A stretch of 64,000 nt of DNA. It comes from a virus. The number at the start of each line of letters is the position of its first letter. Positions within the stretch are counted from its first letter, which is position 1. Under the pieces are notes generated by a model. That model searched no databases, was not told where the DNA came from, and was given only the letters and a program-made list of their open reading frames with translations. The position numbers and the translations under genes were made by a program. The stretch spans positions 22,811 to 86,810 of the IMG/VR virus record IMGVR_UViG_3300008450_000013; one strand, written 5' to 3'. This document shows positions 1 through 64,000 of the stretch, piece after piece.

Positions 1-527
1 CTGGTAAGGATATCTCTTTTGAATCGTAATACTTGTGTAGGATATCTCAAACCATTGTCTTTGTACTCGAAAACCTTTTTCTCTGAAGAATCAGACAATC
101 CACCTATTTTCCCATTCTTGACTTTATTTGTTCTTGGAATACCATCATATACTACCATTTGCGGATTATATACACATTGTTTGTCATAGAATACAGAAAT
201 TGTCTCCACGGTTTTTCCCGCCCGTTTCTTAACTTGATGTATGTTTGTAAGACGTTCTTTCTCCCATATCCAGTCGTACTTATACAACTTTAAGTTACTT
301 GTGCGCAGTATGCTAGAGAACGGTTCTTGCCCAAACAACACAATAGCTCCGTTAGGTTTGATAACACGTTTCAATTGCTCCCACATAGGTTCTAATGGAA
401 TTATAGAATCCCAGTGGCACTGAGTCGTCCCAAAAGGAGGGTCTGTAAGCACTAAATCAATGCTTCCGTCAGGAATACCCTTCATTACTTCTAAACAATC
501 CCCATTATATAATTCTATTTTACTCAT
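1..527 (-). CDS. DNA adenine/cytosine-N4 methyltransferase, C-terminus beyond window edge
   Basis: Reading leftward from the ATG at 527 gives 175 codons without a stop, running off position 1. Motif IV TDPPFGT lies at about residues 33-39, so this is an amino-methyltransferase that transfers a methyl group from SAM to N6 of adenine or N4 of cytosine in DNA. FGQEPFSS follows at about residues 69-76. The catalytic motif near the N-terminus before the rest of the fold fits a beta-class enzyme. The start overlaps the stop of the upstream gene (TAATG), which suggests translational coupling. Likely role: protection of phage DNA from host restriction. Specificity cannot be read here. Confidence 0.85.
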   Translation of the reverse strand, partial: MSKIELYNGDCLEVMKGIPDGSIDLVLTDPPFGTTQCHWDSIIPLEPMWEQLKRVIKPNGAIVLFGQEPFSSILRTSNLKLYKYDWIWEKERLTNIHQVKKRAGKTVETISVFYDKQCVYNPQMVVYDGIPRTNKVKNGKIGGLSDSSEKKVFEYKDNGLRYPTQVLRFKRDILT

Positions 528-757
528 TAGTAGTCACTCCATTCAAGTTTTAACAAATACTTATTGCCACCAGCCTTCTTATACGTCACCCAAATCTCTT
601 CATTTAGTAACAAACTAATAACATCATCTAAAGTAAATGGTTGCGTACAGGAAACAGTACGAATAATTGTGTTGTGGAACAAATTCTTAGCCATAGCCAC
701 TTCATGCAGCAAATTGCTTACAATAATCTCAGATTCCGATTTCAATTTATTCTCCAC
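527..757 (-). CDS. hypothetical protein, 76 aa
   Basis: Not recognised. A small charged protein ending LEWSDY, with no membrane segment. Its stop overlaps the methyltransferase start by one base and its 5' end overlaps the upstream gene by 11 bases, so it belongs to the same leftward operon. Confidence 0.6.
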   Translation of the reverse strand: MENKLKSESEIIVSNLLHEVAMAKNLFHNTIIRTVSCTQPFTLDDVISLLLNEEIWVTYKKAGGNKYLLKLEWSDY

Positions 758-941
758 AAGGTTGAATGTCTACAAACTTCTTACCAGTTGCTGCACCTGT
801 GAACTCTGTATATGCAATATTACCGTCATCTTTAAGAGTTACACTGTACTCGTCATTCAAGCCAAGTTCGGCTTCTCCAAATCCATCTGCAATAAGCTTA
901 TCACACAGTCGCTTTAAGTCATTTATTGTTGCGTATTTCAT
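747..941 (-). CDS. hypothetical protein, 64 aa
   Basis: Not recognised. A small soluble acidic protein; its N-terminus MKYATINDLKRLCDKL looks helical. The ATG is preceded by GGAGGTGTTGA, a strong ribosome site, and overlaps the stop of the upstream 54-codon gene (ATGA). Confidence 0.6.
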   Translation of the reverse strand: MKYATINDLKRLCDKLIADGFGEAELGLNDEYSVTLKDDGNIAYTEFTGAATGKKFVDIQPCGE

Positions 942-1102
942 TCAACACCTCCTTCCACAACAGCGAGCACACGAGTTGCATTAACAGCCTCCTTGATACG
1001 CTCAATCTCCATGTCAATATCTTCAATAGCCTCTGGAGAGTCATCTAGCAATTTGCCTAGTGACCCATCAGGTTTTCGATAGTAGTAATGTACGACAGTC
1101 AT
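938..1102 (-). CDS. hypothetical protein, 54 aa
   Basis: A short leftward frame beginning MTVVHYYYRKPDGSL and continuing into an acidic helix. Both ends overlap the neighbouring genes by ATGA, filling the only gap in this operon, which is the main support for it being real. Function unknown. Confidence 0.65.
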   Translation of the reverse strand: MTVVHYYYRKPDGSLGKLLDDSPEAIEDIDMEIERIKEAVNATRVLAVVEGGVE

Positions 1103-1296
1103 TGTTTCTTTCCTTTCAAAATAATTATTTCTTTAAAATAAGCCAGCCAAGCTAGATTAAGAATTGGAATGAGGCATGTTACAACAAATAATAACAACCA
1201 ACCTAATTTCAAATCAATCCCTTTTTCATACTCCTCTTTAATAATCAAAATTAATGTTATTAAACTGGACAATAAGTACAAGACAATCCAAATCAT
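1099..1296 (-). CDS. small two-span membrane protein, 65 aa
   Basis: Two hydrophobic segments (about residues 2-19 and 31-52) are separated by a short charged loop, and the C-terminus is Lys-rich. The ATG follows AAAGGAGGAGGT, a very strong ribosome site. It is the first gene after the leftward promoter at 1336-1364. Possibly an inner-membrane host-interaction protein, but nothing identifies a function. Confidence 0.6.
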   Translation of the reverse strand: MIWIVLYLLSSLITLILIIKEEYEKGIDLKLGWLLLFVVTCLIPILNLAWLAYFKEIIILKGKKQ

Positions 1297-1335
1297 ACCT
1301 CCTCCTTTTAATTGTTTGTCACAGCGACAGGCATC

Positions 1336-1364
1336 ACTCTACACAACAGAATTGTCCTTGTCAA
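1336..1364 (-). promoter_or_regulatory. sigma70-type promoter for the 1-1296 operon
   Basis: On the minus strand, TTGACA (1359-1364) and TAGAGT (1336-1341) are 17 bp apart. It sits about 40 bp upstream of the first gene of the leftmost operon and just past the terminator of the ClpP-like gene. Confidence 0.65.
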
Positions 1365-1374
1365 CAGGTTTCTC

Positions 1375-1412
1375 CATAAAATAAAAGCCCACTACAGTTA
1401 AGTAGTAGGCTT
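1375..1412 (-). terminator. Rho-independent terminator after the ClpP-like gene
   Basis: Arms AAGCC/GGCTT and ACTAC/GTAGT pair across one mismatch around the loop AGTTAA. In leftward transcription the stem is followed by TTTTATTTT. It starts 6 bases after the stop codon of the 1418-2272 gene. Confidence 0.8.
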
Positions 1413-1417
1413 CTAGG

Positions 1418-2272
1418 TTATTTCTTTCTACTGTCTACAACAGCTCTCACAGCGGCTTGTGCTTCTGTTGCTGTGATGCTATCAGGGGGTTTTGCAGGAC
1501 TCTTAACCTTACGTGTTGACTTCTCCAAGAACATCAACTCTTCTTCTGGTGTAATAAACCCTTCATCTATGGATTTAAAGCCCTCAGAAGGCTTTGTATC
1601 TGTTTTGGCTACCTTACTATCAACTTTCTTAGAACGTGGCTTCTTGGCTGGTTTTAGTGCCTTCAGAGCAGCTTTCTCAAGCTTCTCCACTTGCTGCTGC
1701 ATCCACTTGTTACGTTGCTCGTGTCGTTCACACCACTGTTCACTATCTAACAACAAGTCCTTACCATTCAGCATATCTTCAATTTCTTTTTCAGACATGA
1801 ATCCTGCATAAGTGTTACGTAACAACTTCTCCATACGTGCAATGTGGAAAGAAGCACTTTGACGCATCTCATTCAAGTTGCCAGAATCTCCGATGCTTCC
1901 ACAATGTATCAGAGCTGTGAAATCCTCACTGAGTTCAAAGGAGGGTGCATCTAGCAAGAGGATAGTTGCAGCAGAAGCATTGAATCCAGTAGCAATGAAG
2001 TGAACTTGTCCCTTTGTCTTCCGTAGAGCATGCAGGATTGTGTCAGTAGTGCTAAGGCAACCTCCACCTGATTGTAAATTGACTACCATTTCATCATCTT
2101 GCTCCATCATGCCTAAAGCGTCAATCATGTCGGAGAATTGTGAAGGAGACTCGATATAATCATAGATGTCTACAGTGAAACGTCCACATTTACTTGGAGA
2201 ATAGCTAACAGGAACTTTGTTATCTTCAAAGAATGGGTTCTTAGCTGATTGTTTGTTGAATTTTTCTTTCAT
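1418..2272 (-). CDS. ClpP/SppA-fold serine protease-like protein
   Basis: A 284-residue protein. Residues about 30-190 look like a ClpP-type (crotonase-fold) protease: NLQSGGG (oxyanion strand), then GFNASAAT with a candidate nucleophile serine, then LIHCGSIGDSGN with a candidate catalytic histidine, as in the MIHxP region of ClpP. Residues after about 200 form a Lys/Ala-rich low-complexity tail (AALKALKPAKKPRSKK) with no counterpart in ClpP. It is distinct from the S49 head protease in the late region and is co-transcribed with PhoH, so a role in host takeover or protein turnover is more likely than capsid maturation; that is inference. Confidence 0.7.
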   Translation of the reverse strand: MKEKFNKQSAKNPFFEDNKVPVSYSPSKCGRFTVDIYDYIESPSQFSDMIDALGMMEQDDEMVVNLQSGGGCLSTTDTILHALRKTKGQVHFIATGFNASAATILLLDAPSFELSEDFTALIHCGSIGDSGNLNEMRQSASFHIARMEKLLRNTYAGFMSEKEIEDMLNGKDLLLDSEQWCERHEQRNKWMQQQVEKLEKAALKALKPAKKPRSKKVDSKVAKTDTKPSEGFKSIDEGFITPEEELMFLEKSTRKVKSPAKPPDSITATEAQAAVRAVVDSRKK

Positions 2273-2281
2273 GTGTTCTCC

Positions 2282-3055
2282 TTATTTAGTATTGTAGTAC
2301 ATTTTAACAAACGCACGAGTAAGACCTGAACGCATCACATCGTCTGGTGTAAATGTAACAACACCAAATTTATTCTCAATAGCGTCTAAATCTTCATCTT
2401 TCATATAATCAGGTTCGTCTGCCAATGTGTTCTCAATGAGCTGAACAGTTTGCTCCAATCCAGACACACCACGTAAGTCGTGCTGCTTCTCGTCTCCTGT
2501 TAGAATAAGTGTTGAATTTTTACCAAGACGTGTAAGCACCATTTCCATGTCATCTCTTGTAAAGTTCTGAGATTCTTCTACAATGACAACACAATCTTCA
2601 AACGAATATCCCCTGAGATATTCTACAGCTTTCATCTCTACTTTTTTCTTTTCCAAACAATAGCTCAAGAATCCACTACCCATGAAGTTCTCTAAGTGAG
2701 TGATTGTCTGAATGAAGTATGGCATAAGCTTCTCTTCTTCAGTTCCTTTCAACAACCCAATAGTTTTACCAGTTGGTACAGCAGGACGTAACAGCCAAAT
2801 TTTCTCAGTCTTCTTCTCTTTAAGTTGAGCTGCAGCCCACCAAGCAGCAATCATTGATTTCCCCGTACCTGCCGAGCCTCGTAAAACTACCACACTCTTA
2901 CCAGCTCTGAGCATTCTTACAGCTATGTTTTGATTATCATTTGCAGGAGTGAATTTAGGAATAACTTGAGAGTCTATTGTTTCCTGAACTATGAACTTCT
3001 CTTTTACAGGTGGTTTCTCTGTTTGTTTTGCACGTTTGCCAATATTTCTTGCCAT
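2282..3055 (-). CDS. phoH: PhoH-family ATPase
   Basis: A 257-residue P-loop ATPase. Walker A is LRGSAGTGKS (about residues 58-67). RPAVPTGKTIG is the typical PhoH second motif, and VVIVEESQNFT (about 160) is Walker B. LTGDEKQHD is a sensor-like motif as in superfamily I helicases. PhoH-like proteins are common in phages and are predicted RNA/DNA helicase-type ATPases; their phage role is unsettled. The gene sits 9 bp upstream of the ClpP-like gene, probably in one transcript. Confidence 0.9.
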   Translation of the reverse strand: MARNIGKRAKQTEKPPVKEKFIVQETIDSQVIPKFTPANDNQNIAVRMLRAGKSVVVLRGSAGTGKSMIAAWWAAAQLKEKKTEKIWLLRPAVPTGKTIGLLKGTEEEKLMPYFIQTITHLENFMGSGFLSYCLEKKKVEMKAVEYLRGYSFEDCVVIVEESQNFTRDDMEMVLTRLGKNSTLILTGDEKQHDLRGVSGLEQTVQLIENTLADEPDYMKDEDLDAIENKFGVVTFTPDDVMRSGLTRAFVKMYYNTK

Positions 3056-3130
3056 GAAGGTATATCTCCCTACATTAAAGTTAAACTGCCAAGCACTTGA
3101 TACATACTTGGCTTGTGCTGCAAAATACTA

Positions 3131-3406
3131 CTAATTAAAATTCTTCAATATTTGCTTCTCTAACAACTTCTCAATTGTCGTACCAGATTCAATTGCCAAA
3201 GCTGTGAAAGCTTTGTGCACATCCTTTGGGATTCGCACAGTGACTGGAAACAATGTTTCAGGTTGATTTACCTGCACACCACTACCAATCAAATTGAAGT
3301 TCTCTGCAAACACTGTGTAGTTGTCTGCTTTGGTGCGGATTGTATCGCCTGTGTGTGGATTGAAATCTGTTCTACTTTTACCGAAATTTCCACTATTCGT
3401 TGTCAC
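3131..3406 (-). CDS. ribbon-helix-helix DNA-binding-like protein
   Basis: A 91-residue protein. The last 40 residues (FPVTVRIPKDVHKAF, then LAIESGTTIEKLLEKQI) fit the strand-helix-helix pattern of Arc/CopG-type regulators, which bind operators as dimers. The N-terminal half is polar and unrecognised. It could regulate the divergent promoter region at 3916-4072, but this is only suggested by its position. Confidence 0.6.
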   Translation of the reverse strand: MTTNSGNFGKSRTDFNPHTGDTIRTKADNYTVFAENFNLIGSGVQVNQPETLFPVTVRIPKDVHKAFTALAIESGTTIEKLLEKQILKNFN

Positions 3407-3563
3407 TAAAATGCCCTCCTTCTGAATTTACTCTGCCATTTTCAATCTTTAAGACGAGATTTCCATCTTCATCTGTCCATTCTACTAATATGCCACCTTG
3501 TTTACATGACTCTAACACATCATACAAATCAGCTTCTAGTAATTGTTTATTTTTCTTGCCCAT
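3393..3563 (-). CDS. hypothetical protein, 56 aa
   Basis: A small acidic protein starting MGKKNKQLLEADLYDVLE. The start at 3563 was preferred over a GTG at 3578, but neither has a clear ribosome site. It overlaps both neighbours, consistent with a leftward operon. Function unknown. Confidence 0.5.
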   Translation of the reverse strand: MGKKNKQLLEADLYDVLESCKQGGILVEWTDEDGNLVLKIENGRVNSEGGHFSDNE

Positions 3564-3819
3564 TTGGTTTACGTCCACGAGGTTTTGGTTCTGTTGGAGC
3601 CTTTGGATCTTCTTGTTCTTCTGTTTCGTCTGCTACAGGTACTTCATCCCCACCTCCCCATTTTTCAAGCGTTACAACATATTGTGTGCCTTGGTAGGGC
3701 GCTCGTGTAGGGTTTGTAGAAGGTGTGAAGCCTTCTTTGTAGAATTTGAACAGGTCATCTACGAACGTGATGATTGAAGGTGTTACGATTTCTACTGTGT
3801 CGATTAAAGTTTTTGCCAT
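3547..3819 (-). CDS. hypothetical protein, 90 aa
   Basis: Not recognised. An N-terminal helical part is followed by an acidic and then basic tail (ETEEQEDPKAP, KPRGRKPNGQEK). The ATG follows AGAAAGGAAACAAA. The basic C-terminus could contact nucleic acid, but nothing identifies the family. Confidence 0.55.
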   Translation of the reverse strand: MAKTLIDTVEIVTPSIITFVDDLFKFYKEGFTPSTNPTRAPYQGTQYVVTLEKWGGGDEVPVADETEEQEDPKAPTEPKPRGRKPNGQEK

Positions 3820-3834
3820 TTTGTTTCCTTTCTG

Positions 3835-3915
3835 TTAATTATCTAAGTCTTCTTCAAGCATATGCTCTACAAAGTCGTTTACGTCTAGCCATTCTAATTC
3901 TGCGTATTCTTCCAA
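3835..3915 (-). CDS. very small acidic protein, 26 aa, TTG start
   Basis: A leftward TTG codon 6 bases after TAGGAG opens a 26-codon frame (MEEYAELEWLDVNDF, then VEHMLEEDLDN). It is the first possible gene of the left operon. The ribosome site supports translation, but no homolog is known to me. Confidence 0.35.
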   Translation of the reverse strand: MEEYAELEWLDVNDFVEHMLEEDLDN

Positions 3916-3987
3916 TTTATTCTCCTAATGTGTTCAGAAATTTAAGTCTAACATTTAAACTTAAAAATTGCAAGTGTTATTTGCCAC

Positions 3988-4016
3988 TTGACTTTATCAT
4001 AATATTGTGGTAGGAT
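3988..4016 (+). promoter_or_regulatory. late promoter upstream of the 86-aa gene
   Basis: TTGACT (3988-3993), 17 bp, TAGGAT (4011-4016). It shares the TTGACTTT start with the promoters at 6936 and 13624. It lies in the divergent intergenic region and reads into the rightward late genes. Confidence 0.75.
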
Positions 4017-4072
4017 AGATTGCAATTGCAAAAAGCCTCATGCAAGAGGTACTTTATATAAAGGGTAGTAAA

Positions 4073-4333
4073 ATGGCAAATACAAGAAATGACGTAACAA
4101 TACCAGCTAAAACTTGGACGAATTTATATTTAGCTTCAGGTATCACTGTTGGTACAGCAGTTTCAGTAATTAATAAAGGTATTAACGCAGCGTATATAAG
4201 CGTTGAAGCTACAACTCCAGCAGCCCCTACAGGGATGCCTAAAGGAGTTCCAAGTATCAATGGCGGTGTGACACAGACAGCACACTTGCCAACATACTCT
4301 GCTAAAACTGAGTTTGTGTATTTAGGTTTGTAA
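4073..4333 (+). CDS. small structural-type protein, 86 aa
   Basis: The frame opens further upstream, but the ATG at 4073 after AAGGGTAGTAAA is the likely start (MANTRNDVTIPAKTW). The sequence is Thr/Ala/Gly-rich and predicted beta, without charge clusters or membrane segments. Such proteins are often virion surface or head-fibre-like components; I do not recognise a specific family. It forms its own transcription unit, with a promoter upstream and a strong terminator 10 bases after the stop, so its level is probably set separately from the terminase genes. Confidence 0.65.
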   Translation: MANTRNDVTIPAKTWTNLYLASGITVGTAVSVINKGINAAYISVEATTPAAPTGMPKGVPSINGGVTQTAHLPTYSAKTEFVYLGL

Positions 4334-4343
4334 TATTGTAATT

Positions 4344-4377
4344 ATACCAAGGACTAACCTCCTTGGTATTTCTTTTT
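4344..4377 (+). terminator. Rho-independent terminator after the 86-aa gene
   Basis: A perfect 9-bp stem (ATACCAAGG/CCTTGGTAT) with an 8-base loop, followed by TTCTTTTT. Confidence 0.9.
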
Positions 4378-4387
4378 GTACAAGGGC

Positions 4388-4416
4388 TTGACAAAGCACC
4401 TGAAGTGTTATACAAT
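4388..4416 (+). promoter_or_regulatory. promoter for the terminase genes
   Basis: TTGACA (4388-4393), 17 bp, TACAAT (4411-4416), starting 10 bases after the terminator's T-run and about 30 bases ahead of the candidate small terminase gene. Confidence 0.75.
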
Positions 4417-4448
4417 GAGCGTATCAGAACAATAATAGCAGGAGATGT

Positions 4449-4829
4449 ATGAGTGGAGACGTAGATAATTCAGTAGGGGAGATAGTAAGGACAGGTGTTC
4501 AGAGTAAGAAGAACTCTATTACTATTCTGAAGAGGGCTTTGAACAAGCATACTAAAGCTGCTATTGATTTAATGGCAACTATTATGAACGACCCTACAGA
4601 GAGTAAGAAGACTCGTATGTTGGCAGCTCAAGAGATTCTAAAGTTGCACATGGAGTCTATTAAAGTTGAGTCTACTGAGAAGGCTAGGAACAAGGAATTT
4701 GCTGCGAAGCATCATGAGTTGCTTGTAAGTATTCAGCGTAATGGTGGGGTTATTGTTGATGATAGTGATAGCGAAGATGATGACGAGCAACCCCTGCTTA
4801 TGTTCGATCAGATAGCAGAAGTTGAATAA
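4449..4829 (+). CDS. candidate terminase small subunit
   Basis: A 126-residue, mostly helical protein with a basic N-terminal half and an acidic C-terminus (DDSDSEDDDE). Terminase small subunits bind the packaging site and load the large subunit. The assignment rests on its place directly ahead of terL and on size and charge pattern; no conserved motif was recognised. ATG follows AGGAGATGT. The 312 bases between its stop and terL are unusually long for this genome and highly structured. Confidence 0.5.
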   Translation: MSGDVDNSVGEIVRTGVQSKKNSITILKRALNKHTKAAIDLMATIMNDPTESKKTRMLAAQEILKLHMESIKVESTEKARNKEFAAKHHELLVSIQRNGGVIVDDSDSEDDDEQPLLMFDQIAEVE

Positions 4830-4904
4830 AGAATAAGGGAAGGGATCAGCCAACCCCGACAGGATTGAGGAGTTCCTTATAAACCTCGCTTAGATTGTAA
4901 ATAC

Positions 4905-4979
4905 AACAGCTCTCCACTGATTTCTCCTTGGCACGTTCCTCCTCCTCGTGCTTTCTCCTGTCAGTGTCTGAGAGCTGTT
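4905..4979 (+). other. long three-segment stem-loop between terminase genes
   Basis: Nested inverted repeats: AACAGCTCTC (4905-4914) with GAGAGCTGTT (4970-4979); directly inside, CACTGA (4915-4920) with TCAGTG (4961-4966); and GCACG (4931-4935) with CGTGC (4947-4951) at the tip. The two unpaired sides between the inner stems carry nearly the same sequence (TTTCTCCTTG and TTTCTCCTG). In all, 21 base pairs of exact complementarity. No gene covers it. It could be a packaging (cos/pac) site or a structured RNA; the sequence does not decide. Confidence 0.7.
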
Positions 4980-4994
4980 CTGTTTGCAATTTTC

Positions 4995-5056
4995 ACAACA
5001 GTGTTTCGTCCCATATCTGGTTAGTAGATTCAGCTCTTATCGTGGAACACTGTTGT
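4995..5056 (+). other. second large stem-loop between terminase genes
   Basis: ACAACAGTGTT (4995-5005) is the exact reverse complement of AACACTGTTGT (5046-5056). Four further pairs including G-U extend it inward, giving about 15 pairs around a 32-base loop. It follows the 4905-4979 element by 15 bases and precedes a small hairpin (GTAGC/GCTAC, 5072-5087). Confidence 0.65.
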
Positions 5057-5079
5057 AGTTTCGTGGAGAGGGTAGCATT

Positions 5080-5124
5080 ATGGCTACTAAGGTTCTGGCA
5101 GGTAGTTTAGTGGCGTGGAACTAA
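5080..5124 (+). CDS. possible 14-codon leader peptide before terL
   Basis: ATG at 5080 preceded by GGAGAGGG (5064-5071) opens MATKVLAGSLVAWN and a stop 17 bases before the terL start. The ribosome site is good, but the frame is very short and the ATG overlaps a hairpin (5072-5087). It may act as a leader, or be chance. Confidence 0.25.
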   Translation: MATKVLAGSLVAWN

Positions 5125-5141
5125 GAATTTAAAGGAGTATT

Positions 5142-6896
5142 ATGGTTAAAAAAGATCGAGTAAAGTTTCAACCTTGCTCAGAGAAACAAAAGCTAATTTT
5201 GATGGATAACACCACGGACGTTATCCTGATAGGCGGTGGTGAACTTGCGCCTCCGCATTAAAAACAACTTCTTAAACGGTGAAACTCTCTAGTAGACAAT
5301 ACCGTGCCAAGCCCCTGAAGGGTGCAGTGCGTAACGACCAATCCGAAAGGATGTAGGGCTAAGTAGCTCGAAACAGAAGTCCTCGAAAGAGTGAAGATAT
5401 GGTCTGGTCTTTATGGTGACATAAAGCAGCTTAAAAAGCGGAAGTAGATTAACGAACTACTTTGAACACAAACAGCAGGAGGAGGCAAATCGAGGATTTG
5501 CCTTACAAAGAATTTAGATGGTATTAAAGATGGAAAGTTCCGTTGCGTTATTCTGAGACGTTTTGAGCCAGAGCTTAAAAAACAAGGTGGCTTGATTGAT
5601 GAATCCAAGAATATCTACCCACACTTTACAAAAATACCTTACAAAAGTCAACAAAAATTATGGGAATTTCCATCTGGAGCCACAATCGGGTTTTCAGCAA
5701 TATCTTGTGACGATGATTTAGGGAGCTGGCAGGGTAGCCAACTAACGAGGGCTTTGATAGACGAGGCGGCTGATAAGTGGACTGAAAAACAAGTTTTGTT
5801 CTTACAATCTCGTTTGCGTACAGTTGGCTCTGATATTCACCCGCAACTGATTATGTCTTGCAACCCAGACCCTAACAGTTTCTTATTTGAGTGGGTTAAG
5901 TTCTGTCTTGATGAAGACACAGGAGTACCAAAAGAAGGTACTGAGTATCTTATCAGATGGTTCTGTGTAGAAGATAACAAAGCTAAATGGGCTGATAGTC
6001 CAGAAGAGTGCTATGAATTATATGGTGCTCCCAAGAATCTAATTTATGCTCATGGAATGACAGAAGAACAGATGAACGCATTCTCTAAAGAAGAGAAGAT
6101 GCGGTTGTTCATGCCTAAGTCATTCAGGTTCATTCCAACTGGTGTTTTTGACAACCCATATCTACTCCCACCAAAGAATACAAGTTACTTAGCATCTCTC
6201 CTTTCCCAACCTTATGTAAATCAGTTAAAATTTTTACATGGAAGTTGGACAGCACGAGAACTTGGGAGTTCTTACTTCGACAGAAAGTGGGTTCAAATCG
6301 TTGACCAACCTCCCGTAAATGCAACAGCTAGGATACGTTCTTGGGACTTCGCTTCAGAAGAAAAGACAAAAACTAACAACCCCGATTGGACAGCAGGTGT
6401 AAAAATGTCTAGGGATAGGTACGGTATTTACTATATCGAGGATGTTGTCAGAGTGCAGATGCGGATTGACGGTGTTTTAAAAACCGTCATTGAGACTGCT
6501 AAAGCTGACGGTGTAGGCGAATGTGAAGTCTGCATTCCAGTTGACCCTGCAGCAGCGGGTAAGAGTAGTGCTCACTTCTTTCAGAAGGTATTAGCAGAAA
6601 ATGGCATTCCTTGTAAGAAAGCTCAGTCCTCTGGACACAGTAGCAAGCTCACAAGATTTAAACCGTTTTGTGCATTAGCTGAGAGTGGTAGTGTTCGTGT
6701 GGTTCGAGGGGATTGGAACGATGCATTTTTTGCAGAGCTTGAAGCATTCTCTGGTGACAAAGCAATTGAGAGAACTCAGAAGAACGACCAAGTTGATGCT
6801 TGCTCAGATAGTTTTAACAATTTAGCAAGACAATTACAGCTACCTGTATTCTCAGTACCGTCCCTAACAAAAGCCTCTCCTGTCCCAACAATATAG
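5142..6896 (+). CDS. terL: terminase large subunit, split by a group I intron (exons 5142-5240 and 5475-6896)
   Basis: The packaging motor ATPase and headful/cos nuclease. Exon 1 encodes 33 residues ending VILIGGG and then hits a stop (TAA 5259-5261). Exon 2 resumes AGGGKSRICL; joined, the Walker A motif is GGGAGGGKS and the protein is 506 residues, normal for TerL. Walker B is ALIDEAAD. The C-terminal RNase H-like nuclease has WDFA, VDPAAAG and DQVDA acidic residues. Start ATG at 5142 follows AAAGGAG. Without splicing only a 39-residue peptide, or a TTG-started protein lacking the ATPase P-loop, could be made. Position after the candidate small subunit and before portal agrees. Confidence 0.9.
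5241..5474 (+). ncRNA. group I self-splicing intron, 234 nt, no ORF
   Basis: Exon 1 end GCGGTGGT pairs with the internal guide GCCTCCGC (5249-5256) apart from one U-U mismatch, with U.G at the splice site (P1). CTTGC just before the guide pairs with the exon 2 start GCAGG (P10). Core: GACCA (5336-5340) with TGGTC (5400-5404) as P7-like pairing, AACGACC and GAAGATATGGTC core-like strings, and GAAA-loop hairpins at 5341-5352 and 5382-5391. Peripheral hairpins: 5409-5426 (7 bp, GTGA loop), 5429-5439, and 5442-5462. Because G lies at both junctions, cuts at 5240/5241 or 5241/5242 give the same mRNA; the latter leaves the usual terminal G on the intron. Confidence 0.85.
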
Positions 6897-6935
6897 TCGT
6901 AATTATAACATAGAGATGTCTCAGTTAAAAACTAC

Positions 6936-6964
6936 TTGACTTTGACATAACAATATGTTATAAT
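6936..6964 (+). promoter_or_regulatory. late promoter before portal
   Basis: TTGACT (6936-6941), 17 bp, perfect TATAAT (6959-6964), followed by TATACGAAAT. It closely resembles the promoters at 13624 and 26193 downstream of the -10 box. Lies in the 109-base terL-portal gap. Confidence 0.85.
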
Positions 6965-7005
6965 TATACGAAATTAAATAATAAGCATTACAAGGAGCAA
7001 TAAAT

Positions 7006-8520
7006 ATGCCAGAAGCGACCTCGCCTGATGGCGTTGCAACAGCTCTACAGCCTGACAGTGGGACAACTATACCACGTATCAAATTAGGAAGTCAAGGGTT
7101 TGGAGTATTAAAAACCTCTAACGGACGCATCTACGAAGAAGCTAACGCAGCCTTTAGGATGCCAGCTCGTATCAAAGTTGTGGACGAAATGAGGCTCTCA
7201 CCTCCAGTCAGCATCGCCATGAACGCACTTAAAATGCTCATGAATCGTTCAGAGATGTACGTAGAGCCTTTTGATGACACTCCTAAGCACAGAGAACGTG
7301 CAAAGTTCTTACACTCTTGTTTGCATGACATGGAAGAAACATTTCAGCAAACAATGCAGAATACGTTCCCTGTTCTTGAGTATGGCTTCCACGTATCTGA
7401 AAAAGTATACCGCAGACGCTTGAAAGTAAACGGTAGTAAATACAATGACGGACTCGTAGGGCTTAAATGTCTTGCAACTCGCCCTCAAGCTTCCATTGAA
7501 AAGTGGAACTTCTCAGAAGATGGTAGAGATCTTGTCAGTGTATCACAGTCTATTGCAAACCTCGAAAACAGTTACAGATTCAAAAACCTCACAGATGAAA
7601 ATGGCTTAATTGTCATACCTCGTGAGAAGTTTGTACTCTTCAATGTTGACCCTACAAATGGTAATCCTGAAGGTAACAGCATTCTCAAAGCAGCATATTT
7701 AGCTTACAAGCAATTGACATTGCTCACAGATAATATGATGACAGGTGTTGCCAAAGATACACAGGGACTTCCTGTTATTGGTATTCCTCCTCAGTATATG
7801 TCTGCAGACGCTAGTGACGATCAAAAAGCTGTCTATCAGATGTTCATGAAGATTGTTGATGATTTAGCAAGTGGTACTCAGCGTGGTATTGTTATGCCAA
7901 AGTCTTATGACATGGATTCCAAGGGTGAAATGTTCACTGTGGAATTGTTAGAGTCTAAAGGTGGTAAGGCTTACAACGTGTTAGAGATTATCAAGACACT
8001 TCAAGCTAACATTCTTTCTGTGCTTTCGTGTGATGCTGTCAAGATGGGTAGTGATACTTCTGGGAGTTTGTCACTTGAGGACGGGGACACGAACCTCTTG
8101 GCGATGGCTGTTAGTTATCGGTTGATGGAGATTGCTAACGCTTTAAACAAGGATTTAGTGCAGCAGTTATGGTCACTCAACGGATGGGACTTGTCAGAAA
8201 TGCCTCAGATTAAATTCAAGGATGTTTCTAATGTATCTCAGGAAACTTTCAGTAAGTTTATACAACGAGTGGCTTCAACAGGTTTGTTAGAACTTGATCG
8301 TGGTGTCATGAACCGTGTACGAGAAGTCGGTGGATTTGATTTACTTCCACATGATCTTCCAATTCAAGAAGATATGTTATCAACAACTATGGCTGGAAAA
8401 GCTTCTAGCGCATCCGAGGGTATGGAAGTTGGGGTTGGTAATACTGTTGAGGGTGGGACGTCTAAAGGTGGCGGTAAGAAGACTGACAATTCTGCGAAAA
8501 ATAACGATAATAAGGGGTGA
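7006..8520 (+). CDS. portal protein
   Basis: A 504-residue protein between terL and the head protease, the usual portal position and size. The portal ring forms the DNA entry/exit vertex and docks the terminase. The region MPARIKVVDEMRLSPPVSIAM resembles the start of DUF935/Mu gp29-type portals, followed by the helical body; the C-terminal 50 residues are Gly/Ser/Lys-rich and probably disordered. ATG follows AAGGAGCAATAA. Its stop overlaps the start of the inserted GIY-YIG gene. Confidence 0.8.
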   Translation: MPEATSPDGVATALQPDSGTTIPRIKLGSQGFGVLKTSNGRIYEEANAAFRMPARIKVVDEMRLSPPVSIAMNALKMLMNRSEMYVEPFDDTPKHRERAKFLHSCLHDMEETFQQTMQNTFPVLEYGFHVSEKVYRRRLKVNGSKYNDGLVGLKCLATRPQASIEKWNFSEDGRDLVSVSQSIANLENSYRFKNLTDENGLIVIPREKFVLFNVDPTNGNPEGNSILKAAYLAYKQLTLLTDNMMTGVAKDTQGLPVIGIPPQYMSADASDDQKAVYQMFMKIVDDLASGTQRGIVMPKSYDMDSKGEMFTVELLESKGGKAYNVLEIIKTLQANILSVLSCDAVKMGSDTSGSLSLEDGDTNLLAMAVSYRLMEIANALNKDLVQQLWSLNGWDLSEMPQIKFKDVSNVSQETFSKFIQRVASTGLLELDRGVMNRVREVGGFDLLPHDLPIQEDMLSTTMAGKASSASEGMEVGVGNTVEGGTSKGGGKKTDNSAKNNDNKG

Positions 8521-9323
8521 TGATATTGGCAATTTTATATTGGATACATTTACCTGAGCACACTGATATTACTTCAAGTGGGTATGTTGGGATAACAGTC
8601 AAAACCCTATCTCACCGTTGGTCTAGTCATAAAACTGCAACTAAAACTGCGTCTAAACAACATTTACCTATTGTACGTGCAATAAATAAGTACGGACATG
8701 AAAATTTGCTTGTAGAACCTCTTTTAGAAGGCTCTGAAGAATATGTAGCTTTAATAGAAAACAAACTCCGACCCTCTTGTGGTATTGGTTGGAATTGTGC
8801 CATAGGTGGTCAAGCTACAGGAGTGGGGAGAAAACATTCACCTGAAAGTATCGCCAAACGAGTTGCTAAGGTGAGAGGTACAAAACGTTCTGAAGAGACT
8901 AAATTGAAACAATCCCTCGCTTCCAAAGGTAAACCTAAATCTCCTGAACATAGACAAAAATGCGCGATTGCTAATCTAGGTAAGATTAGATCACAAGAAG
9001 CTAAAGACACTCAAAGAGATAAGATGTTAGGCAAGAAGAAGATAACTGAGGAAGGTAGACTAAAGTTATCAGAGTACCACAAAAATCTAAAACCTTGGAA
9101 AAGGTCAAGGGCTAAATTCTCTTTGTGGTCTGGTGCAGCTACTCTGTTTGATTTGTTCTGTAAAGGGAATACATTGACAAATGGATTTGTGCGAACAGTC
9201 TTAAATGACAAGAACATATCTCCTATTACAATTAGGAATATGATTGAATCAGGATGGAACCCAAACGAAGATCAAGAATACCTTTCTTGGTTAGAAGAAA
9301 GAAAGGATAACGATGTCACATGA
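8520..9323 (+). CDS. GIY-YIG homing endonuclease with NUMOD3 motifs
   Basis: A 267-residue protein. The N-terminus has LYWIHLPE and SGYVGIT, the two halves of the GIY-YIG nuclease fold, and RWSSHK with the usual arginine. From about residue 100 come repeated NUMOD3-type DNA-binding motifs (GRKHSPESIAKRV, GTKRSEETKLKQS, GKPKSPEHRQKC). Such freestanding enzymes cut intronless/HEG-less alleles and spread by repair. It overlaps the portal stop (TGATG) and the protease start, so it is a clean insertion in the head operon. The ATG at 8520 after AAGGGGTG was chosen over GTG 8517. Confidence 0.9.
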   Translation: MILAILYWIHLPEHTDITSSGYVGITVKTLSHRWSSHKTATKTASKQHLPIVRAINKYGHENLLVEPLLEGSEEYVALIENKLRPSCGIGWNCAIGGQATGVGRKHSPESIAKRVAKVRGTKRSEETKLKQSLASKGKPKSPEHRQKCAIANLGKIRSQEAKDTQRDKMLGKKKITEEGRLKLSEYHKNLKPWKRSRAKFSLWSGAATLFDLFCKGNTLTNGFVRTVLNDKNISPITIRNMIESGWNPNEDQEYLSWLEERKDNDVT

Positions 9324-10149
9324 ATTAATTCGACTTATGGGGAGTGTAGTTAATACTCCTCACTTAATAACACAAGATAGTTTTGCACCAATCCTTGATT
9401 ACCTAACCTTGCGCAATGCAGGTTTGATTGAGATGAGGGATACTTCTAAGGAAGCTCCTAAGAAACCAGAATATGTTAAAGCAACTTCTGGCAAGACAAT
9501 TGGGGAGATTCAAGTATCTGGTGCTCTGACTTATAAACCTGTTCAAATGATGTGCGCTCCTGATGGGACAAGCTATCAACAGCTTATCACAGACACAGAA
9601 CAGTTAATCTCGCAAGGGGTTAAAACTATATTGTACACGCATTCAAGTGGAGGTGGAGAAGCAGCTCACTGTTTTACTACAGCTAACCGATTACGTGAAC
9701 TGGCAGATGAAAGTGATGTAACTCTTGTTACTTACATTGATGAAATGTCAGCTTCAGCAGCTCTTGCATTAGGAATTATCTCAGACCATGTGGTTATTCA
9801 TCCGAGTGCAAAAACTGGCAGTATTGGGTGCGTTTGCGCAGTCGTAGATCGTAGTAAAGCTTTGGCAGATGCTGGCTTGAAACCAATCTATATCAGCTCA
9901 ACAGCAGGTAAAACTCCTTACCAATCCGATGGGTCGTTCAGTCAAAGCTTCTTAGACAATCTTCAGGCAGAAGTAACAGAACTTGGTAATCAGTTTGCAC
10001 AGCATGTAGAGAAATATACAAGTATCCCAGTTGAAGAGATTCTTGCACTAGATGCTCAAGTATTTAATGCTAAACGTGCCAAAGAAATTGGGCTTGTTAC
10101 AGCCGTGATGAACCATCAAGAATTCGCAGAGTTTCTTGCAAACCTATAA
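9313..10149 (+). CDS. head maturation protease, S49/SppA (ClpP-fold) family
   Basis: A 278-residue protein between portal and scaffold. YTHSSGGGEA is the oxyanion strand, MSASAALALG carries the nucleophile serine, and GKTPYQSDG the candidate catalytic lysine of the S49 Ser-Lys type, like lambda gpC. It would cleave scaffold and possibly portal or capsid during prohead maturation. SAKTGSIGC is the conserved stretch between the two. The first 13 bases overlap the homing endonuclease gene. Confidence 0.9.
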   Translation: MSHELIRLMGSVVNTPHLITQDSFAPILDYLTLRNAGLIEMRDTSKEAPKKPEYVKATSGKTIGEIQVSGALTYKPVQMMCAPDGTSYQQLITDTEQLISQGVKTILYTHSSGGGEAAHCFTTANRLRELADESDVTLVTYIDEMSASAALALGIISDHVVIHPSAKTGSIGCVCAVVDRSKALADAGLKPIYISSTAGKTPYQSDGSFSQSFLDNLQAEVTELGNQFAQHVEKYTSIPVEEILALDAQVFNAKRAKEIGLVTAVMNHQEFAEFLANL

Positions 10150-10157
10150 GGACAAAT

Positions 10158-10694
10158 ATGTTAGAGCATTTAAAAAAGTTTCTATCAGGTAACACTGATG
10201 CAACCGCTACGCAAGTAGCAACCCCTGCGCAAGCAGACATTGAAAAGGAAGTCGTTAATATGACTACAGCAACAGAGCAGCCAATCGCGGCTGAAAACAC
10301 ATCCGCAGACTTGGTAGCACAACTTGCTTCCTCTACATCTGCTTTAACAGAGCTGCAAGCATCCTTTGCAGAACTCACTACTAAGTTTGAAGCAGCTCAA
10401 GCAGCTTTGACAGTGGTAGAAAATGAGAAGAAAGAATTGGCAACTAAAGCTGCAGAAGCACGTTTAGTAGCTCGTAAAGAATCCTTGGAAGCAGCAGTAG
10501 GCACAATCAAAGCAGCCGAATTGTTGACTACATTGGAAGTGTTGGATGACACAGCTTTTGCTGCTGTTGTATCAACTATGAAGGTGAATCTTGATGCTGA
10601 AGCAAAGAGTGCAGCTTTCACTGAAGCAGGTGTAACAGCGGAGGCTAAAGAAGTCAAGCCTACACACTTCAAAAACTATATCAAAACTAAATAA
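10158..10694 (+). CDS. scaffolding protein
   Basis: A 178-residue Ala/Glu/Lys-rich protein with a long predicted coiled coil (about residues 60-115) between the S49 protease and the decoration protein. This is the position of the lambda-type scaffold (gpNu3), which guides capsid assembly and is removed by the protease. Assignment is from position and composition. ATG after AAGGACAAAT. Confidence 0.75.
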   Translation: MLEHLKKFLSGNTDATATQVATPAQADIEKEVVNMTTATEQPIAAENTSADLVAQLASSTSALTELQASFAELTTKFEAAQAALTVVENEKKELATKAAEARLVARKESLEAAVGTIKAAELLTTLEVLDDTAFAAVVSTMKVNLDAEAKSAAFTEAGVTAEAKEVKPTHFKNYIKTK

Positions 10695-10703
10695 GGATAT
10701 GAA

Positions 10704-11099
10704 ATGACTAAATTAGCAACTCGTAGTAATAAGTTGTCTGGTGTATTGGCTTGGGAATTAGAGCCAGAATCAGGCGTATGCCGTGAAACAGTGACAGTGG
10801 TTGTAGAAGCTGGTTTGGACGTTGGTGCTGTTGTTACATCTAACGGTGCAGGTAAGTATGTTTGGGTAGAGGCTGCTGACGTAGCAACCCTGAATGCTGA
10901 CGTATGTGTTGTATTGACAGCAGATAAGGACATCCCTTCCATGACAGCAGGTGATAACACTATCACAGTATTGAAACGTGGTCATGCAAAGATTGTAGGC
11001 AGCAAGTTGACTTACAAAGATACTTTGACAACTAATCAAAAGAATACTGTCTTGGCTGCATTAAAAGTCAAGAACATTTTAGACACTGTTGCAGTGTAA
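10704..11099 (+). CDS. head decoration protein, lambda gpD-like
   Basis: A 131-residue, beta-rich protein immediately upstream of the major capsid gene. Features of the gpD/HDPD family: an N-terminal polar arm, GAVVTSNGAGKYVWVEAAD, then VVLTADKDIP and the repeated V/K pattern LKRGHAKIV. It would trim the expanded capsid at its three-fold positions and stabilise it against DNA pressure. Confidence 0.8.
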   Translation: MTKLATRSNKLSGVLAWELEPESGVCRETVTVVVEAGLDVGAVVTSNGAGKYVWVEAADVATLNADVCVVLTADKDIPSMTAGDNTITVLKRGHAKIVGSKLTYKDTLTTNQKNTVLAALKVKNILDTVAV

Positions 11100-11121
11100 T
11101 CTTATAAAAGGAAAATAACAA

Positions 11122-12159
11122 ATGAATGTACGTGATTACTACAACAGTTTTAAACAAACTGACTTCGTTGATGGCATTGTCGAAACGCCATTGCAATACG
11201 GCTATATCAACAGCTTGAACTTGTTCAACACAAAAGGCACTAACCAAACAGCTATTGTATTTGATAAAGATGTTAGCACAACTACTTTGTTACCACAAGT
11301 TGCTCGTGGTGATAAATCTTCTACACAAGGTAAAGAACACTCTGTAGATTCTTTCGCATTGCGTACAGCATACTTCAAACATGCTGATCGTTTGACAGTT
11401 GAAGACATCCAAGGCTGGCGCAAAACTGGCACTGCTGAAACTGAAACTTTGGCAAATGCTACTGCTGAGAAGTTGACAGATATGCGCCGTATCTACGATC
11501 AGAACGAAGAGTATATGAAGCTGCAAGCTTTGAAAGGTGTTTTCAAAACTGCTGACGGTGCTGTAATGGCTAATATGTTCACAGAGTTTGGCATCTCTCA
11601 GACTTCAGTTGACCTTGCATTGGGTACTTCAACAACTGACGTTGATGCTAAGTTCCGTCAAATTAAGTCTCTGGTTGCTACAAATGTTAAAAATGGCGGT
11701 GCAATCGGTGGTGTAGAATTCATCGTTGACCCATTGACATTTGACAAGCTCATCTCTCATCCAAACATGAAGACAGCTTACCAATACTATATGAACTCTG
11801 GTCGTCAAGCTTTGCGTGATGATTTGAGCAACTACATGCAGTGGGGTATTATGGATGTGTTTGAACATCGCGGTGTTCGTATCGTTTCTTATGATGCAAC
11901 TTTCAACTTACCAAGTGGCTCTACAGAGAAAGCCTTTGCGGATAATACAGGTTTGGCGTTTGCTTCTGGTGTTCGTGATTTGTTCCGTGGTTATTATGCT
12001 CCAAGTAACAAGTTGTCAGCAGCTAATACAAATGGTCAGCCAGTTTATATGAACACCAAGGTTGACGAGGATGATGAGTATGTAGAATTTACATTAGAGA
12101 CAGCTCCATTGTTCTTCTGCACCAAACCAGCGAGCTTGATTGCATTGACAACAAACTAA
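11122..12159 (+). CDS. major capsid protein, lambda gpE family
   Basis: A 345-residue protein of the HK97 fold, gpE (Phage_cap_E) branch: VDGIVETPLQYGYINSL near the start, the E-loop region LPQVARGDKSS, and ADRLTVEDIQGWR before the long helix. It makes the icosahedral shell. Strong ribosome site AAAAGGAAAATAACA. Codon use is more regular than in the neighbours, as expected of a highly expressed gene. A hairpin follows at 12177-12206. Confidence 0.9.
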   Translation: MNVRDYYNSFKQTDFVDGIVETPLQYGYINSLNLFNTKGTNQTAIVFDKDVSTTTLLPQVARGDKSSTQGKEHSVDSFALRTAYFKHADRLTVEDIQGWRKTGTAETETLANATAEKLTDMRRIYDQNEEYMKLQALKGVFKTADGAVMANMFTEFGISQTSVDLALGTSTTDVDAKFRQIKSLVATNVKNGGAIGGVEFIVDPLTFDKLISHPNMKTAYQYYMNSGRQALRDDLSNYMQWGIMDVFEHRGVRIVSYDATFNLPSGSTEKAFADNTGLAFASGVRDLFRGYYAPSNKLSAANTNGQPVYMNTKVDEDDEYVEFTLETAPLFFCTKPASLIALTTN

Positions 12160-12176
12160 TCATTAGTTTGTTAATA

Positions 12177-12206
12177 AAATACCTTCTCAGGAATGGGAGG
12201 GTATTT
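12177..12206 (+). terminator. terminator-like hairpin after the capsid gene
   Basis: A 12-pair stem with two G-U pairs (AAATACCTTCTC with GGGAGGGTATTT), 6-base loop. There is no T-run beyond the stem, so it may attenuate transcription or protect the mRNA 3' end. A smaller hairpin (AAACTAA/TTAGTTT, 12153-12169) covers the capsid stop codon. Confidence 0.55.
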
Positions 12207-12243
12207 CAGTTAACAAATTGCACAGCTAATTAAAGGAACCTCC

Positions 12244-12792
12244 ATGCAAGACAACTACGTAGGAAGCTCTGTCTTAATCGACCTAGAGGATAACATAGAA
12301 CGTCCCACAAGAGCTGTATTAACTCAAGGGGGTTGGTTCTTTGCTCAACTTGGTACATACACTATAGGTTCTCCACTCTCTGTCCTCAGTGGTGTTAAAA
12401 CTAAAATACCTTTTCCACCTTCGCAGTTTAGTTACAGCGACAGTAGAAACTTCACTTTAAACTATGACACTGCAACTGATAAGTTTCACCCCCTAGATGT
12501 TGGTGATTGTTTCATTGTTAACCTTCGTTTTAAGATCAAGGTAACTGCACAATCAGGTTACATGGATATTTTGGCAGAGAGTCCTACAGTGGTTTTCAAC
12601 CCTATCCTAGCGAAAACAATTAACTTCAACAAGCAAGCAGGTGAGGAGCAATTTCAAGGTATCACGGAGATGTTGTTTGTGTCTCAGGATGTCGCCATAA
12701 ATGGGTTAGAAATATTTGTAAAACCTAGTGGTACTAACGTGCAGATATACGACTTGAGCTTACTCGTCAGCTCACAATATTCAAGCATATAA
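12244..12792 (+). CDS. putative head/neck structural protein, 182 aa
   Basis: Lies between the capsid gene and the connector genes. Predicted mostly beta with no catalytic motif. Not recognised at family level; position suggests a head-vertex, neck or virion decoration role. ATG after AAAGGAACCTCC. Confidence 0.5.
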   Translation: MQDNYVGSSVLIDLEDNIERPTRAVLTQGGWFFAQLGTYTIGSPLSVLSGVKTKIPFPPSQFSYSDSRNFTLNYDTATDKFHPLDVGDCFIVNLRFKIKVTAQSGYMDILAESPTVVFNPILAKTINFNKQAGEEQFQGITEMLFVSQDVAINGLEIFVKPSGTNVQIYDLSLLVSSQYSSI

Positions 12793-12801
12793 AGGAAAAT
12801 T

Positions 12802-13215
12802 ATGGCAGTAATAGACCCAACAAGCACTACTGGAAAATTAAGATTGCGTTGCGGGGACACTTCAGACCTTCCTATTTTATCAGATGAAGTATATGAACAG
12901 ACTTACACTGACAGTGGTAATAGTCTAAATAGAGCATCTGTAACGTGCGCGCAATACATTCTAGCTTTGCTATCGCAGAACACACACCAGAAATTAGTAC
13001 AAATTGAGGTGTGGGGTGGAGAAGCTTTTACGAACTACATGAACTATTTGACTAAAGTAGTTCTCAACCCACAGCTATCACAAACCTGCCCAATTCCTTA
13101 CTCTGCAAGCAATGACCAAGTTCACCCTCTCGTAGAATTTAACAAGGATTGGTACGGAAATTTCCACGCAGGTACGCAGAGTGAACAGCTTGCACAGGAT
13201 AGTGTTACATCATGA
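12802..13215 (+). CDS. head-tail connector/adaptor-like protein, 137 aa
   Basis: The start KLRLRCGDTSDLPILSDEVY is typical of small helical adaptor proteins that bind under the portal (gp6/gpW-like position). It overlaps the next gene by ATGA. Family assignment is from pattern and gene order, not a decisive motif. Confidence 0.6.
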   Translation: MAVIDPTSTTGKLRLRCGDTSDLPILSDEVYEQTYTDSGNSLNRASVTCAQYILALLSQNTHQKLVQIEVWGGEAFTNYMNYLTKVVLNPQLSQTCPIPYSASNDQVHPLVEFNKDWYGNFHAGTQSEQLAQDSVTS

Positions 13216-13616
13216 GAATAAACCTAAATCAATTTCATGGTGTTGTCAGAGATATGTTAGGTGCATTTCAAGGTGTTGGTGTATTAAATATATACTCTGA
13301 CACTGATGAGTATGTTGACGGTGAAGTTGCGCGTACAAAAACTACGTACCAAGTTGAGCAAGGAATGTTTGAGTTCCCGCAGGCTAATGCTGGTGATAAG
13401 TCAAAATTCGGTACATTGATATTATCTGGCGATAAATATTGCCTAATGCGACCTGTCAACCAAACTAACCCTGCCATTCCAGCCCCTGTAATCAAAGCTA
13501 ACAGAGACACAATAACGATAGATAATGTAGAGTGGAAAATCTTTGCACTAAAGACAGTCAACCCTAGTGGAATAAATGGGAATGATTTCTTGTTTGAATT
13601 TCACTTAAGGAAATAG
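13212..13616 (+). CDS. head closure-like protein, 134 aa
   Basis: Beta-rich protein in the position of head-closure (stopper) proteins, between the adaptor and the gp10-like gene. Contains a central acidic region and ends FLFEFHLRK. No specific motif recognised. The start overlaps the adaptor stop. Confidence 0.5.
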   Translation: MRINLNQFHGVVRDMLGAFQGVGVLNIYSDTDEYVDGEVARTKTTYQVEQGMFEFPQANAGDKSKFGTLILSGDKYCLMRPVNQTNPAIPAPVIKANRDTITIDNVEWKIFALKTVNPSGINGNDFLFEFHLRK

Positions 13617-13623
13617 TCAGCTA

Positions 13624-13652
13624 TTGACTTTTAACCACTATCGTAGTATAAT
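13624..13652 (+). promoter_or_regulatory. late promoter before tail genes
   Basis: TTGACT (13624-13629), 17 bp, TATAAT (13647-13652) followed by CATAGGAC. The site starts right after the previous stop codon and lies 14 bases before the next ATG, so the transcript would have a very short leader. Confidence 0.85.
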
Positions 13653-13666
13653 CATAGGACAAACAA

Positions 13667-14164
13667 ATGGGAAGCTTTGCAGATAGCATAAAAGCAAACA
13701 TCAAAGAGCTTCAACAAGAAGTTAATGATAAGATAGTAGATGTGTTTGTTGAGACTTCGCTATCTGTTGTCCACCTGACACCTAGCCCTTCTTGGAAAGG
13801 GCAGACTAGAGGAGCTTCTCCTAGTAGTCCTCAATATACAGACGGTTTATTAGCAAACCAATGGTATCCAGCAGAGAACAAAATCTCTAATGAAGAAACC
13901 TCTGCAGAGTCAGATAACGGTGGTGACAGTATTACACGCATCAACGCAATGAAATCAGCCAAAACCTTTGTCGCTAAAGATGGGTATCTATCTCTCACAA
14001 ACAATGTGCCATATGCTTATCGTGTTGACGCTGTAGGTTATCCAGCAGGTAGAGCAGATGTCATTCAAGGATACGGCGATTGGTCTTGGTGGAATGGCTC
14101 TCATGAGAAACCCTACGCCATGATAGACACAAGCATTGCCAAGATCAAAGCTAAGATAGGCTAA
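13667..14164 (+). CDS. neck/tail completion protein (HK97 gp10-like position), 165 aa
   Basis: A long N-terminal helix (FADSIKANIKELQQEV) and VVHLTPSPSWKGQTRGA resemble the HK97 gp10-type proteins that join tail to head. YAYRVDAVGYP in the second half fits the 'PYAxxLExG' region of that family. Followed after 2 bases by the tail terminator candidate. Confidence 0.6.
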   Translation: MGSFADSIKANIKELQQEVNDKIVDVFVETSLSVVHLTPSPSWKGQTRGASPSSPQYTDGLLANQWYPAENKISNEETSAESDNGGDSITRINAMKSAKTFVAKDGYLSLTNNVPYAYRVDAVGYPAGRADVIQGYGDWSWWNGSHEKPYAMIDTSIAKIKAKIG

Positions 14165-14166
14165 AC

Positions 14167-14568
14167 ATGACACAAAGAACAATACGCTTAGAAGTAGAAG
14201 CTAAAGTGAAAGCTTGGGCAGCAGCTCAATCTCCCGCAATACCAATTGCTTACGAGAACGTAGCTTTCACAAAACCTGATGCAACATTCATAGAACTATA
14301 CATCATTCCAGCAACTACTGTCAATCAAACTGTAAGTGCAGCTAGAAAAACTTTAACAGGGTTGATACAGTTTAACATATACACAAAAGAAGGTGTTGGC
14401 ACAAAGAAGTCAGAAGAACTTGCACAAGCTCTCTTAGACCTCTTCCCTGTAGTTCCTAAAACTGGCACTGTCAGTATAGAACAAACAGGTAGTATTATGA
14501 ACACACTTTACGAAGCACAATGGCTCGTAACACCTGTACGTTTCAGATACAGGCAAGAAAATTATTAG
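14167..14568 (+). CDS. tail terminator-like protein, 133 aa
   Basis: A 133-residue alpha/beta protein with FIELYIIPATT and GLIQFNIYTKEGVGT, the pattern of minor tail proteins of the gpU/DUF4128 type that cap the tail tube. Position before the tube proteins agrees. Start overlaps the previous gene closely (2-base gap). Confidence 0.65.
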   Translation: MTQRTIRLEVEAKVKAWAAAQSPAIPIAYENVAFTKPDATFIELYIIPATTVNQTVSAARKTLTGLIQFNIYTKEGVGTKKSEELAQALLDLFPVVPKTGTVSIEQTGSIMNTLYEAQWLVTPVRFRYRQENY

Positions 14569-14573
14569 CAGCA

Positions 14574-14615
14574 AAATTTGCCCTCTTGGGCGCTATCAAG
14601 CCGTAAGGCAAATTT
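14574..14615 (+). promoter_or_regulatory. large hairpin between tail genes
   Basis: AAATTTGCC (14574-14582) pairs exactly with GGCAAATTT (14607-14615); inside, CTTG pairs with CAAG. No T-run follows. It could be an attenuator, RNA processing site or mRNA stabiliser in the tail operon. Confidence 0.55.
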
Positions 14616-14630
14616 AATAAAGGAAATAAA

Positions 14631-14987
14631 ATGGCAGCATTAACACTCACTACACTGCAGAGTGCAACAGGTGTAGCAACAGCTATTGTCAATACAGCGT
14701 CAGCTTCTGACACTATGACATACGTTGCTGGTACTGGTCAACTGGTAGAGATGGACAATACTACAGTTGGTAGTTTGACATTGAATATCAAAGGTACAGC
14801 CCCTTCAGCAGCATACCCAATTACAGGTACTTCTACTACTACAGATTTGTCAGCAGGCTTTAACGTAACTATCGCTGCTGGTGCAAAGAAAATTATCAAC
14901 TTGGATAAGATTAAAGCTTACTTGGTTGGCACAGGTGTTGTCACTCTCTCAGGTGCAGCTACATTAAAAATCACTGTTTACGCTTAA
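14631..14987 (+). CDS. small virion-type protein, 118 aa
   Basis: Thr/Ala/Gly-rich, beta-predicted protein without charge clusters, similar in character to the 86-aa protein at 4073. Located between tail terminator and major tail protein. Possibly a tail-tube or virion decoration protein; not recognised. Confidence 0.5.
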   Translation: MAALTLTTLQSATGVATAIVNTASASDTMTYVAGTGQLVEMDNTTVGSLTLNIKGTAPSAAYPITGTSTTTDLSAGFNVTIAAGAKKIINLDKIKAYLVGTGVVTLSGAATLKITVYA

Positions 14988-15005
14988 TCCTAAAGGAAAA
15001 TAAAA

Positions 15006-15449
15006 ATGGCAATTCATACCGCAGCAGGTACAAAGTTCTCTATCTCAGCAGGCTTACCAGTAACTAATGATGAAGCAGGCTACGCAGCTCTGACATTCAC
15101 AGAAGTTGGTGAAGTTACAAATATTGCAGACTTCGGTGCAAACTCTAACGTCATTAACCACTCTCCTTTGAGTGACCCAATCATTCAGAAATACAAAGGT
15201 AGTGCTGATATGGGTGGTGGTAGTTTGGACTTCGCTACATTGTCTTCTGATGCAGGTCAAATCTTGTTGAAGACAGCAGCAGCTTACAATACTTATGCAG
15301 CTTACTCTGTAAAAGTAGAAGAGTCTGATGGTTCTATCAGTTACTTCAAAGCATTGTTCACATCTTTCGTTAAGAAGATTGGCACAATTGATAACGTAGT
15401 TATGGCTAGTGTCAACATGGCTATCACTTCTAAAGTTATCGACGCTTAA
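15006..15449 (+). CDS. major tail (tube) protein candidate, 147 aa
   Basis: Sits directly before the tail assembly chaperone pair, the usual place of the tube protein. TFTEVGEVTNIADFGA and the region NHSPLSDPIIQKYKGSAD match the pattern of phage tail tube proteins. Beta-rich, small and with a strong ribosome site (TAAAGGAAAATAAAA), consistent with high expression. Confidence 0.7.
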   Translation: MAIHTAAGTKFSISAGLPVTNDEAGYAALTFTEVGEVTNIADFGANSNVINHSPLSDPIIQKYKGSADMGGGSLDFATLSSDAGQILLKTAAAYNTYAAYSVKVEESDGSISYFKALFTSFVKKIGTIDNVVMASVNMAITSKVIDA

Positions 15450-15462
15450 TAAATAGCAACAA

Positions 15463-15487
15463 GAAGGGGGACACAGATTCCCCTCTT
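15463..15487 (+). terminator. weak terminator/hairpin after the tube protein
   Basis: GGGGGA (15466-15471) pairs with TTCCCC (15478-15483), loop CACAGA, with AAG/CTT extending past a bulge. An AT-rich but not T-run sequence follows. Confidence 0.45.
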
Positions 15488-15529
15488 AATAATATAAATT
15501 AAATTCTCTCAAACTATAAAGGAAATAAA

Positions 15530-15934
15530 ATGGCTTTCAAATCTTCAAACTTCAAAGCAAAAACTTCTGCCGTGCCTATCGTTGTATTACATCCTGTCAT
15601 TGGTGAAATGATTGATGAAAAAGGTAATAAAGTTACCCTTCATATCTACGGTAAGGCTTCTAAACAATATCGTGACTACACGGAAGCTCAGACAGATAGC
15701 TTCATTGCAAAACAGCAAGCTAAAGTCAAATCTAAGACCACTGGCAAGCAATTGTTAGCAGATCGTGTTAAGTTCATTGCAGCTATGACAGATAAGATCG
15801 AGCACTACGAAGATGAGAACGGTGGTAAGTACGATAACACAGAAGCTTTAGAGGCATTGTACACAGACCCATCTCATCACTGGTTGTTAGAATTTGCTGA
15901 AACAGCTTTGGAAGATAACGCAAATTTCTTTTAA
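15530..15934 (+). CDS. tail assembly chaperone, short form (gpG-like)
   Basis: A 134-residue protein made by normal termination at 15932-15934. With the long frameshifted form it would coat the tape measure and recruit tube subunits, as lambda gpG/gpGT do. Charged, mostly helical. The last sense codons GCA AAT TTC TTT carry the slippery heptamer. Confidence 0.8.
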   Translation: MAFKSSNFKAKTSAVPIVVLHPVIGEMIDEKGNKVTLHIYGKASKQYRDYTEAQTDSFIAKQQAKVKSKTTGKQLLADRVKFIAAMTDKIEHYEDENGGKYDNTEALEALYTDPSHHWLLEFAETALEDNANFF

Positions 15935-16377
15935 CCCTGTCTGACGAGCTTCTACTTTTTGCAAGACAATTAGGATGGTATCACAGCACACCTGAAAAGG
16001 AAACAAAGAGTAGGGCTGCAAAATTATTAGAACAAGATCAAGGACTAGAACTCAGTTTGCCTACATGCACAGCCGAGTTTCTAGTCCTTTTGTTTTATGA
16101 GAGTGGGCTTTGTGGGCAGGGTATGAATGGGGCTACTCCTTTAACGTGGCAAGAGATTCAGTCATGGAATGAAATCGCTGATAAGCGATTGACCCCTTGG
16201 GAAGCAAACATGATACATGAGATGAGTGTAGCTTATGTAGGTGAAGTACACGCTGGCACAGACCCTTTAAAACAACCTCCTGTTGCAGTTGGTGGGGATA
16301 TTACTGAAGTGAAGCGTAAAGCTGTGGCAAGTGCATGGAAACAAATGAAACAAAATGCAAACGAAAAATACAAATAA
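15530..16377 (+). CDS. tail assembly chaperone, -1 frameshift fusion (gpGT-like)
   Basis: Slipping back one base at A AAT TTC (15922-15928) continues from 15928 through an open -1 frame to 16377, giving 133 plus 149 residues (282). The -1 frame has no stop between 15928 and the first start-like codon at 16057, and there is no ribosome site for independent translation. TLSDELLLFARQLGWY opens the T part. Gene order (tube, G, GT, tape measure) is the standard one. Confidence 0.8.
15922..15928 (+). promoter_or_regulatory. programmed -1 ribosomal frameshift site A AAT TTC
   Basis: Exact X XXY YYZ heptamer in the right phase (GCA AAT TTC), three bases before the zero-frame stop TAA. The stop so close downstream fits tail-chaperone sites. 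No strong stimulatory stem is obvious immediately after. Confidence 0.8.
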
Positions 16378-16393
16378 AGAATAAGGAAGCCTT

Positions 16394-19300
16394 ATGGCAA
16401 TGACACCGAGCCAACTATCAATTATAGTTCAATCTAAAGGTATCAAGGATGCAACTGATGACCTTAATAATTTAGCTAAAGCTGCGTCTTCTGTAGATAA
16501 GGAGACGAAGGCTTTTGTCATTGCTCAACAGAAGCTTTCTGAGTCTAACAGTAAAGTCTCTAAGAGTTCTGAGGCGACAGCAAGAGGTGTGTCAGCTCAA
16601 GAGCTTGCTTTAATTAGAGCACACAATGCTGCCAATAAGATGAACGATGCTATGACAGCAACGGCTGTTAAGCAAAAACTCATGGCTGATAATAAGTTAG
16701 CTGCAGAGTTAGAGCGTCAAGCAGTAGCTTCTGAGAGAGCTGCTAAGGCTGCAGAAGCACACGAACGAGGCATGGTTAAGCAACACATGCAAGCACTGAA
16801 AATGAACGAAGCTTTTGACAAGCATGCTAAAGGTTTGGATGAAGTTACAAGACGTGGCAATGTATATGTCAACACATTGCGCTCAATGGCTACAGCAGCT
16901 TTAGCTTATGTAGGTGTTAATTTCTTTGCTAATATTATCAAACAAGCAGATGCGTGGGGTTTGTTACAAGCTAAGTTAAAACTTGCTGTAGGTAGCATGG
17001 AGCTTGCTAAGAGTGTGCAGAACGACTTGTTTAATATGTCACAAAACCTCAGAGTTCCATTAGAAGACACTGCCAAACTCTTTACACGTATGTCAGTTCC
17101 TTTGCAACGAATGGGGCAGACTGTTGGAGATACTAAGAAAGTTGTAGAAGCCTTTAGTATGGCATTAAAGTTAGGTGGTGCTACAGGACAAGAAGCCTCT
17201 AGTGCTATGTTACAATTGTCTCAATCGTTCAATGCTGGACGTTTGAACGGTGGTGAATTTAACTCTGTAGCAGAAGCAGCTCCAAGCGTATTGAGAGCTA
17301 TTGAGGTTGAGTTGAAACGCGTTGGCAAAGGTGCGGATTTAGCTAAGTATGGATTGAAGGAACTTGCAGCTAAGGGCATTATTTCTGTCGAGATTATGGC
17401 AGAGGCACTTAAACGTGCAGCTCCAAAATGGGAAGAAGAGTTTAAGCAACTCCCACTCACTGTTGATGGCGCTATGACTCGCATCAAGAATGCTTGGCAA
17501 AGAGCTATAGGTGAGATGGGACAAGATACTAAGTTCAATGAGAGATTAGCTAAGTCTCTGAAAACTATTGAGGACATGCTACCTAGCGTGGCTAAAGCAA
17601 TTGCTGGTGCTTTTGTGTTCATGGTAGATAATGGTGAGATTTTATTAAAGACTTTAGCTGGTATTCTTGCTGTAGGAGCAGCATTTAAAGCTTGGGCTGT
17701 TGTCTCTGCAATGTACGCTGCAGGAACGGCTGCTATGGCTTTGTCTGGCGGTTTGGCTGCTGTACGTGCAGCATTACTGGTTATTGGTATTACTCCTGTT
17801 GGATTAGCCATCACAGCATTAGGAGCTATCTTAGCTGGAAGCATCACCCTTCTTGGTAAAAAGAAGCAAGCTTGGGAGAGTGTTAAAGAGGCTTCTGACA
17901 AAGTTAAAAGCAATGACGAACTTATTAAGTCGATGAAGCTGGAAACTTTAGCAATGATGGAGCAGGTTGACGTTGCTAGAAACAAAGCAAGTCTCCCACC
18001 TCTTTACACCAAAGAAATTGAATCCGCAAAGAAAGCGACAGGAGCTACAAGTGCTTACACAGAGGCTTTAAATACAGCAGCTAAGGTGGAGAAGGATATT
18101 CTAACTTGGAAAAAGAGTCAAAAAGGGGGAATTAGTTTAGAAGTTGGTAAAGGTGAATACTACCTACCGAAAGATTTGGTCAAAGCTCGTGAAGATGCAA
18201 AGAGGGCAGTAGAACAAGAGAAAGTAAAGAATGCGGAAGTTGCTGAACAAACTAGGCTCGGCGCTCAAATAAAAGAAGCTGCTAACAAAGAATCTATGAA
18301 CAAACTTGCAGAGCAATATGCTTTGGAAGCGAAGACAGGGAAACAAAGAGCTGAAGCTGTGAAAGCTGCTGCAATTGCAGAGCTGGATGTTCTAGTAAAG
18401 AATGGGTTGAGCAAGCAAGCGGCTTTCGATAGGATGATTAAAATAGAAAGAGATTACCAAGAGGCTCTCGATAAAATCAAGTCACCTAAAGCAGAAAAAG
18501 AAGCTAATAAAAATCTTGAAGACTACAATAAGCGATTAGATGAAATTATTAAGTCCACTGCTATCATAAATCAAGAGATGGCTAACATGAAAACTTTTGG
18601 AGATGCTTGGGAAAAGATGCTCCCAGAAGAAAAGAAGTTGATGGATGTTATTTCAAACTTTGATAAAGTATCTTCTGCAGTTGGAAAAGTCAGGGCGCAA
18701 GCTGAACTCGATGCTGCTATGAAGAAAGCTAACGCAGCGTTAGAAGCGAAATTCCTACAAGATGAGCTGGCAGGTAAACTTAAAGTAATTGATTCAGCAG
18801 AGAAGTCAGCAAAGTCTGCACAAGAAGAGTTAAAATCTGTCGAAGATCAAATAGCTGCTTTTGGTAAAGTTAAGGGAAGTATCCAAGAATCTGAGATGGC
18901 TCGTTTGAACGATCAATTGACAGTTGCTAAAGGTATTGTTGGGCAAGAAGCTCTTGTCAAAGCTCTTGAAGAAGAGATAAAAACAAGAGATAAAATAAAA
19001 GAGAAAACTGGAGAACTCGCGGGGTTAAAAGACGTGTCGAAGTTAGATACTGATGCCAAAAAAGCACTAGCAGATATGTGGGACACTTCAAAAGTTGACA
19101 AGTTTGAAAGTGCCACTTCAAAAGCATTGAAAGGAGCATTGAAAGGATTTGTTGACTTAATAAAAGTGATGGATAAATACAAGGCAGCACAATCCTATAT
19201 TGCGGATAGAACGAAAGATAATGAGAGGACTAACCGAAAAACTGCCGAAGGGGAATTAGAGTACCAAAAGAATAAAGCAGAGATTGCCAGAAAATCTGAT

Positions 19301-22036
19301 GAGTATCAAATAGCTGCTTATGCTTCAATGGCAACTGCTGCAAGAGATTTCTTCAAAGAAGGTACTAAGGGTTATCAAGCAATGGATGCTGTTTCTAAAG
19401 TGTACCACGCAGCTCAAATGGCTCGTAACCTCATGGAAATGACAATGCTTGCTACAAAGGGTGTGATGAATCAAGCAGGTGGAGATGTCTATACAGCAAT
19501 CCCCCGTATGGCAGCTATGGCAGCAATTATGGCTGGTCTTGGTTATGCTACAGGTATGTTTGGCAGTTCTGGTTCAGGTGGCATGAAAGCTGCAGACGTT
19601 CAAAAGACACAAGGAAGTGGAACAGTGTTTGGTGATGCTGAAGCGAAATCTGAAAGCATTTCTAAGACAATTGAATTACTGAAGAAATCTACTGATAGGC
19701 TCTATCCTGTTAACCAAGGAATGTTGAAGAGTTTACAGAGTATTGAATCTAATATGACAGGTTTAGCTAATCTTGTAATTCGATCTGGCGGTATTGCAGA
19801 AGGCAGTAATATGGGTATCAAAGAGAGCAAAACAGCGAGTACATTCGGCAGCGGTATGTTTAGTTTTGCTAACAGTCTTACAGGTGGGTTGTTTGCCTCA
19901 GCAATTGACCCTCTGGGGAAAGCAATACAGAAATTATGGGGCGGTACAGAGAAGAAGATAATTGATTCTGGTTTGCAATTTGGTGGTAGTTTATCTGGCA
20001 TGAAACAAGGACAAGGATTTAATCAATACGCATCTGTAGACACTACCACAAGTAAATACTTTGGATTGAGTAAAGAAACAAATAACGAGATTAAGAAGCA
20101 AAGTCTAGATAAAGCAGTAACAGACCAGTTAGCTTTAGTGTTCACAAACATGCAGAAAACTCTAGAAGAGGCGGGTAAAGCCTTGTACGGGTCTTCCACA
20201 TTTGTTACAGACGCTCTCAAAAACATGGTTGTTGAAGTAACTAACCTATCTTTGAAAGGACTATCTGGAGAAGAAGCAACTCAGGCGATCAACAATGTCA
20301 TCTCTAAAACTTTAGATCAAATGGCAGCTACAGCTTTCAAGAGCTTAGATAGTTTACAGAGTCTAGTTGGCGAGGGATACGCAGAAAAGGTAATACGCAT
20401 AGCCAACTCTTTTGCAACAGCTAATGCTATTCTTGGCAAGTTCAACTTCAAGTTGTTTGAAATGTCTGACGCTGGTATCAAAGCTTCAATGGCATTCACT
20501 GAGTTATTCGGTAGCTTAGAAAACTTACAGAGTGTCACATCAAGTTACTTTGAAAACTTCTACAGAGAAGAAGAACAAGTTAAGATTAAGACAGAAGCTG
20601 TTGCTAAAATCATGAAGAGTTTAGGTAAAGAAATGCCTGCAACTCGTGAAGGATTTAAACTGTTAGTAGATCAAGCTCAAGCTGCTGGAAATCTAGAACT
20701 TGTAGCTAATCTGATGAAAGTTTCTGGAGCCTTCGCAGAAGTTGTACAGTGGGCTGAAAAAGCTGCTGACTCTACAATGAATTATGTTGGTGAAGCTGCT
20801 AATCGTCCTAGCCTTGAGGATGACGTACTGCCAAGTCTGAAAGAAGCTTTAACTAAATCAGCAGAAGTTGCACAGAAGTGGTTAAGTGTCAGCAAGCAAG
20901 CTAGTGATATTCGTGCTCAGATTGGTAATGTGTTAGGAGGTAATGATAACATTAAGATGGAAGCTACGAGACGTGCTGAGAAGCTTTGGAAGATGATGTC
21001 TAGTGATATTACAGTTGAACAGAAGTTAAGTTTAGCTGCAGAATTAAAAGATAATATTATTTCTAAGTATCAAATTGAACGTGAGTCTATCACCAAAATG
21101 ATTGACTTCACAAAGCAATTGAGAACGTATGTAGATGGCTTGAAACTTGGCAGCTTGTCTCCTTTGACAATGACTCAAAAGCTTGCAGAAGCTCGTAGAC
21201 AATATGAAACAACATTGACAAAAGCTCAGGCAGGTGATACAATAGCTCAAGGTGCGTTGACAGGAAGTGCTAACACATACTTAGAACTTGCCAAGACAGC
21301 ATACGCTTCAAGTGATGGCTACCAAGCAATCTTCAACAACATCACATCGTCTCTAGATGCAATGAACATTGACACTCGTTCTGCTGAAGAGAAGCTATTA
21401 GTTGTTAGTGAAGCTCAACGAAACGAGTTGATGAAGCTTGTCACAGAACTCAACACAATTGAGTCTGTTGCGGATAGCTACTACAAGTCTACAGTAGTTA
21501 CAATGAGTAGTCAACTGACGGTTCTTAACAATCTCTACACTCGTATGGGCATCTTTGACGGTATTGCTGTAGATGTGGCAGGACTTCCTGCTGAATTAGC
21601 AGCAGCTCTTGCAGGCACATTTGGACGTTCATCTGGCGAAGATTTTGTCAAAGCAATGTACAGTAAGTTTGCTAACAAAACTGGCACTCAAGTTGATGCA
21701 CAAGGACTTGCATATTGGACTCGTGAGTTTGAATTGTATGGTAGAGATTATGTTCTCAAAGCTTTCCAAGACAGCGTAGAGAAAGTTAATGCTAAAGCAG
21801 CTTCAATGGCTCCACCTCCTGCAGCATCGACTGCAGCTTCTAACGAGTACAAGTTACAAGTAGAAGATTTGAGAAAAGAGATTGCAGCAATGCGTGAAGA
21901 TGCACAAGTACAAACAGTGGCTCTAATGAATACTTTGATTGAAACCAGCAAGTCTAATGCTGCGACAATTGTCGAAGGTACTCAGGAAGGCTTAGATAAA
22001 AATAACCCAAATTGGAATAAGGTGACAATGGAATGA
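16394..22036 (+). CDS. tape measure protein
   Basis: An 1880-residue protein; sets tail length. Residues about 165-365 match the tape measure N-terminal domain (VPLEDTAKLFTRMSVPLQR, then GGEFNSVAEAAPSVLRAIE). A hydrophobic stretch at about 395-490 (several Ala/Gly-rich spans) is the usual membrane-active part. Long coiled-coil regions follow (about 500-1000). Near the C-terminus AQGLAYWTREFELYGRDYV resembles a DUF4214 repeat. Starts 14 bases after the GT frame ends; ATG after AAGGAAGCCTT. Confidence 0.95.
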   Translation: MAMTPSQLSIIVQSKGIKDATDDLNNLAKAASSVDKETKAFVIAQQKLSESNSKVSKSSEATARGVSAQELALIRAHNAANKMNDAMTATAVKQKLMADNKLAAELERQAVASERAAKAAEAHERGMVKQHMQALKMNEAFDKHAKGLDEVTRRGNVYVNTLRSMATAALAYVGVNFFANIIKQADAWGLLQAKLKLAVGSMELAKSVQNDLFNMSQNLRVPLEDTAKLFTRMSVPLQRMGQTVGDTKKVVEAFSMALKLGGATGQEASSAMLQLSQSFNAGRLNGGEFNSVAEAAPSVLRAIEVELKRVGKGADLAKYGLKELAAKGIISVEIMAEALKRAAPKWEEEFKQLPLTVDGAMTRIKNAWQRAIGEMGQDTKFNERLAKSLKTIEDMLPSVAKAIAGAFVFMVDNGEILLKTLAGILAVGAAFKAWAVVSAMYAAGTAAMALSGGLAAVRAALLVIGITPVGLAITALGAILAGSITLLGKKKQAWESVKEASDKVKSNDELIKSMKLETLAMMEQVDVARNKASLPPLYTKEIESAKKATGATSAYTEALNTAAKVEKDILTWKKSQKGGISLEVGKGEYYLPKDLVKAREDAKRAVEQEKVKNAEVAEQTRLGAQIKEAANKESMNKLAEQYALEAKTGKQRAEAVKAAAIAELDVLVKNGLSKQAAFDRMIKIERDYQEALDKIKSPKAEKEANKNLEDYNKRLDEIIKSTAIINQEMANMKTFGDAWEKMLPEEKKLMDVISNFDKVSSAVGKVRAQAELDAAMKKANAALEAKFLQDELAGKLKVIDSAEKSAKSAQEELKSVEDQIAAFGKVKGSIQESEMARLNDQLTVAKGIVGQEALVKALEEEIKTRDKIKEKTGELAGLKDVSKLDTDAKKALADMWDTSKVDKFESATSKALKGALKGFVDLIKVMDKYKAAQSYIADRTKDNERTNRKTAEGELEYQKNKAEIARKSDEYQIAAYASMATAARDFFKEGTKGYQAMDAVSKVYHAAQMARNLMEMTMLATKGVMNQAGGDVYTAIPRMAAMAAIMAGLGYATGMFGSSGSGGMKAADVQKTQGSGTVFGDAEAKSESISKTIELLKKSTDRLYPVNQGMLKSLQSIESNMTGLANLVIRSGGIAEGSNMGIKESKTASTFGSGMFSFANSLTGGLFASAIDPLGKAIQKLWGGTEKKIIDSGLQFGGSLSGMKQGQGFNQYASVDTTTSKYFGLSKETNNEIKKQSLDKAVTDQLALVFTNMQKTLEEAGKALYGSSTFVTDALKNMVVEVTNLSLKGLSGEEATQAINNVISKTLDQMAATAFKSLDSLQSLVGEGYAEKVIRIANSFATANAILGKFNFKLFEMSDAGIKASMAFTELFGSLENLQSVTSSYFENFYREEEQVKIKTEAVAKIMKSLGKEMPATREGFKLLVDQAQAAGNLELVANLMKVSGAFAEVVQWAEKAADSTMNYVGEAANRPSLEDDVLPSLKEALTKSAEVAQKWLSVSKQASDIRAQIGNVLGGNDNIKMEATRRAEKLWKMMSSDITVEQKLSLAAELKDNIISKYQIERESITKMIDFTKQLRTYVDGLKLGSLSPLTMTQKLAEARRQYETTLTKAQAGDTIAQGALTGSANTYLELAKTAYASSDGYQAIFNNITSSLDAMNIDTRSAEEKLLVVSEAQRNELMKLVTELNTIESVADSYYKSTVVTMSSQLTVLNNLYTRMGIFDGIAVDVAGLPAELAAALAGTFGRSSGEDFVKAMYSKFANKTGTQVDAQGLAYWTREFELYGRDYVLKAFQDSVEKVNAKAASMAPPPAASTAASNEYKLQVEDLRKEIAAMREDAQVQTVALMNTLIETSKSNAATIVEGTQEGLDKNNPNWNKVTME

Positions 22037-23508
22037 TTTCAGACGCAGAATATACAACATGGCTATCAACACCCTCAGCGATGAGGTGTATTCTGGTTGA
22101 AGCAACAGCTAACGTCAGTGGCGTAGAAACTGTCAGATATATGTCTAACAGGGGCTACGTCACTAGTCCAACTGACAGTCCTGCTAACACTTCTTATCGG
22201 AGTATTATTACAGGGGGTGTTAAGCTCTCTGAGAGTTTATCTCTCAGCTCAGAGCCAACTATTTCTGTAGGTGATGTCACAATCACCAATGCTAATGGAG
22301 AGCTGGATAGTTGGCTTAACGATGTGTGGGATAGCAGAGGTATTTCAATCTACTTCGGTGATATGAAGTGGGCTAGAAGCGATTTCAGACTGATCGTAAA
22401 AGGCATGATATCAGGGATAGGGAGTCAGAGTAGAAATGAACTCACTCTCTTTATCCGTGATAGCTTACAACGTCTGAACACTCCTGTGACGGATACTAAA
22501 CTTGGTGGAAGTACAGTCAATAAAGACAAGCTTCTTCCTTTAGTGTTTGGCGAAGTGCATAATGTCACACCACTCCTGATTGATGCTACATTACACGACT
22601 ACAAAGTTCACAATGGGGCTATCGAAGGATTTATTGAGTTCAGAGATGAAGGAGTGCCTATCTCAGCTACTCCTACTCTTGGCACAGGTGTAGGACGCCT
22701 CACAGCAAGTCCGTTTGGTAATATTACGGCTTCTGTGCAAGGCAGTAAGCCTTCTACCTACTCAAATCAGATTACGGAAATAATTAAGAATCTAGTAAAG
22801 AATTGGGGACAGGTTGATAAGCGTCTCTTAGATGCTGATATTGACACAGCAAATTTTGCAGCATTTGCAGCAGCTAACACAGCTCCTGTGGGAATCTATC
22901 TAGACAGCAAAGCTAATGTGCTGGAAGTGTGTCAGCAATTGGCTAACAGTGTTGGTGCGCAGATTACAATGTCTCGCACAGGATTGTTACGCTTGCTGAG
23001 AATTGATTTTCCTCCAAGTGGAACTCCTAAGCTTATCACAGCTTCTGATATGGTTGAGAGAAGTTTAAAGATTGCAAGTAGAGAGCCTGTTCAGTCTGCT
23101 GTGCAGATTGGTTATTGCAAGAACTACACAATACAAGATAACTTAGCAACTATCATTCCAGACGATCATAAAGCATTATACAGCAGAGAATGGTTGACAG
23201 CTAAAGCTAGTGATAGCACAGTGAATACGAAGTACAAGCTTCAAACAGAACCAACACAGAAGGACACATTGTTACAGGTAGCTTCAGACGCTACAGCAGA
23301 GGCTACAAGGCTTTTAAATGTCGTCAAGGTGCAAAGAACAGTGTATGAGTTTACAGGCTTTGCAAAGAGCTTAGAACTCGTCTTAGGACAAGCTGTTACA
23401 TTGAAGCATAGTCGATTTGGTTTGAGTGCTGGTGTGTTAGGTGTTGTTGTAGGATTAGAGCCTCAGTGGGGGAATGAAGTAAGGGTTAATGTAAAGGTTA
23501 TGATTTAA
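22033..23508 (+). CDS. tail tip/baseplate hub-like protein, 491 aa
   Basis: Directly follows the tape measure (ATGA overlap). The N-terminal third (SVGDVTITNANGELDSWL, then RDSLQRLNTPV) looks like the beta-barrel of phage tail-hub proteins; the middle has DKLLPLVFGEVHNVTPLL, common in such proteins where a tip protein meets the next ring. No enzymatic motif found. Likely part of the tail tip complex. Confidence 0.65.
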   Translation: MISDAEYTTWLSTPSAMRCILVEATANVSGVETVRYMSNRGYVTSPTDSPANTSYRSIITGGVKLSESLSLSSEPTISVGDVTITNANGELDSWLNDVWDSRGISIYFGDMKWARSDFRLIVKGMISGIGSQSRNELTLFIRDSLQRLNTPVTDTKLGGSTVNKDKLLPLVFGEVHNVTPLLIDATLHDYKVHNGAIEGFIEFRDEGVPISATPTLGTGVGRLTASPFGNITASVQGSKPSTYSNQITEIIKNLVKNWGQVDKRLLDADIDTANFAAFAAANTAPVGIYLDSKANVLEVCQQLANSVGAQITMSRTGLLRLLRIDFPPSGTPKLITASDMVERSLKIASREPVQSAVQIGYCKNYTIQDNLATIIPDDHKALYSREWLTAKASDSTVNTKYKLQTEPTQKDTLLQVASDATAEATRLLNVVKVQRTVYEFTGFAKSLELVLGQAVTLKHSRFGLSAGVLGVVVGLEPQWGNEVRVNVKVMI

Positions 23509-26186
23509 TGGCAACAATTGTAAATGCGAGAGATGTACTTCTTCAAGCTGCAACACGGCTCATCTCTGACAACATTTTGTCAATTGAAGAAAAACCAAGT
23601 TGGATTACAGCGTATGCCAACATCCTGTCAGAACAAACTTCTGTAGGAGCTGAAGCTACTAAGTGGGGCTTGACAGCACAAAAGACAACTTACGACACAG
23701 CTATCTCAGCACTTACAACTTACCTTGGGACTCTAACAACTCCTGTTGCGTGGAACAACTTGACAAACATCACTGTACTATCCTCTGGTAGTAATGGTGG
23801 CGTTACATTCAGAAGTAAGTTTACTGATGTGTCTACAGCCAAAGCTGCTATTTACGCTGGTGTAACTGCTGTTCCAACGACTAAGAGTATTGTTGTTACA
23901 GCTTCATCTCAGCTATTCCAAATCAGCAAAGCAGGCGTTAATAGTCCTGCAAGTGTGACATTCACAGCACAACGCGAGAATCTCCCAATCAATCCTACTT
24001 GGTCTATCACAAGTGGGACAGGAACTCTCACAAGTGTCTCAGGCGATAGTGCAACTATTACGTTTGCAAACATGACCTCTGACACAGTGACAGTTAGAGC
24101 ATTGGACAGTGCGAGTGGTTTGTCTGATAGTATCACAGTTGTTAAGGTAAGAGAAGGTGTAGATGCTGTTGTAGGTTATCTCACAAATGAAGCACACACT
24201 CTTCCTGCCTCTGACACTGGTGTTGTATCAAGTTATGTAGGAGCTGGTGGAACATTTAAAGTTTACTACGGAGCTGCAGATGTTACAACGTCATGTACAT
24301 TCTCTGTACAAACAAACTCCAGTTCTGTCACAACATCTATTGGAGCATCTACAGGTGTGTATGCTATTACGGCAGGTATTCCGAATGGTACTCCTGTTGT
24401 CACAGTTACTTACAGAGCAACATATACAAGCCCTTTAGGTAATGCATACACAATAGATAAAACTTTCACAGTTGCTAAATCTAATGCCGGAACAAATGGT
24501 ACTAATGGAACGAATGGCACAGATGCATTGTTAATGTCAATGACTGTTAGTAGTCAAGTGTTTCAGATCAGTAAGAGTAATGTTGTAACACCGAGTAGTA
24601 TTATGTTTACAGCTAAACCTAATAATGTTGCAGGAGCAAACTACACTGTCACAAGTGGTACAGCGACTCTTACTTCAGTCTCAGGTAATAATGCTACTCT
24701 GACATATGCCAACCTTACTACAGACACTGCCACAATTCGTGTTGCTGATAATACAAATACATACGCAGACACAATTACTGTAATTAAAGTGAGAGAAGGT
24801 GTTGACAGTTTGTCTGGTATTCTGACAAATGATAGCGTAACAGTTCCTGCGAGTTCTGCGGGGGTTGTGTCAAGTTATTCCAGTGCCACAGGCAGTTTCA
24901 TTGTCTACTATGGCAGTGCTAACGTCACAACATCGTGTACGTTCTCTGTACAATCTAACCCTGACAGCTTGACAACAAGTATTGTTGGGAGTGGGGCTAG
25001 TGCAGGACAGTATAATGTCACAAGTGGCATGAGTAGTGTGACTAATGCTAATGTTACATACAGAGCTACATACACAAATGCTTTTGGTACTGTGTTTACA
25101 GTGGATAAGATATTCTCTTTGTCTAAAAGTAATACAGGGGCTACAGGCAATACAGGAGTTACAGGTGCTCAAGCTCGTATTGCTTATGGCAAATTCAGTA
25201 TAGGATTTGTTCCTTCTGCAAGTCCAAGCAGTCAAACAGTAGTAGGAGATACACTTCCGACAGCAGGGTATTGGGGTACTCAGATTGGTGCTTGGCAAAC
25301 AACACCATTTACTTTAGCTACAAATGAAATGCTATTCCAGACAACCGGATTGTTTGATACAGTATTAAATCAAACAGTTTGGGTAGAACCTTACCAAAGT
25401 AATTTGAAAGTTGGTAATTTGTCAGCTCTCACAGTAAACACAGGGACACTTACAGTAGATACAGCAGGGCATATTAAAGGTGGTCAGACAGCTTACAATA
25501 CGGGTACAGGTTTTTGGCTTGGGTATGACAGTGGAGCTTACAAGTTCTCCCTTGGTAGTTCTACTAACAACATAAAGTGGACTGGTACAGGTTTGTCTAT
25601 TTCTGGGGATATTGACGCTTCTGGTGGAGCTAAATTTGTTTTAACTGCCTCCAATTATGTTCAACTTGTAAGTGGCGCAGGTAGTCCAATACTCGGCATT
25701 TATAAAGGAACCAATAACGCATTTCCAGCTATGCGCGTTTCCGACTCCGCAGCCACCTCTGAAAGTTCGTTAGATATTGCATCTAATACAACAGGAAGTG
25801 GTGCGGCTATTCGTGCAACAATGACAGGGACAGGTTATTGTGGGTTGTTCTCTGGCAGTAAGTTTGGCATTGGCGCATCTACTCCAATAGAATTAAGCGG
25901 CAGCGTAGGGACTTCAGGACAAGTATTAACAAGTGGTGGAAGTGGAGCTACACCGACATGGGGTAAGAAGATGTTCAGTGGTGCTAGTGCTGCAGATGGC
26001 TCTGGTAATCTTACTGTCACTGTTAGTTTTCCTGACACAAGCTATGCACCTGTTGCTACATCTACAAGTGGTGTCTATGTTGTTGTTACAGCTAAGTCAA
26101 CAACGTCTATTACGTTCCAAGCACAAGATAGAGCTACAGGGGCTGGTGTTGCAAGTGCAGGCATTAGCTGGATTGCAATGGGCTGA
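23508..26186 (+). CDS. tail fibre / tip attachment protein with two Ig-like repeats, 892 aa
   Basis: Starts on the stop of the hub gene. Residues about 127-326 and 342-546 are two copies of the same module: SSQ.FQISK start, TLTSVSG central, VIKVREGVD joint, then YRATYT and SKSN end. Each contains an Ig-like beta domain. A collagen-like spacer (GTNGTNGTNGT) lies between. The C-terminal 350 residues are Ser/Thr/Gly-rich, fibre-like. Probable host-recognition protein. Confidence 0.7.
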   Translation: MATIVNARDVLLQAATRLISDNILSIEEKPSWITAYANILSEQTSVGAEATKWGLTAQKTTYDTAISALTTYLGTLTTPVAWNNLTNITVLSSGSNGGVTFRSKFTDVSTAKAAIYAGVTAVPTTKSIVVTASSQLFQISKAGVNSPASVTFTAQRENLPINPTWSITSGTGTLTSVSGDSATITFANMTSDTVTVRALDSASGLSDSITVVKVREGVDAVVGYLTNEAHTLPASDTGVVSSYVGAGGTFKVYYGAADVTTSCTFSVQTNSSSVTTSIGASTGVYAITAGIPNGTPVVTVTYRATYTSPLGNAYTIDKTFTVAKSNAGTNGTNGTNGTDALLMSMTVSSQVFQISKSNVVTPSSIMFTAKPNNVAGANYTVTSGTATLTSVSGNNATLTYANLTTDTATIRVADNTNTYADTITVIKVREGVDSLSGILTNDSVTVPASSAGVVSSYSSATGSFIVYYGSANVTTSCTFSVQSNPDSLTTSIVGSGASAGQYNVTSGMSSVTNANVTYRATYTNAFGTVFTVDKIFSLSKSNTGATGNTGVTGAQARIAYGKFSIGFVPSASPSSQTVVGDTLPTAGYWGTQIGAWQTTPFTLATNEMLFQTTGLFDTVLNQTVWVEPYQSNLKVGNLSALTVNTGTLTVDTAGHIKGGQTAYNTGTGFWLGYDSGAYKFSLGSSTNNIKWTGTGLSISGDIDASGGAKFVLTASNYVQLVSGAGSPILGIYKGTNNAFPAMRVSDSAATSESSLDIASNTTGSGAAIRATMTGTGYCGLFSGSKFGIGASTPIELSGSVGTSGQVLTSGGSGATPTWGKKMFSGASAADGSGNLTVTVSFPDTSYAPVATSTSGVYVVVTAKSTTSITFQAQDRATGAGVASAGISWIAMG
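23886..25145 (+). repeat. tandem duplication inside the tail fibre gene
   Basis: Unit 1 is about 23886-24486 and unit 2 about 24532-25145. They are diverged at DNA level but align throughout in protein, including the strings VREGVD, VTTSCTFSVQ, TYRATYT. Confidence 0.75.
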
Positions 26187-26192
26187 TATCCA

Positions 26193-26221
26193 TTGACATT
26201 TCCCTATAAACATGATATAAT
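26193..26221 (+). promoter_or_regulatory. consensus promoter before the second fibre group
   Basis: Perfect TTGACA (26193-26198), 17 bp, perfect TATAAT (26216-26221), then CATACGAAAAT, matching the sequence after the portal promoter. It starts 7 bases after the upstream stop. Confidence 0.9.
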
Positions 26222-26244
26222 CATACGAAAATAAAAGGAGTATT

Positions 26245-27078
26245 ATGAGCAATAAGTTACGTGTAGTATATAATAATGCTGCTAACAGAGGTACAGTAAC
26301 AGCCTCTAGCACAGCAGGAACTTTAGTTGCAAGTAACTTGTTGACTGACAGTAAAGCTGATACATGGAGAGCAACTGGAACATCTGCAACAATTACAATT
26401 GTATTCACTACAGCAGAAATTGTCAATACAATTGTCACTCCATTTGCTAACTACACCTCTGGAGTTACATTCAGGGTCAAGTATTACACAAATGCAGCAG
26501 ATGCATCCCCTGTATATGATAGTACAGCCATTGCAGCTTGTGCTCCTGTCCCATTAGGTGTGTGGGATTGGGGTAGTGTTCCTCTCGGTGTAAATGCTTA
26601 TAGCTATGGTGGTGCGTCTTATGGAAGACTGTTTACACCAACACACACTGTTAAGAAGATAGAACTCATAATCACTGACACTGGCAATCCAAGTGGGTAT
26701 ATTGAAGCTTCTAGGTTGGTTGTTGGCTCCTATTGGGAACCTAACAATGATGCGGAATTATCCCCACAATGGGTTCCTATAGAAACTTCGACACATACCA
26801 GAAATGATGCTAGTGATCTAGTGACAGACATTGGGACTCTTAATAAGAAGTTACAAATCACTCTCCCTGTCATGGATGCTTCAGACAGGAATGCAATGAT
26901 GAATGTTCTTCGTGGCAATGGAATGTCAAGACCAATCTTCTTGAGTCTATTTCCAGACGACGGTGATAGTACAAAAGAGCAGCACTTTCAAGTGTATGGT
27001 AAGTTATCTCAACAAGCTGGCATCACGCTCCCTAACTGGAATTTATACAACACAACAATAGAAATAGAGGAAGCCTAA
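26245..27078 (+). CDS. tail/distal structural protein, 277 aa
   Basis: Beta-rich protein with WRATGTSATITIVF, typical of a galactose-binding-like (discoidin) fold, and a C-terminal segment with SQQAGITLPNWNLYNTTIEIEE. First gene after a consensus promoter, before the large fibre. Probably a tail tip or fibre-base protein; the domain guess is tentative. ATG after AAAAGGAGTATT. Confidence 0.55.
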   Translation: MSNKLRVVYNNAANRGTVTASSTAGTLVASNLLTDSKADTWRATGTSATITIVFTTAEIVNTIVTPFANYTSGVTFRVKYYTNAADASPVYDSTAIAACAPVPLGVWDWGSVPLGVNAYSYGGASYGRLFTPTHTVKKIELIITDTGNPSGYIEASRLVVGSYWEPNNDAELSPQWVPIETSTHTRNDASDLVTDIGTLNKKLQITLPVMDASDRNAMMNVLRGNGMSRPIFLSLFPDDGDSTKEQHFQVYGKLSQQAGITLPNWNLYNTTIEIEEA

Positions 27079-30000
27079 TGACTATAGCTTATTTTACTCC
27101 AAATGATGTAGACTACGTAGATCATTTTAACTTAATGGTAGATGCAGTCAATGCTGGAGGTGGTAGTAGTGGCACAGTTACTTCAGCTTCAGTTGTCTCT
27201 GCAAATGGTTTAGCAGGTACAGTGGCTAATCCTACAACAACTCCTGCCATCACCCTCACAACAACAGTGAATGGTATGGTAAAGGGCAATGGTACAGCTC
27301 TTAGTGCAGCTACAGCAGGAACAGATTATAGCGCAGGCACAGCAGCTCTTGCAACAGGTATTTTGAAGTCTACCACAACTACAGGTGGATTGACAATTGC
27401 TGTAGCTGGTGACTTTCCAACACTTAATCAAAACACGACAGGCACAGCAGCAATCTCCACAACAGCTACAACTACAAATGATGTAGCTACAGCAACGTCT
27501 GTTTATCCATTATGGTCTAGTGCTACAAGTGGTAATAACGCAGTTAAGACATCTAGCACAAAACTATCATTCGTTCCAAGTACAGGTGTGTTGACAGCAA
27601 CAGAATTTGCTGGTAGCGGGGCTTCTCTCACAAGTATCCCTAACACAGCTTTGACAAACAACTCTGTGACAATTGGTAGTACAAGCATAGCACTAGGTGC
27701 TACAGTTACGACATTCACAGGATTGTCCTCTGTCACATCAACAACATTTGTAGGTGCGCTTACAGGTAATGCTTCAACTGCCACAACAGCAGGTAATGTT
27801 ACAGGTGTAGTAGCTAGTGCTAATGGTGGTACAGGTGTGAATAATGGCGCTAGTACACTAACAATGGCTGGCAATCATGTGCTGTCCGGTGCATTCGTTT
27901 CTACGTTCACGTTCACTGGAACTACAGGAGTTACATTTCCTACAAGTGGTACATTGTTGTCAACAGCAGCAGCCGTAACTGTACCTCAAGGTGGTACTGG
28001 TCTGACATCTTTAACTTCTGGTAGCGTATTAGTTGGTGCTGGCACAAGTAGCCCTACGTTAGTGGCTCCAAGTACATCTGGTAATGTTCTTACAAGTAAT
28101 GGTACTACATGGGTATCTTCTCCCGCAACAGGTGGAGGTAGTGCTATCACTGTAAAGGACGAAGGCTCAACACTCACCAGCGCATTAACAAGTTTAGACT
28201 TCGTAGGCGCTGGTGTATCAGCGTCCAATACAGGTGGTGCTGTCACTGTCACAATCACAGGAGGTGGAGGTTCAGGGGGGACAGTGACTAGTGCTTCTGT
28301 AGTATCTGCTAATGGATTTGCAGGTTCTGTAGCTAATGCAACTACTACACCAGCTATCACATTGTCTACTACAATCTCAGGTATTCTACAAGGGAATGGA
28401 ACAGCTATTTCAGCAGCTACCACTACAGGCAGTGGTGATGTTGCATTAGCTACAAGTCCTACATTAATAACTCCTGTACTCGGTGTGGCTAGTGCAACAA
28501 CATTGAACAAGCTGGCATTCACTCAACCAGCTACAGGAGCTACACTAACAATTGCAGATGGAAAAACTCTAACTGCCAATAACACTGTAACATTTGCAGG
28601 TACAGATGGGTCTACTCTAAACTTTGGTACAGGAGGTACATTAGGTACTGCTGCTTACACAGCTTCTAGTGCTTACGCTGCTGCTGCAGGAGCTGCTACT
28701 ATTGTCACAGTTGGAACCGTTACAACAGGTACATGGAATGCTTCTGTTATTGCGGGACAATATGGTGGTACAGGAGTTAATAATTCTGGCAAGACAATCA
28801 CGTTAGGAGGTAATCATACTAACTCTGGTGCGTTTGCTAGTACGTTTACATTCACTGGTACAACTACTGTAACATTCCCTACAAGCGGTACTCTACTTTC
28901 TACAGCAGCAGCAGTCACAGTAGCGCAAGGTGGTACTGGTCTTGCAACACTGACAGCTAACAATGTGATGCTTGGCAATGGTACAAGTACGCCATTGTTT
29001 GTAGCTCCTAGTACCTCTGGGAATGTATTGACTAGCAATGGCACTACATGGACATCTGCAGCTCCATCAGGAGGCTCTAGTGGCAGTGCTTACATAACAA
29101 GAACATCTAACACAATTCTTGGAACAGGAGATGTTGGTGACTTCATTGATATCACGTCAGGTACGTTTACACAGACATTTACAGCAGCAGCTACACTAGG
29201 AAGCTCTTGGTTTGTGTGGTTACGCAACTCAGGAACAGGGGTTATTACACTTGACCCCAACGCATCTGAAACAATAGACGGTGTGGCTACAACGGTTATG
29301 TACCCTAATGAAGTTAGGAAAGTTCAGTGTACAGGGACTGCTTTTATATCAACAGTGGAAGTTCCATTCTTCTATCGCATTACCTCTTCAGCAACATTTA
29401 TTAAGCCTTCTGGATATTCTGTCATTGAATTAGAAGTTGTTGGAGGTGGAGGTGGTGGGGGTGGGGGACGTGGAGGCTCTGGAACAACAGCTAGAACTGG
29501 TGGAGGTGGTGGGGGTGGAGGTGCTTACGTCAGATACACACTATCAGGGTCAAATTTATCTGCTGGTTTTTGTCAAGTAGGTGCAGGAGGGTCGGGAGGT
29601 ACAACAAGTGGGGGTAATGGGTCAAATGGAGGGAGTTCTTATGCCATTGTTAGTGATTCTTCTTCGGCACACCAATTTCTTGTACAAGCATTTGGAGGAG
29701 GTGGAGGCACAGGTGCAGCAAGTACAGGTGCGGGAGGTGCTGGTGGAGGAGCTACCAGCGGTGCAAGCACGACAACTGCTGGAAATGGAAATCTAGTAGG
29801 ATACGACTCAGGGGCAAGTAGTTCTGCTGGTACTGTCTCTGGTGGCGGGGTTGGAGGAGACGGAGGTTCTACATCTGGATCAGATGGAGGAGTTTCAGCA
29901 TTTACCACTCAAGTAGGTGGCTGTGGAGGTGGTGGAGGTGGGGGTGTCAGTTCAACTGTGGCTGGAACAGGGGGTGTTGGGTTTGGTATTTTTAACTCAA

Positions 30001-30206
30001 CTGGTGCGGCTGCTAACACAGCATCTACAAAGATCAGAGGTGGTGGTGGTGGTGGCTCATCAGTTCTCTCAGGAACTTCAAACGCTGGTGGGGCTGGTTT
30101 CCTAGGTGGAGGCGGCGGAGGCGGCGGCTCTAACTACGCTGGTGCTACAGGAGGTGCTGGAGGTGCTGGTGGTTCTGGTTATATAGCTTTATGGGGAGTC
30201 ATCTAA
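27078..30206 (+). CDS. large tail fibre with internal duplication and glycine-rich tip
   Basis: A 1042-residue protein. Residues about 32-355 and 401-665 are two copies of a module beginning GTVTSASVVSANG and ending TSGNVLTSNGTTW; each contains the QGGTGL motif frequent in phage fibres. From about residue 787 a glycine-rich region (runs such as GGGGGGGGG) resembles the polyglycine sandwich tips of fibre adhesins that bind the host receptor. DIT..TFTQTF before it fits a fibre neck. Starts on the previous stop. Confidence 0.75.
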   Translation: MTIAYFTPNDVDYVDHFNLMVDAVNAGGGSSGTVTSASVVSANGLAGTVANPTTTPAITLTTTVNGMVKGNGTALSAATAGTDYSAGTAALATGILKSTTTTGGLTIAVAGDFPTLNQNTTGTAAISTTATTTNDVATATSVYPLWSSATSGNNAVKTSSTKLSFVPSTGVLTATEFAGSGASLTSIPNTALTNNSVTIGSTSIALGATVTTFTGLSSVTSTTFVGALTGNASTATTAGNVTGVVASANGGTGVNNGASTLTMAGNHVLSGAFVSTFTFTGTTGVTFPTSGTLLSTAAAVTVPQGGTGLTSLTSGSVLVGAGTSSPTLVAPSTSGNVLTSNGTTWVSSPATGGGSAITVKDEGSTLTSALTSLDFVGAGVSASNTGGAVTVTITGGGGSGGTVTSASVVSANGFAGSVANATTTPAITLSTTISGILQGNGTAISAATTTGSGDVALATSPTLITPVLGVASATTLNKLAFTQPATGATLTIADGKTLTANNTVTFAGTDGSTLNFGTGGTLGTAAYTASSAYAAAAGAATIVTVGTVTTGTWNASVIAGQYGGTGVNNSGKTITLGGNHTNSGAFASTFTFTGTTTVTFPTSGTLLSTAAAVTVAQGGTGLATLTANNVMLGNGTSTPLFVAPSTSGNVLTSNGTTWTSAAPSGGSSGSAYITRTSNTILGTGDVGDFIDITSGTFTQTFTAAATLGSSWFVWLRNSGTGVITLDPNASETIDGVATTVMYPNEVRKVQCTGTAFISTVEVPFFYRITSSATFIKPSGYSVIELEVVGGGGGGGGGRGGSGTTARTGGGGGGGGAYVRYTLSGSNLSAGFCQVGAGGSGGTTSGGNGSNGGSSYAIVSDSSSAHQFLVQAFGGGGGTGAASTGAGGAGGGATSGASTTTAGNGNLVGYDSGASSSAGTVSGGGVGGDGGSTSGSDGGVSAFTTQVGGCGGGGGGGVSSTVAGTGGVGFGIFNSTGAAANTASTKIRGGGGGGSSVLSGTSNAGGAGFLGGGGGGGGSNYAGATGGAGGAGGSGYIALWGVI
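27171..29073 (+). repeat. two-copy repeat in the large tail fibre
   Basis: Unit 1 about 27171-28143 and unit 2 about 28278-29073 encode the same order of motifs (VVSANG, TTPAITL, QGGTGL, APSTSGNVLTSNGTTW). The second lacks part of the middle of the first. Confidence 0.7.
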
Positions 30207-30622
30207 TGAGATATGCAGTTATAGAAAATAACACAGTGGTGAATATAGCAATGGCTGATGCTGATTTTGCTACAGCTCAAGGGTGGGTTTTGCTAGAAGG
30301 TGAAAATTCATATGTTGAAATAGGAGTCTCCTACGTTGATGGAATTTTTTCTAACAATACTCCTCCTATTTTAGTGGTTGTGCCAGAATATGTAGCCATG
30401 TGGCAAGCAAGAGACTTTTTAATTGCTAATAATTTGTTGGATGATGTCCTCGCTGTAATAGACTCTATCCAAGACCCTGTAGCAAAGAAACGTGCTCAAA
30501 GTAAATTTGAGTTCTCTAACACAGTGCGAAGAGACGACCCTTTACTAAATTACGTTTGTACAAGTGCAGGGTTTTCTTCCGAGGATGTGGATAACTGGTT
30601 TATAGAGGCTAACCGCGCATGA
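30206..30622 (+). CDS. tail fibre-associated protein, 138 aa
   Basis: The ATG at 30206 overlaps the fibre stop (TAATG); MRYAVIENNTVVNIAMAD at the start is typical of small proteins after fibre genes (assembly chaperone or tip protein). The second half (WQARDFLIANNLLDDVL, then AKKRAQSKFEFS) resembles the C-terminal region found in tail fibre assembly-type proteins. Function inferred from position. Confidence 0.6.
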   Translation: MRYAVIENNTVVNIAMADADFATAQGWVLLEGENSYVEIGVSYVDGIFSNNTPPILVVVPEYVAMWQARDFLIANNLLDDVLAVIDSIQDPVAKKRAQSKFEFSNTVRRDDPLLNYVCTSAGFSSEDVDNWFIEANRA

Positions 30623-31155
30623 AAATAGCATTTTTCAAAGGTACTAAGTGTGGCATCAATGGTATTTACAACAAAGGTGTTAGGCGGATTGAGGACGGTT
30701 TGTACAGCCATTGCGAATTAATATTTTCCAATGGACTATCAGCGTCTTCATCGTTTATGGATGGCGGTGTAAGATTCAAAGAGATTGAATATGACTTAGA
30801 AAAATGGGACATATTTGAAATTCCTTGGGCTGATGAAAAGAGAGCTTTGGTCTACTTCACGCAACGTATTGGCAGACCTTATAACTTACGTGGTAACATA
30901 CATTTTGTATTTGGATTCATTAGAGGTGACTCTCATGGTGAATTCTGTTCGGAAGCTTGTGCAGGAGCTTTAGGATTGAGAAATCCTTGGCAGGTAGCTC
31001 CTAATGCACTAGCTAATATTGTGATGTTAATTAATGAAAGATTTGAAATGAATAAAAATTTAGTAAACTTAAAAGCAGACCCTGAGCCAACTAACCCAGA
31101 CGAAGGGTTTACAGGTGGAGGCTCGCCTCCTAAGAAGCCTCCGACAAATCCTTAA
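30619..31155 (+). CDS. YiiX/NlpC-P60-like cysteine peptidase or amidase
   Basis: A 178-residue protein with a papain-like fold pattern: YSHCELIF supplies a candidate catalytic histidine and GEFCSEACAGALGL the candidate cysteine followed by Glu. In the NlpC/P60 superclass circularly permuted members have this His-before-Cys order. The C-terminus is Pro/Gly-rich. Between fibre and lysis genes, it may act on peptidoglycan at entry or exit, or on lipoyl-type bonds. No signal peptide. Confidence 0.6.
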   Translation: MKIAFFKGTKCGINGIYNKGVRRIEDGLYSHCELIFSNGLSASSSFMDGGVRFKEIEYDLEKWDIFEIPWADEKRALVYFTQRIGRPYNLRGNIHFVFGFIRGDSHGEFCSEACAGALGLRNPWQVAPNALANIVMLINERFEMNKNLVNLKADPEPTNPDEGFTGGGSPPKKPPTNP

Positions 31156-31163
31156 GGCTTAAT

Positions 31164-31577
31164 ATGACAGCAGCTATTTTAAATTATCTATGGGTATTAT
31201 ATCCTTGCATAATGATAGCTGCTGTGTACTTAAATAAAGCTAACGCTAATTCTTTGTTACTACTATTTTTTGTAGCTCTTACATTCTACTTCCCTGTCAG
31301 AATGATAGAGAATTATTATTTATGGTACGCAGTAGTTATATGTGCAGAACTTTCAATAATAGTTCTTTCAACTCAAATAAAATGTAATGCTAGTTTACCC
31401 ATACTTAGTATAACTTGCTTACTATTAATGAGTCACATTACATCTCTATTTGCAACAAACACAATCTTGTATAGCATTATTGCTAAGTACTTAGAACACC
31501 TTCAGATGCTCACATTCATAGTTGCATCACCATTACTTATAGAAAAATTGAAGAGGAAATTACGATGCCTAGTGTAG
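31164..31577 (+). CDS. multi-span membrane protein, holin candidate
   Basis: A 137-residue protein with about four hydrophobic spans from residue 3 to 125 and a basic C-terminus (EKLKRKLRC). It is the first gene of the lysis group, so a holin or antiholin role is plausible. It overlaps the next gene by 13 bases. Confidence 0.5.
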   Translation: MTAAILNYLWVLYPCIMIAAVYLNKANANSLLLLFFVALTFYFPVRMIENYYLWYAVVICAELSIIVLSTQIKCNASLPILSITCLLLMSHITSLFATNTILYSIIAKYLEHLQMLTFIVASPLLIEKLKRKLRCLV

Positions 31578-31927
31578 AAATTTGGTTGTGGGCGCTATCT
31601 GGAATATTTGCTGTAGCAGGAACTCTCATTACAGTGGTGTGGGCGTTACTCCGAGAGGAAGCAAAGGCACAAGCTGAACTTATTAAATCTAAAGCAGATC
31701 AAGTAAGACTGTCAGACGCTGAAACTAGGTGGAAAGAAGACCACAATCGTATGCGAGAAGATAATGAGAAGATGCGGGACAAACTTGAGGAGCGTCACTT
31801 GCGGGAGATAACACAAATGGAAACTCGACTTACTACGAAGATGGAGAGTTTAGAGCGCACTGTATTGAGTTCCAATAACAGCACAAATGAACTGATACGG
31901 GATTTAATAAAGGAGATGGCTAAATGA
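31565..31927 (+). CDS. membrane-anchored coiled-coil protein, spanin-like
   Basis: A 120-residue protein: one N-terminal membrane span (about residues 6-28) followed by a long charged coiled coil, the layout of inner-membrane spanins (Rz). It lies between a membrane protein and the endolysin. No embedded or adjacent lipoprotein (Rz1) gene was found, so the assignment is open. Overlaps the endolysin start by ATGA. Confidence 0.5.
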   Translation: MPSVEIWLWALSGIFAVAGTLITVVWALLREEAKAQAELIKSKADQVRLSDAETRWKEDHNRMREDNEKMRDKLEERHLREITQMETRLTTKMESLERTVLSSNNSTNELIRDLIKEMAK

Positions 31928-32379
31928 CGCAGTTATCTCCACACTTTACACTAGAGGAACTCGTTGCATCCTCTAAAGCCAAGACACTCAAAATAGATAA
32001 TACACCAACTCTAGAAGTCTTAGAGAACTTAAAGGCTCTTGCATTAGCTCTAGAAATGATTAGAAGCGGCTGTGGCAAGCCTTTAAAGATTTCTAGTGGG
32101 TATAGATCACCTGCCTTAAACAAAGCTGTAGGAGGCTCTAAAACGTCAATGCATACTCAAGGTTTGGCTGCTGACTTTACAGTATCTGGAATGACACCTA
32201 GACAAGTATGTGAGAAGATTGTAGCAGCAGGAATAAAAGTAGACCAACTCATACTCGAAAATATTTCAGCAGAATCCCCAGATGGCGTGTGGGTACATGT
32301 CGGATTGAGTAAAGGTGTTGTGAGAAATCAAGTGCTTACAATGAAAGCTGGTAAGTATTACGTAGGCTTAATTAAATAA
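31924..32379 (+). CDS. endolysin, peptidase M15 family
   Basis: A 151-residue L-alanyl-D-glutamate or D-Ala-D-Ala type peptidase. SSGYRSPALNKAVGGS, then SMHTQGLAADF gives the zinc ligands His and Asp, and WVHVGL the last His, as in Peptidase_M15_3. It cuts peptide cross-links of the cell wall during lysis. No signal peptide, so it needs a holin to reach the wall. Confidence 0.9.
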   Translation: MTQLSPHFTLEELVASSKAKTLKIDNTPTLEVLENLKALALALEMIRSGCGKPLKISSGYRSPALNKAVGGSKTSMHTQGLAADFTVSGMTPRQVCEKIVAAGIKVDQLILENISAESPDGVWVHVGLSKGVVRNQVLTMKAGKYYVGLIK

Positions 32380-32388
32380 GGAAATAAT

Positions 32389-32736
32389 ATGTTACAGAAA
32401 ATCAAAGCAGCATGGGAAGTGTTGCAACTAGGGAAGTCATTAGCCAACCCTCAAAAATGGAAACGGAAACAGATAGAGGTCACAGCTCTTGGTGGCTTGT
32501 TTATCGGTGTAGCTCAATTAGCAAAGATGTTTAATTATGATATCTATCTCGATGAAGATACCGCTACAGCTTTTGCTGCTGCTATTATTGGTGCTGTCAA
32601 CTGGTATTTCACACTCGCAACTTCTACCAAAGTTGGAGTTGGCTCCAAATCAACAGGTGAAGCTCTACCAGAGCTGGCAGAAGCAGACACAATCTCAGTT
32701 CCTGTGGAGATTGTCGACCACAGCATCAACAAATAA
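32389..32736 (+). CDS. holin-like membrane protein
   Basis: A 115-residue protein: amphipathic basic N-terminus, span at about 29-43, second span at about 58-76 (AAAIIGAVNWYFTLATST), and a polar C-terminus. This is the pattern of phage holins that follow the endolysin. Last gene of the late region. Confidence 0.65.
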   Translation: MLQKIKAAWEVLQLGKSLANPQKWKRKQIEVTALGGLFIGVAQLAKMFNYDIYLDEDTATAFAAAIIGAVNWYFTLATSTKVGVGSKSTGEALPELAEADTISVPVEIVDHSINK

Positions 32737-32907
32737 GTGTCAATATAAAATAAAACCTCTTGTCTCATACAAGCCTTTTGTAGAGGCTATACAAGAGCAA
32801 GAGGAAATCAATAAAGAAACTGCTTTGAATATTCTGACTAATTCGTTTGAGGGAGTTAGATTCACAATGCATTGCAGATTCTAATTTGTTTTAGTTGAGA
32901 GACTATT
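32737..32907 (+). other. non-coding end of the late region
   Basis: 171 bases without a convincing gene. An open rightward frame ends at 32884 but has no start codon with a ribosome site. A short imperfect inverted repeat (CTTGT/ACAAG) lies near 32760-32805. Confidence 0.5.
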
Positions 32908-32941
32908 GAGAAGATATCCTTCACAGGACTCTTCTCTTTTT
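32908..32941 (+). terminator. late-region terminator
   Basis: GAGAAGA (32908-32914) pairs with TCTTCTC (32930-32936) and TCC with GGA inside, loop TTCACA, followed by TTTTT. It separates the rightward late genes from the converging leftward genes. Confidence 0.85.
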
Positions 32942-32950
32942 ATTGCCTAA

Positions 32951-33205
32951 TTATTTACCACTAAAGAAACCAGTAGCTTTCATAATAGATGTAGCTACAG
33001 TAATTGCTTTGTTGAAAGCTGTAGCATAGTTCTCTTGACTAACATCTGTGGCAACAGAAGATACGTCTGACAACATCTCTTGCAGCAACTTCATCTTAGT
33101 AGCTCCTTGACCTGAAGTTGGAATTTGTGCTTCCAATACCTTCATTGCTTCAATGATGACTGGGATGAGTTGTAATACTAACTTTAGAATATTTAAAAAT
33201 GTCAT
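32951..33205 (-). CDS. hypothetical protein, 84 aa, hydrophobic N-terminus
   Basis: Begins with a hydrophobic/amphipathic helix (ILKLVLQLIPVIIEAM), then a polar helical part. Last gene of the leftward operon, adjacent to but opposed to the lysis genes. Could be a membrane-associated host-interaction or lysis-timing protein; not recognised. ATG after AAGGAGAATCAAA. Confidence 0.6.
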   Translation of the reverse strand: MTFLNILKLVLQLIPVIIEAMKVLEAQIPTSGQGATKMKLLQEMLSDVSSVATDVSQENYATAFNKAITVATSIMKATGFFSGK

Positions 33206-33216
33206 TTTGATTCTCC

Positions 33217-33390
33217 TTAATTAATTAAACCTAAAAGTGCTCCGAGAGGAAACACTAACACGCCGACAATTTTAAATGCAAACTTGGCTGTCAGCCCACC
33301 ATCATACATCTGAGTGATTTGGTAGATGTTCATACACCAACCTACAATCACTGTAACCCATAAAACAATCAAGAATAATGCTGTCTTCAT
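33217..33390 (-). CDS. two-span membrane protein, 57 aa
   Basis: MKTALFLIVLWVTVIVGW is the first span and the region KIVGVLVFPLGALLGLI the second. ATG follows AGGAGAAACT. Fills an otherwise empty 190-base gap. Function unknown; superinfection-type membrane proteins have this size. Confidence 0.65.
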   Translation of the reverse strand: MKTALFLIVLWVTVIVGWCMNIYQITQMYDGGLTAKFAFKIVGVLVFPLGALLGLIN

Positions 33391-33398
33391 AGTTTCTC

Positions 33399-33782
33399 CT
33401 AAGATTCAATAATATTATTCAACACTTCAAACTCATCACCAAGAATAATCTTCTCTGCGACTTTCTCAGAAGCTCGTGCTTTAAAGTAAGCTGTCAAAAC
33501 TTTCAACTTATCCTTCTCTTCGTACTCACTACCCTTCGCAGCAGCTTCAATAGCCATCTTAATCTCTTTATCGATGGATTTCTTCTCTTGAATCACTTCA
33601 CCAGCATTCTCAAACTTCTCTAAGTAAGCTTTAGCAGCATCTTGAGCTTCTTTGACAGCAGCCATGAGGTCTAGATAACCTTCATCTGTCGCCTTAAAAT
33701 CTTTTATTAAGTCAGATTTTAAAGCACTCTGACGTAACAGAGTTTGGATTTCTGGATTATATTGTTTAATCTTTTCATTCAT
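33399..33782 (-). CDS. helical charged protein, 127 aa
   Basis: Lys/Glu/Ala-rich and predicted to be entirely helical with a coiled coil in the middle. No family recognised. ATG after AAGGAGAACTAAACA. Confidence 0.6.
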   Translation of the reverse strand: MNEKIKQYNPEIQTLLRQSALKSDLIKDFKATDEGYLDLMAAVKEAQDAAKAYLEKFENAGEVIQEKKSIDKEIKMAIEAAAKGSEYEEKDKLKVLTAYFKARASEKVAEKIILGDEFEVLNNIIES

Positions 33783-33795
33783 TGTTTAGTTCTCC

Positions 33796-33984
33796 TTAGT
33801 TAGCTTCTTCATACATACTTGGTAAATCTTCTGCTGTGGTTTCTTCCCACTCATCCATACCTTCCCAACGTTCACCATAGCCACACCAATTATCCACACC
33901 AGCTCCTTGTAGTGCTGTCAGTTCACGACTGTCTGACAACAAACTTAACAGCTCTTGTTCCTCAACTTTGTAATACTTCGTCAT
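33796..33984 (-). CDS. acidic hypothetical protein, 62 aa
   Basis: Trp- and Glu-rich (GYGERWEGMDEWEETTAED). Strong net negative charge. Overlaps the upstream gene by TAATG. Small acidic proteins of this kind can be DNA mimics, but nothing shows that here. Confidence 0.55.
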   Translation of the reverse strand: MTKYYKVEEQELLSLLSDSRELTALQGAGVDNWCGYGERWEGMDEWEETTAEDLPSMYEEAN

Positions 33985-34163
33985 TATTTATTCTCCTTAG
34001 TTAATTTATTACACGTTAAACACTTGCTCTCAACAATGATGGTGTTCCTGTCAGGATTCATATTGACTCCTTCGCTATTGTAAATAGGAGGGTAATACGC
34101 ACATGTCATTGTCTGAGCTGTTTGCATTATACGACATTTATATGGTGTTTGACAAGTATTCAT
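33984..34163 (-). CDS. Cys-rich small protein, 59 aa
   Basis: Five Cys including CQTPYKC near the start and CLTC near the end, which could bind zinc. Start overlaps the upstream stop by ATGA and its stop overlaps the next start by TAATG, so it is firmly within the operon. Function unknown. Confidence 0.6.
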   Translation of the reverse strand: MNTCQTPYKCRIMQTAQTMTCAYYPPIYNSEGVNMNPDRNTIIVESKCLTCNKLTKENK

Positions 34164-34360
34164 TTCTTCAAATCTTCAATAACAGACAAGAAATATGGTG
34201 TAGCATCTGCACCATAATCTTCCTCATCTTCAAACAACAAACGATAGGCTTCATTCATAAACTCATCAGGGGCTTCACGATAACGTCTATCCCATTCTGT
34301 GAATGCTGCTTGAATTTCTCCTACTGTTAATGTTACTACTGAGTCTTTTGTAATGGTCAT
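34160..34360 (-). CDS. hypothetical protein, 66 aa
   Basis: Helical acidic protein (IQAAFTEWDRRYREAP). Not recognised. ATG after AAGGAGAAGAAATA. Confidence 0.55.
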   Translation of the reverse strand: MTITKDSVVTLTVGEIQAAFTEWDRRYREAPDEFMNEAYRLLFEDEEDYGADATPYFLSVIEDLKK

Positions 34361-34539
34361 TATTTCTTCTCCTTAAATGTTTCATAACTACGTGTCAAAT
34401 AGACATCATAGGCTTCAATCAAATCCTTCATAACATCCTTCCAAACCCATTTCCATCCAATGTACAGACAATAACCAACTGTACTTACTACAAGCAATCC
34501 CCCTACCAATACTGCAAATACCACCTCAAAAAAATTCAT
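34360..34539 (-). CDS. single-span membrane protein, 59 aa
   Basis: One span (about residues 5-27, VVFAVLVGGLLVVSTVGYCL) then a charged helix. Overlaps upstream gene by 14 bases and the next start by TAATG. Function unknown. Confidence 0.6.
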   Translation of the reverse strand: MNFFEVVFAVLVGGLLVVSTVGYCLYIGWKWVWKDVMKDLIEAYDVYLTRSYETFKEKK

Positions 34540-34780
34540 CTCTGCCCCCTAAGTTTTGTATTGTGATGTATTCCCAACCTGCTAAACCTGCTTCAATGAT
34601 ATTTGAAGCTTCTGCATCCTCTTCCTGTACACCCTTCCAAATCCAATCAAGTTCTTTAAGTACAATATCTTCGATTGCCTCTTCAGTCATAGAATCTGGC
34701 ACAGCAAACACTTCCTCATTACTGTTGCCTCCAAACTGACCATTCATGTCATACTCACACCACACTTTAATGTATCCCAT
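34526..34780 (-). CDS. hypothetical protein, 84 aa
   Basis: Acidic; MGYIKVWCEYDMNGQ start resembles small phage proteins with a beta start. The ATG at 34780 overlapping the upstream TGA was chosen over the GTG at 34783. No function recognised. Confidence 0.55.
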   Translation of the reverse strand: MGYIKVWCEYDMNGQFGGNSNEEVFAVPDSMTEEAIEDIVLKELDWIWKGVQEEDAEASNIIEAGLAGWEYITIQNLGGRDEFF

Positions 34781-35196
34781 CACTCATCCTCCTTTTTAAA
34801 TTTACGGTAACAGTTCTTGACGAATACAACAACCCTCTTTACCACTTCCAAACGTTTCAACTCTGACATTGGCATTACAATCTTTGCATGGTCACTACTC
34901 TCAGGAGATATTAGAAAATACTTCCCACAATGGCTCACTTCCGCATGAAACTTGGTGAAATACTTACCGCTACCAATCCTGTTATTCTTACTATGCTTAC
35001 GTCTTTCATTCCACACTTTGAAGCGAAACTTAAACGGGTAGTGAGCTGTATCCTTCGTCTCAAGGATAATAGCTTCAAGAGCATCATACTCTGAATCAAA
35101 CACCTTTGCAATACGTTCTCTTGCAAGCCTGTGAGATTCTTTCCACTTCTCTTTGTTCTCAGGGTTCTGCCAGTATTCGGTGCTACGCTTGTTCAT
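34780..35196 (-). CDS. basic hypothetical protein, 138 aa
   Basis: Lys/Arg-rich protein with many aromatic residues (HYPFKFRFKVWNERRKHSK). The ATG at 35196 has GAGG nine bases upstream; ATGs at 35202 and 35205 are alternatives. Basic character suggests nucleic-acid contact; not recognised. Confidence 0.5.
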   Translation of the reverse strand: MNKRSTEYWQNPENKEKWKESHRLARERIAKVFDSEYDALEAIILETKDTAHYPFKFRFKVWNERRKHSKNNRIGSGKYFTKFHAEVSHCGKYFLISPESSDHAKIVMPMSELKRLEVVKRVVVFVKNCYRKFKKEDE

Positions 35197-35383
35197 TCTC
35201 ATCATCCTCTACAAGCTTTAACCATCCTTCTGATACACCTGTAGCTACAACATCATCTGTGTAGTACCTTGTGAAGCCAAATCCACGCTTGATGATTGTT
35301 GTGGGGAGTCCGTCTATTACAGAGTGATAATACTCAAAGATTTCACCTGTGTCAACAAACATTGCTTTCTGTATTTTCTTCAT
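35183..35383 (-). CDS. hypothetical protein, 66 aa
   Basis: Start MKKIQKAMFVDTGEIFEYYH; acidic C-terminus. ATG after AGGAGAATCT. Not recognised. Confidence 0.55.
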   Translation of the reverse strand: MKKIQKAMFVDTGEIFEYYHSVIDGLPTTIIKRGFGFTRYYTDDVVATGVSEGWLKLVEDDENEQA

Positions 35384-35391
35384 AGATTCTC

Positions 35392-35580
35392 CTAGCTCAT
35401 GCGTTTCCAGATTCCTCTGTCCAACAAACTTTCAACTTCTTCAGGGTCGTAGGTAAAACTAGAATTAACAACTCCATTTATAACTGAAGCTATATCCCAA
35501 ACGATAAACTCATCTGTGTGACTATCATAATAAGCTTCACATAAAACACCTTCTGAGTCTGTAAATTTCCATGAGTGCAT
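35392..35580 (-). CDS. hypothetical protein, 62 aa
   Basis: Beta-predicted small acidic protein starting MHSWKFTDSEGVLCEAYYD. ATG after TAGGAGAATAAT. Downstream of the promoter/hairpin at 35601-35639. Not recognised. Confidence 0.55.
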   Translation of the reverse strand: MHSWKFTDSEGVLCEAYYDSHTDEFIVWDIASVINGVVNSSFTYDPEEVESLLDRGIWKRMS

Positions 35581-35600
35581 ATTATTCTCCTAAGTTGATT

Positions 35601-35639
35601 GAAGGCTCTATTATGAACGTAGAGCCTTCCTTTTGTCAA
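35601..35639 (-). promoter_or_regulatory. promoter overlapping a 10-bp hairpin
   Basis: Leftward TTGACA (35634-35639) and CATAAT (35610-35615), 18 bp apart. GAAGGCTCTA (35601-35610) and TAGAGCCTTC (35620-35629) form a perfect 10-bp stem that covers the spacer and -10. On the plus strand the stem is followed by a pyrimidine run. It may be a terminator for the glutaredoxin operon, an operator, or both. Confidence 0.5.
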
Positions 35640-35662
35640 GATTTATTCACTACGTTCATGAA

Positions 35663-35884
35663 TTATTTCAACATTTCTTGCAGTCCTTTGAAACCACCTT
35701 GGACATACAATTGAGTGCCTTGGTAGATTTGAGGGAACGAGCGATGACCTTGTGCGACAATGAAATCGAAGGCTTCAAAATCTTCATCACAGTTCTTCAC
35801 GACAAACTCAATACCTTTTGACTTCAATAAGGCTTTAGCACTTTCACATGCAGCACAGTTATTTCTACTATAAACAGTTATCAT
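35663..35884 (-). CDS. glutaredoxin
   Basis: A 73-residue thioredoxin-fold protein with the redox motif CAAC near the N-terminus (YSRNNCAACESAKALL), a conserved Pro region SFPQIYQG and VQGGFKGLQ. It would reduce the C-terminal cysteines of the phage ribonucleotide reductase, encoded just upstream in the same operon. Overlaps the upstream gene by ATGA. Confidence 0.85.
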   Translation of the reverse strand: MITVYSRNNCAACESAKALLKSKGIEFVVKNCDEDFEAFDFIVAQGHRSFPQIYQGTQLYVQGGFKGLQEMLK

Positions 35885-36135
35885 TTATATTTCTCCATAT
35901 CATCTGCTAAAAATCCTAAGTGGTGGTTGTGAGCTGATACTACAGTTTCCATTATATACTCTTTGAACCCATTTAAATCTGTAGTAATTAAAGGGTTGTC
36001 GTGATATTGCGAAGACAAATAACAAGTTAGAATTTCAGCGTTTATGTTTATTAAGTCTATAACGGACATGCCACGGACATTCATGACTTTCTCACTGTTC
36101 TTTAATACCTCTTTGTATTTTTCTGTACTTAACAT
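35881..36135 (-). CDS. hypothetical protein, 84 aa
   Basis: Helical protein between nrdA and the glutaredoxin gene, in the same operon. No motif recognised; operon position hints at the nucleotide-synthesis group. Confidence 0.5.
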   Translation of the reverse strand: MLSTEKYKEVLKNSEKVMNVRGMSVIDLININAEILTCYLSSQYHDNPLITTDLNGFKEYIMETVVSAHNHHLGFLADDMEKYK

Positions 36136-36150
36136 TTATTCCCTTTCTAA

Positions 36151-37926
36151 TTATTGACACGATTCACAAGACTCTGGAACTTCAACTGTTTCATTTTCAT
36201 CCAAACCTTCGCGTTTGCCAATCAAGTAATACAAACTCTTAATGTATGGGTCTTTAAAAGCCATTTGATGAATCTTAGAAATATACTCCTCATTGTGTCT
36301 CTTGTCAACAAACAGATTTAAACTAATACCTTGATCTATGCGACGCTGAATCATTGACACTAAGCGAAGAATACTCTCTTGAGGAAGTTCAAATCCAGTT
36401 TTAAACACAGCCTTCTCTTTATCGGTCAACCAACTTACACGTTGAACACTGCCCTTTGCTTTCTCAACATCTGAGATACACTTCTCAATATCTAATCCCT
36501 TACTCTTAATAAGAGCTAACAGTACAGGAGACACACGAGCAACTTCACCCCCTGCTGTAGATTGAGTGTAACTGAAAGCTACGTCTGCAGCAACACCCTC
36601 ACCAATCCCTCCATAAATAGCTGCTGTACTCTTTGTAGGAGCTATACAACGTAAATGGGTATTACGAATACCAAGACCTTCACACCACTCTGGTTCACCT
36701 TCATGTACTGCAAGCATCTTAGAAGCCTTTAGAGTTTCATCTTCAATTGCAGTAAACAGTTCTTTTGCCAATTGATAGGCTTCAACAGACTCGTAAGGTA
36801 ACATCTCTTGTTGGAACAATGTAGACAACCCACCGCAACCCAAACCAATTGGACGACCTTTAATGGCTCCTCGCACAGCTTTCTCAAGTCCACTAATCTT
36901 ACTCGCTTCTTCAATAAAATAAGAGTTCACACAATCTAGTAATACGGTAGCTACAAATACAGCGTCTGTATCTTTCCACAACATGTACTTACTTGCATTC
37001 ATCCAACCGAGAGTGCAGATGTAGGTGTGATCTTCGTCTGAATGTAGCATCACTTCCGTACAAAGCTGAGTGGAAGAAACATTTAAGTTATTCTTCTCGT
37101 ATGCAGCTCCTTTTAGTCGGTTAGCTTTATCGGGGAAGTAGTAATAGCCTTTTCCAACCGTACTCTTCACATGCATAGACTTTGCAAATCGCTTCTGAGC
37201 TTCCTTATTACCATGGTCAAGCTTCTCAATAAACTTATCATTGACCTTCCAACCAACATTCAACTTGTCTGGATTGTAGTAGAGGTAGTCAGCAACCTCG
37301 TGGAAATCTTTATGGTGAATATCCATGTAAGATGCACAAGCCCCTCGTCTCGAACTTCCTTGAGATACGTCTGTAGTTACACTGTCCATCAACTTCATTA
37401 CAGGAAGAACACCTGTAGCTACACCACCACCTTTGAAGTGACTGCCTCGGTGACGAATGTTACTCACATCTACAGCAGTTCCAAACCCTGCTTTAGTGAG
37501 CAATGCTACTTCTCGTGCAGCGGTGTAAAAGCCATCAACACTATCTTCAATCATGATACCACCAGAACAACTCACAGGGAGTCCACGATCTGTTCCAGTA
37601 TTTGCTAATAGCGGAGTAGAGCAAGCAAAGTAACCTTTCCACATGATATCAAAGAACTTCTCTTCCCAATACTGACTTACTTCATTGCGGTTATGAAAAG
37701 CTTCTTTATTGTCATCAACAGGACTAATCATGAATGGTGCATACGCTGCCAATGTTTTTGCAATACGTTTGAACTGTTCTTTAGGATTGGCTGCTTGGTA
37801 CAAATACTTCTTGTAAAACAATTGCACACCTGCTGTAGCCATCCACTCAGGGATTGTTCCGTCAATGTGTCCTTGCTTACGAATGTTTGAATAATCTTCG
37901 TAATTTAGTTCTTTCTTTTTACTCAT
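36151..37926 (-). CDS. nrdA: ribonucleoside-diphosphate reductase, large subunit
   Basis: A 591-residue class I catalytic subunit, without a recognisable N-terminal ATP cone, hence shorter than the about 760 residues of E. coli NrdA. Residues: PVSCSGG carries the first active-site Cys, QLCTEV (about 285) the thiyl Cys and Glu, CTLGWMN the radical-pocket strand, and PTKSTAAIYG the finger loop. The C-terminal tail CESCQ is the shuttle cysteine pair for glutaredoxin. It reduces NDPs to dNDPs together with NrdB. The position usually Asn in N-x-C-x-E reads Gln here. Overlaps nrdB by four bases. Confidence 0.95.
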   Translation of the reverse strand: MSKKKELNYEDYSNIRKQGHIDGTIPEWMATAGVQLFYKKYLYQAANPKEQFKRIAKTLAAYAPFMISPVDDNKEAFHNRNEVSQYWEEKFFDIMWKGYFACSTPLLANTGTDRGLPVSCSGGIMIEDSVDGFYTAAREVALLTKAGFGTAVDVSNIRHRGSHFKGGGVATGVLPVMKLMDSVTTDVSQGSSRRGACASYMDIHHKDFHEVADYLYYNPDKLNVGWKVNDKFIEKLDHGNKEAQKRFAKSMHVKSTVGKGYYYFPDKANRLKGAAYEKNNLNVSSTQLCTEVMLHSDEDHTYICTLGWMNASKYMLWKDTDAVFVATVLLDCVNSYFIEEASKISGLEKAVRGAIKGRPIGLGCGGLSTLFQQEMLPYESVEAYQLAKELFTAIEDETLKASKMLAVHEGEPEWCEGLGIRNTHLRCIAPTKSTAAIYGGIGEGVAADVAFSYTQSTAGGEVARVSPVLLALIKSKGLDIEKCISDVEKAKGSVQRVSWLTDKEKAVFKTGFELPQESILRLVSMIQRRIDQGISLNLFVDKRHNEEYISKIHQMAFKDPYIKSLYYLIGKREGLDENETVEVPESCESCQ

Positions 37927-38918
37927 TGCACTTTCTCCTCAATCTTCCAACCAAACTTATTCTCTGTAAAGCGTGAACTGTACTCTCGTCCGAGGGTGTT
38001 AAAGAAATCATTGGCTACATACCCTTTGATCTTATCTCCAAACCATTTTTCAACAGGGTTCTCAATCTCCGCAATATCAAAGATAGGGTCAATACCGAAG
38101 TTATTTAGGCAGTAGTTCAAACGAGACTTGATAAACACTTTAAACTGTTCTTTCGTGATACCTCGTAAAACACCCTTCTCATGGAACTTCTCAATGATTG
38201 CATCTTCGTGTTCGTATAATCTAACTGCTGCTTCTTGAATCTTAGAGAACAATTCTGCTTTGACTTCCTTACCTAATTTTGATTCTTTCAAGTCCTGATT
38301 GAATAAGTAAGCTCCTGCTTCATGGTGAAGGTTTTCGTCTAACGCAGATTGGTTAATTCCTGCGCCAAAGTTAACTAGTAGATTATGTCCGTTACTATTA
38401 AATGATTTGAACAACGCAAAGCTACTAAATAAAATTGCACCCTCCATCATACTAAATACAGCTAGTGCCAATCTATCATCATCTGAATCAATAAAACTAT
38501 TCAAGTAATCCATGCGGGAACTCAGAATAGGGTCTTCAATGTAACTCTCCCAAAACTCATCTGTATCCAAACCGAGTTGTGTATTCAATGCTTGGTAGAA
38601 CGGACTATGAACTGCCAACTCTACCATGCCAAATGTTGCTGATAAACGCTCTACTTCTGGGCGTGGAAACATATTCATCACTCGATTCATCCAGAACTCG
38701 TTACCAACAAAGCTCTCATACTTAACAAACAATTTAGCTGCAGTTAAGACAGCATGTTTTTCAGCTTCTGTGAGTTCTGTTAAGAATTGGTGCTTATCTT
38801 TTTCTACTTGAATTTCTTTCCAACGCCAGTAAAATTCATTCAGTTGTAAGTCTGCAAACTCTACAAGCTTAGGATATTTAATTGTAAAGCTATTTGTAGG
38901 TTCTCGTAATTTTGTCAT
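37923..38918 (-). CDS. nrdB: ribonucleotide reductase, radical (small) subunit
   Basis: A 331-residue di-iron ferritin-like protein. Metal ligands are visible in VELAVHSPFY, MMEGAILF and ENLHHEAG; the Tyr four residues after the first His is the likely radical site, so a class Ia/Ib type. It generates the tyrosyl radical used by NrdA. It begins after a leftward promoter and is followed by nrdA. Confidence 0.95.
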   Translation of the reverse strand: MTKLREPTNSFTIKYPKLVEFADLQLNEFYWRWKEIQVEKDKHQFLTELTEAEKHAVLTAAKLFVKYESFVGNEFWMNRVMNMFPRPEVERLSATFGMVELAVHSPFYQALNTQLGLDTDEFWESYIEDPILSSRMDYLNSFIDSDDDRLALAVFSMMEGAILFSSFALFKSFNSNGHNLLVNFGAGINQSALDENLHHEAGAYLFNQDLKESKLGKEVKAELFSKIQEAAVRLYEHEDAIIEKFHEKGVLRGITKEQFKVFIKSRLNYCLNNFGIDPIFDIAEIENPVEKWFGDKIKGYVANDFFNTLGREYSSRFTENKFGWKIEEKVQ

Positions 38919-38954
38919 ATTTCCCTTTCTAATTATTTTCAGAGTCGAACAGAT

Positions 38955-38983
38955 ATTCTACCACCCAACTCTGAAATTTGCAA
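38955..38983 (-). promoter_or_regulatory. promoter for the nrdB-nrdA-glutaredoxin operon
   Basis: Leftward TTGCAA (38978-38983), 17 bp, TAGAAT (38955-38960). The spacer and flanks are inside an inverted repeat (TTTCAGAGT 38937-38945 with ACTCTGAAA 38968-38976), a possible operator. Confidence 0.6.
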
Positions 38984-39008
38984 CTGTGGTTTGTTAAAGC
39001 ACAAACTG

Positions 39009-39158
39009 TCATGCACATACAACAATATACCCATCTTGTGTAACATGTAACGTAGCTTCAGGGTGTTCTTCCAACACACTAACTAACGTCTTTATGATGT
39101 TAGCAACCTTCGCACCTGAATTGCAATAGTATATTTGTTTGTGATTATTGTTTTCCAT
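39009..39158 (-). CDS. hypothetical protein, 49 aa
   Basis: MENNNHKQIYYCNSGAKV start, then a helix and a beta end (LHVTQDGYIVVCA). Overlaps the upstream gene end by 14 bases. Not recognised. Confidence 0.5.
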   Translation of the reverse strand: MENNNHKQIYYCNSGAKVANIIKTLVSVLEEHPEATLHVTQDGYIVVCA

Positions 39159-39678
39159 TCACACCCTCCTGCCATTCGTAGAAGCTTTTCACTCCTCCAT
39201 TAGCTCCTGTATAAGTTCCTCGGATGTCGTACACAAGTTTGTTAAGTAGATTGATTTGATCTTCGACTTCCTTATAGTCTGGCTCAAACAAACTGTCATA
39301 TTCCCTATCACTGTCAGCATCCTCTTCTGCATTCTTGCCATAAGCAAAGCTACCCCCTGATAATTTTTGCATTTCTTGATGCAAACTAACATCTTTAGAT
39401 AAATGACAAAGAGTAAGAAGTTCTGGTGTACAAGCTATACTGTCACGGAAAGACTTATCACTTCTCAAGTCTCCACTTAAAACATATCCAACTACGACCT
39501 TACCCAAAATGTTCTTATGCTTCGCTGCAAAATAATGATAGCCACTTGTGACATCAAGACCTACTGTTCTTGCTTGATTCAACACTCGTTCATCGTTTTT
39601 AATTTGAATTAGTTCTACTTCATTCATCTCTTTAAATTCATCTACTTTCAGAATGTCTGATACGCTAAGTGAAAACAT
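39145..39678 (-). CDS. hypothetical protein, 177 aa
   Basis: Helical protein with an acidic middle (GKNAEEDADSDREYD). The ATG at 39678, five bases after GGAGGTG, overlaps the upstream TGA. Not recognised. Confidence 0.6.
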   Translation of the reverse strand: MFSLSVSDILKVDEFKEMNEVELIQIKNDERVLNQARTVGLDVTSGYHYFAAKHKNILGKVVVGYVLSGDLRSDKSFRDSIACTPELLTLCHLSKDVSLHQEMQKLSGGSFAYGKNAEEDADSDREYDSLFEPDYKEVEDQINLLNKLVYDIRGTYTGANGGVKSFYEWQEGVNGKQ

Positions 39679-40262
39679 CAAACACCTCCAGCTAAGAATC
39701 CTACCACTTCAAATCCTTTGAGATTAACAGGAACAAAGTTGGTTGGTTTGCGAATCTTTCCAGTCTCAATATCTTTGAATACCCAAACTCCAAACCGATC
39801 ATCAGAATGTTTAGTGGTATTTGGTGGTTGGACGTCGTGTTTTACTTTAGCTACTACTCTCCCTTGTTCTGGAGTATGCGATACAGTGTATTCAATTGGT
39901 GGAAACTTCTGTAAGTTATTTTCATTCACCTTCTTCAAAGCGCCTGCCACATCGAAGCCAGCGCATTCAAGCTTCTGCACAAGTCCTGACACTGTTACGA
40001 ACAAGTCACAGGCTGCATCTAACACCTCTACATTTGGGTCGTAGTCATCTAAGTTTTCATCCTCGTAAGCAGTCCATTCACTTCGCGGAGTTAGTCCACG
40101 TTCTACTGCGTCAACACCCTCTACCAACTCTTCATAGATAAAACCCAACTGATTGTCAATGCTCTCTGGAGTTACACTGTCTAAATTTCCAGCTATCGAG
40201 TTAAATAGCTTCACATTCTTGTAAGCTTCTTGAATTGTATCTTCCATTGTATTGTAGCTCAT
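39678..40262 (-). CDS. MazG-like nucleotide pyrophosphohydrolase
   Basis: A 194-residue protein. QLGFIYEELVEGVDA with EExxE-like acidic residues, then LDAACDLFVTVSGL (metal-binding D) and KVNENNLQKFP match the all-alpha NTP-PPase (MazG/phage MazG-like) pattern, which hydrolyses (d)NTPs to NMPs. The C-terminal part ends with a basic linker and GKIRKPTNFVP, seen in phage members. Probably adjusts nucleotide pools; some MazG proteins were proposed to lower ppGpp. Confidence 0.75.
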   Translation of the reverse strand: MSYNTMEDTIQEAYKNVKLFNSIAGNLDSVTPESIDNQLGFIYEELVEGVDAVERGLTPRSEWTAYEDENLDDYDPNVEVLDAACDLFVTVSGLVQKLECAGFDVAGALKKVNENNLQKFPPIEYTVSHTPEQGRVVAKVKHDVQPPNTTKHSDDRFGVWVFKDIETGKIRKPTNFVPVNLKGFEVVGFLAGGV

Positions 40263-40263
40263 A

Positions 40264-40761
40264 TTATTCTTCCTTTTCTGTAATTTCTTCTACATTAATC
40301 ACTTGCACATTATCTACGCACCAATTATCACCCTCTTGTTCGACAAATCGCATAAGCGTATCAACAGCTCCAAGTGATGTGTCTTCATAGTGTACGTCTA
40401 TTGTGCAGCTTACTCTAAAAGTTTTATTCATTTGTTTTCTCTCCTCATAAATACTACTGATTATCTCTATCCAACTACCTTGTTTATCATCTACAAGTAC
40501 ACCTGAGAAGTAATCTGTATTATACTCATCCTCAATTTTAAATTGGTATATCTTAGACCCTCTTATAAAATGACTTGGAAATAATTCACTATGGATATTT
40601 ATAAATCCGTTATTTACTCCTCCCATTACTTTTTGGATAGGAGGATACTGTCTTTCATTTTCTCCAACCACAAAATTACTTGTAATCAAATCATATTCTA
40701 AAGTTTTGTACTCATTAATATCTACAGGGTGTTTTTCTGAGAAAGCCGCTGATATATTCAT
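40264..40761 (-). CDS. hypothetical protein, 165 aa
   Basis: The ATG at 40761 (MNISAAFSEKHPVDI) has GGGAG seven bases upstream and was preferred over TTG 40776. Beta-rich, ends with an acidic tail. Not recognised. Confidence 0.55.
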   Translation of the reverse strand: MNISAAFSEKHPVDINEYKTLEYDLITSNFVVGENERQYPPIQKVMGGVNNGFINIHSELFPSHFIRGSKIYQFKIEDEYNTDYFSGVLVDDKQGSWIEIISSIYEERKQMNKTFRVSCTIDVHYEDTSLGAVDTLMRFVEQEGDNWCVDNVQVINVEEITEKEE

Positions 40762-40763
40762 AA

Positions 40764-40940
40764 TTATTTCTCCCAACGAATGTCTATTCCAAACTTATTT
40801 GAAAAACTAACAGCATCATGTTCATTGTAAAACTCGCAGATTCTGTTTGCGTTGTCATCATATAAGCACCCAATAAATCTAATCTCATTGTTGTTTGGTA
40901 ATAGTACAACAACAGCTCTTGCGTAAATATTTATCACCAT
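40764..40940 (-). CDS. hypothetical protein, 58 aa
   Basis: Beta-strand-rich small protein (INIYARAVVVLLP start). ATG after AAGGAGGTGTT, a strong ribosome site. Ends two bases before the next start. Confidence 0.6.
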   Translation of the reverse strand: MVINIYARAVVVLLPNNNEIRFIGCLYDDNANRICEFYNEHDAVSFSNKFGIDIRWEK

Positions 40941-40988
40941 AACACCTCCTTGTCCACCAATGTTGGACGTTATGTTTTGTTGGACAGA

Positions 40989-41792
40989 TTAAAACACACA
41001 TTCACAAGGTTTAGCATCTTCTTCATTCTCTATAGCTTTAAACTCACGTTTAACTCTGGCAAAGAATGTAACACCTTTCTCGTGCTCTGTAGTCTTAAAT
41101 CCCATTTGTTTCATCTTCTCAAAGTCCTGCTCTACTTCATCTAAGTACCAATCTTTGTGAATACTGTATCCTATCACATCTTCAGCTAGTTTAGCCTTCT
41201 CCCAAATATCAGGTCTTGTGCAGTAAACAATATACCAGTGTTGCTTACCAGCTTTCAAACACCCTGTACAATTAGCATGTTTGAAATCTCCGTAAGTGTT
41301 TGGAGGCTCAATTCCGACTTCTCTTGTACTCAATATTGTTCGTTGCCAAAATGCTAGAGGGTAATCAGACTTGTAGCCCATCTCAGATAATATGCCAACT
41401 CTACGCTGAATACGTACTTTCTCTTCTGCATCAAATCCATAGTATAATACTACAGATGATTTATCTTCAAAAGTATCTAACCAAGCATGGAAAGGAGCTG
41501 TCTTTAAACGATTAGTACAAAGTTCTGTGCCTCTACCCACTTTGAAAGCCTTGGCGTCCATAACAACATCAAACTGGTCTTTAAGATTCCATTGAGGGTG
41601 ATTCACATAAGTAATGTCAAGACCTAAGTGGGAGGCAACTTCCCTCTTGAACCGTTTGATGTCTTCCGCTTCAACACTAGGGTGAATGTCATGGTTGACC
41701 AGAATAACATTCTCTTTACCAAACTTACGAACAACTTCTATTGCCACCAAAGCTGAAGAATGCCCTCCAGAATAACATACTATGTGTTTCAT
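40989..41792 (-). CDS. PP-loop (PAPS reductase-like) ATP pyrophosphatase family protein
   Basis: A 267-residue protein. YSGGHSSALVA at the N-terminus is the PP-loop SGGxxS that binds ATP's alpha/beta phosphates. CTNRLKTAPFHAWL and NCTGCLKAGKQHWY are the cysteine-containing motifs of the phage PAPS-reductase/DndC-like group. Relatives activate a substrate by adenylation, in sulfate reduction, thiolation or phosphorothioation. The phage substrate is unknown; no dnd genes are near. Confidence 0.8.
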   Translation of the reverse strand: MKHIVCYSGGHSSALVAIEVVRKFGKENVILVNHDIHPSVEAEDIKRFKREVASHLGLDITYVNHPQWNLKDQFDVVMDAKAFKVGRGTELCTNRLKTAPFHAWLDTFEDKSSVVLYYGFDAEEKVRIQRRVGILSEMGYKSDYPLAFWQRTILSTREVGIEPPNTYGDFKHANCTGCLKAGKQHWYIVYCTRPDIWEKAKLAEDVIGYSIHKDWYLDEVEQDFEKMKQMGFKTTEHEKGVTFFARVKREFKAIENEEDAKPCECVF

Positions 41793-41800
41793 AACACCTC

Positions 41801-42118
41801 CTAAAAACTAAAGTTAAAATTTCCCATGTGCTGTCGCATTTGCTCATGTAATTGCTCTTGAGCGATACAAGCATCATACAGTGTTTGGTGCTGTAAGTCT
41901 AGGCTTTTCAAGTATTCCAACAAATCTGGCTCCCTCTTGTATGCATAAGCTACGCCATAATGATACTGTGTACAACCTACAGAATATCCTTTGTCATCGA
42001 AGAGAGCTGTCTTGTCTGCAAGAACTCCTACGTTCCCTTGTGGAGTTACTGATACCATTCCATTCTCGTAAAGTGTTAGTAGGATGTTTCTGAATAAAGG
42101 GATTGTTATATAGACCAT
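41801..42118 (-). CDS. hypothetical protein, 105 aa
   Basis: N-terminal beta part, C-terminal helix rich in Gln/His (AQEQLHEQMRQHMG). Start overlaps the end of the upstream HNH gene by 13 bases. Not recognised. Confidence 0.55.
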   Translation of the reverse strand: MVYITIPLFRNILLTLYENGMVSVTPQGNVGVLADKTALFDDKGYSVGCTQYHYGVAYAYKREPDLLEYLKSLDLQHQTLYDACIAQEQLHEQMRQHMGNFNFSF

Positions 42119-42696
42119 AATTGCTCCTTTCCGTGTCTATCTGTGTAACCAAAACCTTTCGTATTTAGCTCTGCAATCATCTTTTGTCTAAGGATAATCG
42201 AGTTTCTAAATGCAGTCATTACACCGAGTTTCTTTATTGAAAATGCTTTGTTATGCCTGCCTTCTTCATCAAACCAAGTTACCACATAATACCATCTGCC
42301 TGTGCCATATTGACAAAGGGATACTCCTGTAATTCCTGTTGTGTTATTAGATTGCTTAATAATATTTCTCATATTCTCAGATTGTGACACAATTCTGAGG
42401 TTACTTATCCTATTATCATACCTATTACCGTTGATGTGATCCACTTGTTTATTACCCACATTATGCCCAAACATTTCAAGAATTAATCTATGAGCTTGTT
42501 TCTTTTTACCATTTAATCTGACAACATAATATCCATACACATTTAACCCTCCTGCTGGTGTATGTGCCGCAGCAGATACTACACTATACCCAACCCCTGT
42601 CCTTTTATCTACTTTGTGCATTAAGCAACTAGGACTTGTTTCATCGTAGTAGAACATATCCGCTGCTGAACTATTTTTAAGCTCACTTCTATTCAT
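42106..42696 (-). CDS. HNH homing endonuclease with AP2-type DNA-binding domain
   Basis: A 196-residue protein. AHRLILEMFG, then QVDHINGNRYDNRISNLR is the HNH_3 nuclease core, and GITGVSLCQYGTGRWYYVV with FSIKKLG an AP2-like three-strand domain. Freestanding mobile endonuclease lying between the metallophosphoesterase and the 41801 gene; overlaps both. Confidence 0.9.
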   Translation of the reverse strand: MNRSELKNSSAADMFYYDETSPSCLMHKVDKRTGVGYSVVSAAAHTPAGGLNVYGYYVVRLNGKKKQAHRLILEMFGHNVGNKQVDHINGNRYDNRISNLRIVSQSENMRNIIKQSNNTTGITGVSLCQYGTGRWYYVVTWFDEEGRHNKAFSIKKLGVMTAFRNSIILRQKMIAELNTKGFGYTDRHGKEQLWSI

Positions 42697-43586
42697 AACG
42701 GCATAGCCTCCAAGACAGGAACCCCATCAATAATTAAACTAGTTCCAATGATAGGTCGATGTAAGTTAACATTGTTATACGCAAACGCATAGCTTTCATC
42801 ATCAATCAAACAACCAGAATTCATTGCAAAATACAGTCCATTAGGATTAGCCCAATACTTAATCCCAAAGTCCTCGTGAAAGTGTCCACATACAAAGCTC
42901 ATCCCCATAGACTGAGATACTTTCAAAGCATCTTTAGTTTTACCGTGATGAACATATACTTTCTGCCCATCTGGTAAGTCAATCACTAAGTCATTGTGCC
43001 ATTTCCAACCAGCGCCAACTCCTAGCACTTCATTATAGCTACGAATGTATTGACGTGGGATACCATGATGCTTAGACTTTCTCCAAATCATACTGCCATG
43101 ATTCGAGTCGATGATATCCATCACAGGGAACATATCATGTAGAGCTGCAATCACTGGAAGTGCTGCTCTAAGCTCGTCCCCTGCACTCATCAAATCAGGG
43201 TCACTGTCGTGAAATGATAGAGCATGTTTGTCCGTCTCATCACCTAAACAAATTACTCGTGTTGGATTATAACGATCTTTCAGCATCTGCAGGAAGTTTA
43301 ACAAATTAGGATGATGATATGGGATGTGCATGTCAGACAAGAACAAAATACGAGAATTGTCATGTTCTGGCTCTTCAGCATCTTTCACATAAAAATCCAC
43401 TAACGGACTCTGTGGAAACATTTCATCGGCTTTATCTACAGCCATCTCAGAATAATATCGTGAGAAGAAATCTCGCAACGTAGTCCGAGGTACACCAACC
43501 ATTTCTGCAATTTTAGTAGTAGATAGTGTTGGGTGGTTGTTCTTAATTGTAATTGCAAATGCTTGCCATTCTTTATTACTAATCAT
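42693..43586 (-). CDS. metallophosphoesterase with N-terminal HTH
   Basis: A 297-residue protein. Residues about 1-50 look like a helix-turn-helix (STTKIAEMVGVPRTTLRDF). From about 78, calcineurin-like motifs: FLSDMHIPYHHPN (D-x-H), CLGDETDK (GDxxD position), SNHGS (N-H), YVHHGK and CGHFHED (GHxH). A two-metal phosphoesterase; in phages such proteins act on DNA or nucleotides. Here the HTH suggests DNA binding. It ends at the start of the HNH gene. Confidence 0.85.
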   Translation of the reverse strand: MISNKEWQAFAITIKNNHPTLSTTKIAEMVGVPRTTLRDFFSRYYSEMAVDKADEMFPQSPLVDFYVKDAEEPEHDNSRILFLSDMHIPYHHPNLLNFLQMLKDRYNPTRVICLGDETDKHALSFHDSDPDLMSAGDELRAALPVIAALHDMFPVMDIIDSNHGSMIWRKSKHHGIPRQYIRSYNEVLGVGAGWKWHNDLVIDLPDGQKVYVHHGKTKDALKVSQSMGMSFVCGHFHEDFGIKYWANPNGLYFAMNSGCLIDDESYAFAYNNVNLHRPIIGTSLIIDGVPVLEAMPL

Positions 43587-43729
43587 GTATTCTCCTTTAT
43601 CTTTTGAATCACTAAATACAAACCTTCTGTTGCTGTGGAAAGCCTCTTTGCAATAATTTTAAATTGCTCATACACTTGCTTATCTTCCTCTGTAGCATCC
43701 TCTTTTGTGTAACGCTCTGGAATGTTCAT
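43583..43729 (-). CDS. hypothetical protein, 48 aa
   Basis: Single helical domain starting MNIPERYTKEDATEED. Overlaps both neighbours by ATGA. Not recognised. Confidence 0.6.
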   Translation of the reverse strand: MNIPERYTKEDATEEDKQVYEQFKIIAKRLSTATEGLYLVIQKIKENT

Positions 43730-43887
43730 ACATACTCCTCAAACCAATCTTTAGCAACCCAGACTTCGCAATCATAGTCACTGAGTATAAAATAAGCATA
43801 GACAGATTCTTCTAATACAAAGTAAGCTTTGTTGAAAGTGAGGAAGTCTTTTCCTCCTGTTACTTTACAAATAACTCTACTACTCAT
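43726..43887 (-). CDS. hypothetical protein, 53 aa
   Basis: ATG at 43887 after GGAGAAAGCAG gives MSSRVICKVTGGKDFL; the frame is open further upstream but overlaps another gene. Aromatic and acidic C-terminus. Resembles small beta-barrel-like phage proteins; not recognised. Confidence 0.55.
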   Translation of the reverse strand: MSSRVICKVTGGKDFLTFNKAYFVLEESVYAYFILSDYDCEVWVAKDWFEEYV

Positions 43888-44044
43888 CTGCTTTCTCCTC
43901 AATAACCTCAAAACGTCCCTTGTTCCAATAGTTCGTATTGGCATCCACCATATAACTATCTTCACGCTCATCTAACACCTTATACACCATTCCATCTTTG
44001 AGATAAGGTTCTGCTTGCTCACTGTCTATGCATTTTACGAACAT
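43880..44044 (-). CDS. hypothetical protein, 54 aa
   Basis: MFVKCIDSEQAEPYL start with GMVYKVLDERED, the pattern of small SH3-like phage proteins also seen in the 53408 gene. Overlaps the upstream stop by TAATG. Not recognised. Confidence 0.6.
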   Translation of the reverse strand: MFVKCIDSEQAEPYLKDGMVYKVLDEREDSYMVDANTNYWNKGRFEVIEEKADE

Positions 44045-44265
44045 TAGGCTTCTCCTTTCATCTTAAAATCATAAGCAGCTTGTAATGCTAAGATGAGCTT
44101 AGGAATGTCTTCGTAGTAAATCTCACTTAGTTCGGCACCGTTATCGTAAAGCAGATCAACACAGTCTAGCTTTGTGTCTGCACTAACGTACTCTACGTTA
44201 TTATCTCTAGATGTGTAAGCAAACTGCTCAAAAGATTTACCTAAAGTTGTATCAACAAATATCAT
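44044..44265 (-). CDS. hypothetical protein, 73 aa
   Basis: Acidic alpha/beta protein, MIFVDTTLGKSFEQF start. ATG about 5 bases after AAAAGGAGTGAG. Not recognised. Confidence 0.5.
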   Translation of the reverse strand: MIFVDTTLGKSFEQFAYTSRDNNVEYVSADTKLDCVDLLYDNGAELSEIYYEDIPKLILALQAAYDFKMKGEA

Positions 44266-44266
44266 A

Positions 44267-44779
44267 TTAACTCACTCCTTTTAAAATTGAACGAACAGCA
44301 GCTTTCCTATTTGCTTCGTTATTGACATTATATTCTTCGTGCCAATCATAGTCAAGGATAAACTGAACAATATCATCTTTATTTTCATTCTTGAAGATAG
44401 CTATCAATTCCTTCTCTAATGTAGCTTCCTCTTCTGTCACACCATGCTTGAACATGTATGTTTTAATATCGTGGCATGTGTGGCAGAGAATGTCAAGTCC
44501 ATCTTTCTCGCAGAACAGCCGTTGCATAAACCCTTGCACATCTTCCCAACAACTCAACACACCACATTCTTCACGATGGTCTACAGCAACTTGTTTCGCA
44601 GAGAACAATCCCTTACATTTAGCACACTCGTAGCACACTTTCTGTCTAGGATTGTCTCCAACGTAAGGTCGTTTAGCTGCTGCTAGGGCTGCATATATGG
44701 GAGGGTGACGTTGTGAAATCTTTCGTAAAGAGCTTCTGAGCCATACAAAGAAGTTTACAGGCTTTTTAGCTTTCTTCAT
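44267..44779 (-). CDS. HNH-type endonuclease with zinc-binding cysteines
   Basis: A 170-residue protein. CYECAKCKGLF, QVAVDHREECG and ILCHTCHDIKT form a CxxC...DH...CxxC HNH arrangement, with His as general base. The ATG at 44779 after AAAGGTGG was preferred over 44797. It sits beside the 5'-exonuclease gene; it could be a homing enzyme or a packaging/recombination nuclease. Confidence 0.8.
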   Translation of the reverse strand: MKKAKKPVNFFVWLRSSLRKISQRHPPIYAALAAAKRPYVGDNPRQKVCYECAKCKGLFSAKQVAVDHREECGVLSCWEDVQGFMQRLFCEKDGLDILCHTCHDIKTYMFKHGVTEEEATLEKELIAIFKNENKDDIVQFILDYDWHEEYNVNNEANRKAAVRSILKGVS

Positions 44780-44969
44780 TCCAACCACCTTTCTCATAAC
44801 TACTCATACAAGCTTTGTCAATAAGCCACAAGCTCTTAGGAACCTCCACAGAAATACCAGCATTCCATTCCTCTTCCATTGCACAGCTCCCCATAGCACG
44901 ACGTTTAGCAGACTCTTCAAATAGCATCCAAGCTGGTAGGCAGTTGTTCCAGCTCATTGTTGTTTCCAA
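44766..44969 (-). CDS. hypothetical protein, 67 aa
   Basis: Trp-rich small protein (MSWNNCLPAWMLFEE) overlapping the exonuclease end by 16 bases and the HNH start by 14. A start at the internal Met five residues in is equally possible. Not recognised. Confidence 0.5.
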   Translation of the reverse strand: METTMSWNNCLPAWMLFEESAKRRAMGSCAMEEEWNAGISVEVPKSLWLIDKACMSSYEKGGWNEES

Positions 44970-45925
44970 TCAATTCCTAAGTTGTTTAAGAGCTTCTCTG
45001 TGCTGAACACATCATCTTCTGACCTTAGCATGTGTGCACAACTCGCGTACAAATCCATAATCTCTATCAAGCTCTTAGATTGTTCAATTCCTTGCCAATC
45101 TGTGTACACAATAGGTTCTTTAGGATACCAAGTTTTGTATTGTTTGTAAACAGCTTCTACAGCTTCTTTATCTGTTTTACAGTCTTTCAACAGATTGTAC
45201 ATCGACACAACACCAAACTTCTTTCCAGCTATTTCACATGGTTTAAATGCATCAATCGCATCTCCCAAAACCCACTGAGCATAATAAAAAACTCTACCAT
45301 ATCCATCGAAGTCTTTGTTATCTTTAACCAGCCTAATCTCTCCAAAACCTTTTACAAGAAACGGCTCAGATTGCTTAGTCCAATTATACATCCAGCCAGC
45401 AACACCATTTTGGTCTCCGTCAATTGTGCAAGCAATTGTCTTAATTCCTTGAGCTAACCCTTCCGCACAGCGTTGAGCCAGCTTATCATCAACCTCACGC
45501 CCATTAACAACTTCAGCTTTCTTTTTGAGTTCCAAATAATCCCTACACTCTTTCAACTGCAAGGGTTTGGTACTGCTTCGTCCACTCTTGTACTTTGTCG
45601 GAAGAGGGAGCTTATCACGGAAGTTATCAACACCACTCAAGTATATCTCAACTTCATCTGCTTTACAAGATTTCTTTAAAGCTTCAATAGTAGTGTTTAT
45701 AGCGTGAAATGCATGAGAAATATCTTCTGGTGTTTGTACATCTACAATATCAAACTCTTCAATACTAAAAGAATCTTTTATTTGTTCTTTCAAGCTTGTC
45801 CTGTGTGGACATATAATCTCTTGTCCTGTTGTTTTATGTGTTGCCTTGATACTTCGAGTTTCGTTTGCAGCGGAACACCTGAATGCCAAAATGTCTCCAT
45901 CAATGATTGATATTGTCTTAGTCAT
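44954..45925 (-). CDS. 5'-3' exonuclease, T7 gp6-like
   Basis: A 323-residue FEN-fold nuclease. SIIDGDILAFRCSAA gives the first metal Asp, YLSGVDNFRDKLPLPTKYK the arch region, VDDKLAQRCAEG and ACTIDGDQNG the central acidic cluster, and YYAQWVLGDAIDAF the GD helix-hairpin position. It removes RNA primers and 5' flaps and may degrade host DNA. ATG at 45925 (MTKTISI) follows GAGGGGTATTGAT. Confidence 0.85.
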   Translation of the reverse strand: MTKTISIIDGDILAFRCSAANETRSIKATHKTTGQEIICPHRTSLKEQIKDSFSIEEFDIVDVQTPEDISHAFHAINTTIEALKKSCKADEVEIYLSGVDNFRDKLPLPTKYKSGRSSTKPLQLKECRDYLELKKKAEVVNGREVDDKLAQRCAEGLAQGIKTIACTIDGDQNGVAGWMYNWTKQSEPFLVKGFGEIRLVKDNKDFDGYGRVFYYAQWVLGDAIDAFKPCEIAGKKFGVVSMYNLLKDCKTDKEAVEAVYKQYKTWYPKEPIVYTDWQGIEQSKSLIEIMDLYASCAHMLRSEDDVFSTEKLLNNLGIDWKQQ

Positions 45926-45926
45926 A

Positions 45927-46103
45927 TCAATACCCCTCATTCACTTTGATTGTCATTCCCTCTTCCTCAAGCTGTTCTTTGAAGTCGTTTCTTTTGTACC
46001 AAGGAGTATCTGGAGTGAAATCTTCTTCATGCCCTACGTGGTATTTGTATACGTATTTCCAGTAAGCTTGATATAAGCTCTCAAATTCATCTTCTTTACT
46101 CAT
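45927..46103 (-). CDS. hypothetical protein, 58 aa
   Basis: Acidic helical protein MSKEDEFESLYQAYWKYV. Overlaps the end of the coiled-coil gene and ends just before the exonuclease start. Not recognised. Confidence 0.6.
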   Translation of the reverse strand: MSKEDEFESLYQAYWKYVYKYHVGHEEDFTPDTPWYKRNDFKEQLEEEGMTIKVNEGY

Positions 46104-47097
46104 CCATCATCTCCTTTACGATCTCATAATCTTTATAAAGTGCTGCATCCACCTTGCCGAACAACACTCCATAGTTGTACTCACAATCTCTGAAATAACG
46201 CCCATCAGTATCTTCATATTGCATAATCTTGTAGATGCAATCATAGATTTCCTGATCTTCGTTATTGTCAATTGTGAAGCCTTGTAAGCCTCTTTCCGCA
46301 GAGTCATACCCATCATTCCAATCATTACGATTTGCTTCAAGATAATGAGCCAGATTTAAATATTTATCTTTAGCTAGGATGGCATGAAGAATATCCCACT
46401 TACCTGACATAGCATTATCTGGTGTATATTTAGCACGAAGCAAGGCAAGCTTGTGTACATCCTCTACAGCTTTCTTTTTGCTTGCTTCTTCTCGTTCTAC
46501 TTTCACAATAACATCTTTAGCTTTAGCATACTCTGTTTCTAATAAAACTTTCAGTTGTCTTACTTTATCTTCATGGTTGGAATATTCATTATATGTTGGT
46601 GCTACACGTTGAACATCCTCTATAAATCCAGCTCGTTTACCAATCCATTTCTTTGTCTTAGACCGTGTTGTTTCGTAGTCATAGACTTTGTAATGTTCTG
46701 TCACTCCTATCTTATCCATGATTTGTCTAATCTTGTCATGAATAACTTTATTATGTTTTGAAACAATATCTGATTCATAAAAACGAGCTTTTAAATCTGT
46801 CTCATATTGTGAAATGATATTTGAAATATGCTCTTTACGTTTATCTAATTCTGCAACAGATTTTAGTAACTGAAAACTTTCATGATAAGGTTTGTATTGA
46901 AACCATGATTGACTACTACTTAGAGTAATTTTATCATAAGAACTTTGATAAACAATATAATCGCTCAGTTGCAGCTTCTTATCATTCATCTTGAGTGGCG
47001 TAGGAATATCCTCTTCTAAAAGCTTTGTAAGACGTTCTACTTCAGCTTCTAAGCTATCCACAACTTTAATAATTGTTTCTTTGTTTTTGCTTGTCAT
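46096..47097 (-). CDS. coiled-coil hypothetical protein, 333 aa
   Basis: Long charged helices (about residues 1-130 and 170-230). No catalytic motif seen. Lies between the ssDNA-binding gene and the exonuclease, so a replication or recombination accessory role is possible. Starts on the stop of the 58-aa gene. Confidence 0.6.
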   Translation of the reverse strand: MTSKNKETIIKVVDSLEAEVERLTKLLEEDIPTPLKMNDKKLQLSDYIVYQSSYDKITLSSSQSWFQYKPYHESFQLLKSVAELDKRKEHISNIISQYETDLKARFYESDIVSKHNKVIHDKIRQIMDKIGVTEHYKVYDYETTRSKTKKWIGKRAGFIEDVQRVAPTYNEYSNHEDKVRQLKVLLETEYAKAKDVIVKVEREEASKKKAVEDVHKLALLRAKYTPDNAMSGKWDILHAILAKDKYLNLAHYLEANRNDWNDGYDSAERGLQGFTIDNNEDQEIYDCIYKIMQYEDTDGRYFRDCEYNYGVLFGKVDAALYKDYEIVKEMMDE

Positions 47098-47270
47098 TTT
47101 CTCCCCTTCCTCATAGCAACCATTTTCAACCTCTGTCGCTTGTTAAGTGTACCACGTTTAATCTCACTGTAAACTTGTCGCAGAATTGGAGAGTTTGCCA
47201 ATAGCTCCGCAGCTTGAGGTTGTTTCGACATCCACAGAGTGAATTTTCGTAGTGTTGTAATGTCTTCCAT
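47094..47270 (-). CDS. basic small protein, 58 aa
   Basis: Very basic C-terminal half (RGTLNKRQRLKMVAMRKGRK). ATG after AAGGAGAGCAA. Could bind nucleic acid. Not recognised. Confidence 0.6.
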   Translation of the reverse strand: MEDITTLRKFTLWMSKQPQAAELLANSPILRQVYSEIKRGTLNKRQRLKMVAMRKGRK

Positions 47271-47289
47271 TTGCTCTCCTTATAAACTA

Positions 47290-47325
47290 AAAGCCCTCAT
47301 ACCTCACAAGGAAGCAGAGGGCTTT
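47290..47325 (-). terminator. terminator after the ssDNA-binding protein gene
   Basis: A 9-bp stem (AAAGCCCTC/GAGGGCTTT) 12 bases after the stop; leftward it is followed by TAGTTT after the stem's T residues. Confidence 0.8.
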
Positions 47326-47336
47326 GTTAAGCTACA

Positions 47337-47993
47337 TTAAAATGGTGCCGTATCAGACTCAATATCATCCTCTACAGGAGCTGCTTTAGCTTTTGGCTTA
47401 GTAGCAACCTTCTCAGGACGTGCTTCAAGAACTTCCTTACGAGGGGCTTCTGTCTTCACTGGCTTAGAGCCAAACTCGTCGCCAGCTTTACCACCACCTG
47501 AAGATTCATATTCCTTGAAGTTATCCTCCTCCATTAACACGTTCTGTAGCCGAGCAAATGTACCGAAGTCATTTGTAGAGATGTAGTAAGATACTTTACC
47601 AAAACTCCCGTTGGCAATCAAACGACTTTGACCAATCTCTGTGCGATTACCTTCAGCATCATCCAAGTACACTTTTGGTCGGAAATTCTCTTCTACAGGA
47701 ACTCCATCATTAGTTGCTTGACGTTTCACTTTGATACCATAAACACTCTTCATACCTGCAAAACGATCTGGCAGAGGAATCTTGTATTTACCCTCAAAGT
47801 CAGATGCTTTAATCTTCTTAGCAGGTTGCTTCTTGAATTGCTCATCCCAAGCATCTGCTGTTTCTTCGTCTACAATAACTTCGATAGACCATTCCTTCTC
47901 TGTGCTTTGATATTTGGTGTCAGGCTGACCCACTTTAGCGTAGACGAATACACCTTCCAAAACACCGTAGTTAGATTTTTGTTTAGTTGCCAT
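47337..47993 (-). CDS. single-stranded DNA-binding protein, gp2.5-like
   Basis: A 218-residue protein with an OB-fold-like first 160 residues and a Lys/Ala linker before an acidic tail ending DDIESDTAPF, with terminal Phe as in T7 gp2.5 and bacterial SSB. It would coat ssDNA and contact polymerase and primase-helicase. It is a one-gene unit: perfect promoter at 48101-48129 and terminator behind it, fitting high expression. Confidence 0.8.
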   Translation of the reverse strand: MATKQKSNYGVLEGVFVYAKVGQPDTKYQSTEKEWSIEVIVDEETADAWDEQFKKQPAKKIKASDFEGKYKIPLPDRFAGMKSVYGIKVKRQATNDGVPVEENFRPKVYLDDAEGNRTEIGQSRLIANGSFGKVSYYISTNDFGTFARLQNVLMEEDNFKEYESSGGGKAGDEFGSKPVKTEAPRKEVLEARPEKVATKPKAKAAPVEDDIESDTAPF

Positions 47994-48100
47994 TGTTTAG
48001 TTTCCTTTATAGAATTTGTTGCTTAGATTTGTGTAGAGCACTTGCCTAAAGACACTACACTGCCTGCACATTAGAATGAATGTGTTACACTGAAAACGTC

Positions 48101-48129
48101 ATTATACACACTTTAAAACTTCTTGTCAA
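48101..48129 (-). promoter_or_regulatory. perfect consensus promoter for the ssDNA-binding gene
   Basis: Leftward TTGACA (48124-48129), 17 bp, TATAAT (48101-48106). The -35 box lies inside the 3' end of the upstream gene. The transcript has a leader of about 100 bases. Confidence 0.9.
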
Positions 48130-48316
48130 ACAATTTCAATCTTTTATCTGAAGCCTTGGTAATATACTTCAACACCATCTCATAAGCAGCTTTCATCTCT
48201 TCTGGCTCATCATAAGCATCTAAATGGTTGTAGTCATCGAACAGTCTTGCTCTTACGATCTCGTCTAAGACATCTTCTGGACGATGATCTACTTTCTTAC
48301 TGAATTTTGGCTTCAT
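48113..48316 (-). CDS. hypothetical protein, 67 aa
   Basis: Lys/Asp-rich helical protein (MKPKFSKKVDHRPEDVLDE). Its 3' end contains the -35 box of the next promoter. Not recognised. Confidence 0.55.
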   Translation of the reverse strand: MKPKFSKKVDHRPEDVLDEIVRARLFDDYNHLDAYDEPEEMKAAYEMVLKYITKASDKRLKLFDKKF

Positions 48317-48515
48317 GTTTCTCCTTTACAATTTTATTCAAGACATCATCTACAGATTGTCCCACAACATCATACTCATTGAATTGAAAGTATATCCTAA
48401 GTGGCATTCCTATGCAAGCATCTTTTTCAAATAAGTCTACGTCTTGAAGGGCGAGATGTGATAAGAGGTAGTTGTACTTTTGTTCTATTGTTGGCATGGT
48501 TTTCACTTCGTTCAT
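48297..48515 (-). CDS. hypothetical protein, 72 aa
   Basis: ATG after AAAGGAGAAAAC. Helical start, then GMPLRIYFQFNEYDVVG. Overlaps neighbours on both sides. Not recognised. Confidence 0.55.
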   Translation of the reverse strand: MNEVKTMPTIEQKYNYLLSHLALQDVDLFEKDACIGMPLRIYFQFNEYDVVGQSVDDVLNKIVKEKHEAKIQ

Positions 48516-48796
48516 GTTTTCTCCTTTGTAATAAACCTACTATGAATCCACATACCTAACATCGCTCCGCTACCACTACCAAATCCTATCCAAAATACTA
48601 GCCAACCCCATCCATGCTTACTAATCACTGTGATAGTCCAAACTTCCATGACTGCCATCATAAGCGATACAGGCATAATAAGCAAGTAGTGTTTGCCAGA
48701 TACTGATAATTGCTGAAATGCTTTGAGTGCAACAAAACAGAAGCTTGCAAAGAATGCTAGGAAGTACATTAGCTGTGGTTCGTACACATTACTCAT
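48512..48796 (-). CDS. membrane protein, 94 aa
   Basis: About three hydrophobic spans (residues 9-26, 37-56, 59-80). The ATG at 48796 after GAGGATAGCT overlaps the upstream stop; the longer frame from 48835 has no ribosome site. Function unknown. Confidence 0.6.
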   Translation of the reverse strand: MSNVYEPQLMYFLAFFASFCFVALKAFQQLSVSGKHYLLIMPVSLMMAVMEVWTITVISKHGWGWLVFWIGFGSGSGAMLGMWIHSRFITKEKT

Positions 48797-49403
48797 AGCT
48801 ATCCTCAAACAACTCCTTGCAATTCTTAATATCATAAGAAATTAGAACATGAAACACCTTTTCACTGAGTACATCCTTAAAGTCTCTCGCCATAACTTTT
48901 AAGTAGTTTTCTTTAGCAATTTTGTATGCCTTTCCAGCTTTCTCCACAGTAGAGTGCTGGCTAATATGGACTTTCTTGTTATTTACCTTTAAACGTGCAA
49001 CAAAATTCCCATGTCTATCAATAGATACACCGATAGGCAACTCCTTGTCTATTCTACTGGATGCTAGTAACATGTTAATCTTTCTCGGAACAAAACAACA
49101 ATTGTCCTCTGAATAAAGCTTGCCACAGCCAAGAATGTCTTTATCTAACTGACAATCTTCTAAATCAAACCCTACTTGGTGGTTACACCACTCCGCAAAG
49201 AACTGAAAGTCCAAGAAGTTTTCAGACACTTCACAATCCATGTAGGAGGCGTGTTTATCTCTGTTCCTTGAGTAGCACCGTCTCAACATGTCGTACCATT
49301 TATTGTACTCTTTTGTATTGTGTTGAACACCATCAGAGTCTCTGTAAGTCGCTTTGTATTTTCCTGTGACATAGACTCCCTTTCCAAATATTAACTTTTT
49401 CAT
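48789..49403 (-). CDS. HNH-like homing endonuclease with AP2-like domain
   Basis: A 204-residue protein. WYDMLRRCYSRNRD, then NFLDFQFFAEWCNHQ, LDKDILGCGKLYSEDNC and VPRKINMLL are the marks of a phage family of HNH/AP2 mobile endonucleases; the C-terminal half (GVSIDRHGNFVARLKV) is AP2-like. It is inserted between the dATP/dGTP diphosphohydrolase-like gene and a membrane protein gene, overlapping both. Confidence 0.8.
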   Translation of the reverse strand: MKKLIFGKGVYVTGKYKATYRDSDGVQHNTKEYNKWYDMLRRCYSRNRDKHASYMDCEVSENFLDFQFFAEWCNHQVGFDLEDCQLDKDILGCGKLYSEDNCCFVPRKINMLLASSRIDKELPIGVSIDRHGNFVARLKVNNKKVHISQHSTVEKAGKAYKIAKENYLKVMARDFKDVLSEKVFHVLISYDIKNCKELFEDSYE

Positions 49404-49924
49404 TTATAATCCTCGAACAGATTAACTGGAGGCAAATCATTACCTTCCTTGTAATACTGAGTGCAATGTATCAACATAAATAGATTACATACTACGTGCG
49501 CAATGTGCTTACGTCCAGACTCTGCATCAACCTCTTCACCGTTAATAATTGCCATTGTATGACGTACAGCACAAGCTAAAGGGATGCTCCAATTGAATCC
49601 CTTAGCCCAATTCCAAGCCTTATACTTCTTGGCTCCGTAAGTGAATACATGGGTAGACTCTTCAATATCCTCCAAGCTCAAGCATTCTAATATATTGAAC
49701 AAGTAAGCTGGAGAGTGTGTCTTCTGAAATTCTCCGAGTGTGCTGACGATATTCGTGTACTTCTGCATATCTGTAGTTGTCACTAAGTGAAGATAATCTG
49801 CAAAATCACTCAACAACAACATTGAGTAATCAGGCTTCCCACTGTTATAACGAGCACCAGAGCCTTTCTCGTTGCTGTCAATGTTTCCTACTTGTGTTGG
49901 TGTTACTACTGTTGCCATTGTCAT
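49400..49924 (-). CDS. dATP/dGTP diphosphohydrolase-like protein (DUF5664)
   Basis: A 174-residue protein. GARYNSGKPDYSMLLLSDF and YGAKKYKAWNWAKGF, then AIINGEEVDAESGRKHIAHV are the signature stretches of this phage family. Relatives include MazZ, which hydrolyses dATP/dGTP to monophosphates in phages with 2-aminoadenine genomes. No PurZ or DatZ gene is in this window, so the substrate here is open. ATG after GGAGGAATT. Confidence 0.75.
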   Translation of the reverse strand: MTMATVVTPTQVGNIDSNEKGSGARYNSGKPDYSMLLLSDFADYLHLVTTTDMQKYTNIVSTLGEFQKTHSPAYLFNILECLSLEDIEESTHVFTYGAKKYKAWNWAKGFNWSIPLACAVRHTMAIINGEEVDAESGRKHIAHVVCNLFMLIHCTQYYKEGNDLPPVNLFEDYK

Positions 49925-49954
49925 AATTCCTCCTTCTGTTTGTTAATAAGTGAT

Positions 49955-49981
49955 ATTGTAGAGTGTTTTGTTGGTTGTCAA
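49955..49981 (-). promoter_or_regulatory. possible promoter for the diphosphohydrolase gene
   Basis: Leftward TTGACA (49976-49981) with TACAAT (49955-49960), only 15 bp apart; CAATAT two bases further fits a 17-bp spacer. Lies in the 63-base gap after the polymerase gene. Confidence 0.4.
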
Positions 49982-49987
49982 GCAGTT

Positions 49988-52141
49988 TTATTTAATAAGA
50001 AGTTTCTCAACTTCTGCAACATAATAATCGTAGTCAATATCTCCAGCAAAGTCGTTTACATTGTTACAAGTTTTAACTTTCCAAGAAGTGTCAATACCAA
50101 GTCTACGTTCTTCACCACCCTCTTCTAACGGAGGCATGATTTTAACAAGCTTACCACCATCTTTACAAGGGTAATAACGACAGATGTTTTGCTGTAATTC
50201 TTCTCTGCCATCCTCATATACTGATACCAATCGACTAGAACGAGGGACTTTAGTTCGTAGGAAAAAGTCATAAATATTGTCATGATTCTTAATAAACTCT
50301 AATACATCTACTCCATATAACATGTGAGCTTCTGCAGCCATAGGAATGATTAGAGAAGAAGCATTCTTGTTCCATGCTAAATCTTTGTACTCATAAGCCC
50401 CTTTACTCTTTAGCTTTCCGTTGTCGTAAACGCTTAAATAATTATTTACATCCCTGATAAACATTTTAGTATAGGTGACAAACTCAAGTTGCAACTTTAC
50501 TTGTTCTTCCCATTTTTTACAAGCTTGATAATATTCATCTTCTTTATCACGTTTCAGAGCAACTGTAATACCATCTGTGTTAGCACCCACCATAAGAGTA
50601 CCTTCAATATCCAAGACACGTTCGATTAGTAAACACAATGAAAGCTGTCCGTTCAAAGTAATATCCATTGTATATTTAGGGTCGTAGAACACACTGTACT
50701 GATTATTACTATTTCCGTATGTAGCATTTAGAGCTAACTTCAACATTGCATTCTCTGGAGTACTTTTAGCAAAACTCTTACGCTGTTCGTAAACATCTTG
50801 ATAAATCTCACAAAACTTAGAACTCAAGTGATGTGGATGTACGTTATTGCTAATACCAATGTTAGGGTACATTGAACTAACGTCTGCGTCAATCAGTTTA
50901 TATAACTTGGTTTCCTTAACTACTTTATTCTGCAAACTACCATGTAATCCGCCTGTACCAAAGTCTAATCTAAACCCATTAACAACTACATTCAACGTAT
51001 CAGCTTCTCTCCAACATCCATAAAATGACTTTTTAGGCACTCTAACCTTACGAGTTTTCTCTCTACCTTTTGCATCGAAACACTTTTCAAATACATGTTC
51101 GCCTTTATCATTAAACAAATATTCTGTAGCAGCAAGCTCTACCTTCTCAACCCAACCTTTGGGATGTTCTCGCAGGAAAGCATCATACTCTGTTCTAGTC
51201 GGTTCTTGCTTGAACTTCTTCTTCTTAACAACCATCTCAGCGTACTTAGCAACATCTCCAAGATCGTGTTCATCTAAGTCTGAGAACACACCTTTAGTTT
51301 CTGTGATTGTTTGCTTCTCAAGCCATTCCTTAATAGCAATGAACTCTGGACGTTTGAAGTCGTAGTAACTGAACAGACAGTCTTTCACTTTAATACTAGA
51401 TCGTTTTGTCTGTCGTACCTTACGTTTACCTTCAGAATCCTTTGTGTACAACGGAATGCCAGCTTTCTCCAATTCCATCACAAAATAATCACCACCAATC
51501 TTAGCATCGGAATGGTTGATAAAATCACGATTATATTTATGTGTTAGCTTCTCACGAAACTCCACTTGCGGAATACTGTGATTATAGAAATCAAGAGTCA
51601 TCTTCACGTCATGTTCGTTATACTGAATCAATACATCAATTTCATCGTTTGTCAATATCTTACCAACAGGAAATGGAAGGTCTTCAATATTACTTGAACG
51701 CATATTGAATTCAAGCATCTTCAAACTTGTAGCTTTAGCTTTATTATCAAAGTGATGAATCTTGTACAAATCAATCTGCTTAACATAACGATCTTCAGTC
51801 TTTACAGTGTTTGGAAACTGTCCTTTAAAGCTTTCAATTTGTTTCTGTGCCAGATCGTACATCTTCTTAGCAATCGTGTTACCGCCTTTAGGGACTTTGT
51901 TCTTATCTCGTAATTTCAATAATTCGTGAATGATGGGATAGTCAAAACCGAGCGAATTAAACCCCACCATGTAGTCATCTTGCTCATGAAGATAGTCTAA
52001 ACATTTAAAGATTCTGTCAATATCGTTCTTACGACTACTCACCTCAAATGTTTGTTTGAACTTTCCGTCTGCACGAATAATACTAAATGTAAACGCATTC
52101 GGGAAAGTTTCGAGATCCCAGATCCACTTATTTAAACTCAT
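49988..52141 (-). CDS. family B DNA polymerase
   Basis: A 717-residue polymerase with 3'-5' exonuclease. Exo I WDLETFP, Exo II VGFNSLGFDYP, Exo III YNEHDVKMTLDFY. Polymerase motif A DVSSMYPNIG, motif B KLALNATYGNS, motif C ANTDGITV (Asn in place of the first Asp of DTD, as in several phage enzymes). No intein or insertion seen. ATG after AAGGAGTTTAC. The start region is duplicated as a relic upstream of the inserted HNH gene (see 52789-52827). The gene replicates the phage genome with the primase-helicase. Confidence 0.95.
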   Translation of the reverse strand: MSLNKWIWDLETFPNAFTFSIIRADGKFKQTFEVSSRKNDIDRIFKCLDYLHEQDDYMVGFNSLGFDYPIIHELLKLRDKNKVPKGGNTIAKKMYDLAQKQIESFKGQFPNTVKTEDRYVKQIDLYKIHHFDNKAKATSLKMLEFNMRSSNIEDLPFPVGKILTNDEIDVLIQYNEHDVKMTLDFYNHSIPQVEFREKLTHKYNRDFINHSDAKIGGDYFVMELEKAGIPLYTKDSEGKRKVRQTKRSSIKVKDCLFSYYDFKRPEFIAIKEWLEKQTITETKGVFSDLDEHDLGDVAKYAEMVVKKKKFKQEPTRTEYDAFLREHPKGWVEKVELAATEYLFNDKGEHVFEKCFDAKGREKTRKVRVPKKSFYGCWREADTLNVVVNGFRLDFGTGGLHGSLQNKVVKETKLYKLIDADVSSMYPNIGISNNVHPHHLSSKFCEIYQDVYEQRKSFAKSTPENAMLKLALNATYGNSNNQYSVFYDPKYTMDITLNGQLSLCLLIERVLDIEGTLMVGANTDGITVALKRDKEDEYYQACKKWEEQVKLQLEFVTYTKMFIRDVNNYLSVYDNGKLKSKGAYEYKDLAWNKNASSLIIPMAAEAHMLYGVDVLEFIKNHDNIYDFFLRTKVPRSSRLVSVYEDGREELQQNICRYYPCKDGGKLVKIMPPLEEGGEERRLGIDTSWKVKTCNNVNDFAGDIDYDYYVAEVEKLLIK

Positions 52142-52150
52142 GTAAACTCC

Positions 52151-52735
52151 TTACTTTTGTTTGTTTCGTACACCTTCTATAAATTTTTCACAAATCAATA
52201 GAATTTCGTCATCGTTCATCTCGCCTCTCATTAAGTTTACTTGCCAAAGAACTATTCTTACATTATCTTTGGTGTAACCTTTAGTAGAATCTATTCTATC
52301 AATACTAGGTGAATACGGATTCTTACTGTACCTATTGTGTGGTGAGAAATCAAAAGAAAATCCGGTAATCTCACAAAACCCTATTTTCAACTTATCTTCT
52401 ATCCAATCACACGTAATATCAAAATTTTCATATTGTTCTGATCTTCTACAAGCACCTTTATATAAAGTTTTAGCCCTTCCTGAAATACTTTTATAAAAAG
52501 AACTACTTCTCTCTTTGGATTCAGCTTTCTTTATGGGGTCTTCTGAACATTTTTTAGCTCTGATTTTTCTTTTAATTTTGTATTCTTCATTATTAGCATA
52601 CATTTTTCTACCATATTCTAATACACATAATTTGCAACTAGGATGTATCCTGTTCGCACCGTTACTCAAAGTGCCGTTTTTATAAAAATAAGATACATCT
52701 TTTTCTATACCACATGTTTTACAAACTTTATTCAC
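52151..52735 (-). CDS. HNH homing endonuclease inserted at the polymerase start
   Basis: A 194-residue protein with GTG start after GAGGTAAGTT. N-terminal zinc finger CKTCGIEKDVSYFY...CKLC; C-terminal nuclease SIDRIDSTKGYTKDNVRIV, an HNH-type core with Asn and following VLWQVNLMRGEM. It has its own consensus promoter and lies 9 bp upstream of DNA polymerase, with a copy of the polymerase's first codons just upstream, so it is a recent insertion. Confidence 0.85.
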   Translation of the reverse strand: MNKVCKTCGIEKDVSYFYKNGTLSNGANRIHPSCKLCVLEYGRKMYANNEEYKIKRKIRAKKCSEDPIKKAESKERSSSFYKSISGRAKTLYKGACRRSEQYENFDITCDWIEDKLKIGFCEITGFSFDFSPHNRYSKNPYSPSIDRIDSTKGYTKDNVRIVLWQVNLMRGEMNDDEILLICEKFIEGVRNKQK

Positions 52736-52763
52736 AACTTACCTCTTCGACATATAAAGGTAA

Positions 52764-52792
52764 ATTATATCATAAACTTTATGGTTTGTCAA
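52764..52792 (-). promoter_or_regulatory. perfect consensus promoter of the inserted HNH gene
   Basis: Leftward TTGACA (52787-52792), 17 bp, TATAAT (52764-52769). It begins within the last codons of the relic polymerase start, so the mobile unit appears to bring or create it. It would also drive DNA polymerase. Confidence 0.9.
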
Positions 52793-52827
52793 GTTTCCAA
52801 GTCCCAGACCCACTTTTGATTACTCAT
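52789..52827 (-). pseudogene. relic of the DNA polymerase start codons
   Basis: ATG (52827) AGT AAT ... TGA encodes MSNQKWVWDLET then stop; the intact polymerase begins MSLNKWIWDLETFPN. Nine of twelve residues agree, and the DNA match ends at GAAACTT, after which the HNH promoter begins. GGAGGAATG upstream is a good ribosome site, indicating the original start of the gene. Confidence 0.8.
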
Positions 52828-52857
52828 CATTCCTCCAATAAAATTACAATACACTGC

Positions 52858-53076
52858 TTACGCAGTGAGCTTACTCTTCAACAATTCTACAAATGGCTCT
52901 AACACTTTGTTAGCAGCTTCTTCCCAAGCTTCCTCAGCACTATAACAAATAGTAGTATCCTGAATCATTTTACCACGAAAATAAAATGTATGGTAATAAT
53001 CCCCATAGGTGTCTGACTCTTCTCCATCATAAGTGAGTCCCAGACATTCTGCAACATCTCTCTTCTCTAGTTTCAT
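52858..53076 (-). CDS. hypothetical protein, 72 aa
   Basis: Starts MKLEKRDVAECLGLTYDGEE; aromatic middle, helical end. ATG after GGAGGACGT. Originally the gene directly upstream of polymerase. Not recognised. Confidence 0.55.
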   Translation of the reverse strand: MKLEKRDVAECLGLTYDGEESDTYGDYYHTFYFRGKMIQDTTICYSAEEAWEEAANKVLEPFVELLKSKLTA

Positions 53077-53225
53077 ACGTCCTCCAAATTATCTCTAGAC
53101 CAAATGGCAAAGAACCCTGCAATCAGGAACCACGAAGCTGCACCATAATCATTTACTGCAAGTAGTTGAATGGATAGCGCTAACAACAAGATTCCGATAA
53201 CTAGTAAGAAACTTTTAAATTTCAT
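53073..53225 (-). CDS. two-span membrane protein, 50 aa
   Basis: Spans at about residues 5-23 and 28-42. ATG after AGGAGGTATTT. Overlaps the next gene by ATGA. Function unknown. Confidence 0.6.
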   Translation of the reverse strand: MKFKSFLLVIGILLLALSIQLLAVNDYGAASWFLIAGFFAIWSRDNLEDV

Positions 53226-53234
53226 AAATACCTC

Positions 53235-53411
53235 CTAAGTTAAAAACTTGTAACCAACTTGCACAGCTTTTGCTTCAGCATAAGAGTTTAGCATAACTTC
53301 TCCTTCTGAGTAAGTGCCATAGCAATTATATTTCACTTTCACAAACCATTTACAATATTTGTATTCTGGCTCTGCTAGAATTTCTACTACATAAGCGTCT
53401 AGTAAGTTCAT
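53235..53411 (-). CDS. hypothetical protein, 58 aa
   Basis: Beta-rich (YVVEILAEPEYKYCKWFVKV). Overlaps the upstream stop by ATGA. Not recognised. Confidence 0.6.
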   Translation of the reverse strand: MNLLDAYVVEILAEPEYKYCKWFVKVKYNCYGTYSEGEVMLNSYAEAKAVQVGYKFLT

Positions 53412-53719
53412 TTGTCATCCCTCATGGCACATAATTCTTGCAACTCATTACCCCATTTATCAGTAGAATATGAAAACACTTCTAGACGCTCCATAATCAC
53501 AGCCATCACAGCATCCTCAAACTCTTCTTGAGAAGAGAATGTAATAGGTTCTGGCAGTTCATAAGGTTCTCCAAATCTATCTCTACTCCACCACTCCAAG
53601 TGCCCTTCATCATCCTGCACCAGATGTCCCACTTTATTAGAATTAATAACCTTGTAGCAGTTACCCTCTGTCAAAGGAACTCCAAAATCACCTTGAATAC
53701 ACTTCACATATTTAGCCAT
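53408..53719 (-). CDS. hypothetical protein, 103 aa
   Basis: N-terminal half KYVKCIQGDFGVPLTEGNCYKV then WWSRDRFGEPYEL looks like a small SH3-like barrel common in phage proteins of unknown role. Overlaps the upstream gene by 8 bases. Confidence 0.6.
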   Translation of the reverse strand: MAKYVKCIQGDFGVPLTEGNCYKVINSNKVGHLVQDDEGHLEWWSRDRFGEPYELPEPITFSSQEEFEDAVMAVIMERLEVFSYSTDKWGNELQELCAMRDDK

Positions 53720-54086
53720 TTTGTCTAGCCTCCTTAATTAACATTTCTAAATAAGCTGCAATGTCTTCATAGGCAACATACTTACCATCTGCAAAAGCTT
53801 CATAATTATTACAGTCACTATCCTCCATACATTGATTAGCAAACTCCAAAGCCTTCTTCAACATTTCCTCTGCACTCTTCTTAGGAGACTTACACATTGG
53901 CATTGGAGGAGCTGGACGTGTTGGACTTGGTAGTACATCATTCACATTCAGATTAAATCCTTGTAGCTTTGGAGGGATGCTGAAAGTAATTCTTCCGATA
54001 TGCCCAATATCCTCCCCACTTACATTCAGGCACCCTTGTTCTGAGTCTCCAATACTTACTAAGCATTTAACTTTAATTGTTTCCAT
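53712..54086 (-). CDS. hypothetical protein, 124 aa
   Basis: Beta N-terminus, Pro-rich joint (PSPTRPAPPMPMCKSP), helical C-terminus with acidic residues. Not recognised. Confidence 0.55.
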   Translation of the reverse strand: METIKVKCLVSIGDSEQGCLNVSGEDIGHIGRITFSIPPKLQGFNLNVNDVLPSPTRPAPPMPMCKSPKKSAEEMLKKALEFANQCMEDSDCNNYEAFADGKYVAYEDIAAYLEMLIKEARQNG

Positions 54087-54087
54087 A

Positions 54088-54231
54088 TCACTTCTCCTTC
54101 TCTTCTAGTTTCGCCATAATAAGTCCTAGACAAGCAAACACCGCATTAAATGTGGATAGCTGCATGTCTCCTTGATAGCCTCTAATGGCACAAAACAATA
54201 ATGCTACTAACCCAAATGCTTTCCAAAACAT
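54088..54231 (-). CDS. small membrane protein, 47 aa
   Basis: Hydrophobic helix at residues 3-17 and another at 27-39; tail EEKEK. ATG after AAAAGGAGAAGTGAT. Resembles the next gene upstream in layout and tail (paralog-like). Confidence 0.5.
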   Translation of the reverse strand: MFWKAFGLVALLFCAIRGYQGDMQLSTFNAVFACLGLIMAKLEEKEK

Positions 54232-54232
54232 A

Positions 54233-54373
54233 TCACTTCTCCTTTTCAGCAAGCCAATCACTATAAAATCCTATGACAGCAAAGTATGTAGCCATTTGTA
54301 TATTATTTACAAAAGCATAATATGCTGCATAGCCTAAGCAAAAGATACAACTAATTTTAAATACGTGGTACAT
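54233..54373 (-). CDS. small membrane protein, 46 aa
   Basis: Two short hydrophobic helices and tail AEKEK, similar in size and tail to the 54088 gene, suggesting an old duplication. ATG at 54373, eight bases after AGGAG. Confidence 0.5.
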   Translation of the reverse strand: MYHVFKISCIFCLGYAAYYAFVNNIQMATYFAVIGFYSDWLAEKEK

Positions 54374-54384
54374 TATACATTCTC

Positions 54385-54954
54385 CTAATTATCTAACAAC
54401 TCTGAAGCCAAACTTTCTAAGCTCTCATAATATTTATATTGAGGAAACTTAGCAAGCACTTTCTGAATGTAATGATGTTCGTTATTGTAAATCGTATTTG
54501 TTTTATAGATAGCTTCAAACTTAACAGAACGTACAAAGTCTTTCTCTAAGACTATCTTACCATTCTTGTACCAAGCTTTACAAATACTTAAAGGGAAATT
54601 GACAATAACACTATCCCACGTTGGTTCACTCATACGTATCAATTGAACTTTAACACCAGCAATTTCAGTTTCGTACACGGCTTTCAAGCAAGGATTCTTT
54701 TTATACCACTCTGGGATATTTTCCCCATCTTTTACAGTTGTTACTTTAAATCCAGCCTTGTTGAGTAGTTTTAGCATAGTTGTTACAGTCGAAGCCTGTG
54801 GGCAATGAAAGAATAAATCAATGTCTGCAGCCTCTTTACCAAAGTACCAATCTCTCGGAGCACCACCTGCAACGATACAATAAGGGTCTATTAAATACAT
54901 CATGTCTAAAACTTCGTCAGCAACTATCTTTTGTGAATCAATTAAATTACTCAT
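54385..54954 (-). CDS. nucleotidyltransferase, poly(A) polymerase/CCA-type head domain
   Basis: A 189-residue protein. VAGGAPRDWYFGKEAADIDLFF is the GG...DxD signature of class II tRNA nucleotidyltransferases/poly(A) polymerases; the tRNA-binding body and tail of those enzymes are absent. It could add nucleotides to RNA or to a protein. Start at 54954 after GGAGGAGAATAAA; the frame is open to 54969. No cognate antitoxin-like partner seen. Confidence 0.75.
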   Translation of the reverse strand: MSNLIDSQKIVADEVLDMMYLIDPYCIVAGGAPRDWYFGKEAADIDLFFHCPQASTVTTMLKLLNKAGFKVTTVKDGENIPEWYKKNPCLKAVYETEIAGVKVQLIRMSEPTWDSVIVNFPLSICKAWYKNGKIVLEKDFVRSVKFEAIYKTNTIYNNEHHYIQKVLAKFPQYKYYESLESLASELLDN

Positions 54955-54955
54955 T

Positions 54956-55261
54956 TTATTCTCCTCCAAACATTACTTCATGATAGAAATGACTGTAAGC
55001 AATCTCTTGCTTAATACTCTTCTGCAAAATAGCAAGCTGTTTGAGTTGCTTGCGAGTTTTCTGAAGTTCTTTAATGTACATCATCTTTTGAGATGTGAGG
55101 TTGTCAACATATCGCATTGCATAGATATCTCCGGCAAGTGGCTTAATTTGATCGTTGACACTCTCAATGTCAGACAGGTGTTCTTGTACTAAATACTGTA
55201 AATACTTAATACGTTTCTTATTATGAGCTAACTGACTTTGTAGTAAATTAATTGGCAGCAT
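54956..55261 (-). CDS. coiled-coil protein, 101 aa
   Basis: Entirely helical, Gln/Lys/Leu-rich (LLQSQLAHNKKRIKYL). Upstream of the nucleotidyltransferase with a 1-base gap. Function unknown. Confidence 0.55.
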   Translation of the reverse strand: MLPINLLQSQLAHNKKRIKYLQYLVQEHLSDIESVNDQIKPLAGDIYAMRYVDNLTSQKMMYIKELQKTRKQLKQLAILQKSIKQEIAYSHFYHEVMFGGE

Positions 55262-55271
55262 TTTGTTCTCC

Positions 55272-55682
55272 TTATTCAGCTAATAAATTCATTTGCTTAG
55301 AATACTTCAAAACACGTTTCATGTCAAGACGTTTCAAGCTTTCATTTAAATTACATTGAGTATCATGCATCTTAACAATCTTTGCAAGAGCATTTCCCTT
55401 CACTTTAGCAATGTAGTCTTCATAGCTTTCTCCAGCTACTTTTGTAATGGCTCGTATAGCATTGACAACATTATCTTCAAACAATCCATGTAACACATCT
55501 AGACTGCAATTTGTATCTTCAAGAATATCATGAAGGATTGCAATGATTGGAAGTCTGTCATCAACGTAACAGCTTACACTGTCTGCTACAGCTAATAGAT
55601 GCACAGTGTAAGGCTCGTTACCATACTTCTGTCCAGAGTGAAATTTTGTTGCTATTGTTAGTGCTAGTTCGTAGTCTGTCAT
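55272..55682 (-). CDS. HD-domain protein, SpoT/MESH1-like
   Basis: A 136-residue single HD domain: ATKFHSGQKYGNEPYTVHLLAV is the first His and HxxxGxPY-like stretch, ILHDILEDTNC the HD and following E-D of (p)ppGpp hydrolases. SYEDYIAKVKGNALAKIVKMHDTQCNL follows as in RelA/SpoT hydrolase domains (the helix K-xx-K-hDxxxNL). No synthetase domain. Likely a small alarmone hydrolase or a nucleotide phosphohydrolase. Confidence 0.8.
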   Translation of the reverse strand: MTDYELALTIATKFHSGQKYGNEPYTVHLLAVADSVSCYVDDRLPIIAILHDILEDTNCSLDVLHGLFEDNVVNAIRAITKVAGESYEDYIAKVKGNALAKIVKMHDTQCNLNESLKRLDMKRVLKYSKQMNLLAE

Positions 55683-55691
55683 GGTGTCTCC

Positions 55692-55883
55692 TTAACCGTT
55701 AATTATAATCTTCAAACCACCAAAACCCACACCATCTGGATTGTTGTCATAATCGTACTTCTGGACAATTTGAGGTGTTATTTCGATGCTTGATGGTGTG
55801 TAGCCAAGTTCACCAATGATTAATTGTTTTAATTGGTTCTCAGAAAGTGTTACAATGTGTGAGCCATGTTTGAGTAAGTTCAT
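55692..55883 (-). CDS. hypothetical protein, 63 aa
   Basis: Starts MNLLKHGSHIVTLSENQLKQL and ends in a Gly-rich beta hairpin (GVGFGGLKIIING). First gene after the promoter at 55914-55942. Not recognised. Confidence 0.6.
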   Translation of the reverse strand: MNLLKHGSHIVTLSENQLKQLIIGELGYTPSSIEITPQIVQKYDYDNNPDGVGFGGLKIIING

Positions 55884-55906
55884 TTGTTCTCTCCTTATTT
55901 GTAAGA

Positions 55907-55942
55907 AGCCCCTATTCTAATGAAAGAAATAGAGGCTGTCAA
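55907..55942 (-). promoter_or_regulatory. promoter overlapping the helicase terminator
   Basis: Leftward TTGACA (55937-55942), 17 bp, TAGAAT (55914-55919). The same bases form a stem (AGCC.CTATT with AATAG.GGCT, about 55907-55937) six bases after the helicase stop, followed by TTCTT. Termination and initiation thus overlap. Confidence 0.7.
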
Positions 55943-55948
55943 CATATT

Positions 55949-57604
55949 TTAGAATGTTGTATCAACTTCGTTCAAAATAACTTGCCATGTGTCTTCATCC
56001 ACAGAGAACTCATCACAATCTCCAAGATAACTCCAAGGTCGGTTCTTCAAACAAGTCAGTCGTACAAGCCCACGTTGTCTATCAGGACGTATCTGTGGCT
56101 CCAATCCAATAATGATGAAGGACAATTGCTCTAATGCTGCACTACCACGCATAGATTCTTTTGTAACACGAATCCAGAATGGTTCATCCTCTTTCCCTTT
56201 AGGGGGTTTGTACTCTTGCCCATCTAAACGCTTAATGTGGGATACAGCAATGATACAGACATCATTAGCAGCACAGAAAGCAGCAAGCTCTGTCATCACC
56301 ATGTCTAGCTCTTTACGCTCATTAGCAATGTCACTACCACTAATTACCACTGATAAGTGATCTAACACAATATAAGAGCATCCTTCAACCAAATGCATGT
56401 GTCTTACTTTACTCATAAGCTCTGTGATAGGTAAACTACCGAAGTGACCTAACATAATGAGTTGGTCGTTGTTCACAATACTGTCATAAGCAGCCTGCAC
56501 TTCTTCACGAGACTTACCACAACCTAATGGCTTGTTTTTGAACTTATTGTAATTCACTTTAAGCTTCGCTGCCACCATGCGTTGAAGAGTTTCTTTGTTA
56601 GTTTCTTCAAGATAAATCATACCAACTTTTTCGCCAGCTTCCATGAAGCCTCCAGCAAAGATACTTGTCACTGTACTTTTACCAACTCCACTTGGGCTAG
56701 TCAATAGGACAAGCTCACGCTTGCGGAATCCATGAATCTTTTCCATAAGCTTAGGAAAACAGTTGATATACAAACCTTCTTCACGCTCTTGTACAAGTTC
56801 GTCAAAGCTAATATCTGCAGCATGAACAATCTTCTCAGCACTGAAAGCTCTCTTACCAAACTGCACAAGCTTTGCTAATTCGTCAGACTTGCCAGCTTGT
56901 ACCATATCTGAAGCGTCTTTAAAGTCCCCTCCAGTGGTTGTAGTGAACAACCCAATACCAGAACCTACCAAAGCATTAGCAACAGCTTCACGAGCTTCAT
57001 GCCCCTTCATTATCTTCTTTTCACGTTCTGCAGGAGTACAGTAGTCATCATCAAAGAATATGTTTAAGGCATCATAGGATAATACGAAGTCTTGGTTATG
57101 TAACGTAGCTTCCACAGCGTTAGCAGTGCCTAGTGGAATAGACACAGTTGAAGGCTCCATACCCTCAAACTTAGTACCCTTCACTTGGTCTTTCATACTC
57201 TGGAAACACGAGATTGTATCCCACTCCCCTTCTGTGTATGTGAGCATTGTGCGTTTACGTTGAATGCTTTCTGCCACTTCTTGACCAAATAACTTGTTCT
57301 GAATGCTTACGTTCCCGATTGTGCTCCAGTGGTATTTCTCACTCTTATCTTTAGTAAGGTCTTGCTTCTTATACCCTGTAATCTTCCCTTTTTGGTTAAA
57401 GGAAGGAAAATACACAGCAATAGGAGTTTTACCATCTTCAGGAGAAACAGCCACCTTAACTCCGAATCGTTGCAATGTTTCCTTGCGAATACTACGTTCA
57501 GGGATATCAACAACACCGTAGCTTTCTACATCCTTCAAGCTTTCCTTTGGCTCATATTTTTCACTGCTCATCTCATCTCCTTTGTTTTGTTTCCAATAGC
57601 CCAT
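55949..57604 (-). CDS. primase-helicase (TOPRIM plus DnaB-type helicase)
   Basis: A 551-residue T7 gp4-like replicative helicase. TOPRIM part: TEGEWDTISCFQ (E of TOPRIM) and IFFDDDYCTP (DxD). From about residue 280 RecA-type helicase: TSPSGVGKSTV Walker A, MIYLEETNKE, LDHLSVVISG Walker B, and SMRGSAALEQLS with arginine near the C-terminus. No zinc finger precedes the TOPRIM domain, as in the short T7 form. ATG at 57604 follows AGGAGACAGT; ATG 57571 after AAAGGAGATGAG is an alternative. Confidence 0.9.
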   Translation of the reverse strand: MGYWKQNKGDEMSSEKYEPKESLKDVESYGVVDIPERSIRKETLQRFGVKVAVSPEDGKTPIAVYFPSFNQKGKITGYKKQDLTKDKSEKYHWSTIGNVSIQNKLFGQEVAESIQRKRTMLTYTEGEWDTISCFQSMKDQVKGTKFEGMEPSTVSIPLGTANAVEATLHNQDFVLSYDALNIFFDDDYCTPAEREKKIMKGHEAREAVANALVGSGIGLFTTTTGGDFKDASDMVQAGKSDELAKLVQFGKRAFSAEKIVHAADISFDELVQEREEGLYINCFPKLMEKIHGFRKRELVLLTSPSGVGKSTVTSIFAGGFMEAGEKVGMIYLEETNKETLQRMVAAKLKVNYNKFKNKPLGCGKSREEVQAAYDSIVNNDQLIMLGHFGSLPITELMSKVRHMHLVEGCSYIVLDHLSVVISGSDIANERKELDMVMTELAAFCAANDVCIIAVSHIKRLDGQEYKPPKGKEDEPFWIRVTKESMRGSAALEQLSFIIIGLEPQIRPDRQRGLVRLTCLKNRPWSYLGDCDEFSVDEDTWQVILNEVDTTF

Positions 57605-57615
57605 ACTGTCTCCTG

Positions 57616-57873
57616 TCAATACTCGCAATACATCAAATATTTAATCTCTCGCAACTCTTTCAACTCCCTCTCATCAACTATGAGTTGCCTGAGAATTTGA
57701 TTGTCAACTTTCTGCTGATAACCAAGCTCATTAGCAGACTCTCTAATAAGAACTATCAGTTTTACACTTGTAAAATCTCCACAATTGTGATACTTCTTCC
57801 ACCATATCTTCAGTTCATTTCTACGTTTAGCTGTGCGTGATTGTAGTGCGCTAATTAGTTTTTGTTTGTTCAT
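57616..57873 (-). CDS. basic hypothetical protein, 85 aa
   Basis: Lys/Arg-rich helical protein (ALQSRTAKRRNELKIWWKKYH), with a coiled C-terminal part. Directly before the helicase gene. Possibly a nucleic-acid-binding helper; not recognised. Confidence 0.55.
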   Translation of the reverse strand: MNKQKLISALQSRTAKRRNELKIWWKKYHNCGDFTSVKLIVLIRESANELGYQQKVDNQILRQLIVDERELKELREIKYLMYCEY

Positions 57874-57876
57874 GAT

Positions 57877-58053
57877 TTACACTCCAATCTTCTCATAATC
57901 AGCATCCAATTCAGTTTGAATAAACCTGTCATACTCCTCAGTACCAAACTCAAGAACATGATAGTCATCACTCTTCCAGATAGTGTCGTAGTAATCTTCT
58001 CGATACATCCAACTATCATCTGCCCATACGAATATGTCTTCTAGGCTAGTCAC
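57877..58053 (-). CDS. acidic hypothetical protein, 58 aa
   Basis: GTG start at 58053, 4 bases after GGAGGTG, overlapping the ligase stop (GTGA). Asp/Glu/Tyr/Trp-rich (DDSWMYREDYYDTIW), strongly negative and so DNA-mimic-like in charge. Not recognised. Confidence 0.55.
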   Translation of the reverse strand: MTSLEDIFVWADDSWMYREDYYDTIWKSDDYHVLEFGTEEYDRFIQTELDADYEKIGV

Positions 58054-59399
58054 TTTACACCTCCGTTCTTCGCACAATGTAATTGATAAACACAACGAGC
58101 ATAACTGTCAGCTTCTGTCTTGTCAAAACGAACATCCAAGTAGACAGGTAAAAATAGAGAAGCAATCTTGCTATCTCGCTTAGAAATAATATCATTTGCT
58201 TTCACTGTTATGATTTTACCGATATACAAATTTCTATTACCCCACCAATCCTCACGATCCATATCAGAAAAACCTGTACCTAAATCAGATACAAGTAGTC
58301 TGTCACTAGAAGCTACCGTCAAACTACCAAGCATACCTTTTGCTTTACCTGTACCTTCCGTCCAACCAATTACTTCTAAATCCACTTCAAACTCAATTTT
58401 AAGTTTAATGCAATCACGGCTTGTACCATCACGCCAGAGGAAGTCTGTTGTTTTGATGACAGCTCCTTCTTTACCTTCTGCTGTAAATCCTGAATAAACT
58501 TGATAAGCCTCTTCCAAAGAATTAACTTCTTCTGTATGCACAGCACGTATATTTGGGACTGTTTTCAATACATTTTCAAGTAAATTCAATCGTTGATAAT
58601 ACTTACTGGTTGACTTATGTGACTTAAAAGCTTCCGCTGTCAGACAATCCCACGCTGTCATCTCAAAACCAAGATTGTCACCAACTTCACAACCCTTAAG
58701 AACACTGTTAAGCACACCATTACCTGTCTTACGGTCTAAAGGAACACCTAATGTAGCAGCTTCTCCATACACTAATAGTTCTCCAACTACTACAAACCCA
58801 TCAGGAAGCCCTACAGCGAGCTTTTCAGCAAACTCAGTAGGATACTTACTACCTGCCCGTGTAATCGCTTCTGGAGCCTTTCCAGCCTCTTTAACAAGGT
58901 AGCAAAAGCTGCCATCAAGTTTCTCTTGTACGAAGAATGTCTTGAGCTTACTGAAGCGATCTTTCACTTTAGCATCCATCAAGCTACAGCGTTGATATGG
59001 AGGGATGAAATATAAATCAGGAAACACTTTCAAAATCATTGTGTCCCCCACTCCAGCCCCGATTGAGCGTTTGATGAGTAGTTCGATGAGTTCTTGTGAT
59101 TGTGTATCTACATTCTCCAAAGTTTCTTTCAGACATTTTACAGCAAGTGATCCAGTTACTTTTCTTCCCCCTAATTCTGCAATAAACCAGTTAATCAACT
59201 CGGAGCCTAGTGTTCCTATTGGTGTTGATTTATCAATTTTAGGGAGTCTTGTTTGATAGTAACTAATAGAAGGGTCATACAATGCCTTCAAGTAAACCTT
59301 CAACAGCTCATTGTCCTTATTAGCTTCCAAAATAGCTGTTTTAGCATTTGAGCCAGATGCATTCTGCAGCTCTTTAATAATTGTGTATAAATTACTCAT
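58050..59399 (-). CDS. ATP-dependent DNA ligase
   Basis: A 449-residue nucleotidyltransferase. Motif I VQEKLDGS with the adenylated Lys, motif III region GFVVVGELLVYG, motif IV EGAVIKTTD, motif V CIKLKIE. C-terminal OB domain (GKIITVKANDI). It seals nicks at lagging-strand junctions. The start 59399 (MSNLYT) follows GGAGGGTTGTTA. Confidence 0.9.
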   Translation of the reverse strand: MSNLYTIIKELQNASGSNAKTAILEANKDNELLKVYLKALYDPSISYYQTRLPKIDKSTPIGTLGSELINWFIAELGGRKVTGSLAVKCLKETLENVDTQSQELIELLIKRSIGAGVGDTMILKVFPDLYFIPPYQRCSLMDAKVKDRFSKLKTFFVQEKLDGSFCYLVKEAGKAPEAITRAGSKYPTEFAEKLAVGLPDGFVVVGELLVYGEAATLGVPLDRKTGNGVLNSVLKGCEVGDNLGFEMTAWDCLTAEAFKSHKSTSKYYQRLNLLENVLKTVPNIRAVHTEEVNSLEEAYQVYSGFTAEGKEGAVIKTTDFLWRDGTSRDCIKLKIEFEVDLEVIGWTEGTGKAKGMLGSLTVASSDRLLVSDLGTGFSDMDREDWWGNRNLYIGKIITVKANDIISKRDSKIASLFLPVYLDVRFDKTEADSYARCVYQLHCAKNGGVK

Positions 59400-59559
59400 T
59401 AACAACCCTCCATCCAACTAAATCATTTTGCAAATATGTAGCTCGTGGTAATTCAGAAAAGTAATCCTCTTCCCACACAATACCATCAGAGTCTACCATG
59501 AAATCTCCCTGACACTGCACATTATTCCCTGTCTCTTTATTAAAGAATTCAATCTTCAT
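59392..59559 (-). CDS. hypothetical protein, 55 aa
   Basis: Starts MKIEFFNKETGNNVQCQGDF, acidic middle (WEEDYF). ATG after AGGATAAT. Stop overlaps the ligase start by 8 bases. Resembles small phage YopX/beta-type proteins; not recognised. Confidence 0.6.
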   Translation of the reverse strand: MKIEFFNKETGNNVQCQGDFMVDSDGIVWEEDYFSELPRATYLQNDLVGWRVVNE

Positions 59560-59560
59560 A

Positions 59561-59821
59561 TTATCCTCTCAATTTAATAACTTCTTCTAACAAATACATA
59601 CAAATGTCAATGCCGCCCTTATCAGGAAACGTATCATACCCTACTTGAGAGTCTACATTAGCAAGTACGGATTTAATATACTCAACATCTTTGTTACTTA
59701 GCTTTCTATTACTGACAATTGTTTTGTAGTCAGCTTTAGGATTATATCCTATATGATGTTCTTTAACAATCTGCTCTAAAGATTTGTGTGTGAATCCTCT
59801 TAATTGCTTGGCTGTGTACAT
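59561..59821 (-). CDS. hypothetical protein, 86 aa
   Basis: ATG at 59821 after AAGGAGAGAAT (MYTAKQLRGFTHKSLEQI). Helical, mildly basic N-terminus. First gene after the promoter at 59861. Not recognised. Confidence 0.55.
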   Translation of the reverse strand: MYTAKQLRGFTHKSLEQIVKEHHIGYNPKADYKTIVSNRKLSNKDVEYIKSVLANVDSQVGYDTFPDKGGIDICMYLLEEVIKLRG

Positions 59822-59860
59822 ATTCTCTCCTTGTTTAATGTGAAAATTCCCGACAGACCA

Positions 59861-59889
59861 ATAGTAGATCATGTCGAGGAATGTGTCAA
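59861..59889 (-). promoter_or_regulatory. promoter for the ligase operon
   Basis: Leftward TTGACA (59884-59889), 17 bp, TACTAT (59861-59866). The -35 box overlaps the stop codon of the 31-codon gene. Confidence 0.7.
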
Positions 59890-59981
59890 GCTATTTTAAT
59901 CAGAACTACTGCAACTAGAAGAACTGTCACTAGATGAGCTACTGCTTCACGTTTTTGTCTCGATTTGAATATGTTAAACAT
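59886..59981 (-). CDS. single-span membrane peptide, 31 aa
   Basis: ATG 6 bases after GTTAGGAGAAC, overlapping the end of thyX by 8 bases. Basic N-terminus (FKSRQKREAVAH) then one span (LVTVLLVAVVLIKIA). The ribosome site and layout favour a real gene. Confidence 0.45.
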   Translation of the reverse strand: MFNIFKSRQKREAVAHLVTVLLVAVVLIKIA

Positions 59982-60699
59982 TTTGTTCTCCTAACAAAGC
60001 TGGTAATGATACAGGGAATAAAGGCTCTACTAAATCTCGAATCATATTAGCAACCTCACGCGACTCCTTCTGAGTATGTCCATCTAAGCGCAGTCGAAGC
60101 ATGTCTGCAAAAGCACTTAACGTACCAGACCAATAGTAGTTCACCACCATATTTTGTGGCAACACCATACGAGCCTGTTCATTACATACTCCAGACTCAA
60201 TAAGGTCATTATACAAATGTAGTGAGTTTACACAGTGCCAATAAATAGCACTCTCAGGTGTTTCTGGCAAATACTCAAAAGAATTTGCAATAGGGTTCTT
60301 ATCTTCATCCAATTGCCAACCAATTGTCAAACGTGTATTTGTCACGAGTTCATCAGAGCTGCCTTGCTTGACATTCTCAGCAGGTTTGCGATAATCTGTT
60401 GGAATATAAAACTCTGGTTCACTGTTAATGTAGCGTCTTGATTCCTCGTTCCAAGGCATGAACTTATGTTTAACTAATTGACGACATACAAAGATAGGAG
60501 CCTTCACTTTTACTGTGATAAACGTATGATGAAATGGTGAAATATGCCCATGCTTGGCTAAGTATCGAATTAGCTTCGCATCTTTCAACTCATCAAACTC
60601 TTTATTGTCACCAGCAAAGCTCACACGAGCTGCACGTACCACAGAACTATCACTCCCCATGTGGTCAATCAAACTTACTTCCATATTACTTTTAATCAT
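59974..60699 (-). CDS. thyX: flavin-dependent thymidylate synthase
   Basis: A 241-residue ThyX. The signature RHRxxSxxxxSxRY reads KHKFMPWNEESRRY; CRQLVKHK precedes it. HISPFHHT supplies the FAD-binding His region, NEQARMVLPQNM and RLDGHTQKESREVA the C-terminal dUMP/FAD part. It methylates dUMP to dTMP with methylene-THF and NADPH, without DHFR coupling. Works with NrdAB to supply dTTP. Confidence 0.9.
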   Translation of the reverse strand: MIKSNMEVSLIDHMGSDSSVVRAARVSFAGDNKEFDELKDAKLIRYLAKHGHISPFHHTFITVKVKAPIFVCRQLVKHKFMPWNEESRRYINSEPEFYIPTDYRKPAENVKQGSSDELVTNTRLTIGWQLDEDKNPIANSFEYLPETPESAIYWHCVNSLHLYNDLIESGVCNEQARMVLPQNMVVNYYWSGTLSAFADMLRLRLDGHTQKESREVANMIRDLVEPLFPVSLPALLGEQNV

Positions 60700-60707
60700 T
60701 TTCTCTC

Positions 60708-60914
60708 CTAGTCAACCACATAATATTTATCAAACACAAACTCTGCCACCGCATATTTGTACTTAGCTTTAAACTCCTCAGACACTCCATGATATCTAGT
60801 AGCCTTAGCAATCCATCTATCGGCATCTCCCTTACGCCTATAAAACTGAGACACTTGATGCATTGTCACCTCATTTATGACGCAATAGGCTTTTACTTTG
60901 TCAATTTCTTTCAT
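60708..60914 (-). CDS. hypothetical protein, 68 aa
   Basis: Basic/aromatic protein (MKEIDKVKAYCVINEVTM). Stop close to the thyX start. Shares one base with the upstream gene. Not recognised. Confidence 0.55.
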   Translation of the reverse strand: MKEIDKVKAYCVINEVTMHQVSQFYRRKGDADRWIAKATRYHGVSEEFKAKYKYAVAEFVFDKYYVVD

Positions 60915-61195
60915 TATTCATCTCTATCATGTTCTAAGTCATTCAAGCATTCTTCAAGTGAGATACGAGCAGGCTCTGACTGGTCAATATCAACAGTACC
61001 GTCCTCAAATACATTCGCAACTCGTGTTGTACGAATGGTTACATAGTCCCATTGTTCGTAGTTAATATACAGACCAGTATTTCGTACAAACTTTTCATGA
61101 TCTTTAGCAGCTTTTTCGTTAGAATATGTCTGAAGGACAAGTTCCTCGTTGTCAAACTTGCTATCTGTTAAAACTACCACTGAATATGTTAACAT
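60914..61195 (-). CDS. hypothetical protein, 93 aa
   Basis: Alpha/beta with beta N-terminus MLTYSVVVLTDSKFD and acidic helical C-terminus. ATG after AAGGAGAAATT. Not recognised. Confidence 0.55.
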   Translation of the reverse strand: MLTYSVVVLTDSKFDNEELVLQTYSNEKAAKDHEKFVRNTGLYINYEQWDYVTIRTTRVANVFEDGTVDIDQSEPARISLEECLNDLEHDRDE

Positions 61196-61204
61196 AATTT
61201 CTCC

Positions 61205-61540
61205 TTAACTAACCCGCACAGTATAAACAACTCCAGCTTCCACATTTGGAAACAGAGCTTTCCAATTATTCTCAGCTTGTACAATACTGTCTACCAAGCC
61301 TTTTAGCTTACGTGGGTACACTTTGAATCCCACCCAATAATAGCCTCCTGAATAGTAATTTAAGCAGTCTACATCAAGGTTAGATGAGTGACTTGACATA
61401 AACTCAGTAATGCCATCTTCTTCAATTTCCTCAGAGTCTTCCTCAGAAATAATACCTTGTTCTTCCAAGAACTCTACAACTTCACTTCTACTGTCAAACT
61501 CTAAACCAATGCCTAAGATTGGTGTGTAATCTACTCCCAT
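61205..61540 (-). CDS. hypothetical protein, 111 aa
   Basis: Very acidic N-terminal half (QGIISEEDSEEIEEDGI), aromatic middle (YYSGGYYWVGFKV). ATG after AAGGAGAAATAAC. Not recognised. Confidence 0.55.
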   Translation of the reverse strand: MGVDYTPILGIGLEFDSRSEVVEFLEEQGIISEEDSEEIEEDGITEFMSSHSSNLDVDCLNYYSGGYYWVGFKVYPRKLKGLVDSIVQAENNWKALFPNVEAGVVYTVRVS

Positions 61541-61541
61541 G

Positions 61542-61958
61542 TTATTTCTCCTTTTCTCTAGAAAATATTAAGTTTCCAACCCGCTTATGCTTATCAGCCC
61601 ACCTGTGTTTGCTCCTAAAGTGATTGAAGTACAAAGCTTCACTTGTTAATACAGGCTTCATGTTATACGCTTTCCAGAACTTTGTCAAGAACTGCTTATC
61701 TTTCACCTTACGAATCCCTGTACGCTTCACATACGGAAACTGTCCGGCTTGAAAAATCGTTTCACTTATCGTTACATTATTCTTTGCAACCCTATTGTTC
61801 ACAACGTCTAAGACAGCCCTAATCGTTTCAACAGACTCCCCACGAGCTTCACGGTAAGTGACGTATTGAAGCATTTGAATGTCTGTTGGACTTTTAATAG
61901 CTGCTACAGAGCTTACAGAAATAATAGAAAGCATTATAGCAGCTATTGTGTGTTTCAT
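61542..61958 (-). CDS. secreted cell-wall hydrolase, SleB/Hydrolase_2 family
   Basis: A 138-residue protein with an N-terminal signal peptide (MKHTIAAIMLSIISVSSVAA). The mature part has TYREARGESVETIRAVLDVV (catalytic-type Glu and EARGE signature), NNRVAK, FQAGQFPY and ALYFNHF, as in SleB-like lytic transglycosylases. Unlike the M15 endolysin it can reach the periplasm by itself. It lies in the leftward early region, so a role other than final lysis is possible. Confidence 0.8.
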   Translation of the reverse strand: MKHTIAAIMLSIISVSSVAAIKSPTDIQMLQYVTYREARGESVETIRAVLDVVNNRVAKNNVTISETIFQAGQFPYVKRTGIRKVKDKQFLTKFWKAYNMKPVLTSEALYFNHFRSKHRWADKHKRVGNLIFSREKEK

Positions 61959-62518
61959 GATTCTGTGCCTTTCTGTGCTGATAAATGAAAGTTAGCTGCT
62001 TCGCAAAATGATTCTGCTTCGTGCTGATGGCTAAACTTTGCAACGACTCGCCCTGTATCGTCGCCAACAATTTCGCCATCTGCGTCGATAATCATGCGTT
62101 CGCCAAAGTTCATTTGACTGCTTACCTGTTTGCTAGCTTTTTTAAGTTCATATTCGAGCCGATCAATTTCTTGGCGCAGCTCCGCATTCTCTGCTTGCAG
62201 TTTCATCACTTCGTTCTGTAGTTGTTTGTTTGCACTCACTTGTGCTTCCGAATGAGCAACAACGCGCTTGACCGTTTCCTCTGCTCCGTGCGCTCTTTCA
62301 TTTGCGCCTTCAATTTCACTGCCAATATATTCAAGTCGTTTTGAAAGAACTAGATTCTGAGTTTGCAGTTGTTCGTTTGCACTCACTTGTGCTTCTAGTG
62401 CTGCGGCAGGGTAGAGGGCTTCATAAGAATTAACTTCATGTGGCATGTCATCGGTGAGCAGCCAATATTTTGCATATTTACTAAATCGTCCCCATGCCAC
62501 TGGTTTTATTTCATTCAT
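61955..62518 (-). CDS. coiled-coil accessory protein with internal repeat, 187 aa
   Basis: MNEIKPVAWGRFSKYAKYW start, then two copies of EAQVSAN.QLQ within a long coiled coil (about residues 42-130), and a C-terminal domain (ERMIIDADGEIVGDD). Typical of prophage-type early proteins. Higher GC than the genes to its left. Confidence 0.6.
   Translation of the reverse strand: MNEIKPVAWGRFSKYAKYWLLTDDMPHEVNSYEALYPAAALEAQVSANEQLQTQNLVLSKRLEYIGSEIEGANERAHGAEETVKRVVAHSEAQVSANKQLQNEVMKLQAENAELRQEIDRLEYELKKASKQVSSQMNFGERMIIDADGEIVGDDTGRVVAKFSHQHEAESFCEAANFHLSAQKGTES
62217..62400 (-). repeat. direct repeat inside the coiled-coil gene
   Basis: About 30 bases near 62220-62250 and again near 62367-62397 share GTTTGCACTCACTTGTGCTT on the plus strand; they encode the two EAQVSAN copies. 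Confidence 0.75.
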
Positions 62519-62673
62519 GATCGATCCTTTCTCAATGCAGATAACCCTATGTATTCATTTGATCTTCTATGACGCTTGTACTCTTGATCGAAGAAATGAA
62601 AGAAGTGTAATTTCTTTCCAGCGTACCACCCCTCGCGCTTATTGCGGCTTACTAGATGTCTTGTGTTAGTCAT
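62515..62673 (-). CDS. basic small protein, 52 aa
   Basis: Arg/Lys/His-rich (MTNTRHLVSRNKREGWY, FFDQEYKRHRRSN). Overlaps the next start by ATGA. Not recognised. Confidence 0.55.
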   Translation of the reverse strand: MTNTRHLVSRNKREGWYAGKKLHFFHFFDQEYKRHRRSNEYIGLSALRKDRS

Positions 62674-62675
62674 GA

Positions 62676-62921
62676 TTACCACCCACCAGAAACAGCATCT
62701 TTGATGTGGAAATGTTTAATTGTTCTGTCTTGTCTCGGAGTTCCATAATTTTCGTCATGAGACTCACCAGATAAAACAATAATGCTTCCAACTCCCTCAA
62801 AGAAATACATTGCTTCTGGAAATTCTTCTTTTATGTCCACCAATGCTTCGTCCAATTTATCAATTGCACTCTTAATTCTCTTGAGTGCATTTCTTGTTTT
62901 CTGAGTTTGTACTTCAGTCAT
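62676..62921 (-). CDS. hypothetical protein, 81 aa
   Basis: Helical N-terminal half, then a segment with FEGVGSIIVLSGESHD. Stop 3 bases before the next start. Not recognised. Confidence 0.55.
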   Translation of the reverse strand: MTEVQTQKTRNALKRIKSAIDKLDEALVDIKEEFPEAMYFFEGVGSIIVLSGESHDENYGTPRQDRTIKHFHIKDAVSGGW

Positions 62922-62949
62922 CTTTATTCTCCCTCTTTACTGTTGTCTG

Positions 62950-63297
62950 TCATGGTTCCAAACTCCCAATGTATGCCGCTGCTCGAACAATGGCGCGGCG
63001 GGTTGCTGCGCGTGGGTCTTCATTAAACTTTTCTGAAAATGCTTTACCCATTCGATCAATAGTGCAGTCCATACAGCCTTTAAAATACATAAATTGCCGA
63101 ATGTCGATATGCAGTGAAACTGCAAGCCTAAATGCTTGACCGTCATCGTCTAGCGGTTCCCAACATTCACGACCAGTTTCCTCATCGTCGTAGTAAAAGC
63201 ACTGTGAGCCTTCTCGCCAAGTCAATTCCTTGATTCCATACGCCTTTGCAGAAAGCTCTAACAGTTCTTTGTCTGTCATTGTGCTAGTGTCTGTCAT
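62950..63297 (-). CDS. prophage-type accessory protein, 115 aa
   Basis: MTDKELLELSAKAYGI at the start, WEPLDDDGQAFRLAV in the middle and DPRAATRRAIVRAAAYIG at the end form a pattern I know from accessory proteins of many proteobacterial prophages. Function unknown. Supports a proteobacterial host. Confidence 0.65.
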   Translation of the reverse strand: MTDTSTMTDKELLELSAKAYGIKELTWREGSQCFYYDDEETGRECWEPLDDDGQAFRLAVSLHIDIRQFMYFKGCMDCTIDRMGKAFSEKFNEDPRAATRRAIVRAAAYIGSLEP

Positions 63298-63380
63298 GGT
63301 TGCACCTCAATCAAGGCTTGCATATCAGCGTCACGCTTCATTTTTTCCAAAAGCTGAATAAGTGCATAAGTCTTTTTCAT
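63294..63380 (-). CDS. very small helical protein, 28 aa
   Basis: MKKTYALIQLLEKMKRDAD, overlapping both neighbours by ATGA. The position supports it; homologs unknown. Confidence 0.4.
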   Translation of the reverse strand: MKKTYALIQLLEKMKRDADMQALIEVQP

Positions 63381-64000
63381 TCCGTCACCTCTTTAACTGG
63401 CGGTATTATCGGCTTCCAATTTGCATCATTAGGCTTCCCAAAACTCAGTCCATCATGAAAAACAAGGGACATAACGTATCTTCCTTTTTCGTCACGCGCA
63501 TTAGGATTGTTGAAAAAGCTATCGGGACGACAGGTTTCTCCAAACTCCCGCTTTCCGACCATGCGGTAAAGCATGTCTGACCCATCATCGTGCTTGCCAT
63601 TTTTGTATTCAAGGCTGTCTCCTTTGTACAGAAAATAAAAGCGTTCATTTACTTTTACACCAAGCTCTCCTAAGTCATTTACTACCCACTCAGGATCTTG
63701 CGTCACTGGCTCTTGAGGTTTATCGGTAGCTTTAATAAGTCGTTCAAGCACACGGTCATACAGTCGTTGATTGTTTTCCGAAATGCCGCAATCTGACAAA
63801 ATCAAAGTGGCAAGATCGAACAGGTTTGGGTCGAATACTGGCTCTTGTGCTGGCTGTTGAGCCTTCAAGTAAGTCCAAGCTTGGTATGCCCCATTTGTTT
63901 GCATATCAATATATTCGCCAGCGTCATTTTTCGATGTGTCAAAATTCACGGAATCTACAGATGGGTTCCAACACCAAGTTTCAAAATCTTCCTTCGTTTG
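63377..64000 (-). CDS. prophage-type accessory protein, N-terminus beyond window edge
   Basis: The frame is open from 63949 to the window end (17 further codons, TKEDFETWCWNPS), so the GTG at 63949 is probably internal. FETW..., then AYQAWTYLKAQQPAQEP resembles the 'FExW...AW.A' N-terminus of Ead/Ea22-like early phage proteins; the second half (GELGVKVNERFYFL) is unrecognised. Confidence 0.6.
   Translation of the reverse strand, partial: QTKEDFETWCWNPSVDSVNFDTSKNDAGEYIDMQTNGAYQAWTYLKAQQPAQEPVFDPNLFDLATLILSDCGISENNQRLYDRVLERLIKATDKPQEPVTQDPEWVVNDLGELGVKVNERFYFLYKGDSLEYKNGKHDDGSDMLYRMVGKREFGETCRPDSFFNNPNARDEKGRYVMSLVFHDGLSFGKPNDANWKPIIPPVKEVTE

Follow-up and report, generated by a model that had tools for sequence, protein, structure and literature searches.

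The window analysed here, a stretch of 64,000 nucleotides, comprises bases 22811-86810 of an IMG/VR record of 86810 bases. The features mapped below from 4344 to 6896 lie on its + strand. A terminator-like hairpin of 10 pairs with a U-rich tail (4344..4369) stands upstream of a sigma-70-like promoter, TTGACA-17-TACAAT (4388..4416), whose 11 of 12 consensus matches bear out the promoter placed at 4388 by the initial annotation. The following ORF (4449..4829) precedes the large terminase gene, terL, and was named putative small terminase gene (terS) from its position alone; its product has relatives that are 68-75% identical, no Pfam family, and a single weak PHROG match of unknown function (E 0.0033).

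The terL gene appears to be split. Its first exon (5143..5240) runs to the P-loop codons and encodes a protein that fits the starts of the uninterrupted terL genes of loci L002 and L004, and its second exon (5475..6896) matches PHROG 979, terminase large subunit, with E 1.9e-116. The putative group I intron between them (5241..5474, boundaries within one base), which interrupts the P-loop codons at a site where terL is continuous in L002 and L004, matched the full Rfam model RF00028 with 44.9 bits, below the gathering score of 50, and E 1.5e-9. Introns at or near this site were also seen in L031 and L017, and a second terL site is occupied in L003 and L004. Further downstream in the window, a homing-endonuclease-like gene (8517-9323; PHROG 314, E 8e-22) follows a portal-like gene and precedes the next of the head genes.

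Between the putative terS and terL lies the stretch under study (4830-5142). Its ORFs are all short, at most 60 amino acids, in agreement with the non-coding nature originally assigned to it. Models of tRNA gave no match in the window or in its whole record, and the record keeps the structures of the stretch despite this absence.

The structured element reported between the terminase genes proved real. Its largest part is hairpin 1 (H1, 4892..4992), built of outer arms (4892-4903/4981-4992 and 4905-4914/4970-4979), a middle helix of 7 bp (4915-4921/4960-4966), near-identical internal-loop strands of the UCUCC type (4922-4929 and 4953-4959), an apical helix of 6 bp (4930-4935/4947-4952) and a CU-rich apical loop. 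The nested inverted repeat and the near-identical loop strands had been described before for 4905-4979, an extent that was too small, as the arms reach 4892 and 4992. Folded alone, H1 yielded -44.1 kcal/mol and z -9.9, with none of 200 shuffles as good, and the whole 313 nt folded together showed mild stability (z -1.83, 5 of 100 shuffles as good). The second stem, hairpin 2 (H2, 4995..5056), is also present, with 14 pairs (4995-5008/5043-5056) and not the 15 originally counted; it was found in five loci, where its loop is very conserved and compensatory changes are few.

The third hairpin of the initial annotation was located at 5071-5088. Together with a fourth helix (5091-5122), which that annotation had not listed, it forms a conserved domain, referred to as R2 (5061..5122; GUGGAGAGG, helix a at 5071-5088 and helix b at 5091-5122), at the 3' end of the element. 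R2 measures 62-68 nt among its members, scores 49.4 bits in the window and ends there 20 nt ahead of the terL start codon. In distant relatives, with TerL about 70% identical, its motif reads GUGG[AU]GAGG, a hairpin, and a second hairpin with an AGGUAG..GUGGC loop.

Three further features were likewise new with respect to the initial annotation: the terL intron, the tRNA genes that relatives carry at the same place, and a candidate H-type pseudoknot (4861..4887; AGGA/UCCU and GAGG/CCUC), read by eye. The pseudoknot candidate has an identical sequence in L003, L031, L033, L036 and L038, and in L002/L004 and in L074 both stems appear, by eye, to have been exchanged for different sequences that are again complementary. 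Between a pseudoknot-like motif and H1, L002 holds about 150 nt of non-coding sequence (~850-1000), at a place occupied by a tRNA in L004.

Conservation of the folds was evaluated from pairs changed on both sides. The H1 model (R1), built from three sequences, matches nine loci, in which 96.8% of cells are paired and 44 cells are changed on both sides compared to 13.8 in shuffles (0/500 reaching the count). Compensatory pairs occur alike in the outer arms, the middle helix and the apical helix, and RNAalifold on a plain alignment of eight of the nine sequences predicted this hairpin too, 15 of its 29 pairs being compensated. The H1 fold is thus kept as RNA through compensatory changes in nine phages, and its CU-rich loop strands are retained across relatives. 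With E <=1 as the limit, 5 of 10 records contained H1, each at a single place, weaker matches being the same places on the opposite strand. A scan for CU-loop hairpins was rejected as a finder, as it gave many chance matches or leaders of homing genes; H1 is therefore claimed for the nine model loci only, and look-alikes in L009, L010 and L023 were not counted.

For R2, a model was made from a plain MAFFT alignment of 12 sequences including the window, in which 81.2% of cells are paired and 39 both-side changes were counted versus 15.6 expected (0/500 shuffles). In the model-fitted alignment of 24 loci the corresponding values were 89.1% paired and 100 versus 33.7 (0/500), and the later finds taken separately (16 loci without L146, giving 12 distinct rows) again exceeded all 500 shuffles. 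R2 consequently holds two stem-loops within about 70 nt, helices a and b both being backed by pair counts. Loss of stems without compensation, which the initial annotation had named among the findings that would refute it, was seen neither in H1 nor in R2, and H2 varies too little to judge. Two additions to the R2 structure were considered and rejected. A closing helix between the hairpins (GUG/CAC plus extension), an idea taken from L069 and L011, reached a count equalled by 135 of 1000 shuffles; CAC itself is present in 18 of 36 members, and the extension has at least four pairs in 9 of 16 distinct CAC members. A leader peptide starting from AUG in the loop of hairpin a was discarded, as AUG, UUG, UCG and AAG vary there and the frames, read by eye, stop at differing places.

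Selection for a DNA cruciform would leave G-U and A-C mismatches in equal numbers on a given strand. Counted on the + strand, however, the G-U:A-C ratio was 39:5 in the 24 R2 loci, 22:5 in the plain R2 alignment and 33:1 in H1. As G-U pairs outnumber A-C, it is RNA and not a DNA cruciform that is under selection, namely the RNA of the strand carrying the tRNAs and terL.

The distribution of R2 was determined in viral contigs. Searches for relatives with TerL, the H2-loop pattern and the putative terS gave 27 loci, 5 stretches and 7 loci, respectively, and an R2 pattern scan gave 22 stretches, TerL being encoded in ten; a scan of genome contigs with an R2 pattern gave no match. The R2 model matched all 24 chosen loci at E <=3e-4, and in a search over 59 loci these 24 outranked L064 and L071, with L009 as the weakest member. 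L064 and L071 (21.2 bits), with E-values nearly that of L009, as well as L147 and L111 (23.4 and 20.9 bits), all without TerL, were not counted as R2.

An independent check employed a loose pattern fixing mainly unpaired positions and two inner-stem bases of hairpin b. It returned at least 106 new loci, and among the matches listed R2 scored above 30 bits in 17. Among these same listed matches, relatives of TerL were encoded in 16 of the 17 R2-positive loci versus 0 of 89 R2-negative ones, terL lay downstream on the same strand in all 16, and the sole R2-positive locus without TerL, L116, has just 552 bases downstream. One find, L146, is the contig of L011 and was dropped from the counts of later finds. 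In total, R2 is known from at least 40 metagenomic phage loci, and 38 of these 40 (23/24 and 15/16) have a co-oriented terL downstream; the two remaining loci, L057 and L116, both end early. Exactly one copy was present in each of the 19 longer records with a clear match (12 + 7).

The distance from R2 to terL varies. In five loci (the window, L002, L031, L036 and L020) the spacing from the R2 end to the terL start is 15-20 nt, while other genes separate the two in L059, L078, L004, L074 and others, and the R2 of L069 lies shortly after a stop codon, with a terminator and then several genes placed between it and terL, some 4.6 kb further on. No clear R2 match was obtained in G001 (L003), G007 (L033), PAK_P1, Zigelbrucke, Ab03, bumzen, PN09 and PAK_P3. 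Since L003 and L033 carry terL without R2, the domain is not essential.

Within 2 kb upstream of R2, tRNA genes were found in 17 of 24 loci, with none downstream, and in 11 of 16 later loci; in L102, L116 and L138 tRNAs lie downstream instead. In close relatives the gap itself holds tRNA-Gly (L004) and tRNA-Trp (L031) according to ARAGORN, and a tRNA in L033 detected by Rfam only. An HNH endonuclease gene occupies the gap of L003, and similar-looking genes were noted by look in L004, L023 and L038. The gap before terL is thus a mobile place, where tRNAs, HNH-type genes and introns are gained or lost among close relatives.

Two side observations concern the same region. In L031, L033, L036 and L038 a TerL of a different type lies between an upstream gene of the same kind with H1 and the portal-like gene, which looks as if terL had been swapped. 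In the homing-gene cassettes (L038 ~4640-4755; L004, L003, L008) the leader-hairpin loop CCTCACAAG is complementary to the ribosome-binding region CTTGTGAGG of the gene, and by this complementarity the hairpin is likely a translation lock.

In 14 of 24 loci a terminator-like hairpin stands no more than 150 nt after R2, compared to 50 of the 480 random stretches; for the later loci the corresponding counts are 9 of 16 and 49 of 480. Where terL is the next gene, 10 of 17 loci have a U-run about 20-50 nt before its start (L007, L009, L010, L014, L101, L103, L123, L165, L167 and L173; four measured by script, six by eye); the remaining ones comprise the five loci with 15-20 nt spacing named above, which have no terminator, L011 with a weak one and L112 with a distant one. 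A sigma-70-like promoter between R2 and the next start was absent in all 14 loci scanned, including four of the ten with a terminator before terL, in a scan that phage-specific late promoters would escape. In L009 and L010, promoters were observed in the interval separating the upstream gene from the RNA region. As the terminator precedes terL with no sigma-70-like promoter between, terL in these relatives seems to need read-through past R2 and then past the terminator.

On this basis, a cis-acting RNA leader controlling transcription into the terL-led late operon is the reading we favour, with confidence somewhat short of even. RNA polymerase would start upstream (in the window at 4388) and transcribe R2, the conserved core, whose two hairpins with fixed unpaired motifs may act in cis on their own transcript. 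R2 would thereby alter whether the polymerase carries on past the next terminator-like hairpin, or across an untranslated stretch, to reach terL and its downstream genes. Long duplexes have their usual roles in RNA processing, and H1, a long duplex with CU-rich loops, could be an extra module, perhaps one for processing or for docking. The cis leader is favoured because, in the terminator-bearing relatives, transcription of terL seems to require passage through R2 and afterwards through the terminator. The strongest objection is that the clade of the window keeps R2 with no terminator and with terL starting 20 nt on, so that R2 may act differently there; also against it, tRNAs come after R2, or a terminator is missing there, in L102, L116 and L138, terL is present without R2 in L003 and L033, and further genes intervene before terL in L059, L078, L004, L074 and others. 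A bolder form, which we consider possible but doubtful, would make R2 a widespread antiterminator or signal-sensing attenuator RNA of tailed phages, placed between the tRNA genes and the late operon, such that only polymerases having made R2 pass the terminator before terL, in a put-like, non-lambdoid and possibly protein-partner-free manner.

The main rival to the cis leader, suggested by late small RNAs of phage PAK_P3, is a stand-alone trans-acting RNA freed from the transcript of the tRNA region, comparable to those RNAs, T4 band C/D, GOLLD or ROOL, with the terminator as its 3' end; in one variant the CU-rich loops of H1 could pair with ribosome binding sites. The upstream tRNA genes, the terminators after R2 and the retained H1 loops are in line with such an RNA, as are two late small RNAs before terL in PAK_P3, given in excerpts of its description (PMC4933390), although that phage shows no clear R2 match. 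A free RNA gene leaves unexplained why 38 of 40 loci have R2 ahead of terL and why the terminator abuts terL in 10 of 17, leaving no room for an ordinary promoter, and in the five closely spaced loci terL starts 15-20 nt past the R2 end. This reading was accordingly judged rather unlikely, at the level of the bolder form above. Control of terL had been proposed in the initial annotation at the level of translation. Control of terL or the late genes is supported by the compensatory pairs, the G-U bias of the + strand, the fixed place and orientation and the terminator-like hairpins of relatives. Translation itself, with R2 or H1 folding near the terL ribosome binding site or pairing with it (CUCCUU of H1 could pair with AAGGAG), is unlikely, if conceivable for the window: the R2 end at 15-20 nt from the start in five loci and the anti-SD-like H1 loops agree with it, but many relatives have a terminator, other genes or homing genes between R2/H1 and terL, amounting to ~4.6 kb in L069.

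Two further explanations were considered very improbable. The traffic of tRNAs, HNH-type genes and introns would fit leftovers of a recombination hot spot with no function of their own, yet the compensatory changes (reached by 0/500 shuffles for H1 and for each of three R2 alignments) and the conserved unpaired motifs speak against a by-product. Slightly less probable still is the packaging role (cos or pac) that the inverted repeats had first suggested. The place adjoins terL and the putative terS, and pac sites are often near terS. The G-U pairs are, however, strand-biased, and the same gap holds tRNA genes. PaP1, a related phage, carries its tRNA array directly before terL and has terL starting at 23542, far from the record ends, which excerpts of its description (PMC3652863) give as the site of a 1190-bp terminal redundancy; the argument is indirect, as the related Pakpunavirus records tested gave no R2 match. 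Strand bias, gap content and PaP1 ends considered, no evidence supporting cos/pac was obtained at 4830-5142.

Within the range of the searches made, neither H1 nor R2 has been described before. Rfam 15 at gathering score gave no family over the element or R2 across the loci searched, and none at E up to 5 and 2 either, matches elsewhere being tRNA, group I intron or chance. With blastn against GenBank phages, neither the window element nor two R2 members gave a match, and no description of the element was found in the literature, where coverage of subscription papers was thin. R2 is thus a structured family absent from Rfam 15, located at the switch point between the tRNA region and the virion genes in a broad phage group; should read-through be under its control, R2 would count among the rare RNAs that regulate late genes in phages. 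As its members are short and well defined, the idea is testable in a single reporter experiment, and even if R2 acts otherwise, the model can be used to seek carriers among isolated phages.

Among known RNAs, GOLLD and ROOL are likewise structured phage RNAs, often near tRNA islands, but they extend over many hundred nt and have their own Rfam models, which fail to match here, whereas R2 is below 70 nt. In PAK_P3, the two small RNAs detected by RNA-Seq in the region before terL are strongly expressed late, according to excerpts of the report (PMC4933390). Like the present element, sRNA1 and sRNA2 are non-coding, belong to the tRNA region before terL and occur in a phage with a related TerL; the best R2 match there had E 0.56, however, neither fold stands out (z -1.15 and -0.34), and sRNA2 contains a stretch resembling a tRNA T-loop. 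Homology with RNAs of PAK_P3 or Pakpunavirus was therefore not adopted, given no clear R2 match and nothing beyond CU-rich hairpins seen by eye in L051. In L051 (Pseudomonas phage Zigelbrucke, 3222-3550), two hairpins with CCTCC-type loops stand between the tRNA array and terL, their likeness to H1 being confined to the loop sequence.

The nearest working example is the put (polymerase-utilization) antitermination RNA of phage HK022, to which R2 may be compared without membership being claimed. The R2 model found no match at E 10 in the HK022 record NC_002166, a query that distant kinship could escape, so R2 would at most work like put. In contrast to R2, which precedes a late operon, put serves early operons of lambdoid phages. 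The layout proposed for R2 would nevertheless resemble that of put, as R2 also consists of two stem-loops in 62-68 nt ahead of terminator-like hairpins. Excerpts of the published account (PMC9378689) describe put as a phage leader of about 70 nt with two stem-loops, which acts on its own transcript, causing the polymerase to pass intrinsic and rho-dependent terminators.

Follow-up and report, generated by a model that had tools for sequence, protein, structure and literature searches.

The window analysed here is a 64-kb stretch corresponding to bases 22811-86810 of an 86.8-kb IMG/VR virus record, and it contains a terminase gene (terL) that is encoded in two parts. Exon 1 (5142-5240, + strand) starts with the ATG at 5142, just downstream of AAAGGAG, and contributes 33 codons (MVKK...VILIGGG), the final eight bases of which also form the 5′ strand of the RNA helix P1. 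An earlier note on this DNA described the start frame as ending after VILIGGG with a stop 19 bases further on, and it reads in just this way, continuing through ELAPPH to a TAA at 5259-5261. The ATPase frame restarts with AGGGKS at 5475, and exon 2 (5475-6896, + strand; stop codon at 6894-6896) includes the Walker A lysine and serine, the Walker B motif, and the nuclease domain, as assigned from Pfam matches of the joined protein and from homologues. Joining 5142-5240 to 5475-6896 generates a TerL of 506 residues with no internal stop and with matches to Pfam Terminase_6N and Terminase_6C, in agreement with the full-length product that had been predicted; there is no sequence-level match between the joined TerL and solved structures.

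An active terL elsewhere in the genome had been raised as one finding that would count against an intron, and no second terL is present in the whole 86.8-kb record. The comparison with intronless terL genes that had been proposed is provided by L004, a different contig, in which terL is uninterrupted, has the same N-terminus, and encodes a protein with 94% identity to the joined TerL, thus representing an empty site. Empty Walker A sites are also present in L010, L007, and others.

Intron identity and RNA anatomy

The two exons are separated by 234 nt (5241-5474, + strand, last base A5474), with boundaries set by the reading frame, the U5240.G5249 pair, and the P10 helix. We consider it very probable (roughly 0.93) that this segment is a genuine group I intron, mobile and ORF-less, that interrupts terL within its Walker A codons, with its splicing predicted from the anatomy described below. 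On the + strand, 5241-5474 contains no ORF reaching 40 aa, and hence no internal homing endonuclease ORF.

A leave-one-out covariance model, built from 24 aligned homologous introns with the window copy excluded, matches 5226-5486 at 221.9 bits (E 4.1e-71), covering both exon ends, and this is its sole match within the 64-kb window. When applied to the loci of 38 relatives the model matches the interrupted ones and gives no match at any intact Walker A, with L010 matched at a separate intron in Walker B. The Infernal search with Rfam RF00028 (Intron_gpI) that the earlier note proposed did yield a match, although a sub-threshold one: in a 421-nt segment, 5231-5426 aligns to the model from end to end (model positions 1-253) and scores 44.9 bits (E 2.2e-10), with the core P3-P9 alignment in common, and the gathering threshold is 50 bits. 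With default settings, Rfam gives no match anywhere in the window, and there are no further RF00028 matches in the record. The Walker A introns of L005 (41.7 bits) and L014 (48.1 bits) similarly fall below the threshold. The folding energy of the single sequence is ordinary (minimum free energy z -0.72).

The structure was evaluated in a 25-row intron alignment that includes the window copy, in which the proposed pairings are formed in 95.6% of cells, compared to 73.7% for shuffles and ~42% for slid controls, and compensatory changes are present in 50 of the 67 pairs. P1 is formed by 5233-5241 with 5248-5256, including U5240.G5249 at the 5′ splice site and one U.U mismatch; it is paired in 97% of cells, and the splice site U-G is present in 24 of the 25 introns. 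The internal guide sequence (5244-5256, + strand) consists of CUUGC, the P10 strand, followed by GCCUCCGC, the P1 3′ strand, and pairs with both exon 1 (5233-5240) and exon 2 (5475-5479). In P10, CUUGC at 5244-5248 pairs with GCAGG at 5475-5479, and 14 introns have G-C at the alignment pair 26-303 whereas 10 have C-G, a switch that goes with the insertion register.

P3 (5267-5272 with 5375-5380; + strand, as are all of the helices) is paired in 100% of cells with compensation in five of its six pairs, and encloses P4, P5, P6, P6a, the P7 5′ strand, P7.1, and P7.2. Of these, P4 (5276-5280/5301-5305) and P5 (5286-5288/5294-5296), together spanning 5276-5305, are 99.3% and 100% paired, respectively, with compensatory changes, and are followed in the 25-intron alignment by P6 (5306-5307/5329-5330) and P6a (5311-5314/5320-5323), which span 5306-5330. 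P7, the guanosine-binding helix, is a pseudoknot between GACCA (5336-5340) and UGGUC (5400-5404), the latter lying directly 3′ of the conserved J8/7 sequence GAAGAUA. All five of its pairs are formed in 100% of cells, three are compensated, and the guanosine-binding pair G5336-C5404 is G-C in 25 of 25 introns. P7.1 (5341-5344/5349-5352) and P7.2 (5356-5360/5365-5369), spanning 5341-5369, are 100% paired with every pair compensated, and the P8 hairpin (5382-5391; CUC GAAA GAG) is paired in 79.7% of cells in a region where the alignment is gappy. P9 (5410-5425), P9.1 (5429-5439), and P9.2 (5442-5462), spanning 5410-5462, are 91-99% paired with many compensatory changes. GNRA-type loops are present in P7.1, P8, and P9.

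Two extra stems, P7.1 and P7.2, are typical of subgroup IA, and together with P9.1 and P9.2 they point to IA2, the subgroup to which we assign the window intron. The P1, P10, GACCA/TGGTC, and GNRA hairpin elements that the earlier note reported have all been located and are backed by covariation, which shows, at the level of the aligned sequences, that the intron folds as a group I ribozyme after transcription. The central claim of that note, an ORF-less group I intron placed exactly in the terL Walker A codons, has strong support, from homology and covariation as well as from the empty alleles and the restored frame.

From this anatomy we infer that the window intron is spliced. To form P1, the guide segment GCCUCC would pair with the exon 1 glycine codons GG(U)GGU, and an exogenous guanosine bound in P7 would cleave after U5240. 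GCAGG of exon 2 would then dock on CUUGC to form P10, and ligation would join GGT to GCA, restoring GGGAGGGKS. Unspliced terL RNA would give only a 38-aa peptide, such that TerL production should depend on splicing.

Introns and inteins at the Walker A motif

Relatives were gathered using TerL peptides outside of Walker A. Among these the motif is readable in 86 distinct contigs, of which 68 are uninterrupted, 17 contain an intron (including L021, which also bears an intein), and one (L197) contains an intein only; the translations were tallied manually, and some of the contigs counted are near-identical. With matches to DNA patterns added, 33 distinct introns of 220-259 nt were delimited in the Walker A motif, and they occupy three registers. 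The window, L014, L051, and others have the intron four residues before the lysine (GGG|AGGGKS); in L005, L019, L022, L240, and others it is five residues before; and in L018 it is two residues before. Removal of the intron restores G-G-x-A-G-x-G-K-S/A exactly in 33 of 33 cases.

The inteins, all of LAGLIDADG type, are located at GK|S of the Walker A motif in L021 (4945-6060; Hint and LAGLIDADG matches), L181 (from 8843), and L197 (before its SHTCL). In L021 and L181 the same motif also contains a group I intron, with the intein five or six codons further downstream. Inteins and group I introns are known to prefer conserved sites (PMC2814812), and the suggestion that the ATP-binding loop is a favoured homing target is borne out insofar as the motif is a hotspot, with introns in 17 of the 86 contigs and inteins too; homing itself is a plausible reading of this pattern. 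The searches made turned up this Walker A intron in no cultured phage, and a partial paper collection gave no publication that names a group I intron along with both Walker A and terminase. Among bacterial genome contigs there are 58 pattern matches, and only L313, a terL intron, passes the P7/J8/7 filter.

Insertions are also present elsewhere in terL. L005 (6277-6545) and L010 (6277-6560) contain a second group I intron at Walker B (LTR|xLIDEA), with RF00028 scores of 81.5 and 83.3 bits, respectively, and because the L010 copy reaches 127 bits under the Walker A model the same intron family occupies both sites. L313 (CALMKR010000014.1, a contig of a bacterial MAG) has an insertion at the same Walker B residue, and further interruptions at Walker A and close to the C-terminus make its terL a heavily invaded gene; an HNH-like ORF lies upstream. 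Relatives of the intron core are found in the terL genes of Klebsiella phages P284 and ZH4, far downstream of Walker A and with an ORF following. In L002 (Klebsiella phage P284; 3001-3786) and L003 the group I intron-like sequence lies 3′ of Walker A in a Drulisvirus-type terL, the ORF that follows it is weakly similar to the window GIY-YIG protein described below (31-33% identity), and the terminase is annotated as split CDSs. The L028 record has three RF00028 matches with insertions elsewhere in terL, and L168 has an insertion near residue 72, which suggests that the whole of terL is often invaded.

The 3′ splice site

At the 3′ splice junction (5473-5475, + strand; C-A|G) the window intron ends in ACA|GCAGG, with A5474 at the omega position replacing the canonical terminal G, the absence of which is omitted from the earlier account. 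The terminal G of group I introns is conserved and nearly universal, yet is not by itself defining, and the assignment to group I follows from the core and the homology despite its absence. The terminal base is G in 31 of the 33 introns and A in two, the window copy and the Walker A intron of L313, which has the same ACA|GCAGG end and an otherwise good fold. As L313 was assembled separately, an error confined to the window sequence would explain the A poorly. A search of viral contigs for additional introns ending in ACA|GC gave two pattern matches, both in unrelated GC-rich sequence, and exact searches of other viral contigs with the window's own intron sequence gave none. C5473 (omega-1) pairs with G5407 to form P9.0, which supports the omega register at 5474; in the 25-row alignment the corresponding column (215-300) is A-U in 17 introns and G-C in three including the window, and L313, which lies outside of this alignment, likewise has G with C.

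Established ribozyme work predicts impaired exon ligation for an intron ending in A, and in the classic Tetrahymena experiments it was reportedly accepted only once the binding site had been changed. If the Tetrahymena rule holds here, ligation at 5474/5475 would be poor unless there is a one-base slide or some other compensation. The A may thus be used as it stands, both splice sites may be slid by one base, or splicing may be poor. We put the use of omega-A for splicing at a little under even odds, and that the copy is crippled or the sequence wrong is a substantial minority possibility.

A crippled copy of a real group I intron, in which omega-A prevents or delays the second step such that TerL is limited or the lineage is declining, seems rather improbable. 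Sister introns have kept the terminal G almost throughout (31 of 33), and with an unchanged P7 guanosine site (G-C in 25 of 25) an A would be expected to bind poorly, both of which would fit a defective copy; however, both exons remain intact, with normal constraint on the protein (L004 is 94% identical), the record offers no second terL, and the separately assembled L313 shares the ACA|GCAGG end in an otherwise good fold. We regard it as unlikely that both splice sites lie one base downstream, with cleavage after G5241, exon 2 beginning at C5476, and G5475 serving as the terminal base, even though the window mRNA would be unchanged, G5241-C5248 is paired in an extended P1, CAGG still pairs in P10, and exon 2 starts with G in 33 of 33 introns. 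Such a slide forfeits the U.G pair that 24 of 25 introns have at the 5′ splice site and needs a G-A pair where P9.0 G5407-C5473 sets omega at 5474, and it would alter the L313 protein, giving GGGTGGGKS in place of GGGAGGGKS.

Mobility, endonucleases, and known systems

In a TerL tree of 75 rows there are at least 16 changes between intron and no intron (12 of them forced by starred branches), and 20 with a five-state label. The window, L005, and L004 form a single well-supported clade with TerL >90% identical that contains three states: the intron described here in the window, a different intron three bases upstream in L005, and none in L004. The window and L005 are 96.5% identical in TerL and 60.6% identical in the intron, whereas the L241 and L251 introns are 94.7% identical with TerL at 49.6% (intron identities include 12-base exon flanks). 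The registers are mixed inside supported clades of the intron tree (e.g. L082, L019, L021, and L018), this being a quick tree of short sequences. Exon-block nucleotide identities between the window and L004, L005, and L010 are noisy and show no clear co-conversion tract. TerL thus changes much more slowly than do the presence, register, and sequence of the intron, and the element family therefore moves between phages and shifts register within the motif. The repeated GGN codons let one guide sequence pair in different registers, and a shift by reverse splicing would fit these repeats, with independent homing events possible as well. It is a tentative proposal that the window intron ligates with omega-A despite an ordinary G-C site, held by P9.0 and P10, in a family shifting among the three Walker A registers, perhaps through guide-directed reverse splicing.

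The earlier note suggested that a GIY-YIG gene 1.6 kb away may mobilise the intron. The gene (8517-9323, + strand), located between the portal and S49 protease genes, encodes a GIY-YIG-type homing endonuclease (phrog_314 match, E 8e-22), and the distance is correct from the end of terL but is 3.0 kb from the intron. Mobilisation of ORF-less group I introns by freestanding endonucleases, or collaborative homing, is established for phage introns (PMC3984707), and the window resembles these systems in having an ORF-less intron in a conserved phage gene together with freestanding endonuclease genes in the genome. The GIY-YIG gene is also missing from the intronless near-relative L004. The window differs from them in that no endonuclease is tied to its intron: among relatives with the same gene order, the GIY-YIG gene is present in L007, L008, and L010, all with empty Walker A sites, and is absent from L014, L005, and L019, all with Walker A introns, L014 in the same register as the window. 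The gene thus does not track the intron among relatives and we rejected it as the mobiliser; from these comparisons it is not the general agent of intron movement, its spreading of the window intron by collaborative homing is most doubtful, and it may serve another target. Relatives of the gene are present at the same or nearby places in several phages, and those at the same place are only 35-41% identical, such that their specificities may differ. Four further freestanding endonucleases are encoded in the window, all on the - strand (42106-42696, 44267-44797, 48789-49403, and 52151-52735), belonging to HNH families with one that is endonuclease VII-like.

The site of the window intron is strikingly recurrent, and its 3′ end is unusual. 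Group I introns are known in the terL genes of Bastillevirinae (phiAGATE, SIOphi), where they are spliced in infected cells and, for SIOphi, also in vitro (PMC11878797). The likeness extends to the intron class and to its position in a phage terL, but the Bastillevirinae introns have a mean length of 802 nt, many contain homing endonuclease ORFs, and they occur in five of 52 terL genes, whereas the window intron is 234 nt and ORF-less; the passages of that account covered here make no mention of the Walker A site or of a short ORF-less family (PMC11878797). Mycobacteriophage TerL1 proteins have inteins in Walker A at a classic site between the lysine and the next residue (PMC5050341), which share both motif and protein family with the GK|S inteins of L021, L181, and L197. 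Those undergo protein splicing, whereas the introns described here are RNA elements positioned two to five codons upstream of the lysine.

Since default Rfam scans miss these short introns, annotations of these phages will probably show the packaging ATPase as broken or truncated. Reading frames alone do not distinguish the intron from a frameshifted or disrupted pseudogene or from a programmed translational bypass of 234 nt, but the full group I core with covariation, the homologous introns at the same junction, and the empty alleles make both extremely improbable. The group I intron lies in a nine-codon motif that is a hotspot for mobile elements, with introns at three registers as well as inteins, sometimes both, and their turnover is visible between phages with TerL proteins >90% identical. 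This makes testable both the movement of ORF-less introns between phages and registers and natural splicing without a terminal G.
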